DNA of 34,718 nucleotides from Erysipelotrichaceae bacterium (lineage in GTDB: Bacteria > Bacillota_I > Bacilli_A > Erysipelotrichales > Erysipelotrichaceae): NCBI GenBank assembly GCA_030528085.1, contig JAUMZN010000003.1, forward strand, positions 1-34,718, read 5' to 3'. Both the position numbers and the translations under genes were made by a program. Shown piece by piece: positions 1 to 34,718 of the stretch; position 1 is the first letter of the stretch; each line of letters begins with the position of its first letter. The notes beneath the pieces were generated by a model that was not told the origin of the DNA, did not search any database, and saw only the letters and a list, made by a program, of their open reading frames with translations.

Positions 1-119
1 AAATCGACTCTTCTGAGATCGCTCAGACGAATCGATTCTTAACTTAATGACATTGATTAACGTATTTTGCTTCCTTTGTTTATTGTTCAAGTCGAGTTGG
101 CAGCTTAGACTTTGAAGAT

Positions 120-668
120 TTGATTCCAAAATCAAATTTGGTTAAACAAATGCTGCGTTTATTGGTTGGTGTGATTGTTGGAATGATCGTTTTGTTTTTC
201 TTGTTTGGTTTATGCCTGTTATGCGGATTGATTGGAAGCAGTGTTGGTGGACTCCAAGCACCAATTTTGTTCTATACATTAGAAGGAACAACGAAGTTTG
301 TTTCAATTGCTTCACTGCTATTCAAATTTTTAGTCTTATCAATACTGGGCATAATGTTGATCGTGAATTTAGTTGCCGTATTTTCACGATGGATGAATAA
401 ACAGATGACGTGCTTTTTTGTGAGTTTGATTGTGGTTGGTGGATTGATGTGGTGTGTACAAGAGATTGCTCCTTTGCATTCTATTATGCAATTCCTGCCA
501 TTTACTTACTTGAATCCGATTCAAATCGTAACTCAAGAGCTGATGACCACGACCTCTAATTCGCAAGTGAATTTTATGTTCGGAACAATTATTCTTGTGA
601 TCAGTAATATTTTGTTGATGGGAATTTATTATTGGATTCAAAAGCGTTCTAAGGAAGTGGTTGTGTGA
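120..668 (+). CDS. ABC-2-type permease, C-terminal fragment (probably broken)
   Basis: Multi-pass membrane protein of 182 residues with about five or six hydrophobic segments, resembling the C-terminal half of an ABC-2-type exporter permease. It is clearly paralogous to the next gene: QFLPFTYL here matches QFLPTTYL there, and the flanking residues align with few gaps. Compared with that paralogue it lacks the N-terminal membrane anchor and the large extracytoplasmic region. The frame stays open upstream to position 57 and that extra stretch still aligns with the paralogue, but stops lie at 45-56. The TTG at 120 has no ribosome-binding site, so a true start is not visible. It overlaps the next gene by four bases (GTGA), which suggests translational coupling in the intact ancestor. 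Either a pseudogene remnant or a gene whose 5' part is frameshifted near the window edge. Confidence 0.5.
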   Translation: MIPKSNLVKQMLRLLVGVIVGMIVLFFLFGLCLLCGLIGSSVGGLQAPILFYTLEGTTKFVSIASLLFKFLVLSILGIMLIVNLVAVFSRWMNKQMTCFFVSLIVVGGLMWCVQEIAPLHSIMQFLPFTYLNPIQIVTQELMTTTSNSQVNFMFGTIILVISNILLMGIYYWIQKRSKEVVV

Positions 669-1837
669 GTGCTTGTTTAAATTTTGCATTGAAACGACTC
701 GCGAAACGCAAGTCAAACTACATTATCCTTTTGTTTTGCATGGGAATTGTCTCTGTTCTTTTCGTGATGAATTTGCGTTCACAAAATACGTTGAGTGAAA
801 CGTTAACTTCGCAAATTGCTATTTTCGAAGAAGATAATGAAAAAATCACGAAAATGATGGAAACTTTAAATCCAGTAAGTGAAGAATATCATCTGTATCA
901 AGATCATACGAACAAAAATGATATGAATATTATTGAGTATCAAAAAGCAATCGATTTATTTGAAGCGCAAGAGTGGACAAAATTCTATGACCAATATGGA
1001 AAACTTTTAGATGAACAAATTGAAATCATGAATAATACTTTGCAGACATCCGAGCAAGAAGGAGAATCTGACACGATATTGGCAGGCATGACTAAAAAAA
1101 AACAATATATTGATTACCTAGCCGAAAACCATTTAGAGTATGAAAACCAAGACTTTCCGATGTTTGGTCTTACATTTACGACATCGCTCGTGCAATTCTT
1201 TTTGCCGATTTTGATGATCGCAACGTGTATTTACGTGATCACTCAGCTCTATACTTTTGATGATGATAAAAGTATTTCCATCAGCAAATTGTTCCCGATC
1301 AACCAGTTTAAACTGTTGGTGTTAAAGCTGGCATTAGGAATCTTGATCTCATTTGGGATTGTTTTTGTGCTTGTCGCGTTTTCATTTTTGCTTTCTTCAC
1401 TCGTAACGATGAATACGGGACTAAATTATCCAGTGATCGCTGAACGCTCAAATGATATTTGGTAGGTCATTCCAGCTCATGCTTTATTTATGCAGTGGGG
1501 AGCACTGTTGATTTTATTCTTGATTCATATGAACGTCTTTACGTATCTTATTTCTCGGTTTGTTCGTGAAGAAGTCTCGTTATTACTAACTTTATTGTGC
1601 TTGATCATTGGACTAGCATGTTTGCCAAATTTTATTGGATTACTCCAACCAATCGCGCAGTTTTTACCGACAACTTATCTCCATTTTATTGATATTGTAA
1701 ATGGTGCGTTGGCAAATAAGTGGAACAATATGAGTTTGTCTTTTAATACTGGAACAATCGTATTAACGATCTGGAGTGTACTTGAATTTGGATTCTTATC
1801 GTTTTTACAAAAGAAAGATTCCAGTGTGAATCAATAA
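665..1837 (+). pseudogene. ABC-2-type permease interrupted by an in-frame TAG
   Basis: The reading frame starts at a GTG overlapping the previous stop, with AAGGAAG upstream as ribosome-binding site. It encodes an N-terminal membrane anchor, a charged extracytoplasmic region (about residues 35-160), then membrane segments. A TAG at 1463-1465 ends it after 266 residues. The same frame continues without any shift to 1837 and encodes further membrane segments that align with the end of the upstream paralogue. The stop falls opposite a Lys of the paralogue in a stretch that aligns without gaps. Without the stop the product would be 390 residues, a plausible permease. No ribosome-binding site precedes the internal ATG at 1490, so the second half is unlikely to be a separate gene. 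Nonsense-mutated pseudogene is the best reading; stop readthrough or a sequencing error are alternatives. Confidence 0.7.
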
Positions 1838-1886
1838 TTGGTTTATTCCTAAAAGGCGTTAGGCGCAAAATTAGAAGTTGTATTTT

Positions 1887-1951
1887 GGTTAACAAATCAT
1901 GAGTAGATGTGTGTATGATCATTCACATTCGCTTGGTTTGTTAACCTTTTT
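1887..1951 (+). terminator. Rho-independent terminator after the permease genes
   Basis: A perfect 10-base stem, GGTTAACAAA at 1887-1896 pairing with TTTGTTAACC at 1937-1946, is followed directly by TTTTT. The 40-base loop contains a further imperfect palindrome around ATGATCAT. It lies 50 bases after the permease stop. Confidence 0.7.
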
Positions 1952-2043
1952 AAGTTAATCGTACAGCCAATATACTTGTGTGCTCAATGTAAAATCGTGT
2001 GGGATTGATCTTTTTAATCAAAATATAATTCGCTTATTTGGGC

Positions 2044-2080
2044 AAAAGAAAAGAATGTTCCGTAACTAAAGAACATTCTT
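2044..2080 (-). terminator. Terminator of the metallophosphatase operon
   Basis: A perfect 10-base inverted repeat, AAGAATGTTC at 2051-2060 and GAACATTCTT at 2071-2080. Read on the minus strand it is followed by TTCTTTT. It sits 28 bases beyond the phosphatase stop codon and probably ends this three-gene operon. Confidence 0.75.
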
Positions 2081-2107
2081 TCAAAACATTTGTATTTTGA
2101 TTTTAGA

Positions 2108-3223
2108 CTATGAGAAATCAAACTCATCTTCTTCAAGGATTGGATCGTAAAGAAGATTGGAAAGATCTGTCCAGCCCATTACACCATGGTGTTTGACTTG
2201 TGCCCGATTGTTCCAAATATTGACTAAATGGACAGTAGTGCCTGCTTGTAAAGGCAATTCGTAGTTTGTATAGTTGGACGCAAATCCGTTGACGATAAAA
2301 TCGTTATCGATCCAAACATGACGGTGCAAGTGTTCTGAGTAAACGTAAGATTCTTTTTCCCCTCGTTCAACAATTTCAACTTTGCTGTTGGTGTGGTTGA
2401 TGAAAAAGCTACTTTCGTTTTTTGGCTGCGTTGTATGCAAGACACGCACTTTTGGTAAATCATCGGTATTGACTGTGCGCATAAAATTTCTTCTTAGAAT
2501 CAGGGCATTAAGTTGACCTGATTTTTTGAGTACATTTCCGCCATCGATGGAATAGATATTTTTTTGACGATCGTAGCGCGGATTAAACTCAGGGAAAAAT
2601 GAGCAATACTCACTGACTGGGGTATGTCCGACAACGACCATCCGATTAAATCGATGGTTTTCTTTTTCAAATTGGAAACGGGTCATGATGTCTTTAAAGT
2701 CATCCGCAAACGTTTCTTCATTGGAAATGCCTGAATGGGCAAAAATCACCGATGGAGTCGTAATGACATGAGGCAAGTCGTTTAAAAACGAGAGCTCTGG
2801 TAAATAGCGTTTTCTTAGCTGCATGCAAAGCTGATCCATATCCGTGTCTTCACTAAGTGGTTCAAGTCCTGATTCTGCGATCATTTCATGAATCAATGAA
2901 GCTTTTCGCTGCAACAAGACGCTTTTTAAAAAGTCTAAGCGATAGGAATACAACACGTTTTTCGCAACGAAATCGTTGTTGCCCATTAATGCATAAAATT
3001 CTTTGTCTTCACGCGCCTGCTTCATAATAAAGCGCAAAGTATCTAGGTTTTGGGGGCCTTTTTCAATTAAATCGCCAACGAGAATCAGGCGATCTTCATT
3101 TGGATCGTAATCTACTTTTGCGAGTAATTTACGATAAGTATCAAGGGCACCATGAATATCGGAAATTGCGATTGTGCGCCCTTTAAAATAATCTAAGTTG
3201 AGTACAACAGGTTTTCGGTTCAT
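2108..3223 (-). CDS. Calcineurin-like metallophosphatase with a C-terminal SH3-like segment
   Basis: Predicted 371-residue cytoplasmic phosphoesterase. Visible motifs are DIHG (D22, H24), GDLIEKG (D51), GNND (81-84), FAHSG (H163) and GHTP (H200), the order of the PPP/ApaH-like metallophosphatase family. In that family the third motif is usually GNHE or GNHD, so the proton-donating His is replaced by Asn here. After the catalytic domain (about 1-250) comes a roughly 110-residue extension whose end (about 318-358, with GWTDL) resembles a bacterial SH3-like fold. The start chosen is the ATG that overlaps the esterase stop as ATGA and has GAGG upstream; an ATG 42 bases earlier would overlap the esterase by 46 bases. 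It is the last gene of the ATP-grasp/esterase/phosphatase operon. The substrate is unknown. Confidence 0.85.
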   Translation of the reverse strand: MNRKPVVLNLDYFKGRTIAISDIHGALDTYRKLLAKVDYDPNEDRLILVGDLIEKGPQNLDTLRFIMKQAREDKEFYALMGNNDFVAKNVLYSYRLDFLKSVLLQRKASLIHEMIAESGLEPLSEDTDMDQLCMQLRKRYLPELSFLNDLPHVITTPSVIFAHSGISNEETFADDFKDIMTRFQFEKENHRFNRMVVVGHTPVSEYCSFFPEFNPRYDRQKNIYSIDGGNVLKKSGQLNALILRRNFMRTVNTDDLPKVRVLHTTQPKNESSFFINHTNSKVEIVERGEKESYVYSEHLHRHVWIDNDFIVNGFASNYTNYELPLQAGTTVHLVNIWNNRAQVKHHGVMGWTDLSNLLYDPILEEDEFDFS

Positions 3224-3978
3224 TTGATTAAATACCTCAAAAATTGGGGCGTAATTTCTTCCCAAGAGGCTTCACAGTGTTCGCCATAAGGTCGAACATC
3301 AAATTGAATGTGAACGCCTTTTTTGATTAATATATTTGCTAAATCAGTTAACACTTTCGTTTCTGAAATAAACGCGTGGCCAGTAGTTCCTTCTAGTGCG
3401 CCCCAGGAAACATATAAGCCGCTTGGCATTTTGAGACGGCTTTTGCCGGCTGCATATAATAGGGAAGTGTAACTTGGCAATACATAGGGAGACAAGGCAA
3501 CAGCTCTAGAAAAATATTGCGAATGCATGCATAACGCATAAATCGCCATTAACCCGCCGCAACTCGATCCAGCGATCCAAGTATTCATACGATTAGGAAT
3601 CGTTGGAAAGTGCAGATCGATATAAGGTTTTAGTGTATCGACGATAAAGTCCATCGTCTGTTTGCCTTTTGCCTCGACTGTGATTCCAAATTCGGGATCA
3701 TAGAAAGGGTAAGGTGCATATTCACTGAGCCGTTCATTGCCATTGTGATTGCATTCAAGACCGACAACGATAATCTTTCTTTCAAGTTCATAAAGCGGAT
3801 TTAACATGCGCCAAGAACGACCAAACGTTGCGTCCTCATCAAAGAAGAGGTTATGTCCATCAAACATGTAAAGAACAGGATAAGTTTCTTGTGATGAGAT
3901 GTAATCATCAGGCAAATACATGTGGATTTTTATGTTTCGTTCGAGTTGAGTGGAAAATAAATCGAATTTTACAATCAT
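3220..3978 (-). CDS. Esterase-family alpha/beta hydrolase
   Basis: A 252-residue protein without a signal peptide, of the putative-esterase (esterase D/Fes-like) alpha/beta-hydrolase family. The nucleophile elbow is G-S-S-C-G-G at 137-142 with S139 as likely nucleophile. H234 in GEHCEASW is the likely catalytic His, and the conserved YMFDGHNLF block lies at 37-45. Its start overlaps the ATP-grasp stop by four bases (ATGA) and its own stop overlaps the phosphatase start the same way, so the three proteins are probably made together. Family members hydrolyse ester or peptide-like bonds of small molecules. The substrate here cannot be read from the sequence, but an ATP-grasp ligase next door suggests the two act on related amide or ester products. 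Confidence 0.85.
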   Translation of the reverse strand: MIVKFDLFSTQLERNIKIHMYLPDDYISSQETYPVLYMFDGHNLFFDEDATFGRSWRMLNPLYELERKIIVVGLECNHNGNERLSEYAPYPFYDPEFGITVEAKGKQTMDFIVDTLKPYIDLHFPTIPNRMNTWIAGSSCGGLMAIYALCMHSQYFSRAVALSPYVLPSYTSLLYAAGKSRLKMPSGLYVSWGALEGTTGHAFISETKVLTDLANILIKKGVHIQFDVRPYGEHCEASWEEITPQFLRYLIK

Positions 3979-5189
3979 TCTGATTTTGCATCTGATTTGC
4001 GAGCAAAGGAGTCTTTAAAGAAGCCATCACGACGTTCACCATCTGTAAAACGCGCTTTGATTGTGATGTTGCCCATCGCACTCGCAAATTCTGGTGGTAA
4101 AACTTCGACACCAAGCAGTTCACTGCTATATTTTTCCAACAACATCTCTAATGAATTCACGTAATCCACACCCGTGCGTCTACCAACAAAGCCAGCTGAA
4201 TAGTTAGCTTTTTCATGCATTTTGCATTCTTGTTTTAATAATACTTCGGCCCATAAACGATAAATATCTTCATTGTAAGTATAGTTGATCAAATCAGGAC
4301 AGAATCCTCCAGGTGGTCTGAAGTTCATTTCTAAAGCGATGAGATCACCTTTTTTACCGATACCTTCTTGATCGTGTTTTAATTCAAAATATTCTCCATG
4401 GAAGAAGCGATTTTTAATGCCAAAGGAGTTAATCACATTTTGAGCTATATTTTTGCGCTCTTGGCTAATCGCGAAGTTGTAGTAACAGCCAATGGAATCG
4501 TGATTTTGAACGGAATCCATACAGTTGGATACATAATCCATAGCGCAAAGGAAGCGGATTTGACCATTAGCATCGGCGATTCCATCTAATGTCGTGACAT
4601 CACCATCGACAAAGACTTCAAGAATCATCTGCATATTCAATGACTCTGCTTCATGCCAATATTGTTCTAATTGCTGCTCGTTTTTGATATGCCAAGTATA
4701 GCTTGCGCCAACTCCGATATCTGGTTTTAAAACGAGATTCCAACCATATTGGTAGGCGAATGCTTTAGCTTGATCTAAAGAAGAAACTAAACAATAAGGC
4801 GCAACCGCCAGTCCTGCTTTTTCATAATAAGATTTCATTGCGGATTTAGATTGGAATTTACGGATTTGTTCTAAGCTAAATCCAGAAGTGACATGAAAGT
4901 CATCGCGCAGTTTAGCGTCTAAATCTAACCAAGCTTCGTTGTTGGATTCGATCCAGTCCGGCTTTCCATATTTGAACGCAAAATATGCAACAGCACGATA
5001 GACTTCATCATAGTTATGGAAAGAGGAAACTTTATAACACTCATCGATGTTGTTGATGAGCTGGGGATGCAAAGTGTTATAGTCCGTGTCGATAATGGCG
5101 AGCACGCGAGCACCCATTTCTTTTAATCCCCGACAAAACATCCAATAATTTTGCGGATAGTTCGGGGAAATAAAGATGAAATTTTCCAT
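3975..5189 (-). CDS. ATP-grasp ligase of unknown substrate
   Basis: A 404-residue soluble protein with an ATP-grasp architecture: an N-terminal preATP-grasp region (about 1-110), a nucleotide-binding lysine in LVLKPDIGVGAS (K155), acidic residues in ILEVFVDGD (E191), HGEYFEL (about 264-270), and the metal-binding block ALEMNFRPPGG with E287 and N289. ATP-grasp enzymes couple a carboxylate to an amine or thiol through an acyl-phosphate. The overall pattern resembles carboxylate-amine ligase-like members, not a named biosynthetic enzyme. AGAAAGGA lies upstream of the ATG. It is the first gene of an operon with ATGA overlaps to the esterase and phosphatase, and it follows a leader with three perfect hairpins. 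The function is not known. Confidence 0.8.
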   Translation of the reverse strand: MENFIFISPNYPQNYWMFCRGLKEMGARVLAIIDTDYNTLHPQLINNIDECYKVSSFHNYDEVYRAVAYFAFKYGKPDWIESNNEAWLDLDAKLRDDFHVTSGFSLEQIRKFQSKSAMKSYYEKAGLAVAPYCLVSSLDQAKAFAYQYGWNLVLKPDIGVGASYTWHIKNEQQLEQYWHEAESLNMQMILEVFVDGDVTTLDGIADANGQIRFLCAMDYVSNCMDSVQNHDSIGCYYNFAISQERKNIAQNVINSFGIKNRFFHGEYFELKHDQEGIGKKGDLIALEMNFRPPGGFCPDLINYTYNEDIYRLWAEVLLKQECKMHEKANYSAGFVGRRTGVDYVNSLEMLLEKYSSELLGVEVLPPEFASAMGNITIKARFTDGERRDGFFKDSFARKSDAKSE

Positions 5190-5210
5190 GCATTTTCCTT
5201 TCTATTAGTG

Positions 5211-5306
5211 CATTGAACAAAAGAAATGTTCAATGGGGAATATATAAAAGAATGGATCAAACTCGCATTTGATCCATACAGCCAATTATGTTTTGAAATA
5301 ATTGGC
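5211..5306 (-). promoter_or_regulatory. Three consecutive perfect hairpins in the leader of the ATP-grasp operon
   Basis: Three perfect inverted repeats lie head to tail: CATTGAACA 5211-5219 with TGTTCAATG 5227-5235; ATGGATCAAA 5252-5261 with TTTGATCCAT 5268-5277; GCCAATTAT 5281-5289 with ATAATTGGC 5298-5306. On the minus strand the middle one is followed by TTCTTTTATATA and could terminate transcription from the Nudix gene. The 5211-5235 hairpin lies just ahead of the ribosome-binding site of the ATP-grasp gene. GGATCAAA recurs near 5357 and a GGATCC near 5332. I found no convincing -35/-10 pair in 5190-5421. Terminator, attenuator or operator roles are all possible. Confidence 0.5.
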
Positions 5307-5421
5307 AAAGTTAAAAACATAAACGAGTTTTGGATCCTAGTCGGGGGATGACTTTTGGATCAAACACAATTTTAAGCGAAGAAAAACAAGATTGAAATAA
5401 AGGTGAAACAAGAATGAAAAT

Positions 5422-5952
5422 TTAAGATTTTTTTGTTTCAAATTGTTCTAATTTTGCTTGATAGATCGCTAAAATCGTTTTACCATCGCGAATTTCGCCG
5501 GTTTGGATCATTTGATATGCAGTATCCAAATCGATCCATTCTTGCGTGATATCTTCAGTTTCATCCATCGCTAAACGATGTTTAGCAACGCGTGGGTTGA
5601 TGGCAGAATAAACGTAAATGACTTCACTATCGTAGCCTGGAGTTGGCCAAAAGGCAGTGATTAAAGAAAGATCATCAGCTTCCATGCCTGTTTCTTCATT
5701 GAGTTCACGCATCGCACAAATTTTTGGATCTTCGTTGGGATCAATTGTTCCTGCTGGAATTTCAAGTGTGGAGACGTTGCCAATTCCTGCTCGAGTTTGA
5801 CGAACGAGCAAAATTTTATGATCGACGATGACACGGATTGCTGCACCACCGGGATGAACGACTAAATCGCGCATCATCATTTTGCCGTTGACATCCATTT
5901 CTTTTTGGTAAACGGAAAAGATATGTCCGTTAAAAATTTCTTTTTGATTCAT
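5422..5952 (-). CDS. nudF: Nudix hydrolase, ADP-ribose pyrophosphatase type
   Basis: A 176-residue enzyme of the ADP-ribose pyrophosphatase branch of Nudix hydrolases, which split ADP-ribose to AMP and ribose 5-phosphate. The full Nudix box is present: G68, E74, then R82-E83-L-N-E86-E87-T-G89. It is preceded by IPAG and followed by the WPTPGYDSE segment typical of this branch. The start has AGAGGTGA eight or so bases upstream. It follows the amidase-like gene at a distance of 36 bases on the same strand and is probably cotranscribed with it. Length and motifs are normal. The exact substrate is inferred from the family. Confidence 0.88.
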   Translation of the reverse strand: MNQKEIFNGHIFSVYQKEMDVNGKMMMRDLVVHPGGAAIRVIVDHKILLVRQTRAGIGNVSTLEIPAGTIDPNEDPKICAMRELNEETGMEADDLSLITAFWPTPGYDSEVIYVYSAINPRVAKHRLAMDETEDITQEWIDLDTAYQMIQTGEIRDGKTILAIYQAKLEQFETKKS

Positions 5953-5988
5953 AAGATCACCTCTTTTGTCTATTGAATGCTTATGTCC

Positions 5989-6714
5989 TTAATTGACACA
6001 AGTTAAAAATGCTTGGGTAATCGCATTGGCAATTCTAGCTTGGAATTTTGTATTGGAGATTTTGTCGTAATCGTTAGGATTGGTGATATAGCCGATCTGC
6101 AGCAATAAAGCAGGGGTCTCGGTATCTTTTAAAATCGCAAAAGAATCATAATGATCCGTATCGATTCCTTCATCACGGGTATAACTAGTCGCGCGGATTT
6201 GGTTAGCCATTTCTTTAGCGAGGTCTTCGAGTTCTAAATTGTTGGGTTGAGTAAAGATCGAAAATCCCCGATGAAGCGAAGTATCTTGATTCATTGAAAG
6301 AGATAAAATGTAATCTGCGTTCAATTCTTTGGCTTTCGTTAAACGGATATTTTCGCATTCATCTTGTGTTGAACATGCGGGAACATCGTCATACCAGCGC
6401 GAATATTCAACGTTATAGCCCGCTTTTTCAAGTGAGGTGCCAATCGATAAAGCAAGCTGCATCAATAAGTCTTTTTCAGACAGTTGATTTTCAGCACTAT
6501 AACCAACATCACTGCCGCCGCGAGTTGGATCGATATAAATGGTCGCTTTTGATGTTGCTTGTTTCGTTTCGACATCGTTATTGGTTTTGAGTGCAGAACC
6601 ATCTACATAGACAGGGATTTTATCTTCACGAGCAGCTTGGTTGCCGACAAAGTTTGGTTCGACAACGAGAAGGATAAATAAAGCGACAAATAAAAAAGCG
6701 ACTGCACGTTTCAT
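5989..6714 (-). CDS. Amidase_3-fold protein lacking catalytic residues
   Basis: A 241-residue protein with an N-terminal hydrophobic signal/anchor (about 4-20) and an N-acetylmuramoyl-L-alanine amidase (Amidase_3, CwlD/LytC-like) domain from about 57. Active family members hold zinc with His-Glu-His and use a Glu near the end. Here DPGHGG reads DPTRGG (R65), the usual S-x-H-x-N reads SLSMN (S140), and the final Glu of the E-x-G-F/Y-x-x-N block is Q206 in LQIGYITN; only E80 remains. The fold signatures are otherwise intact, so this looks like a maintained pseudoenzyme that may bind peptidoglycan or regulate another hydrolase, not a decaying gene. The ribosome-binding site is AGGAGGAA. A TTGCAC-18-TACAAT promoter lies upstream. 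Confidence 0.75.
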   Translation of the reverse strand: MKRAVAFLFVALFILLVVEPNFVGNQAAREDKIPVYVDGSALKTNNDVETKQATSKATIYIDPTRGGSDVGYSAENQLSEKDLLMQLALSIGTSLEKAGYNVEYSRWYDDVPACSTQDECENIRLTKAKELNADYILSLSMNQDTSLHRGFSIFTQPNNLELEDLAKEMANQIRATSYTRDEGIDTDHYDSFAILKDTETPALLLQIGYITNPNDYDKISNTKFQARIANAITQAFLTCVN

Positions 6715-6788
6715 AAAAGTTCCTCCTAATTTACGATTGGATTGCGCGTGGGCACCAATTTAGATTGAGATTGAATTGGGCTATATGA

Positions 6789-6818
6789 ATTGTAAACAAA
6801 TCAAGACTATGCGTGCAA
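6789..6818 (-). promoter_or_regulatory. Sigma-A-like promoter for the amidase-like gene
   Basis: On the minus strand TTGCAC (complement of 6813-6818) is separated by 18 bases from TACAAT (complement of 6789-6794). It lies about 75 bases before the amidase-like start. Confidence 0.5.
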
Positions 6819-6938
6819 AGAATGAAGCGATTTTTCTAATAAATTCTGGTGTTTTTTTCGTTTCATGCCATCACTCACAAATGAAAGCGATTGCTCTAAA
6901 TCTCAATTTTTTGCATAATTGAAACTTGAACAAAATTT

Positions 6939-6967
6939 TTCGACTCATTTGTTCGATTTGATACAAT
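6939..6967 (+). promoter_or_regulatory. Promoter for the scpA operon
   Basis: TTCGAC at 6939-6944, a 17-base spacer and TACAAT at 6962-6967, with the TG of an extended -10 just before it (TGATACAAT). An inverted repeat TCGATT/AATCGA overlaps the -10 and could be an operator. The implied leader to scpA is about 165 bases. Confidence 0.5.
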
Positions 6968-7136
6968 CGAAATAATGTCTAAAATAAATAAGGACCAATG
7001 CCTAAACCAAAATGCGCGAGTTTATGCTCAATATTCATTCATGGATCTAAACGGTTTAGCTTACTTCATAGATTATTGTATACGTGTAAAATAAGATCGA
7101 AATCAATTTGCTTATGCTGCACTAGAAAGGACTTGT

Positions 7137-7868
7137 ATGGAATTTAATGTCAATCTTGAACAGTTTGAAGGACCACTAGATTTAATGCTCCATCTCGTCC
7201 ATGAACAAAAACTTGATTTATTCGAATTGAATTTAGATATTCTTGCAACCCAATACGTCAAGTATATAAGAGAAGCGATGCAAATCGGCTTAGATGTTTC
7301 CAGTGAATATCTCGTTGAATTTTGCGGGTTGATGGAATATAAATCTAAACGCTTATTACCGAAAAAAGAAGTCGAAAATCCGCAAGACAATTATCAAGAA
7401 GATCCCGCAAAACTCATGGCGATGCGTCTGCAGGAATATGAGCGCTGCAAACAAGAAGCCAAGCTTTTAGAAGATAAATATAAACAACGTCAAACGCATA
7501 TCGATAAAGCACCAGCAAGTTTAATTGACACTTGGTCTTCGCAAGCGGATTTATCACAGCCTTTATCGTTAAAAACAGCAGATTTGCAAAGGGCATTCGA
7601 ACGCGTGATGCGCCGCTATCAAATCATGCAGCCGTATGAGACAAAAGTTGAAGTTAAAGAATTATCGGTTGAAGAGCGCATTGAACAAATTTTAGCATTA
7701 GACATTTTTACGACTGAGCCGATCCGTTTTGAACAATTATTAGCGGATACGTACTCTTTGCATGAAGCGGTAGTGACTTTTTTAGCGCTGCTTGAATTAA
7801 TTCATGCTGATTTAGCTGTTGCTTATATTAACCAGGAGGATGAAATATGGATTCAGAAAACCTCATAG
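7137..7868 (+). CDS. scpA: Segregation and condensation protein A
   Basis: The 243-residue kleisin subunit of the bacterial condensin SMC-ScpA-ScpB, which binds SMC heads and organises and separates the chromosome in the cytoplasm. The N-terminal signature FEGPLDLMLHLVHEQKLDL (about 10-28), the SMC-neck binding helix region, and the C-terminal winged-helix part (about 185-243, FEQLLADTYSLHEAVVTFLALLEL region) are all present, and the length is normal. AGAAAGGA precedes the ATG. It overlaps scpB by 22 bases, and this gene pair is conserved throughout Bacillota. Confidence 0.95.
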   Translation: MEFNVNLEQFEGPLDLMLHLVHEQKLDLFELNLDILATQYVKYIREAMQIGLDVSSEYLVEFCGLMEYKSKRLLPKKEVENPQDNYQEDPAKLMAMRLQEYERCKQEAKLLEDKYKQRQTHIDKAPASLIDTWSSQADLSQPLSLKTADLQRAFERVMRRYQIMQPYETKVEVKELSVEERIEQILALDIFTTEPIRFEQLLADTYSLHEAVVTFLALLELIHADLAVAYINQEDEIWIQKTS

Positions 7869-8515
7869 AGAGAATTAAACCCATTGTGGAAGGTCTTGTA
7901 TTTACAAGTGGGGAAGATGGTTTATCTTTAATCCAGATTCAATCCGTTTTAGAGTGCACACGCGATGAAATTAGCCGTGTTTTAGAATTAATCAGACAAG
8001 AATATCAAGATGACAATAAGGGAATTGAACTTGTCAAATACGGGGGGCGTTGGAAATTTGTGACCAAGGAGTCTGTGTACCCATATGCTTCAAGACTGTA
8101 TGCCAAAGCGCAAAATAACACGCTTTCAGCAGCAGCGATGGAAGTATTATCTTTAGTAGCTTATCGCCAGCCAATTACGCGTGTGGAAATTGATGATATT
8201 CGTGGTGTATCGAGTGAAATGATGCTCAAAAAGCTGCAGGCAAGAGACTTAATTGAAACTTGTGGGCATAAAGAAACGATTGGCCGCCCGCTTTTATATC
8301 AAGTCAGCGCCCGCTTTTATGATACATTTGGCTTGGAAAGCTTAGAAGATTTACCACAGACTGAACAAAAACAAGGACCAGATAATTTGTTCTATCAACC
8401 AGATTTTAATGAAGCGATTCAAGAAGATCTTGATCGACAAAATACGCAAGACAATCAAAATCAAGAAAGTCAAACTACTTCTTTAGACAATCAAAATGAC
8501 AACGAAAATACTTAG
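7847..8515 (+). CDS. scpB: Segregation and condensation protein B
   Basis: A 222-residue dimeric winged-helix partner of ScpA in the SMC condensin. The conserved core LSAAAMEVLSLVAYRQPITR and the following VEIDDIRGVSS segment lie near residues 87-124, and GRPLLYQVS follows, as in the family. The last 40 or so residues are an Asn/Gln/Asp-rich low-complexity tail that is probably disordered. AGGAGG lies upstream of the ATG, inside the end of scpA, so the two are translationally linked. Confidence 0.95.
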   Translation: MDSENLIERIKPIVEGLVFTSGEDGLSLIQIQSVLECTRDEISRVLELIRQEYQDDNKGIELVKYGGRWKFVTKESVYPYASRLYAKAQNNTLSAAAMEVLSLVAYRQPITRVEIDDIRGVSSEMMLKKLQARDLIETCGHKETIGRPLLYQVSARFYDTFGLESLEDLPQTEQKQGPDNLFYQPDFNEAIQEDLDRQNTQDNQNQESQTTSLDNQNDNENT

Positions 8516-8531
8516 AAAGGAATGAGTGATC

Positions 8532-9260
8532 ATGCAAGAACGTCTTCAAAAAGTTATCGCCCAATCGGGTGTATGTTCACGCCGCAAAGCCGAGGAATTA
8601 ATTTTGGCTGGCAAAGTCAAAGTGAATGGCAAAGTTGTTTCGATTTTAGGAACTAAAGTTTATCCAAGCGATCGCATTGTGGTCGATGGTCAAGTATTAG
8701 CCAAAGAAGAAAAAGTGTACTACGTCCTCAATAAACCAAAAGGCTGCGTGACAACCGCAAAAGATGATAAAGATCGCAAAACCGTTATGGATTACGTTCC
8801 TAGCGGCGCTCGCGTTTTCCCAGTCGGCCGATTGGACTACGATACATCGGGCGTTTTGATCATGACCAACGATGGTGACTTCGCTAATAAAATGACCCAT
8901 CCTCGTTACCATTTGCCAAAAACGTATGAGATCAACTTACAAGGGATGTTAAGTGATGAGGATGTTAAAAAATTGCGCCGTGGCTTCAGCCATGATGGCG
9001 AAAAATTTGCGCCGGCAAAAGTCTATATTAAAAATACTGACTACGCTCGCGATCGCATGTTATTAGATTTGACGATTTATGAAGGACATAACCACCAAGT
9101 CAAAAATATGATGGCTGCATTAGGTCATCAAGTACGCCGCTTGCATCGTTCCCGTTTTGGTTTTGTGACTGTTGAGGATTTAAGACCGGGTGAATGCCGC
9201 CGCTTAAAACCTTATGATGTGCGCAAACTCATTCACATGAGTGAGGAGAAAGCTTCGTGA
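8532..9260 (+). CDS. rluB: rRNA pseudouridine synthase (RluB/RsuA family)
   Basis: A 242-residue enzyme that isomerises a uridine in rRNA to pseudouridine. An N-terminal S4 RNA-binding domain (about 2-60, RLQKVIAQSGVCSRRKAEE) is followed by the catalytic domain with GRLDYDTSGVL, D102 being the catalytic Asp, and the YEGHNHQVKNM motif. Placement after scpB is typical of rluB in Bacillota. The ATG chosen is ten bases after AGAAAGGA; a GTG six bases earlier is too close to that site. The stop overlaps the GTG of rsmE. Confidence 0.9.
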   Translation: MQERLQKVIAQSGVCSRRKAEELILAGKVKVNGKVVSILGTKVYPSDRIVVDGQVLAKEEKVYYVLNKPKGCVTTAKDDKDRKTVMDYVPSGARVFPVGRLDYDTSGVLIMTNDGDFANKMTHPRYHLPKTYEINLQGMLSDEDVKKLRRGFSHDGEKFAPAKVYIKNTDYARDRMLLDLTIYEGHNHQVKNMMAALGHQVRRLHRSRFGFVTVEDLRPGECRRLKPYDVRKLIHMSEEKAS

Positions 9261-9985
9261 AACAAGTCTTCTATGATCAGCCATTAAATGTGGGCGATAT
9301 CGTTGAACTCGACGAAAAAACCGCTCATCATCTTTTTGATGTCACGCGCACGACACCAAAAGAAACAATTCGCATTGTCGATGCTGACAAACAGTTGTTC
9401 TATGGTCATGTGCAAACAAAACCATGCATTGAAATTGTCGAAAAGCTCGACAATCAATGTGCAAAATTAGATATCACATTATGTGCCGCTTTAATTAAAG
9501 CGGATAAGTGGGAATGGATGCTGCAAAAAGCGACCGAACTCGGTGTTAGCCGCATCGTTCCATTTACAAGCAAAAACACGATGATTCAAATCGAACCTAA
9601 AAAAGCAAGCCGCAAATTAGAGCGCTGGCAAACGATTTGTCAAGCGGCATGTCAACAATCTAATCGCACAGATTTAGTGCAAATTGAGCCGATTTGTAGC
9701 GTTAATGACTTAGATCGCTATCAAAGTGATCTCAATATTTGCGCTTGGGAAAAAGAGGGTATTGAAAACCATCTTTGTTGCACGCTCAATCAAATCGATC
9801 AATCCGTCACCTTTGTGATTGGTCCTGAAGGCGGAATTACCGAACAAGAAGCAAAAGCTCTTGAAGAAAAAGGCTTTGTCCTTTGTTCTTTAGGAGAAAA
9901 TATTTTACGAGCAGAAACAGCCGCTTGTTATTTATGCGCGACTGCTCAATATGCTTATTCCACAAATCTTGCTAAAAAGCGCTAA
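9257..9985 (+). CDS. rsmE: 16S rRNA (uracil1498-N3)-methyltransferase
   Basis: A 242-residue SPOUT-class methyltransferase that methylates U1498 of 16S rRNA using S-adenosylmethionine. The N-terminal PUA-like part is followed by KADKWEWMLQKATELGV and the SAM-binding knot with VIGPEGGITEQE and LGENILRAETA. The start is a GTG overlapping the rluB stop by four bases, with GAGGAGAA upstream. The length is normal. In many Bacillota rsmE precedes mtaB, as here, but a terminator-like hairpin lies between them. Confidence 0.93.
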   Translation: MKQVFYDQPLNVGDIVELDEKTAHHLFDVTRTTPKETIRIVDADKQLFYGHVQTKPCIEIVEKLDNQCAKLDITLCAALIKADKWEWMLQKATELGVSRIVPFTSKNTMIQIEPKKASRKLERWQTICQAACQQSNRTDLVQIEPICSVNDLDRYQSDLNICAWEKEGIENHLCCTLNQIDQSVTFVIGPEGGITEQEAKALEEKGFVLCSLGENILRAETAACYLCATAQYAYSTNLAKKR

Positions 9986-10024
9986 AGTTTGTGGATGCCC
10001 AAATTCAATTGGCAAAGATACAAT

Positions 10025-10067
10025 AAAGTTTGCGAAAGTCGTTTGTGTCTTGAGCAAACTTTTTTTA
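10025..10067 (+). terminator. Terminator-like hairpin between rsmE and mtaB
   Basis: A perfect 9-base stem, AAAGTTTGC at 10025-10033 with GCAAACTTT at 10054-10062, runs straight into a T tract. It would end the scpA-rsmE transcript or attenuate mtaB-murE. Confidence 0.7.
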
Positions 10068-10074
10068 AAAGAAA

Positions 10075-10091
10075 AGACGATTAAATCGTCT
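10075..10091 (+). repeat. 17-base dyad just before the mtaB ribosome-binding site
   Basis: AGACGATT-A-AATCGTCT: two perfect 8-base arms around one base, ending next to the AGAGGAAAA ribosome-binding site. The one-base centre makes an operator more likely than an RNA hairpin. Confidence 0.45.
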
Positions 10092-10103
10092 AGAGGAAAA
10101 CGA

Positions 10104-11402
10104 ATGAAGACGTTTATCATTGAAACATTAGGCTGCAAAGTCAACGAATACGAATCAGCGTTCTATACCTCACTTTTAGAAGAACATGGCTATCGTCCAG
10201 CTAAAAGTGATGAACGTGCTGATGTCATTATTATCAATACATGTACAGTCACCAATACGGCGGCCGCAAAATCACGTCGTAAAGTTTCACGTTTAAAACG
10301 CGAAAATCCTGATGCTTTTGTCGTTGTCGTTGGCTGTTATGCGCAAGTAGTCGAACAAGCAGAACGAGATTCACTTGATGCTGATTTACTCATTGGTGCA
10401 TCGCATAAAAATGAGCTTGTCGACTTAATTGAAAAAGCGCAAAACAAAACAGAACCCATTCAAAAAGATTATGTCGAAAACGCCCGCGATTTAACGGAAT
10501 TTGAATCGATGCCGATTGGTGTTTTTGAAGGCCAGCATCGAGCATTTTTAAAAATTCAAGATGGGTGCAACCAATTTTGTACGTATTGCCAAATCCCTTT
10601 AGCAAGAGGATTTGAACGTTCCCAAATTCCAAGTGAAGTCGTGGCGAGTGCGCAAAAATTAGCGCAAAACGGCCATTTGGAAATTGTGTTAACCGGCATT
10701 CATACTGGGCGCTATCACTTTAGAGATACAGATCTTTGCGATTTATTAGAAATGCTGCTCGAACAAACACCAAATGAAATTTGTTACCGACTTTCGAGCA
10801 TTGAAATTACGGAAGTCAACGATCGCTTATTAGATTTAATGGCGAAAAATCCACGCATTTTGCCGCACTTGCATATTCCTTTACAAGCAGGCGATAATCG
10901 CACGCTTAAGCGCATGAATCGTCCTTATACTGTCGAAAAATTCATTGAACGTCTTGGTGAAATTCGCGCAAAAATTCCAAACATCTCGATTTCAACAGAT
11001 GTGATTTGCGGATTTGTCCAAGAAAGCGATGAAGAATTCGAAACGACGAAAAAGACGATTGAAGCTTGCCAGTTCTCGTTTTTGCACGTCTTCCCATATT
11101 CAAGAAGAAAAGGAACAGCAGCGGATCAAATGACAGGATTTATCGATGGCAATGTCGCAAAAGCGCGCACTGATCAATTGCTTGAACTGTCCAAAACGCT
11201 GCGTCAAAAAGATATGGAACGCTTCAGTCATACGCAATTGTTGGTTGAACGCGAAGATGCACACCATCCAAATTGGTACATTGGCTATACTTCTCAATAC
11301 CATCCGGCAGCAATTTATAGTGAGGTTCCCGTTAAAGGGCGTTTAAATGTTAAAATAGATAAGATCGAAAACGGACGATATGTCGTTTTACAAGAGGATT
11401 GA
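10104..11402 (+). CDS. mtaB: tRNA t6A37 methylthiotransferase
   Basis: A 432-residue radical-SAM enzyme that adds a methylthio group to t6A at tRNA position 37, giving ms2t6A. The N-terminal UPF0004 domain carries C11, C47 and C78 for one [4Fe-4S] cluster. The radical-SAM motif C155-x3-C159-x2-C162 (DGCNQFCTYC) binds the second, and a TRAM-like domain ends the protein. The frame is open further upstream, but only this ATG has a good ribosome-binding site (AGAGGAAAA) and starts the family sequence MKTFIIETLGCKVNE. Confidence 0.93.
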   Translation: MKTFIIETLGCKVNEYESAFYTSLLEEHGYRPAKSDERADVIIINTCTVTNTAAAKSRRKVSRLKRENPDAFVVVVGCYAQVVEQAERDSLDADLLIGASHKNELVDLIEKAQNKTEPIQKDYVENARDLTEFESMPIGVFEGQHRAFLKIQDGCNQFCTYCQIPLARGFERSQIPSEVVASAQKLAQNGHLEIVLTGIHTGRYHFRDTDLCDLLEMLLEQTPNEICYRLSSIEITEVNDRLLDLMAKNPRILPHLHIPLQAGDNRTLKRMNRPYTVEKFIERLGEIRAKIPNISISTDVICGFVQESDEEFETTKKTIEACQFSFLHVFPYSRRKGTAADQMTGFIDGNVAKARTDQLLELSKTLRQKDMERFSHTQLLVEREDAHHPNWYIGYTSQYHPAAIYSEVPVKGRLNVKIDKIENGRYVVLQED

Positions 11403-11404
11403 GT

Positions 11405-12853
11405 ATGAGACTATCTAAAATATTCAAAAACGTCCCAACTGTAAATACAGAAGGACTCACATTTGATTCACGAACTGTCAAACCGGGGGATACTTATTTT
11501 TGTCTACCTGGATTAACGCATGACGGTCATGATTTTATTGACCAAGCAGTAGAAAAAGGAGCGATTGCGATTGTTCACTCCAAAGTGATTGACCATCCTA
11601 CTGGAGGGGCAGTATATATTCGCGTCGATGATACGACAAATGCGATGAACCAAGCAGCCCGCATTTTCTACAACCGCCCAGCGGATGCATTACGCATGTA
11701 TGGGATCACGGGCACGAATGGCAAAAGTACAATTGCCAATATCATTCGCCATCTCGAACAGCCAGAAACACCTTGCGGTTATATCGGAACGATTGCGATT
11801 GCTTATGGTAATAACGTATTTGAACCAGATTTAACTACACCAGACGCCATTTTCTTGCAGAAAACGCTGCGCAATATGGTCGATGCTGGAATGAAAGCTT
11901 GTGCGATGGAAGTATCAAGCCATGGTTTAGCGCAAAGACGTGTCGATGCGATCGATTACGATTGTGCCGTATTTACGAACTTTACATATGACCATTTGGA
12001 TTTCCATGGCACGATGGAAAACTACTTTAACGCAAAAGCGAAACTGTTTTCTCATCGCGTAAAAACGGGCGGTGTCTCGATTTTAAATGCCGATGATTCA
12101 ACGTATAAAGATTTAAAACAACTAAGCCAAGCCCGCACAATTTCTTATTCCATTGAATGTGAATCGGATTATCGCGCGATCAATATCAAGATGGATCAAA
12201 CTTCGATCATCTTCGATTTAGTGTATGGCGGCAAAACATATCCTGTTGAATCGAACTTAGTTGGTGAATTCAACTTATATAACTTGTTAGCATCAATTGC
12301 TGCCGTGCATGAAACGAGTGGTCAGCCTTTAGAATCGATTATCGCAAAAGCGAAAAACATTCCGCAGATCGCTGGACGCATGGAACAAATTCACGAAGGA
12401 CAAGATTTCAACGTCATTTGCGACTTTGCTCATACGCCTGATGGAATGGAAAAAATGATGCGCTTTGGCCGAATGATCGTAAAACCTGGCGGAAAACTCA
12501 TTGCCGTCTTTGGATCGGCGGGAAAACGCGATAAAGCGAAACGGAAAGTCTTTGGCCAATTAGCGGAAAAATATTGCGACTCCGTTTATTTAACAGAAGA
12601 TGATCCACGTGATGAATCGCCTAAACAAATCGCAAACGAAATTAGAACAGGCATGAGTGCTGTGCGCAACGTCTTTGTGGCAGATCGTTATGAAGCAATT
12701 CGCCAAGCGATTGAATCTGCTAATGCTGGCGATACGATTTTGATTTTAGGAAAAGGCGACGAAACATTCATGTATCATGAAGAAGGACGTGTGCCTTGGA
12801 TGGGCGACAACAATGCCGCAAAAGAGTGCATCCAACGTCTGCTCAAAGAATAA
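11405..12853 (+). CDS. murE: UDP-MurNAc-tripeptide synthetase (Mur ligase)
   Basis: A 482-residue cytoplasmic ligase that adds the third amino acid to UDP-MurNAc-L-Ala-D-Glu in peptidoglycan synthesis. The ATP loop GTNGKS lies at 103-108, followed by TTPDAI, EVSSHGL, FTNFTYDHLDFHGT and VICDFAHTPDGM. The specificity motif is DDPR (399-402). DNPR marks meso-diaminopimelate enzymes, and other variants occur in lysine enzymes, so the amino acid added is not settled. The chosen ATG is seven bases after AAGAGG; a TTG six bases upstream is less likely. It follows mtaB by two bases and is not in a dcw cluster here. Confidence 0.93.
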   Translation: MRLSKIFKNVPTVNTEGLTFDSRTVKPGDTYFCLPGLTHDGHDFIDQAVEKGAIAIVHSKVIDHPTGGAVYIRVDDTTNAMNQAARIFYNRPADALRMYGITGTNGKSTIANIIRHLEQPETPCGYIGTIAIAYGNNVFEPDLTTPDAIFLQKTLRNMVDAGMKACAMEVSSHGLAQRRVDAIDYDCAVFTNFTYDHLDFHGTMENYFNAKAKLFSHRVKTGGVSILNADDSTYKDLKQLSQARTISYSIECESDYRAINIKMDQTSIIFDLVYGGKTYPVESNLVGEFNLYNLLASIAAVHETSGQPLESIIAKAKNIPQIAGRMEQIHEGQDFNVICDFAHTPDGMEKMMRFGRMIVKPGGKLIAVFGSAGKRDKAKRKVFGQLAEKYCDSVYLTEDDPRDESPKQIANEIRTGMSAVRNVFVADRYEAIRQAIESANAGDTILILGKGDETFMYHEEGRVPWMGDNNAAKECIQRLLKE

Positions 12854-12890
12854 TTAAATAAGTTTTCTTGTTTAAATCATTTTTGCATGC

Positions 12891-12937
12891 AATATAGCGC
12901 CAATCTCATTTTTAGGGATGGCGCTATATTTATTTTG
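12891..12937 (+). terminator. Terminator after murE
   Basis: A perfect 12-base stem, AATATAGCGCCA at 12891-12902 and TGGCGCTATATT at 12919-12930, followed by TATTTTG. It is placed 38 bases after the murE stop. Confidence 0.8.
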
Positions 12938-13073
12938 TAAAATTGACCATAAGAATCAGACTGGTAATCGCATTTAGCAGCCAATTTTGATTGGTTGAGC
13001 CGCTTGATGTGTTTTTTTCTTGAAAAAACAGTTTAGTTTCATGCAAAAAACTCTGATTTTTTGTCGTTGAGTG

Positions 13074-13101
13074 TTGAAATATTCATAACGTTCAATATAA
13101 T
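13074..13101 (+). promoter_or_regulatory. rpsU promoter
   Basis: TTGAAA at 13074-13079, a 16-base spacer and a consensus TATAAT at 13096-13101, about 33 bases before the rpsU start. This is one of the best sigma-A matches in the window. Confidence 0.7.
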
Positions 13102-13134
13102 AGTTATTGTTCATTCGGGAAGGGGGGTTGTAAC

Positions 13135-13314
13135 ATGCCAAAAGTAATCGTAAAAGAAAACGAACAGCTTGATGATGCTCTTCGCAGATTCAAACGTCAG
13201 GTTTCCCGCAACGGTACCCTTGCTGAAGCTCGTAAAAGAGAATTCTACGTTAAACCGGGCGTTAAGAAAAAACTGAAATCCGAAGCTGCCCGTAAAGCAA
13301 GAAGAGGAAAATAA
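13135..13314 (+). CDS. rpsU: 30S ribosomal protein bS21
   Basis: A small, very basic protein of 59 residues of the small ribosomal subunit that helps initiation by base-pairing at the 16S 3' end. It begins [20 protein letters not shown] and ends [16 protein letters not shown], which is diagnostic for bS21. A very strong AAGGGGGG ribosome-binding site precedes the ATG. It has its own promoter and its own terminator, whose stem begins within the stop codon, so it is a single-gene unit. Codons such as CGT, GGT and CTT suggest high expression. Confidence 0.96.
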
Positions 13315-13339
13315 TCTGCGCAAGCAGATTTTTTTTTTT
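13313..13339 (+). terminator. rpsU terminator
   Basis: AATCTGC, loop GCAA, GCAGATT, then nine further T. The stem begins inside the TAA stop of rpsU. A strong intrinsic terminator with a GNRA-type loop. Confidence 0.88.
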
Positions 13340-13409
13340 GCTTAAAAATGCGAGACGCAATCAATGTGTTGGAAAAACAAGTGATCGGATTGGATTTGAA
13401 AGCGAATTT

Positions 13410-13438
13410 TTTACTATTCATTTGAAAACAAGTACAAT
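13410..13438 (+). promoter_or_regulatory. phoH promoter
   Basis: TTTACT at 13410-13415, a 17-base spacer and TACAAT at 13433-13438. It lies about 90 bases before phoH and after the rpsU terminator. Confidence 0.5.
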
Positions 13439-13528
13439 AAGCCTAACGTGTGTTTGAAATGAATCAAAACTGCGTGCATGATTTTAGAAAAATGAATATT
13501 GATTCATATGTTTTAAAAGGAGTTACTA

Positions 13529-14488
13529 ATGGAATTTAAACTTGACTGCTCTGAACTGCCTTATGATGTCTTGATCGCACTTCCTGGTTTTCAGGATGAC
13601 CACTTTAAATTAATCGAACAAGCATTTCCAGTGAGAATTAAGATGCAATCTTCGCTGATCACGCTGGAAAGCAGTCAAGAGATCGTCTTTCATCAAGTCG
13701 AGGGTGTCTTAGATGCGATGGTTCAAAAAATCGCTAAAGATGGCGCAATTGAAAATGATGAAATCGAACGTCTTTGTTATTTAGCAAGTCGCGGCCATGA
13801 TTTAAGCGATGAATTCAGCGACGAAAAACCTGTCGTTAAAACAAAAAGCGGTAAAGTCATCTTTGCGAAAACCGCAAATCAAAAGCGCTTAGTCCATGCC
13901 TTTCGTAATGAAAAAATCATTTTTGCTTCTGGTGTAGCCGGGACAGGGAAGACTTATTTAGCTGTTGCTTATGCAGTAGACCAACTTAAACGCGGCAAAA
14001 TCGAAAAAATCATTTTAACGCGTCCTGCTGTTGAAGCTGGAGAATCGCTCGGATTTTTGCCGGGGGATATGAAAGAAAAAGTCGATCCTTATTTAAGACC
14101 TTTATACGATGCGTTAAATGAAATGCTCGGCCAAGAAACTGTTGAGCGTTATCAAGAAAAAGAAATTATTGAAATTGCGCCGCTCGCCTTCATGCGCGGT
14201 CGAACGTTAAATGATGCAATCGTGATTTTGGATGAAGCCCAAAATACAACGAAATCGCAAATGAAGATGTTTTTAACGCGTATGGGACGAAACTGCCGCA
14301 TGATTATCAATGGCGATATTACGCAAATCGACTTGATTCGCAAAGCCGATTCGGGTTTGATCCATGCTTGCCATATTTTGCAGGGAATTGATGGAATTGC
14401 GATCCAATATTTAGATCAAAGCGACGTCGTGCGAAATCCACTAGTCCAAAAAATTATCGAACGATACGAACAAGTAGACCAATCATGA
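13529..14488 (+). CDS. phoH: PhoH-family ATPase
   Basis: A 319-residue P-loop ATPase of the PhoH/YbeZ family, thought to act with YbeY in rRNA maturation and RNA quality control. Walker A is GVAGTGKT (135-142); Walker B is VILDEAQNTTKSQMKMFLTR, and INGDITQ and the TRPAVEAGESLGFLPGD block are family signatures. AAAGGAG precedes the ATG. Unlike in most Bacillota, ybeY does not follow; a strong terminator and the convergent spx gene do. The family assignment is sure, the exact role is not. Confidence 0.93.
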   Translation: MEFKLDCSELPYDVLIALPGFQDDHFKLIEQAFPVRIKMQSSLITLESSQEIVFHQVEGVLDAMVQKIAKDGAIENDEIERLCYLASRGHDLSDEFSDEKPVVKTKSGKVIFAKTANQKRLVHAFRNEKIIFASGVAGTGKTYLAVAYAVDQLKRGKIEKIILTRPAVEAGESLGFLPGDMKEKVDPYLRPLYDALNEMLGQETVERYQEKEIIEIAPLAFMRGRTLNDAIVILDEAQNTTKSQMKMFLTRMGRNCRMIINGDITQIDLIRKADSGLIHACHILQGIDGIAIQYLDQSDVVRNPLVQKIIERYEQVDQS

Positions 14489-14494
14489 TCATTG

Positions 14495-14553
14495 ATCCTC
14501 TTTGAAAAGACACTCAATAAACAAAATGAGTGATCTTTAAAAGAGGATTTTTT
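14495..14553 (+). terminator. phoH terminator with a long stem
   Basis: A stem of about 22 bases, ATCCTCTTT-ga-AAAGA-CACTCA pairing with TGAGTG-ATCTTT-aa-AAGAGGAT, with one internal loop and one bulge, ends in TTTTTT. It starts six bases after the phoH stop. Confidence 0.8.
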
Positions 14554-14599
14554 AATGATTACAAGTTTGGGCACGTAATGAAACATGTGTCGTTTAGAC

Positions 14600-14640
14600 A
14601 AAGAAAAACCACATGCAATATGTGAACACCTTGCATGTGG
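14600..14640 (-). terminator. spx terminator
   Basis: A perfect 10-base stem, CCACATGCAA at 14609-14618 and TTGCATGTGG at 14631-14640, is followed on the minus strand by TTTTTCTTT. It lies directly after the spx stop. Confidence 0.8.
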
Positions 14641-14656
14641 CTATCTTATTGAATAT

Positions 14657-15076
14657 TTAAGGTCTTGTATAAGAAAAAACGGGGGACGCGAGGGGAGAAA
14701 CAGAATCTTTACGTTTATCGAGAGGGAGCATCGTTGTGATTTCATCGTGATCGTAGCCGATCGCAATGTTGGATCGTGAAACGAGGATCGGACGTTTTAA
14801 GACCGAAGGATGTTGTTGGATGAAACGAGTCAATTCTCCTATCGACATATCGTCGATAATGTCTCGAAGCTCTTCATAAGCTTTTGAGCGTGTAGAGAGA
14901 AGATCTTCTGTACCGTTTTCGCAGCGTGTCAACAAATACTTGATTTCTTTTTCATTCAATTCTTTTGACAGAATATTTTTCTCTACATATTTGATGTGGT
15001 TATCTTCAAGCCATTTTTTTGCTTTACGGCAATTTGCACAGCCTGGAGAGGTGTAAAACAATACCGAAACGTTCAT
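14657..15076 (-). CDS. spx: Spx-type transcriptional regulator
   Basis: A 139-residue ArsC/Spx-family protein. Spx binds the C-terminal domain of the RNA polymerase alpha subunit and redirects transcription during thiol and oxidative stress. The redox switch C13-x2-C16 is in YTSPGCANCRKAKKWL; LLSTRSKAYEEL and RPILVSRSNIAIGY match Spx and not arsenate reductase. The C-terminus (about 118-139) is a short variable tail. AAAGGAG lies ten bases before the ATG. A hairpin CTAAAGACTG/CAGTC-TTTAG at 15103-15135 lies in the leader and might affect expression. It is a single-gene unit with its own terminator. Confidence 0.9.
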   Translation of the reverse strand: MNVSVLFYTSPGCANCRKAKKWLEDNHIKYVEKNILSKELNEKEIKYLLTRCENGTEDLLSTRSKAYEELRDIIDDMSIGELTRFIQQHPSVLKRPILVSRSNIAIGYDHDEITTMLPLDKRKDSVSPLASPVFSYTRP

Positions 15077-15655
15077 CGTGACAACTCCTTTAATTATGCG
15101 ATCTAAAGACTGAATCAGGTACAGTCATTCTTTAGCAATACAAGTAAAATGATTAAAATAACGGACCCATGAACTTGGATTCGTTTTAAAGAACAACTTG
15201 CACCTAAATCGTTTTCTCTCTTTATTTATGACAAATTCGTACGTTGGTAAAGCAATTTTTATACAAGCGTTTACAATCATTTCTGATTTTGATTGATTGA
15301 ATCAATAACTTACATTTCTTTACATACATAGTTTCATAGATGTTTTTTAGTGAATCGAGTATGAGCGGATCGTGAATCGACTGTGACTTTTTTCAGAATG
15401 AAAAGAGCAGGCTATACGCGACTAGATGCATGAAGAAACGAAGTGGTTTGAATTCGATCAGGTTCAATTTTGTTGAATGTCGGTATATTTGAAAGTGAAA
15501 TGGAAAGAATTAAGGGCAAAAAAATCGTTTCATTTGGCAAAATAGTCGTTCTTTAAAAATAGATCACAACGATAAATTGCGTGGGAATGAGATTTTTTTC
15601 GTTTCTTTTCTCGAAACGTGCTATATTAAATAGGCAAATTTTGAAAGGTGATAAT
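15077..15655. other. Long divergent non-coding region between spx and yebC
   Basis: 579 bases without a convincing gene. Features seen: a bulged hairpin at 15103-15135 next to spx, a perfect 15-base dyad ATTGATT-G-AATCAAT at 15292-15306, and CGTTTC/GAAACG around 15608-15618 just ahead of a TGCTATATT extended -10. The region is AT-rich. A small RNA or regulatory site is possible but not supported further. Confidence 0.5.
15619..15627 (+). promoter_or_regulatory. Extended -10 promoter for yebC
   Basis: TGCTATATT, an extended -10 (TG-N-TATATT), lies 28 bases before the yebC start. No good -35 is seen at 17 bases. Confidence 0.45.
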
Positions 15656-16378
15656 ATGGGAAGACATTTTGAGGTGCGTGCAGCAGCAATGGCCAAAACT
15701 GCCGCCGCCAAAGCTAAGGTATATTCCAGATATTCCAAGGAAATTTTAGTGGCCGCAAAAAGTGGTGTTCCTGATCCAGATATGAACCAGCCGCTGAAAA
15801 AAGCTATTGCCCGTGCAAAAGCAAACTCAGTGCCTACTGACGTAATTAAACGTGCGATCGATAAAGCAAAATCTTCTGCTGATGAAAGCTTTTCTGAAGC
15901 ACGCTATGAAGGATTTGGATTAGGTGCCGGATCTACAGTCATCATTGACTGCTTAACAGACAACCCTAACCGTACAATCGCAAACTTACGCGCTTGCTTC
16001 AACAAATCTCACTCCAAAATGGGTGTTAACGGTTCTGTATCTTTCGGTTATGAAGATTTAGGCGTTATCGTCATCAAATACGAAGATGAAGAAGCAATGA
16101 TGGAAGCAATGCTCGAAAACGATATCGATTTACGCGATACAGAAGTTGAAGATGGATACATGACAGTTACAGTGGATCCAACTCAATTAGATGAAGCTAA
16201 AGATGCGATTGATGCATTAATTCCAGATGTTCACTACGAAGTGTTAGAACGTCGTATGGTTCCAAACGAAGAAGTTGAACTCGAAGGCGAAGATTTAGAA
16301 TTATTCAAACGTTTATTAACTTTATTAGACGATGTTGATGACGTTCAAAACGTTTATCACAACGTATCCAACATTTAA
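15656..16378 (+). CDS. yebC: YebC/PmpR family protein
   Basis: A 240-residue protein of the YebC/TACO1 family, described as DNA-binding regulators and, more recently, as factors easing translation of difficult proline motifs. It starts MGRHFEVRAAAMAKTAAAKA and contains DPDMNQPLKKAIARAKANSVP, YEGFGLGAGSTVIIDCLTDNPNRT and the family's acidic C-terminal domain. The frame is open 75 bases further upstream, but GAAAGGTGATAAT before this ATG and the family's usual N-terminus fix the start. The length is normal. Confidence 0.93.
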   Translation: MGRHFEVRAAAMAKTAAAKAKVYSRYSKEILVAAKSGVPDPDMNQPLKKAIARAKANSVPTDVIKRAIDKAKSSADESFSEARYEGFGLGAGSTVIIDCLTDNPNRTIANLRACFNKSHSKMGVNGSVSFGYEDLGVIVIKYEDEEAMMEAMLENDIDLRDTEVEDGYMTVTVDPTQLDEAKDAIDALIPDVHYEVLERRMVPNEEVELEGEDLELFKRLLTLLDDVDDVQNVYHNVSNI

Positions 16379-16391
16379 TTTGAATACAAGA

Positions 16392-16434
16392 AAAGGCAGT
16401 CTATAACTTATTCAAGTGAAGACTGCCTTTATTG
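16392..16434 (+). terminator. Bidirectional terminator between yebC and the ttcA-like gene
   Basis: A perfect 11-base stem, AAAGGCAGTCT at 16392-16402 and AGACTGCCTTT at 16420-16430, with T-rich sequence beyond it on the plus strand. It lies between two convergent genes and can serve both. Confidence 0.8.
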
Positions 16435-16459
16435 TTTGTTGTAAATTGGAAAATAGAAA

Positions 16460-17260
16460 CTATTTTTCAGGTCTTTCGTCGTGTTGAATGATGCGCGAAT
16501 TCATTCTGCCTGCTGGCGTAATGTTGGATGGATTTGGTTTCCACAACTGATCGGCAGGGCGATTGACAAGTGCGGTCATGAAGTTATCGTGCGCATCTGG
16601 ATAGTAAGCATAAAACTTATCGAGAAGCTCTTTCATGTTTTGGCGTTCCGAATGCCCATCGTTTGGACAAATCGGTTTGACATGAGGAATCTCGTTTTGT
16701 TCGCACGCTTTGACGATTTCTTCTTCTTTTAAGTAAATCAAAGGTCGAATGATGCACATATCCATGCGTGACATGTATTGCACAGGCGCAAAGGTTGAAA
16801 TTCTGCCGCCGTGAATCATATTCATTAAAAGCGTTTCTAAAGCGTCATCACCATGATGACCAAACACAACTTTATTGCAGTCAAGCTCTTTTGCGGCATC
16901 TAAAAGCGTTCCTTTTTTTAATACGGAACAAAGAGAACATTGAATACGACCATTCTTTTTGTTTTGTTCAAGATTTAAAATCTCAAAGATTTGGGAAGGA
17001 ACGATATGCAGTTCAAGACCATATTGATCGGCGAATTGCTGCATCAATTCGTTTTCTTTTTGTTCAAACCCCATGTCGACATGGATCGCACAAAGGGAAA
17101 AGTCATTTTCAGCAAAACGTTGATAGACGGATAGGGCTAAAAATAACAGCATCGAATCTTTGCCGCCAGATAAAGCAACAGCGAGTTTATCGCCAGGTTC
17201 AATCATATTAAAATCGATATCCGCTTGGCGTAATGCTCTTAATATATTTTGAAGTTTCAT
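16460..17260 (-). CDS. ttcA: TtcA-family tRNA thiolation enzyme
   Basis: A 266-residue PP-loop ATPase. TtcA makes 2-thiocytidine at tRNA position 32 with an Fe-S cluster and a bound sulfur. The PP-loop SGGKDS is at 31-36, the Cys pair C108-x2-C111 in QCSLCSVLKKG, the motif GHHGDDALETLL near 134-145, and a third candidate ligand C198 in KPICPNDGHSERQ. These three Cys fit the three-ligand cluster of TtcA. AGGAGAA precedes the ATG. It is a lone minus-strand gene between yebC and truB. The tRNA position modified is inferred from the family. Confidence 0.82.
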   Translation of the reverse strand: MKLQNILRALRQADIDFNMIEPGDKLAVALSGGKDSMLLFLALSVYQRFAENDFSLCAIHVDMGFEQKENELMQQFADQYGLELHIVPSQIFEILNLEQNKKNGRIQCSLCSVLKKGTLLDAAKELDCNKVVFGHHGDDALETLLMNMIHGGRISTFAPVQYMSRMDMCIIRPLIYLKEEEIVKACEQNEIPHVKPICPNDGHSERQNMKELLDKFYAYYPDAHDNFMTALVNRPADQLWKPNPSNITPAGRMNSRIIQHDERPEK

Positions 17261-17506
17261 TAAATTCTCCTATAAATGGGGTGATTGTTTTGTCTAGTGA
17301 GACCCAAACAAACGACCTGTTACAGTAAAACATAAAAAATGAATTTTGGGGAATAAAAAGCCGTTTGAATCAAATCGTTTTTTCAACAATAGATTTGGAT
17401 CGATGATTTAGAATTTGTTTGTCGTTTCTTGAAGAGATTCAAAAGGAACATGCGAACAACTTGTCTTATTGATCGGCATGCGATTAAATGGATTTTGCCC
17501 AAAAGT

Positions 17507-17535
17507 TTGGTGTATTTTTAAAATCAATTTAGAAT
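17507..17535 (+). promoter_or_regulatory. truB promoter, six bases before the start codon
   Basis: TTGGTG at 17507-17512, a 17-base spacer and TAGAAT at 17530-17535. The ATG of truB begins seven bases after the end of the -10, so transcription should begin at or beside the ATG. No ribosome-binding site is present. Confidence 0.55.
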
Positions 17536-17541
17536 GTAAAT

Positions 17542-18366
17542 ATGAACGGAATTATTGTACTGAATAAACCTGCGAATATGACAAGCTTAGATGTCATTGC
17601 TTGTCTGCGCAAACGATATAAACAAAAGAAATTTGGCCATGCTGGAACATTAGATCCGATGGCTACAGGAGTTATGGTTGTTCTTGCCGGAACAGCAACA
17701 AAAATTTTGCCTTACATACAAGATACCGATAAGCAATATATCGCTTCGATTCAATTAGGTGCTAAATACGATACCGATGATGTATTTGGTCAAATTGAAC
17801 AAGAAGCGAGTATCAATACCGATTTCGATTTTGAAGCGGTATTAAAAAGCTTTATTGGCAAGCAACATCAAAAAGTGCCGAAAGCAAGCGCGAAAAAAAT
17901 TCAAGGCAAAAAGATGTATGAATATTTACGCGAAGGCCAAGAAGTCCCTGATGTCTATACCGACATTGAAATTTATGATGTCAATGTGATCGACAAGCAA
18001 CAATTGAGCTTTTCAATCGATTGTTCTTCAGGAACATATATTCGCTCTGTTTGCCGCGACTTTGGTGAAAAGACGAATAATTTAGCAGCGATGAAAAGTT
18101 TAGTGCGTACAAAAGCCAATGGCTTTAGTATTGAACAAGCACAAGATTTAGATGCGGATCAACACGTCATTTATCCAATTAATACGCTACTGCAATTACC
18201 GGAAATTCAAGCACCAGAACCAGATCGTATTCGCAATGGCCAAACGGTGCAGTTAGATTGTGATGATGATCTTGTATTAGTGATGGATCAAGATGAAATT
18301 TTGGCGATCTATAAACGCAAATATGAAGGGAAAAATTGGTTTTCTTGTGAGCGAGGGCTACGATAA
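17542..18366 (+). CDS. truB: tRNA pseudouridine(55) synthase
   Basis: A 274-residue enzyme that converts U55 in the T-loop of tRNAs to pseudouridine. It starts MNGIIVLNKPANMTS, the exact family beginning, and has the catalytic block FGHAGTLDPMATGV with D38. FSIDCSSGTYIRSVCRD and a C-terminal PUA-like part follow. The start is therefore secure, yet no ribosome-binding site precedes it and a sigma-A-like promoter ends six bases before the ATG, so the mRNA may be leaderless. The stop overlaps the ribF start (TAATG); truB-ribF is a common bacterial pair. Confidence 0.94.
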   Translation: MNGIIVLNKPANMTSLDVIACLRKRYKQKKFGHAGTLDPMATGVMVVLAGTATKILPYIQDTDKQYIASIQLGAKYDTDDVFGQIEQEASINTDFDFEAVLKSFIGKQHQKVPKASAKKIQGKKMYEYLREGQEVPDVYTDIEIYDVNVIDKQQLSFSIDCSSGTYIRSVCRDFGEKTNNLAAMKSLVRTKANGFSIEQAQDLDADQHVIYPINTLLQLPEIQAPEPDRIRNGQTVQLDCDDDLVLVMDQDEILAIYKRKYEGKNWFSCERGLR

Positions 18367-19325
18367 TGAAAACAATTCGTATCGATCATAAAAATATTCC
18401 TGAACTTGCCGAAAGTGTTTGTGCGATTGGCTATTTTGATGGGTTGCACATCGGCCATCAAGAGTTGATCGAACAAGCTAAAGCAGATGCTAAAAAACGC
18501 CATGTCCAATGTGCCGTCGCAACATTTGATCCCGATCCTTGGAAAATCATCCATCCAGATGCAAATTTAGAGCATCTTTCCGATTTGGATGATAAAGCGA
18601 CATTGCTCAGCCACGCCCAAGTCGATGTGTTTTATATTTTAGATTTCACGGCTGATTTTGCCGGGCTTTCGGTGGAGTCTTTTCATCAAGTAATTCAAGA
18701 TTTAAATATTCAAGAACTCGTTTGTGGCTATGATTATCACTATGGCGCAAAAGGGGCAGGGAATATTGAAACTTTACAAAAGGCACGCGGATTTGAAACG
18801 AAAGTCATCGGCCAAGTTTCCAAAGAAAATGAGAAAATTTCTTCTTCCTGGATTGAAAAACTTATTCGCCAAGGCGACGTGCAAGAAGCCAATGATCTTT
18901 TAGGCTATATTTATTCGATTAAAGGGATCGTCGTCCATGGTTATGAGCGCGGCAGAATCCTTGGTTTTCCAACCGCAAATTTAAGTGTTGGACCAGAATC
19001 GATTCTTCCTCAAAATGGCGTCTATGCCGGCTACGTTCAAATTCGTGAAGATCTATATCCGGCAATGATCAATGTTGGCTACAATCCAACGTTTGATAAC
19101 AAGGAAAAAACAATCGAAGCCAACATCCTTAATTTCTATGAAGATATCTATGGTGTTCCAACGCGTTTTTTCTTTGTGGAGCAATTAAGAAACGAGAAAA
19201 AGTTCAATTCGCTCGATGAATTGAAAGCCCAGCTAGCAAAAGATCAAAAAAGTGTACTTCCTTGCTTAAATAAGCAAAAGTCTCTCTATTCTCGAACCAC
19301 CAAATTATGGAGTTTATGTTCGTAG
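18366..19325 (+). CDS. ribF: Bifunctional riboflavin kinase / FAD synthetase
   Basis: A 319-residue enzyme that phosphorylates riboflavin to FMN and adenylylates FMN to FAD. The N-terminal nucleotidyltransferase domain (about 1-170) has IGYFDGLHIGHQELI; the C-terminal riboflavin kinase domain has GRILGFPTANL and GVYAGYVQI, followed by MINVGYNPTF. Its ATG overlaps the truB stop by one base, with GAGGG a short distance upstream. The length is slightly above the usual size through a short C-terminal tail after the kinase domain. Confidence 0.93.
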   Translation: MKTIRIDHKNIPELAESVCAIGYFDGLHIGHQELIEQAKADAKKRHVQCAVATFDPDPWKIIHPDANLEHLSDLDDKATLLSHAQVDVFYILDFTADFAGLSVESFHQVIQDLNIQELVCGYDYHYGAKGAGNIETLQKARGFETKVIGQVSKENEKISSSWIEKLIRQGDVQEANDLLGYIYSIKGIVVHGYERGRILGFPTANLSVGPESILPQNGVYAGYVQIREDLYPAMINVGYNPTFDNKEKTIEANILNFYEDIYGVPTRFFFVEQLRNEKKFNSLDELKAQLAKDQKSVLPCLNKQKSLYSRTTKLWSLCS

Positions 19326-19327
19326 GA

Positions 19328-19336
19328 TGTTATACT
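19328..19336 (+). promoter_or_regulatory. Extended -10 promoter for the asp23-like gene
   Basis: TGTTATACT, an extended -10, lies just after the ribF stop and 28 bases before the next start. No clear -35 at the usual distance. Confidence 0.4.
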
Positions 19337-19364
19337 AAACGAGTAAAAAGAGTTAGGTGATATT

Positions 19365-19694
19365 ATGTCAAACGAAACCAACAGCATGAAAGTTGCGGGC
19401 GAACTCGGAACGATTGTGTATAACCGCAACGTCTTTGCGACAATTGCTCGCAATGTCATTGAAGATGAAAAAAATGTCGAACTCGTCGACAATAGCAAAA
19501 TTTCAAAAAATGATCGTTTAGCGACGATCGAAGACGGCAAACTGTATCTTACTATTCCAGTACGTATTGGATGCCAAGCAAATGTAAGTGACGTTTGTGC
19601 CAATTTACAAAATAAGATCTTTGAAACGATTGTATACATGACGGAATACAAACCTGAAGCGATTAAAATTCAGGTCGTCGGATTTATCTTTTAA
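19365..19694 (+). CDS. Asp23/Gls24 family protein (YqhY-like)
   Basis: A small 109-residue cytoplasmic protein of the Asp23 (DUF322) family. The core IVYNRNVFATIARNVIED, the DGKLYLTIPVRIG strand and the DVCANLQNKIFETI helix are present; the family's usual Ala/Gly-rich start is shortened. In Bacillus the paralogue yqhY sits beside accC and nusB, and here the next gene is nusB, so YqhY is the closest likely relative. Members link envelope stress or fatty-acid metabolism, but the precise role is open. GTTAGGTGA lies before the ATG. Confidence 0.8.
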   Translation: MSNETNSMKVAGELGTIVYNRNVFATIARNVIEDEKNVELVDNSKISKNDRLATIEDGKLYLTIPVRIGCQANVSDVCANLQNKIFETIVYMTEYKPEAIKIQVVGFIF

Positions 19695-19719
19695 GGGGAT
19701 CTTTGGATTCCCTTTTTTT
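19693..19719 (+). terminator. Hairpin between asp23-like gene and nusB
   Basis: AAGGGGATC, loop TTTG, GATTCCCTT, then TTTTT. A 9-base stem with one G-U pair, beginning within the asp23 stop codon and ending 20 bases before nusB. It could end the first unit or attenuate nusB. Confidence 0.65.
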
Positions 19720-19738
19720 GAAGAAAGGATTGAACATC

Positions 19739-20341
19739 ATGAAACAAACTGACCGTAAAGAAAAGAAAACATTAGCGGACGTTTTACCGATGGAACCTGA
19801 AGCTCTGCAAAAAGGCATCGAAAACCTTCCGCCAATCATCCATGATGCGATTAAAGATCGCTTAGATGAAATCCCAGTTTATATTCAAGAAGCTCTTGTC
19901 CAAAGAATTCAATTGCCACGCCGCGCCATGATCGATTATCAAATTCCATTTAATCGTCACCAAATGCGTTTATTGGCATTAGAAGCTGTTTATCAGCACA
20001 TCTTATTAGAAAAAGATATTAAAAAATGCTTATTCGATGTGTTATGCGAAAGCAACCAAGTCGATGGCTATTTATATTCTTTGACGATCGGAACTGTCGA
20101 AAACGAAGAAAAATACAAAGAAATGCTCTCCAATCGCTTAAGAAGCGACTGGGAATTTGACCGTTTATCCATTCTTGAACAAGGCATTTTATTAATCAGC
20201 TGCCAAGATTTATACGTCAATGCCATTCCTAAAGCAGTTGTGATTGATGAAGCAGTCACAATGGCAAAAGAATACTGCGATGATGCAGCTCCAAAAATGA
20301 TTAATGGCATTTTGGATAATTTAGAAGATGCTGCAGATTAA
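19739..20341 (+). CDS. nusB: Transcription antitermination factor NusB with N-terminal extension
   Basis: A 200-residue protein. NusB binds boxA RNA with S10 (NusE) and supports rRNA antitermination. The NusB domain begins near residue 73 (NRHQMRLLALEAVYQ) and ends with IPKAVVIDEAVTMAKEYC and a final GILDNL helix. Usual NusB proteins have about 130-145 residues, so about 70 charged, mostly helical residues are added in front. AGAAAGGA before this ATG shows that the extension is likely translated. The end overlaps xseA by 14 bases. Confidence 0.88.
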   Translation: MKQTDRKEKKTLADVLPMEPEALQKGIENLPPIIHDAIKDRLDEIPVYIQEALVQRIQLPRRAMIDYQIPFNRHQMRLLALEAVYQHILLEKDIKKCLFDVLCESNQVDGYLYSLTIGTVENEEKYKEMLSNRLRSDWEFDRLSILEQGILLISCQDLYVNAIPKAVVIDEAVTMAKEYCDDAAPKMINGILDNLEDAAD

Positions 20342-21767
20342 AGTTAGTGTTTTAGTCAATAAGGTCAATTCATTTCTTAGCAGCCACGTTAAGCTCGATC
20401 AAGCACTCGTCAGCGGGGAATTATCGAACGTTAAATACATTAATGGGCATTGTTACTTTGATTTAAAAGACGATCAAGGACAGCTTTCCTGCACGTTATG
20501 GAAAAGCAATGCTGCTAAACTTGGTTTTACTTTGGAAGATGGAATGGCGGTTTTAGTCCATGGCAAGCTGACTGTTTATGAAAAACGCGGCCAGCTCCAA
20601 CTTTCTGTTGACCATGTTCAACGCGATGGCATTGGGGCTTTAGCGATTGAACTTGAAAAAAGAAGACAATATTTCGAAAAACTTGGCTATTTTGATGCGG
20701 CCATCAAAAAGCCAAAGCCAAAAGAAATTAACCATATTGGTGTGGTAACCGGACGAACAACAGCCGCTTTGCAGGACGTTTTAAAAACGGTACGCAATCG
20801 CTGGCCAATGCTTCGCGTTCATTTATTTGAAGCACCAGTCCAAGGTGTCGATGCCCCACCAAAAATTGTTAAAGCGTTGCAACTTGCAGATCAAGCAGGT
20901 TTAGATGCGATTTTATTAGTGCGTGGGGGCGGAAGCTTTGAAGATCGCTTTTGTTTTAACGATCCGGCAATCGTCGAAGCACTGCATGCGATGAAGACGT
21001 ATACCGTTACGGGAATTGGTCATGAAGTCGATTCTTCTTTAGCCGATTTTACCGCGGACCACTACGCCTTTACCCCAACAGCTGCAGCCCAATGGGTGAC
21101 TCCAGATCAATATGAAGTAAGACAAACGCTTTTATCGATGGAACAGCAGTTAAAAAAATCAATCACGCATCATTTTGAAACGAATGCACAGCGCTTAATG
21201 TACTTGCAATCCAATCCGCTTTTGGCAAATCCATTAGAATTTGTCCAAACGCGAAAAAATAAAATGAACTTTTTGAGTGTGCAATTACTCAACTTAAGTC
21301 ATCAACGTTTTACGGCGCAAAGAAGCATTTTAGAGGTAAATCGCAACGAACTCGAAAAAGCGATCCGCGATATTCAAAATCAAAATGAAAAACGCGTGCA
21401 AACTTTGCATAATCGCTTGTTCTTGCATTCACCTTTAAGTGAAGTTCATATGCAAAAAACGCGCTTAATGGCCTTAGATCAAAATATGGTGCGCTCTTGT
21501 CAATATGTGCAATCACGCGCTCAGGCAAAACTTGAATCGTATCAACAATTGATGGATAGCTTAAATCCACGCCAAGTGTTAAAACGCGGATATTCGATTG
21601 TTACTTTAAAAGGACAGCCGATTAAACAAGCAGGCGATTTGATTATCAATGATCAAATTGAAATTCAATTTGGCCATGGCAAAGCGAGTGCATCTGTAAT
21701 TTCGATCGATCAAGAAAAAAAGACGCGTAAAAAGAAAAGTACAACAAGTGAGAATGGATCTCACTAA
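20328..21767 (+). CDS. xseA: Exodeoxyribonuclease VII large subunit
   Basis: A 479-residue catalytic subunit of ExoVII, a metal-independent single-strand DNA exonuclease. The N-terminal OB-fold (about 1-100, GELSNVKYINGHCYFDLKD) is followed by the catalytic region with IGVVTGRTTAALQDVL, LVRGGGSFED and GIGHEVDSSLADF, then long coiled-coil helices (about 265-410) and a final RQVLKRGYSIV strand. The start lies inside nusB with only a weak AGAAG upstream, so translation is probably coupled. The C-terminus is a short basic tail. A terminator-like hairpin separates it from xseB. Confidence 0.93.
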   Translation: MLQIKVSVLVNKVNSFLSSHVKLDQALVSGELSNVKYINGHCYFDLKDDQGQLSCTLWKSNAAKLGFTLEDGMAVLVHGKLTVYEKRGQLQLSVDHVQRDGIGALAIELEKRRQYFEKLGYFDAAIKKPKPKEINHIGVVTGRTTAALQDVLKTVRNRWPMLRVHLFEAPVQGVDAPPKIVKALQLADQAGLDAILLVRGGGSFEDRFCFNDPAIVEALHAMKTYTVTGIGHEVDSSLADFTADHYAFTPTAAAQWVTPDQYEVRQTLLSMEQQLKKSITHHFETNAQRLMYLQSNPLLANPLEFVQTRKNKMNFLSVQLLNLSHQRFTAQRSILEVNRNELEKAIRDIQNQNEKRVQTLHNRLFLHSPLSEVHMQKTRLMALDQNMVRSCQYVQSRAQAKLESYQQLMDSLNPRQVLKRGYSIVTLKGQPIKQAGDLIINDQIEIQFGHGKASASVISIDQEKKTRKKKSTTSENGSH

Positions 21768-21785
21768 GCGATCAATTAATAAATA

Positions 21786-21800
21786 GATCTGAATCAGATC
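21786..21800 (+). repeat. 15-base dyad after xseA
   Basis: GATCTGA-A-TCAGATC: seven-base perfect arms around one base, between the xseA stop and the following hairpin. No assigned role. Confidence 0.35.
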
Positions 21801-21805
21801 GAATG

Positions 21806-21847
21806 AAAAGCAGGCATTGCGAATCAAGCGATCACGCCTGCTTTTTT
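21806..21847 (+). terminator. Hairpin between xseA and xseB
   Basis: AAAAGCAGGC at 21806-21815 pairs with GCCTGCTTTT at 21836-21845, followed by a T tract. It lies 14 bases before the xseB start, so it would reduce read-through from xseA into the isoprenoid/repair genes. Confidence 0.75.
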
Positions 21848-21860
21848 AGAAAGGATTTTT

Positions 21861-22082
21861 ATGACAGAACAGAAACTGACGTTTCAACAGTCAATGACAC
21901 GATTAGAACAAATCGTTAATACATTAAACAATCCTAATGTCGAATTGGAAGAAGCGATGGACTTATTCAAAGAAGGATTAGCGCTCTCCAAAACTTGCCA
22001 AAAACAATTAGACTATTTCGAACATGAAATGAATCAGCTGATCGAAAAGGATGGTCTTGAAAATCATGATCAAAATGAATGA
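21861..22082 (+). CDS. xseB: Exodeoxyribonuclease VII small subunit
   Basis: A 73-residue helical-hairpin subunit of ExoVII that wraps the large subunit. The family signature FQQSMTRLEQIVNTLNNPNVELEEAMDLFKEG is present at 8-39 (quoted by parts: MTRLEQIVNTL and ELEEAMDLF). AGAAAGGA precedes the ATG. The length is typical. The 3' end overlaps the ispA start region, so the two are translationally coupled. Confidence 0.93.
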   Translation: MTEQKLTFQQSMTRLEQIVNTLNNPNVELEEAMDLFKEGLALSKTCQKQLDYFEHEMNQLIEKDGLENHDQNE

Positions 22083-22923
22083 TGAACACGTATTACGTGA
22101 ATTCGAAGATTATTTAGCCCATTGTTTCGATCATTTACCTGCATCGCGAACAAAAGAGGCGATGGCATATTCTTTATTGGCACCGGGCAAGCGCGTTAGA
22201 CCGATGCTGCTATTTGGCGCATCAGATGATTATGGAATCGATTATCATCAAGGCTTTGCCTTTGGTGCGGCCATTGAAATGATTCATACATATTCTTTAA
22301 TTCATGATGATATGCCAGAAATGGATAATGATGATTTTCGTCGCGGACGCCCGGCTTGTCATAAACAATTTGGCGTTGATGTAGCGCTTTTAGCTGGCGA
22401 TTCTTTACAAAGTTTAGCTTTTGAACAGCTTGCTAAAATCGATAATCCAATCCATGTCGGCAAATTGTGCTTGCTTTTAGCGCAAAAAATTGGCGCAAAT
22501 GGCATGTGTTATGGCCAAGATCTCGATTTAAAAGCCAATCAAAATACAACATTAGAACAATTGATTGAAATTGAAACGTATAAAACCGGATGCTTAATTG
22601 CACTGCCTCTAATGGCTGCAGCAATTTTTGCCAATGATGAAAAATCGATTTCCCAATGGGAACAAATCGGTCATTTATTAGGAATTCAATTTCAAATCCA
22701 AGATGATTTATTAGAAATTACTTCATCACAAATGGCGATGGGCAAAAGTCTATCTGATCAAAAAAATGAAAAAGCAACTGCACTTAATTTCTTCAGTCTA
22801 GAAGAAGGACAAGCAAAAGTGCAACAATATAAACAAGACATTCAAGCGCTGCTTGAACAATTGCCGATTCAAACCCCATCGATTGCGATGATGATTGAAC
22901 AGCTTTCAACTAGAACGAAATAA
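22066..22923 (+). CDS. ispA: Farnesyl diphosphate synthase family polyprenyl synthetase
   Basis: A soluble enzyme of about 285 residues that condenses isopentenyl diphosphate with dimethylallyl and geranyl diphosphate. The first aspartate-rich motif is HDDMPEMDNDDFRRGRP. The second is QDDLLE, where the family usually has DDxxD, so the last Asp is Glu. GKRVRPML and the KTGCLIALPL block are typical. The start is uncertain: in-frame ATGs occur at 22051, 22066 and 22075, all within or touching xseB, and none has an ideal ribosome-binding site; translation is probably coupled. dxs follows, so both supply isoprenoids. Confidence 0.9.
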   Translation: MIKMNDEHVLREFEDYLAHCFDHLPASRTKEAMAYSLLAPGKRVRPMLLFGASDDYGIDYHQGFAFGAAIEMIHTYSLIHDDMPEMDNDDFRRGRPACHKQFGVDVALLAGDSLQSLAFEQLAKIDNPIHVGKLCLLLAQKIGANGMCYGQDLDLKANQNTTLEQLIEIETYKTGCLIALPLMAAAIFANDEKSISQWEQIGHLLGIQFQIQDDLLEITSSQMAMGKSLSDQKNEKATALNFFSLEEGQAKVQQYKQDIQALLEQLPIQTPSIAMMIEQLSTRTK

Positions 22924-22970
22924 AACGAGAAATCGTTTTAATCATTTCATTTATAAAAAGGGGAGGTTTT

Positions 22971-24917
22971 ATGAAGCTTTCGCAGCTCGAAAATCCCAGT
23001 CAGATTAAAAATCTGTCTTTGGAAGAATTAGAGGATTTGGCGAATCAAATACGCCTGTTCCTTTTACAAAGTATTAGTCAAACTGGTGGCCATCTTTCAA
23101 GCAATCTTGGTGTGATTGAGCTGACTCTTGCTCTTCACTATGTGTTTGATTCACCTAAAGACAAAATCGTTTTTGATGTCGGCCATCAAAGTTATACGCA
23201 TAAAATAATCACCGGACGTTTATTTGAATTCGATCACCTGCGCCAATTTAAAGGTCTTTCCGGTTATCAAAAACGCAATGAAAGCGAACATGATCCTTGG
23301 GAAGCGGGACATTCTTCCACATCAATTTCCGCAGGATTGGGTCTGGCGATTGCGCGTGATTTAAATCATGAACATTATGAAGTGATCAGCGTCATTGGGG
23401 ATGGCGCATTAGGTGGCGGCATGGCTTTAGAAGCGCTTAACGATCTCGGTGCGCAAAATCGCAAGATGATCGTTGTCTTCAATGATAATGCAATGTCTAT
23501 TTCGCCAAATATTAGCGGGATTGAGAGTTCGATTACCAAACTTAGAACGTCTAAAGTGTATCGCGATACAAAACGCGACTTATATGATTCTTTAATCACC
23601 ACGAAAACAGGAATCGAAATTTTAGATTTTTTGCGCTATTCACGCGATCGCATTAAAGAAAAAGTGATTGATGCCCCTTTATTCAGCGACTTTGGTCTCG
23701 ATTATATCGGCCCTGTTGATGGCACTGATTTAGCGAGTATGATTTCTGCGCTACAAACGGCGAAAGAACACGACGGTCCAATCGTCGTTCATGTTTTGAC
23801 AACAAAAGGTAAAGGGTATGCCTATGCGGAAAATGATGAAACAGGCGAATGGCATGGCGTTTCACCATTTGATTTAACGAGCGGCCAAGCCAAAGAAAAG
23901 CCAAGTTTAGACCAGATTACTTGGTCACAAGTCATTGCCCGCACACTCAATCGTTTTGCCTTTAACGATCCTAAGCTTTGCGTGATTACACCAGCGATGG
24001 CAACGGGATGTGAGCTCATTCCTTTTGCGCAAAAATATCCAGATCGCTTTTTCGATGTCGGCATTGCTGAAGAACACGCCGTGACGATGGCAGGAGCGAT
24101 GGCACAAGGGGGATTACATCCGTTTGTGTCGATTTACAGCTCATTTTTACAGAGGGCGTATGATCAAGTGCTTCATGATGTCGCACGTATGGATTTGCCG
24201 GTGGTGTTTGGCATTGATCGCGCTGGACTGGTTGGCAGTGATGGCGATACGCATCAAGGGATTTATGATATCGCCTTTTTATCCACGATTCCTAATACGA
24301 TCATTGCTCAACCGAAAAATGCGGTTGAAGCGCAAAACTTGTTATATACGGCGTTCCAACAAAAACACCCATTTTTCGTTCGCTATCCAAGAGGCAAAGT
24401 GAACTATCACGTCCACTTGGATTTAGAACAATTGCCAATTGGAACTTGGACGTATTGTCAAACGCAAATCCAATGTCAAAATGCAGTTGAAAATACTGAA
24501 TCAGTAAAAGAAGAAACAAATCAAAATCGTGATGAAATCGAACGTTTAAAACAAATGTCACCGATTGATCACATTGTGATTTCTTATGGACCACAAGTAG
24601 AAGAAATCGAAAAACGGGCAATCCAACAAAATAAAAATTGGCTTGTCGTCAATGCGCGTTATTTAAAACCTTTAGATACGCAAATGTTAGATGTGCTTCA
24701 AGAAATGAATGTACCGATGACAATTTATGAAACAGACGAGGCGCAAGGTGGATTAGCTGATCAAATTGCGGCTTACTTTTATAAAAAAGAACAAGATTAT
24801 CATGTCGTTACTTTACGAGATGGTTATATTGAACATGGAAAAGTTGAACAACTTTTAGAAGAACAAAATTGTTCGATTGATGATTTATTTAAGCAGGTGG
24901 ATGCTTATGCGGCTTGA
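22971..24917 (+). CDS. dxs: 1-deoxy-D-xylulose-5-phosphate synthase
   Basis: A 648-residue thiamine-diphosphate enzyme that joins pyruvate and glyceraldehyde 3-phosphate in the first step of the MEP isoprenoid pathway. GGHLSSNLGVIELTLALH, the ThDP motif GDGALGGGMALEALND...FNDN, and the central FDVGIAEEHAVTMAGAMA (catalytic Glu) are present. Between LPIGTW and the final domain (about 494-530) there is a Gln/Asn/Glu-rich insertion of about 30 residues not usual in the family. GGGGAGG precedes the ATG. The end overlaps tlyA by 11 bases. Confidence 0.94.
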   Translation: MKLSQLENPSQIKNLSLEELEDLANQIRLFLLQSISQTGGHLSSNLGVIELTLALHYVFDSPKDKIVFDVGHQSYTHKIITGRLFEFDHLRQFKGLSGYQKRNESEHDPWEAGHSSTSISAGLGLAIARDLNHEHYEVISVIGDGALGGGMALEALNDLGAQNRKMIVVFNDNAMSISPNISGIESSITKLRTSKVYRDTKRDLYDSLITTKTGIEILDFLRYSRDRIKEKVIDAPLFSDFGLDYIGPVDGTDLASMISALQTAKEHDGPIVVHVLTTKGKGYAYAENDETGEWHGVSPFDLTSGQAKEKPSLDQITWSQVIARTLNRFAFNDPKLCVITPAMATGCELIPFAQKYPDRFFDVGIAEEHAVTMAGAMAQGGLHPFVSIYSSFLQRAYDQVLHDVARMDLPVVFGIDRAGLVGSDGDTHQGIYDIAFLSTIPNTIIAQPKNAVEAQNLLYTAFQQKHPFFVRYPRGKVNYHVHLDLEQLPIGTWTYCQTQIQCQNAVENTESVKEETNQNRDEIERLKQMSPIDHIVISYGPQVEEIEKRAIQQNKNWLVVNARYLKPLDTQMLDVLQEMNVPMTIYETDEAQGGLADQIAAYFYKKEQDYHVVTLRDGYIEHGKVEQLLEEQNCSIDDLFKQVDAYAA

Positions 24918-25638
24918 TCAACATTTAGCAAAAACACTCGGTTCAAGAACACGAGCAGCCGATGCGATTAAAGCTGGACGCGTCAGTGTCAATGGCAAAG
25001 TCATCACCAAACCAGCTTTTGATTTCAATCCGGATGTCGACCAACTTGAAGTTCAAGAAATCGAACATGACTATGTATCACGTGCGGGTGGCAAACTTGC
25101 TGCAGCTTATGATGCATTTTTAATCGATACGCAAGATCAAGTCGTTTTAGATATTGGGGCAAGTACAGGTGGATTTACGCAATGTGCTTTAGAACATGGC
25201 GCTAAAAAAGTCTATGCTTTAGATGTCGGTCACTTGCAGCTCAATGAAACACTCGCCAAAGATCCACGCGTCGTCAAAATGGAAGGCGTGAATGCGCGAG
25301 GCATGCAAAAAGATTGGTTTGAGGAACAAATCGATTTTATTTGTATGGACGTCAGCTTCATTAGTGCCATTACGATTTTAGAACCGGTTTTTAACGAGTT
25401 TATTCCGCAACATTGTGTCATCTTATGTAAACCGCAATTTGAATGCGGACCAAAAGCGTTAAATAAAAAAGGTGTCATTCGTCATGTCAAATATGAAAAA
25501 GAAGCACTCGAAAAGCTGACACTCTTTTTAAAACAATACTATAAAACAGTAAGATCTATTCCTTCACCAGTTGTTGGCCGCAAAGGAAATCAAGAATACG
25601 TTTTATATGCCAAAGAAAGGAGGCTCACCTATGATTGA
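24907..25638 (+). CDS. tlyA: TlyA-family rRNA 2'-O-methyltransferase
   Basis: A 243-residue protein with an N-terminal S4 RNA-binding domain (about 1-60, MRLDQHLAKTLGSRTRAADA) and an FtsJ-like SAM-dependent methyltransferase domain with VVLDIGASTGGFTQCAL and DVSFISAITI. Family members methylate cytidines in 16S and 23S rRNA; the old name haemolysin A is misleading. The frame begins 30 bases earlier, but AGGTGG and the usual family start favour this ATG, which lies inside the end of dxs. In Bacillus the orthologue yqxC sits at the same place between dxs and recN. Confidence 0.92.
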   Translation: MRLDQHLAKTLGSRTRAADAIKAGRVSVNGKVITKPAFDFNPDVDQLEVQEIEHDYVSRAGGKLAAAYDAFLIDTQDQVVLDIGASTGGFTQCALEHGAKKVYALDVGHLQLNETLAKDPRVVKMEGVNARGMQKDWFEEQIDFICMDVSFISAITILEPVFNEFIPQHCVILCKPQFECGPKALNKKGVIRHVKYEKEALEKLTLFLKQYYKTVRSIPSPVVGRKGNQEYVLYAKERRLTYD

Positions 25639-27271
25639 TCAATTAATGGTTCAAGATTATATCTTGTTTGACCATGCCCAAATTGATTTCAAACGCAATA
25701 TGGCAGTCATTACCGGAGAAACGGGAGCAGGGAAATCGCTGCTGATCGATGCGATCCATGTCATTTCAGGGGGAAGAGTCTCTAAAGACGTCGTGCGCAA
25801 AGGCAAAAAGCGCGCCGTTTTACAAATGGTTTTAAGCGATCCTAGCGATGAAGTTAAAGCAATGTTAGCTGAAGCTGGTTTTGATGAAGAAGACCAAATT
25901 ATTTTAACGCGCATCATTCAAGCGGAAGGCAAAAGCAAAATGCTAGTCAACGATCGCCAAACGACGAATGCTTTTGTCGCAAAGCTCGTGTCCAAAATGA
26001 TCGATATCCATTCGCAAATGGACACGATTCGATTAATGGATCCAGCTTTGCAGCTCGATTTATTAGACCGCTATGCCAAAAATGAATCGCTGCGCAAAGA
26101 GTTGGAAGTTGCTTATCGAAATTTGCATGCCAAAATTGTTGAGATTCATAAATTGAAACAAGAAACGTTTTCTAATGCGCATTTAGAAAACATCACTAAG
26201 CAGATCAATGAAATTGAACAAGCAAAAGTACAGCCGCAAGAATTAGAACAATTACAAGAAAAGATTGAACAAGCCGAAAAATCGCAATCGACTTTAGAAA
26301 ATCTTTCTCAAGCACTGTATTTATGGAAAAAAGAACAAGGCATCAACGATCAATTTGCCCAAGCGATTAAACGGATGGAATCTGCTTTTACTAGTGAAGA
26401 TTACGCCGGCAAAATGCAAGACTTGTATTATCAAGTCCAAGATTTATTTGAACAAATTGAACAAGCTAAAGAAGACGTGACGGAAGGTTCGATGCAGCTT
26501 GATGCGATGCAAGAGCGCGAATTTTTCATCCAGTCTTTATATAAAAAGTATGGCGGCAATTATGCGGCGATGATGGAAACGTTGGCTAGTTTAAATGAAC
26601 AAGTCGATCGCATTTTAAATCGCCAAGACGTATTAGACCGCTTAGAAAAAGAAAAACGCGAACTGACTAAAGCATATACGCAGCTTGCTAGCGCGATTCA
26701 TCGTTCTAGAAAACAAGCTGTTGAATCTTTGCGCACGCAAATTGAAGCCCATGCCAAAGATTTAATGTTGGAACATTGTCGGTTTGATATTCGGTTCACG
26801 CAAAAGAAACCGTCGAAAGATGGAATGGATGAAATTGAATTTATCGCCAGCATGAACCCGGGACAACCGCTGACCCCAATTAAGCTTTCTGCTTCAGGTG
26901 GTGAATTATCGCGTTTAATGCTCGCTTTAAAAGTCGTATTCCAAGCAGAAGATGGCATTGGAACGCTCATATTTGATGAAATCGATACGGGTGTTTCAGG
27001 CAAAGTCGCTTTAGCAATGGGAAGTAAAATGCATGCGCTTGCCAAATATTATCAAGTGCTTTGTATTACCCATCTTTCTTCCGTTGCTGTATGGGCTGAT
27101 GATCATTTCAGTGTTGTTAAACGCACGGATGGCATGACAACTACGACGAGCGTTAATCCATTAGATGAACAAAGCCGCTTAGAAGAACTAGCGATTATGA
27201 CAAGCGGCAATGCGGATGCAAAAGCAATCGAGAGTATGAAAGAATTACTAGAAAGAGTGCGCCATGGCTAA
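25631..27271 (+). CDS. recN: DNA repair protein RecN
   Basis: A 546-residue SMC-like ATPase active at double-strand breaks. Walker A is GETGAGKS near residues 31-38; the ABC signature LSASGGELSRLMLALK and Walker B LIFDEIDTGVSG lie near the end, with two long coiled-coil stretches between (about 155-360). The start is fixed by a perfect AAAGGAGG; the frame is open 60 bases further upstream inside tlyA, but without a site. argR (ahrC), which lies between tlyA and recN in Bacillus, is absent here. It overlaps dinB by eight bases. Confidence 0.94.
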   Translation: MIDQLMVQDYILFDHAQIDFKRNMAVITGETGAGKSLLIDAIHVISGGRVSKDVVRKGKKRAVLQMVLSDPSDEVKAMLAEAGFDEEDQIILTRIIQAEGKSKMLVNDRQTTNAFVAKLVSKMIDIHSQMDTIRLMDPALQLDLLDRYAKNESLRKELEVAYRNLHAKIVEIHKLKQETFSNAHLENITKQINEIEQAKVQPQELEQLQEKIEQAEKSQSTLENLSQALYLWKKEQGINDQFAQAIKRMESAFTSEDYAGKMQDLYYQVQDLFEQIEQAKEDVTEGSMQLDAMQEREFFIQSLYKKYGGNYAAMMETLASLNEQVDRILNRQDVLDRLEKEKRELTKAYTQLASAIHRSRKQAVESLRTQIEAHAKDLMLEHCRFDIRFTQKKPSKDGMDEIEFIASMNPGQPLTPIKLSASGGELSRLMLALKVVFQAEDGIGTLIFDEIDTGVSGKVALAMGSKMHALAKYYQVLCITHLSSVAVWADDHFSVVKRTDGMTTTTSVNPLDEQSRLEELAIMTSGNADAKAIESMKELLERVRHG

Positions 27272-28451
27272 AGTATTATTTCATATTGATTTAAATGCAT
27301 TTTTTGCCTCAGCTGAAGAGCTTCGGCACCCAGAATTGAAAGACAAGCCCCTAGCCATTGGATCAAATAGCGCTAGGGGCGTTCTTTCGACTTGCAACTA
27401 CGCGGCTAGAGAATTTGGTGTGCGCAGCGCAATGCCATCTTATAAAGCAAAACAGCTGTGTCCAGATCTTGTGATTATAGATGCGGATCATCAGTATTAC
27501 CGTAAAATATCGAATCAATTTTTCGCCTATTTAAAGCAATATACAGGCAAAATCGAAATTCTCTCGATCGATGAATGCTTTATGGATGTCACTACGATTA
27601 TCACCAAATATCCACGACCTTTAGATTTAGCGGTGCAAATTCAGCAAGGCGTTTTGCGCAAGCTTGGTTTGAAATGTTCAATCGGTGTTGCGCCAACGCG
27701 CTTTTTAGCCAAAATGGCCTCGGATTTGAGAAAACCGATGGGCATTTCCGTTATTCGCAAACGCGATATTGAATCCAAACTTTATCCATTAGATGTTGCG
27801 GAATGTTTTGGCATCGGTAAAAAGACAGTTGGCAAATTAAAAGAACTCAATATCAATACGATTGGCGATTTAGCAAATCCCGAAAATGAAGACAAAGCGC
27901 AAAGCGTTTTAAAAAATACTTGGCCAGAAATTCTCGATCGCATTCATGGCCGCTCTAGTGATGAGCTCGTTTATTCGACTACGCGCAAATCGGTTTCACA
28001 TTCTCGTACGTATAGTACAGATGTGTATACGATCGACGAAGTGCTTGCGCGAGCGAGTGAACTTGTCAAAGAGCTTAGCGATGCGATGCAAAAACAGCAA
28101 ATTAAAGGCAGCATGTTTTCGATGATCTTTCGCGATTGCCACTTCAATAACCAAGTGCGTTCAACTAAACTGCCATGCATGACAAACGATTATTACATGT
28201 TAAATGAAGCGGCTAGATCGCTGATTTATCGCTATTTTGAACCCGTTGGTTATCGTCATTTAGGCATTACTGTCGGCTCTTTAGCCAATGAAGAAAAAAT
28301 TGTTGAACAGCCAACTTTATTCGATGATTTTAAATCGACGACTAACGATGTGATCGCAAATCTCAACAGTCAACTTGCGGGGGCTAAATTAATGACGCTT
28401 TCGCAAATGTTAAAAGAAAAAGAAAATCAAAATGAAAAGGAAGGAGAATAA
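27264..28451 (+). CDS. dinB: DNA polymerase IV (Y family)
   Basis: A 395-residue translesion polymerase. Catalytic acids are in HIDLNAFFASAEE (D9) and SIDECFMD (D103, E104), where the more common sequence is SIDEAYLD. The YRKIS finger region, the helix-hairpin-helix with CFGIGKKTVGKLKELNI and the little-finger domain follow. QPTLFDD near 349 is a good sliding-clamp binding motif. It overlaps recN and is closely followed by the methyltransferase gene. No LexA or DinR-type box is expected inside this operon and none was seen. Confidence 0.93.
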   Translation: MAKVLFHIDLNAFFASAEELRHPELKDKPLAIGSNSARGVLSTCNYAAREFGVRSAMPSYKAKQLCPDLVIIDADHQYYRKISNQFFAYLKQYTGKIEILSIDECFMDVTTIITKYPRPLDLAVQIQQGVLRKLGLKCSIGVAPTRFLAKMASDLRKPMGISVIRKRDIESKLYPLDVAECFGIGKKTVGKLKELNINTIGDLANPENEDKAQSVLKNTWPEILDRIHGRSSDELVYSTTRKSVSHSRTYSTDVYTIDEVLARASELVKELSDAMQKQQIKGSMFSMIFRDCHFNNQVRSTKLPCMTNDYYMLNEAARSLIYRYFEPVGYRHLGITVGSLANEEKIVEQPTLFDDFKSTTNDVIANLNSQLAGAKLMTLSQMLKEKENQNEKEGE

Positions 28452-28454
28452 GCA

Positions 28455-29171
28455 ATGACAAGTCCAAATTCAAACGAAATGAGCATTGAACAATTGCTTC
28501 AAGAATGCCGCCAAGATTATTTTGTCGAACCTTCTTGTAAAATTCTCCAACACAAAAATCATTTTTGCGTCAATTCTGATTCTGCCGATTTAGCAAGGTT
28601 TATCACGATTCGTCAAGATGAAGAAATCTGCGAAATTGGGACGAATAATGGCGCTTTATTAGTGTATTTAGACCGTTTCAAACCAAAAAGCTTAACGGGA
28701 ATTGAAATTCTTGAAATGCCGGCTTTATTAGCAAAAGAAAATCTCAAGACGATTCAACATGCAAAAAGTCATGTGTTTTGGGGATCGGTCGTCGATTTTC
28801 CGGATTATCAATTTGATGTCGTTTTGAGCAACCCGCCATTTTTTGAATTATCCGATCGCGAGAAAAAGAAGATTGAAGAAGGGACATTTTCCCATCGCCA
28901 ATTTGCGCGCTTTGAACACAATCTCGATTTAGAAACTTTGATTGCCCAAGCATCAAGGTTGTTACGCTCATATGGTCGCTTTTATCTCGTTCATCGGCCA
29001 GATCGCTTAGTCGATGCAATTTTGATCATGAATCGCTATAAGCTCACGGCATCGAAAATTCAAATTGTTTATGATGCAAGAGACAAACAGCCTAAAGCGT
29101 TTTTATTAGAAGCAGTTAAAGAAGGCACTTGCAAAGCGAAAATTTTAGAACCGATTTATCGTGGTGTATAG
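28455..29171 (+). CDS. tRNA1(Val) A37 N6-methyltransferase-like protein
   Basis: A 238-residue SAM-dependent methyltransferase of the TrmN6/YabB family. ICEIGTNNGALLVYL is the SAM-binding motif I and VVLSNPPFFE is the N6-adenine motif NPPF. Proteins of this type methylate A37 of tRNA1(Val) in Escherichia coli; many Bacillota carry the homologue, and the target here is inferred. AAGGAAGGAG precedes the ATG. It starts three bases after dinB and ends 12 bases before xerD. Motif I has a T-N-N core instead of the more usual G-T-G, which deserves a check. Confidence 0.82.
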   Translation: MTSPNSNEMSIEQLLQECRQDYFVEPSCKILQHKNHFCVNSDSADLARFITIRQDEEICEIGTNNGALLVYLDRFKPKSLTGIEILEMPALLAKENLKTIQHAKSHVFWGSVVDFPDYQFDVVLSNPPFFELSDREKKKIEEGTFSHRQFARFEHNLDLETLIAQASRLLRSYGRFYLVHRPDRLVDAILIMNRYKLTASKIQIVYDARDKQPKAFLLEAVKEGTCKAKILEPIYRGV

Positions 29172-29183
29172 AAAGGAGTCAGC

Positions 29184-30122
29184 ATGGATCTCGAAAATTT
29201 GGTCCGCACGTATTTAATTTGGATTGAAAATGGTCAAGGCAAAGCTAAATCGACAATCGATTCACAAAAAGAAGATTTACGACTATTTGTTCGCTATTTA
29301 AAAGAAGAAGACGTGCAATTAGAAGATGTCGATCAAGTTTTCTTGCAGGGATTTCTCGACTCGCTCTCCCTTCGCTATCAAGCGACTTCGATCTCAAGAC
29401 TGACGAGTACACTGCGCTCATTTTTTGGCTATTTAAATATTTTTTATGGCTTAAAAGATCCAAGCACTTTATTGCAAGCGCCAAAACGAGAAAAGAAATT
29501 GCCAGTCTGGGCTGATGGAAAAGAAATCGATGAGATTTTAAAACGCTTTGATGAAAGTCCAAAAGGGATTTTGGATAAGACGATCATTATGGTGTTGTTT
29601 TGTTGCGGACTGCGGGTCAGTGAACTTTGTACTTTAAAACAAAATGATGTGCGTTTAAATCAAAAACAAATTCGCGTCTATGGTAAAGGGGGAAAAGAGC
29701 GCATGATCCCTCTTGTTGATGCGTGTGTTTCACAAATGGAAACGTATAGTCAAACGATTCGCAAACCGACAGGAAATGCGGGAATTTATTTTTTCGTCTC
29801 ACCAAAAGGAAAACAATTAAACCGCCAATACGTTTATCGATTAGTCAAAGCTTGTGCGCGCCAAGAAAATTTATCTCCAGAATTTTCACCGCACTCTTTG
29901 CGTCATTCCTATGCGACTAGACTCATCGAAAAAGATACAGATTTGCGTCTGGTTCAAGAACTTTTAGGCCATAGCGATATTTCGACGACGCAAATTTATA
30001 CCCATATCGATTCATCAAGACTTGTCGATACGATCGATACGGCATTGCCAAGTCCTTGTTTTGGTTCTGACTGTGCCAATAATCAAGACAAAAATGAGCA
30101 AGATGAAGACAATGATTGCTGA
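29184..30122 (+). CDS. xerD: Tyrosine recombinase XerD/XerC
   Basis: A 312-residue tyrosine recombinase, probably the chromosome-dimer resolvase acting at dif. A SAM-like N-terminal domain (about 1-88) precedes the catalytic domain with the Arg in CGLRVSEL, Lys in GKGGKER, HSLRHSYATRL, the His of LLGHSDISTT and the Tyr nucleophile in QIYTHID. An Asp/Asn-rich tail of about 20 residues (with two Cys) follows. AGAAAGGAG precedes the ATG. Placement among housekeeping genes and lack of att sites favour XerD over a phage integrase. Confidence 0.88.
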   Translation: MDLENLVRTYLIWIENGQGKAKSTIDSQKEDLRLFVRYLKEEDVQLEDVDQVFLQGFLDSLSLRYQATSISRLTSTLRSFFGYLNIFYGLKDPSTLLQAPKREKKLPVWADGKEIDEILKRFDESPKGILDKTIIMVLFCCGLRVSELCTLKQNDVRLNQKQIRVYGKGGKERMIPLVDACVSQMETYSQTIRKPTGNAGIYFFVSPKGKQLNRQYVYRLVKACARQENLSPEFSPHSLRHSYATRLIEKDTDLRLVQELLGHSDISTTQIYTHIDSSRLVDTIDTALPSPCFGSDCANNQDKNEQDEDNDC

Positions 30123-30160
30123 TTGTGTAGGTTTAGGGAACAAAAAGCACTTGCCTTGTG

Positions 30161-30169
30161 TGCTACAAT
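30161..30169 (+). promoter_or_regulatory. Extended -10 promoter ahead of mrp
   Basis: TGCTACAAT, an extended -10, lies about 100 bases before mrp. The short repeat AGCAC/GTGCT at 30147-30165 surrounds the spacer. Transcription from here would pass the hairpin at 30186 first. Confidence 0.4.
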
Positions 30170-30185
30170 AGAAAGGCATTGAAAG

Positions 30186-30216
30186 AAAAACAAAATGATT
30201 CGTTTTGTTTTTTTAT
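30186..30216 (+). terminator. Hairpin in the xerD-mrp intergenic region
   Basis: AAAAACAAAA at 30186-30195, loop TGATTCG, TTTTGTTTTT at 30203-30212 and further T. AT-rich and therefore weaker than the others. It may terminate the long xseA-xerD transcript or attenuate mrp. Confidence 0.55.
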
Positions 30217-30269
30217 TGCATTAATTTTGAATGAATGATTTTTCATTATAGATAGAGGAGGATTTGAAG

Positions 30270-31151
30270 ATGAGTTGTGAAGGATGCCCATCTGCAGGAA
30301 AATGTTCAAAAGATCCAGCAAGCTGTGGATTAAAACAAAACCCTGATAATCATATTAAAAGTATCGTTGCCGTTATGTCAGGTAAAGGCGGCGTTGGAAA
30401 AAGTACAGTAACTGTTATGCTTGCTCGTGCTTTAGCTCGCCAAGGCAAAAAAGTCGGAATTTTAGATGCCGATATTACAGGACCATCTATTCCACGTTTA
30501 ATGGCATTAGAACACGAACAAGCTTATGCTGATCCAAAACAAAACGTGTTGCCAATCGTCAGTGATGATGGCATTAAAATGATGTCTTTAAACTACATGT
30601 TAAATGACGAAAACGATCCAGTTGTTTGGCGTGGACCAATCATTTCTAACGTTTTAAAACAATTCTACTCCGATGTTCTTTGGGGTGAATTAGATGTTTT
30701 ATTAATCGATATGCCGCCAGGAACAGGTGATGTTGCCTTGACGATTTTGCAAGATTTCCCAGTCAATGGTGTTGTCATGATCTCTACACCACAACCAATG
30801 GTTTCCATGATCGTCACAAAAGCAATTCGTATGTGCGGCATGATGAAAATGCCAGTATTTGGTGTTGTTGAAAACATGGCTTACCTCAATTGCCCACACT
30901 GCAACGAAAGAACAAACTTCTATAATCCAGAAGATTTAGAAGAATTTAAAAACAATACTGGAGTTCGCATTTATCAAACACTGCCAATGTTGGATTTATT
31001 AAGAGAAGTCAATGCTTATGACACATTCAACTTAGCGCAACAAGAAGAAGTGAACGGATTGTTTGCAGAATTTGCCAGCGATTTAATGGAAGATATTCAA
31101 CTCGCCAAAGAAGGAAAGCTGAATGGAAACGAAACTGCTTCAGCAGCTTAA
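30270..31151 (+). CDS. mrp: Mrp/ApbC/Nbp35-type Fe-S carrier ATPase
   Basis: A 293-residue P-loop ATPase that builds or carries [4Fe-4S] clusters to target proteins. The deviant Walker A is SGKGGVGKST, followed by LDADITGPS and IDMPPGTGD. C208-x2-C211 (CPHC) is the bridging cluster site at the dimer interface. The N-terminus has four extra Cys (C3, C6, C12, C19), recalling the N-terminal cluster of Nbp35-type proteins. GAGGAGG eight bases before the ATG fixes the start; the TTG at 30264 is less likely. It overlaps the Sel1-repeat gene. Confidence 0.92.
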   Translation: MSCEGCPSAGKCSKDPASCGLKQNPDNHIKSIVAVMSGKGGVGKSTVTVMLARALARQGKKVGILDADITGPSIPRLMALEHEQAYADPKQNVLPIVSDDGIKMMSLNYMLNDENDPVVWRGPIISNVLKQFYSDVLWGELDVLLIDMPPGTGDVALTILQDFPVNGVVMISTPQPMVSMIVTKAIRMCGMMKMPVFGVVENMAYLNCPHCNERTNFYNPEDLEEFKNNTGVRIYQTLPMLDLLREVNAYDTFNLAQQEEVNGLFAEFASDLMEDIQLAKEGKLNGNETASAA

Positions 31152-31623
31152 ACAAGAATATAAACAACTTCTTGAAAAACAAAATCTAGCCGAGGCAATG
31201 CCTTTGATTCGCCAAGCCGCAAACTGGGGCGATGTCGATGCGCAGATTTTAGCAAAAAATATCTTTTTGCACGGCTGGTATCATCATCCGATTACCCATC
31301 ATGCAGCCCTTGAATATGCATTGGTCGCTGCAATGAATGGCGACACAGCTAGTATGTATGATTTAGCTTGGCTGTATCAAAATGGCCATGGTATTGAGCA
31401 TAATGTACAAAAAGCGCTTTATTGGTTAGATAAAGCCGCAAATCGCGATGAATCACGCGCAATGGATGCTTATGGCATGTTGTACTTGCAAGGAAGAGTC
31501 GTTAAAAAAGATCCTTTACAGGCAAAACATTGGTTTGAAGCAGCTTATGCTTTAGATGCCAATGAACAATATGCAAAACATATTAAAATGGCGAATTTAA
31601 TGATCGCTAAAACAAATCAATAA
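31123..31623 (+). CDS. Sel1-repeat protein
   Basis: A 166-residue helical-repeat protein with three or so Sel1-like (TPR-related) repeats: ALEYALVAAMNGDTASMYDLAWLYQNG, then KALYWLDKAANRDESRAMDAYGMLYLQG, then QAKHWFEAAYALD. (Core motifs quoted in part: MYDLAWLYQNGHGI, AYGMLYLQGRV.) Such repeats mediate protein-protein contacts; no enzyme domain, signal peptide or membrane segment is seen. It overlaps mrp by 29 bases with GAAGGAAAG as ribosome-binding site, so it is cotranslated with the Fe-S carrier and might help it, but this is only inferred from position. Confidence 0.75.
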   Translation: METKLLQQLKQEYKQLLEKQNLAEAMPLIRQAANWGDVDAQILAKNIFLHGWYHHPITHHAALEYALVAAMNGDTASMYDLAWLYQNGHGIEHNVQKALYWLDKAANRDESRAMDAYGMLYLQGRVVKKDPLQAKHWFEAAYALDANEQYAKHIKMANLMIAKTNQ

Positions 31624-31631
31624 AATCGATC

Positions 31632-31691
31632 AGCTCCTTTTCTTGAATAAGATGGAATTCCATCCAGTTCTTGTATAGGGGCTTTTCTTTT
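31632..31691 (+). terminator. Probable terminator after the Sel1-repeat gene
   Basis: AGCTCC at 31632-31637 can pair with GGGGCT at 31678-31683 (one G-U), followed by TTTCTTTT. Between them lies a perfect 14-base palindrome, GATGGAATTCCATC at 31651-31664. The outer stem is short, so this is moderately sure. Confidence 0.45.
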
Positions 31692-31797
31692 GGCGAAAAC
31701 GATTCAAGAAAAGACTATCTTTAGATGTCGCAAACAAGGAAGAATCATGGTGGTTTACTAAAGATCGATTCAATAACAGTGCCTTTTAGATAAAAAC

Positions 31798-31806
31798 TGC
31801 TATCAT
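31798..31806 (+). promoter_or_regulatory. Extended -10 promoter touching the next start codon
   Basis: TGCTATCAT, an extended -10 element. The GTG start of the next gene follows seven bases after its end, and no ribosome-binding site lies between, so the transcript may be leaderless. No good -35 is present. Confidence 0.4.
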
Positions 31807-31813
31807 TACTTTT

Positions 31814-32365
31814 GTGAAATATACAGTTATTAAAACAATCACTTATGCCGCTATGGCTTTATCGAGCGCATTGATGGTTTTAAATTTTATCCATCACGAT
31901 TCGATTTGGAAATTTTGGCTCATTATCTTTACGATTTTTGTTGGGATTTATTACGCCTATTTAAGACCAAAAATTTTGCACGAAAAAGAATATGAGATTT
32001 ATACAATTCTTCCTTTGGCGGCCCGTAAAGCGCTTTTAGCGCATCAAAAACCAAATATCAAAAGCAAACAGCTCAAATTGCTTTTAAATGAAGAAGTGTA
32101 TTGGTTCGATCAAATGCGGACGAACTACTATAAATCGAATCCGCACGTTTTCTATCTCACGAACTTGCGTTTGGTTTGTTTAGATGAAGATTTCCATTTC
32201 GTCCATTTGTTGCAAGATTTAAAATTTAACTTTGATCAAGGATTGCCAAATGAAGTGAATATTCAAGTGAAAAAAGCGAATATTTCATTTCTTTGCCCAT
32301 CGAAAACCGAAATGCAGCTCGCATTAAATCTCATCGAGAGCAGATCCAATCATTCAAAACAGTAA
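31814..32365 (+). CDS. Membrane protein with two N-terminal helices, possible PH-like domain
   Basis: A 183-residue protein that I do not recognise. Two membrane helices lie at about 7-26 and 33-50, with a cytoplasmic part after YLRPKILHEKEYEIY. The stretch VYWFDQMRTNY...VFYLTNLRLVCLDEDFHFVHL resembles bacterial PH/GRAM-like domains (a 'tolerated-ligand lipid or protein-binding' fold), but this is weak. The GTG start has no ribosome-binding site and follows a -10-like element by seven bases. The first internal ATG (residue 14) also lacks one and would cut the first helix. A DUF3284-like gene follows 12 bases later, so they may work together. Confidence 0.6.
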   Translation: MKYTVIKTITYAAMALSSALMVLNFIHHDSIWKFWLIIFTIFVGIYYAYLRPKILHEKEYEIYTILPLAARKALLAHQKPNIKSKQLKLLLNEEVYWFDQMRTNYYKSNPHVFYLTNLRLVCLDEDFHFVHLLQDLKFNFDQGLPNEVNIQVKKANISFLCPSKTEMQLALNLIESRSNHSKQ

Positions 32366-32377
32366 AGGAATATTGTT

Positions 32378-32857
32378 ATGCGTATTGAAGTCAATGAAGT
32401 TTTAAAAGTTACCCCACAAGATTTTTACGATTATATGATCGATACGATCATTGAACAAATCGAATTAGACCTTGATGTTCATGTAGAACGAGAACAAATC
32501 AAAACAGGTTATACGCATCGCGTCTCAACCGTCGATAAAAAAACAGGCAAATCAACTCGCACTCGCTATACAATCAAAGATGCGAAACGCCCTGATCGCT
32601 TTGTCGTTGTCTTTTCAACTGCAGAACATACGACAAAAATTACTTATGAATTCAAACCATTGGAAAATGGCGAAAAGACTGATTTCCATTACGTGATGGA
32701 AAAGACATATGGAAATCCTTCACAAGAACCAAAAGGATGGAGAGCGAAAATGTCGCAAAAAATGACAAAATCACGCTTAGTCCGCTCCATTAAGGCATCT
32801 CAAAAAGATTGCTTAGCAAAATTGAATGCAGAAGAAGAGAGCGAAGAACAAGAATAA
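32378..32857 (+). CDS. DUF3284-like protein
   Basis: A 159-residue soluble protein that resembles DUF3284, a family with a START/SRPBCC-like look often encoded beside PTS lactose/cellobiose genes. Seen: MRIEVNEVLKVTPQDFYDYM at the start, a central beta-rich part with RYTIKDAKRPDRFVVVFST and TKITYEFKPLE, and a basic amphipathic helix (about 120-150) followed by an acidic tail. AAAGGAA precedes the ATG. It is cotranscribed with the membrane protein upstream. A PTS IIA gene lies close by but convergent. No function is known. Confidence 0.6.
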   Translation: MRIEVNEVLKVTPQDFYDYMIDTIIEQIELDLDVHVEREQIKTGYTHRVSTVDKKTGKSTRTRYTIKDAKRPDRFVVVFSTAEHTTKITYEFKPLENGEKTDFHYVMEKTYGNPSQEPKGWRAKMSQKMTKSRLVRSIKASQKDCLAKLNAEEESEEQE

Positions 32858-32906
32858 GGACAACGATCATTCGCAAATCCCAAACGGCAATTTCATTTAG
32901 CATATT

Positions 32907-32957
32907 GAAAATCCGGCAAACAATACGCTTTTATGACGTATGTTTGATCCGGGTTTT
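32907..32957 (+). terminator. Terminator after the DUF3284-like gene
   Basis: An imperfect stem formed by AAAATCCGG-CAAACAATAC (from 32908) and GTATGTTTG-AT-CCGGGTTTTT (to 32957), ending in a T tract. Two small bulges interrupt it. Confidence 0.6.
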
Positions 32958-32995
32958 TATATGGTTTTCATGTTTTGAATACTCAAACAAGCATT

Positions 32996-33023
32996 TTGCA
33001 TCGAATTCCTGTATCCTTATAGT
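32996..33023 (+). promoter_or_regulatory. Promoter for the exonuclease-like gene
   Basis: TTGCAT at 32996-33001, a 16-base spacer and TATAGT at 33018-33023, 26 bases before the ATG and with AAAGGAGG between. Confidence 0.6.
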
Positions 33024-33049
33024 GTTGAAAACAAAAGGAGGTGTAGAAA

Positions 33050-34300
33050 ATGAAATTTCCTTATCCAGGAAAATATACGTTTGTCGATGTAGAAATTCCC
33101 AACCTCAATAACAACTGCATTTGTGCAATCTCAATTATTGTTTTTGATGAGGGAGAACTCGTCGCAAGCGCAACGGAATTGATCAATCCGCAAACCTTTT
33201 TCTCCGCTCCTAATATTCGGATCCACCACATACAGCGTAAAGATGTAATCAATGCCAGAACACTCGAACAATTTTGGCAAGACTATAAACAATACTTTGA
33301 ACAACCTTATATTATCGGGGCGCACAATGCGATGAGTGATATTAGTGTGCTCAACAAAGACTTAGCGCGCTTCCACACGGAAATTCATGCCACGGAATAT
33401 TTAGACACGATGGATGTCATGGAGCAGTTCTACTACAAAGGCAAACAAGGAAAAGGGGATTTAAAACTTTCCAATATTGCCGAACATTTGAATATTGAAC
33501 TTGACCATCACAATCCGCAAAGCGATGTTAATTGTTGCTGTCAAATCGTTTGTTATATGTATGAACATTTTCAAATGGATATCACGCCATTTATTCATAA
33601 AATTCGCAAAACGAAATTTAAGCCGAGCAAGCATCAAGATCATCCAACGCCACGCCAATTGAAGTCATATTTAAGTTATGTTCATAAACAACTCCATTCC
33701 AATGCTCCTTCAACAAGGCTATCTGCTTCTAAAGCCAAAGCAAAAGGAGATCAATGTTTTGAAGAAGGTGATTATGAAGGCGTAATTTTCAACTATGAAC
33801 TTGCGGCTTTTAAGCATTGGATGTCACCTGGCATGTATTTGCGACTTGCGCAAGTTTATGAATCGTTGAACCTTCGCTATGATTCGATTCGAATTTTAGA
33901 AAAAGGAATTCAAAACATTAAACGCGTTTCACCGAATTGGAAAATGTTAAAATCCGCTCAATACGATATTTATTCGCAGCGGGCAAAACAAAAGCGCAAA
34001 GGAAAACGCCAATTGACTTCAAGTGGTTCGATTAAAACTGCACCAAATAAAGATGCAGTCGTTAAACCAAAAGCAACGCTCAATAAAAAGAGTGTCCAAA
34101 AAGACACGGCACTTCAAAATCAAAAACCAGCTGAACAATTGAATGCCGAACGCACGACTGCCGCAAAAACAAATAAGTCGGTTAAAACGAATAAGCATCA
34201 TAGCCAGCGCACGATTTTAAGACGCAAAGCACAAACACAAGTTGCCCAAAAAGCAAAACAAGTCAAACAACAGCCGCAAGCAGAAGATCAAAATCAATAA
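33050..34300 (+). CDS. DnaQ-type 3'-5' exonuclease fused to a TPR-like segment and a basic tail
   Basis: A 416-residue protein. Residues 1-175 form a DEDDh exonuclease: D13 and E15 in TFVDVEIPN, N93 and D97 in GAHNAMSDISVL, H154 and D159 in HHNPQSDVN; all five key residues are present, so it should be active on DNA or RNA 3' ends. About 226-293 (AKAKGDQCFEEGDYEGVIFNYE, then MYLRLAQVYESLNLRYDSIRILEKG; parts quoted) resembles TPR helices. About 305-416 is a Lys/Gln/Thr/Ala-rich, strongly basic and probably disordered tail suited to nucleic-acid binding. AAAGGAGG precedes the ATG. Its own promoter and terminator make it a single-gene unit. It is not PolC or a polymerase subunit; the substrate is unknown. 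Confidence 0.8.
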   Translation: MKFPYPGKYTFVDVEIPNLNNNCICAISIIVFDEGELVASATELINPQTFFSAPNIRIHHIQRKDVINARTLEQFWQDYKQYFEQPYIIGAHNAMSDISVLNKDLARFHTEIHATEYLDTMDVMEQFYYKGKQGKGDLKLSNIAEHLNIELDHHNPQSDVNCCCQIVCYMYEHFQMDITPFIHKIRKTKFKPSKHQDHPTPRQLKSYLSYVHKQLHSNAPSTRLSASKAKAKGDQCFEEGDYEGVIFNYELAAFKHWMSPGMYLRLAQVYESLNLRYDSIRILEKGIQNIKRVSPNWKMLKSAQYDIYSQRAKQKRKGKRQLTSSGSIKTAPNKDAVVKPKATLNKKSVQKDTALQNQKPAEQLNAERTTAAKTNKSVKTNKHHSQRTILRRKAQTQVAQKAKQVKQQPQAEDQNQ

Positions 34301-34328
34301 CATCTTGATTGAACAGAAAATACAAAAT

Positions 34329-34393
34329 AAGCTTCGCAAAATACTGACACAGGTGATGAAGAATCTGTGAATGTTTTGCGAAGCTTTTGTTTT
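34329..34393 (+). terminator. Bidirectional terminator between the exonuclease and PTS genes
   Basis: A perfect 13-base stem, AAGCTTCGCAAAA at 34329-34341 and TTTTGCGAAGCTT at 34374-34386, with an inner CACAG/CTGTG stem at 34348-34369 and TTGTTTT after it. It serves both convergent genes. Confidence 0.85.
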
Positions 34394-34401
34394 ATATCGT
34401 T

Positions 34402-34718
34402 TTAATTTATGGCAGGAAGACGTTTATATACGTCGATCAGCTCGAGTGCTAACGTTTTAATTTGTAAAGCCGACATGAGTTGATCTTCTGCATGCAATAA
34501 AACTAAAGAGAAAGGATTTGGATTGCCAGCTGTTTCTTTTTGAATCAGTTTTTCATGAAGCTCATGGCCTTTATTGAGGAAGTCATCCCCTTGTTGAATT
34601 TGCGCTTGAGCTTGGTCAAAATCGCCTTTTTTAGCGTATGTTAATAATTCCATGAATGCTGTTTTTGCGCCGCCGGCATTAGCGATGATTTGAAAACAAA
34701 TTAATTCCGTTTTTTCCA
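34402..34718 (-). CDS. PTS lactose/cellobiose-type IIA component (5' end outside the window)
   Basis: The 3' part of a small cytoplasmic phosphocarrier that passes phosphate from HPr to the IIB component of a lactose/cellobiose/N,N'-diacetylchitobiose-type sugar permease. The frame stays open to the window edge. Upstream of the first in-window ATG (34653) it still encodes family sequence (LICFQIIANAGGAKTAFMELL), so the true start lies outside. The phosphorylated His is in LLHAEDQLMSAL, with the neighbouring Asp that binds the trimer metal. The C-terminus is complete. The rest of the PTS operon should lie upstream, beyond 34718. Confidence 0.88.
   Translation of the reverse strand, partial: EKTELICFQIIANAGGAKTAFMELLTYAKKGDFDQAQAQIQQGDDFLNKGHELHEKLIQKETAGNPNPFSLVLLHAEDQLMSALQIKTLALELIDVYKRLPAIN

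Follow-up and report, generated by a model that had tools for sequence, protein, structure and literature searches.

A conserved pair of ATP-grasp ligase and PF00756 hydrolase genes, extended by a metallophosphatase in one lineage, in Erysipelotrichaceae

The window, a stretch of 34,718 nucleotides of a contig (JAUMZN010000003.1) from an Erysipelotrichaceae bacterium, carries three minus-strand genes encoding an ATP-grasp ligase, a PF00756 serine hydrolase (EST) and a metallophosphatase, which an initial annotation had described as joined by two ATGA overlaps; both the open reading frames and the two tetramers were confirmed (Table 1). The Pfam scores exceeded the cut-offs for ATP-grasp (29.6 bits, cut-off 27), Esterase (81.1 bits, cut-off 22) and Metallophos (49.7 bits, cut-off 21.5). 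The phosphatase reading frame can be extended to a TTG at 3265, but relatives keep the ATG at 3223 as their start. Directly past its stop lies an 11-bp perfect inverted repeat (2050-2060/2071-2081), and the surrounding 78 nt fold with a z of -3.95, bearing out the terminator that had been proposed there. A gene for a CwlD-like N-acetylmuramoyl-L-alanine amidase (Amidase_3; 5989-6714, minus strand) lies upstream of the NUDIX gene, which it overlaps in two other loci (L048 and L050). At the opposite end, three small membrane-protein ORFs (120-1837, plus strand) are convergent with the operon; two of them were compared to Pfam and had no match. The source genome is 66% complete and in 125 contigs. 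The nearest named locus is that of Erysipelotrichaceae bacterium RD49, followed by that of an Ileibacterium MAG (76% and 64% identity of the ATP-grasp proteins), and in both the same three genes are adjacent, the Ileibacterium esterase copy being broken up or shortened.

Table 1. Genes, junctions and hairpin features of the operon region in the window
Feature	Positions	Strand	Remark
ATP-grasp ligase, L-amino-acid-ligase-like, 404 aa	3975-5189	-	PF02222
PF00756 serine hydrolase (esterase fold; EST), 252 aa	3220-3978	-	PF00756
Calcineurin/PPP-like metallophosphatase, 371 aa	2108-3223	-	PF00149
ATGA overlap, ATP-grasp stop / esterase start	3975-3978	-	plus strand reads TCAT
ATGA overlap, esterase stop / phosphatase start	3220-3223	-	plus strand reads TCAT
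NUDIX hydrolase	5422-5952	-	Nudix box aa 68-89, ADP-ribose pyrophosphatase-like
NUDIX to ATP-grasp gap, 232 nt, three hairpins	5190-5421	-	window-specific
Terminator-like hairpin after phosphatase gene	2050-2081	-	

ATP-grasp folds are also used in biotin carboxylase, PurK and CPSase-type reactions, so that the fold alone does not prove amide formation. A profile of 42 relatives of the ATP-grasp protein, searched against the PDB with hmmsearch, retrieved RizA (4wd3) first, with an E-value of 2.4e-20 compared to 1e-12 for the next match, and BacD and BL00235 with weaker E-values than RizA. The AlphaFold model of the protein (pLDDT 93.5) gave six top Foldseek matches in the PDB that were all L-amino-acid ligases, namely RizA, BL00235 (3vot) and BacD/YwfE (3vmm, 3wnz), the best with an E-value of 1.1e-25 and a TM-score of 0.69. 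These enzymes have the ATP-grasp architecture and catalytic motifs in common with the window protein, although the identity over the structural alignment is only ~12-19%. K155, H264, E266, E287, N289 and R291, which cover the ATP-grasp catalytic set (Lys, Glu/Glu/Asn metal ligands, Arg), are invariant in the 42 sequences, and E191 is also conserved; with the exception of N289, the invariant residues align to identical residues of RizA, and the ATP-binding Lys, H-x-E, E-x-x-x-R and GG motifs are preserved. By profile and predicted fold, the protein is thus nearest to the L-amino-acid dipeptide ligases, and ATP-dependent dipeptide synthesis is a possible activity.

Mutation of T81, K83, S84, S156 and A158 in RizA shifts its product spectrum (PMC9321006). 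The window protein has N84, A86, W87, V160 and A162 at these sites, A158/A162 being the sole agreement, and among the 42 sequences N84 and W87 are invariant and V160 and A162 are conserved in at least 90%. Since the specificity sites are replaced yet fixed, with N84 and W87 in place of the RizA residues, the comparison suggests that the relatives share one substrate, unlike that of RizA. The replacements speak against the substrate of RizA but leave membership in the wider L-amino-acid ligase kind untouched. With 19% identity to RizA and these sites replaced, a match to a ligase of known substrate, which the initial annotation had named as a refuting result, was not seen. In contrast to RizA, BL00235 and BacD, the ligase is often paired with a PF00756 hydrolase and does not lie within an antibiotic gene cluster.

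Each of the three proteins was searched in 196 genomes of the family, and about 100 neighbourhoods were inspected; because esterase matches were listed down to ~138 bits and contigs are short, the linkage counts are lower bounds. The ligase was found in 131 of the 196 genomes, a few weak matches included. Its gene and that of the esterase lie no more than 4 kb apart in at least 80 of the 108 family genomes that hold both, against an expectation of less than 1% per gene pair for random positions in a 2-Mb genome, so that the linkage is well above chance. Linkage to the ATP-grasp gene was seen for 23 of 24 close homologues of the phosphatase (at least 280 bits) and for none of 17 distant ones. 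The conserved unit is therefore the pair of ATP-grasp ligase and PF00756 hydrolase, to which one lineage has added the phosphatase. Independent occurrence of the three genes, which had been named in advance as speaking against a common pathway, was accordingly seen in part for the phosphatase and not for the ligase and esterase. Among the matches listed, EST was unlinked to the ATP-grasp gene at 69 of 150 places, and many reduced genomes (family f8 and others) retain the ATP-grasp gene with no adjoining hydrolase. In one genus a HAD-type hydrolase gene lies between ligase and esterase (L057, L115, L116). No transporter, regulator or substrate-making gene was consistently linked in the neighbourhoods inspected, and a search of open-access papers found no description of the pair, although one may exist elsewhere. 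An anti-phage defence system was considered and rejected, the PADLOC matches being weak and partial (Csn2 19.8 bits, PDC-S07 26.9 bits).

The putative catalytic triad of the esterase (S139 in GSSCGG, E196 and H234) is invariant in 26 relatives, and no signal peptide could be recognised by eye. A second PF00756 family, C7, forms a clade separate from EST. The window esterase has the fold, the GxSxG nucleophile elbow, the His and the acidic residue of the carbohydrate, feruloyl and siderophore esterases of PF00756 (CE1-like; IroE, Bes, FAE), but unlike these it is without a recognisable signal peptide and linked to an ATP-grasp gene. Both EST and C7 fall outside any specific NCBIfam equivalog; the window esterase scored 41.9 bits against the GTNG_0744-family esterase model (NF058612, cut-off 450). 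Relatives of EST on Vibrio, E. coli, Cytobacillus and Glaesserella plasmids lie amid maltodextrin or unrelated genes without an ATP-grasp gene, and EST alone is therefore only a generic esterase clue. The window's own genome holds, on other contigs, a C7-type hydrolase (G000:C97:189-926, L146) and a second EST-type hydrolase (G000:C115:277-990, L147), and the stretches examined around them contain no ATP-grasp homologue. An analogous coupling of a ligase domain to an esterase domain occurs in animal C7orf58, which differs in that a TTL-type ligase and an unrelated, SGNH-like (PC-)esterase are combined in a single secreted polypeptide (PMC2824669).

In PDB searches with the EST and C7 profiles, ferulic acid esterases matched best. 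This is consistent with salvage or detoxification, in which plant or host esters would be imported and cut in the cytosol by a feruloyl/CE1-like esterase, and the ligase would conjugate the freed acid to an amino acid, the phosphatase and NUDIX being unrelated housekeeping neighbours. The nearest named relatives are gut or chicken/rumen MAGs, and on the side of the amidase and NUDIX there is partial synteny with ScpA/ScpB, as this explanation would allow; however, neither an importer nor an ester-uptake gene is linked, and the NUDIX and phosphatase overlaps are retained across many genera, unlike those of random neighbours, and we regard salvage as unlikely. The PDB relatives of the esterase also include IroE-like, BES and triacetylfusarinine esterases, and FeoA and/or FeoB ferrous-iron transport genes adjoin the ATP-grasp gene in two unrelated lineages (L005, L007, L008 and L011 of the Clostridia, and L062). 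Both would fit siderophore-like chemistry, in which the ATP-grasp enzyme assembles, and IroE/Fes/Bes-like esterases hydrolyse, an iron-binding conjugate. Feo, however, takes up free ferrous iron and not siderophores, most loci have no Feo neighbour, and no siderophore exporter or binding protein was found, making this explanation highly improbable.

A maximum-likelihood tree of 94 ATP-grasp proteins separated two clades with support of 100/100 on both sides; as the tree is midpoint-rooted, it shows the split and not its direction. Clade I ligases adjoin EST, and clade II ligases adjoin C7 and at times EST too. Because some clade II operons hold both C7 and EST, ligase clade and hydrolase family do not correspond in a strict one-to-one manner. 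The gene order ligase–C7–ligase is recurrent in the sister family, and in two genomes (G035 and G079) ligase II, C7, EST and ligase I follow each other in a single run. A graspetide (RiPP) system would have a precursor-peptide gene beside the ATP-grasp gene; clade I operons mostly leave no intergenic room, and in the flanks ORFs of at least 60 aa were considered.

Outside the family, the ligase was found in 4 of 245 sampled Clostridia genomes, and those of G714 (both copies), G746 and G759 each adjoin C7 or EST. On Pararhizobium, Sinorhizobium and Peptoclostridium plasmids, the ligase and C7 are adjacent (31-34% and 41-45% identity). Since the occurrence is sporadic but the pairing is kept, the pair seems to have been transferred as a unit, also to bacteria unrelated to gut Erysipelotrichales. 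This distribution bears on the possibility that separate housekeeping enzymes are held together by synteny through an accident of shared regulation. The Erysipelotrichaceae loci do have common flanks (ScpA/B, amidase, PLP lyase), but the pair turns up again where the neighbourhood is unrelated, and also in other classes and a different phylum, and we therefore find such an accident very unlikely. On a Massilia plasmid, the ATP-grasp gene lies 1-10 nt from a methyltransferase gene, itself after an aminotransferase gene, an arrangement like that of a small biosynthetic cluster. Three short contigs from human faeces filed as 'Bacteriophage sp.' (MT836893.1, MT838107.1, MT838712.1) encode an ATP-grasp protein at 37-41% identity and are possibly bacterial DNA.

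The initial annotation had treated the three genes as a complete unit, leaving out the NUDIX gene, which is a more regular member of the operon than the phosphatase. In 25 of the 26 loci of the window's branch, the NUDIX and ATP-grasp genes are neighbours, and the two overlap or are separated by at most 24 nt in 16 of 25 relatives. Since NUDIX abuts the ATP-grasp gene in most relatives, the operon ancestrally ran NUDIX–ATP-grasp–esterase–phosphatase, with NUDIX first. Within the gap, three hairpins (5281-5306, 5252-5277 and 5211-5235) lie in a segment, 5211-5322, with a folding z of -4.6, and the one at 5277-5252 is terminator-like with a T-rich tail. The hairpin leader of the earlier description is thus present, but it is unconserved and separates NUDIX from the rest of the operon; a role of these hairpins as a conserved regulator was rejected, as they are absent even in genus mates. 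With NUDIX 232 nt off behind a terminator-like hairpin, the window holds a loosened version of the four-gene operon, and the leader is a local split. An Rfam scan of the window matched no family, and therefore the leader contains no known riboswitch.

In both profile and fold, the phosphatase comes closest to the ApaH-like and lambda phosphatases, and it has in common with these and PrpE the metal-ligand motifs D-x-H, GD, GN, H and H, its ligands D22, H24, D51, N82, H163 and H200 being invariant. It differs from them in the general-acid His of GNH(D/E), which is replaced by Asn or Cys (GNND in the window, mostly GNCD in relatives), in a Lys for the Arg of GDxVDRG (GDxxEKG), and in an additional C-terminal third that is an all-beta region in the predicted model, SH3-like by eye. 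Because this histidine is lost, the phosphatase activity may be weak or altered. The named NCBIfam equivalogs all scored far below their cut-offs for the operon's proteins, including ApaH (63.3 bits, cut-off 176) and PrpE (30.5 bits, cut-off 340) for the phosphatase. The phosphatase gene is absent from four otherwise identical operons (L052, L053, L055, L114). In one genus mate (L044, G137; 8356-9509) a stop or frameshift divides its reading frame into two parts.

The NUDIX and phosphatase genes were joined to the pair at the same node, and together with the ApaH-like affinity of the phosphatase and an ADP-ribosylglycohydrolase gene within the Peptoclostridium ligase-hydrolase neighbourhood, this would be consistent with a nucleotide-centred operon, in which ADP-ribose or dinucleoside polyphosphates would be the substrates of NUDIX and the ApaH/PPP-like phosphatase, and the ligase and esterase would modify a nucleotide-linked acyl or aminoacyl group. 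Most lineages, however, have the core pair without either accessory gene, and the phosphatase has lost the PPP general-acid His and also scores far under the PPP cut-offs, so that we judge a nucleotide-centred function quite unlikely. Instead, it is plausible that the phosphatase and NUDIX are accessories of one branch, added stepwise to an older pair.

The single pathway for all three enzymes that had been proposed initially stands in so far as the coupling of ligase and hydrolase is tight and recurrent and the enzymes nearest to the ligase are L-amino-acid ligases, which form peptide bonds, but the set of three is not fixed. The reading we prefer, to which we give about even chances, is that the ligase, driven by ATP, forms an amide or peptide bond in a small metabolite to which the pair is dedicated, and that the hydrolase acts on this compound too. 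The ligase would consume ATP to activate a carboxylate as an acyl phosphate and join the activated acid to an amine, giving a product like a dipeptide or an N-acyl-amino acid. The dedicated intracellular PF00756 serine hydrolase would act on this metabolite, either freeing an acid or alcohol ahead of ligation or cleaving the product for turnover. NUDIX and the divergent PPP-like metallophosphatase, added in the window's lineage, would most likely handle a phosphorylated or nucleotide-linked substrate or by-product.

More broadly, the data are compatible with a new small-molecule pathway, a reading we put forward tentatively. Its basis would be a ligase-hydrolase module that is widespread, has spread horizontally and exists in two flavours with a separate hydrolase for each. 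The module would make and process a dipeptide-like or amide metabolite in gut Erysipelotrichales and, more sporadically, in members of the Clostridia and in rhizobia. The presence of the ligase in about two thirds of the sampled family genomes points to a common, unnamed metabolite, and the cognate pairing of ligase and hydrolase offers a simple two-protein system open to testing. Given the fixed specificity residues, the identification of a single substrate would probably allow much of the family to be annotated.
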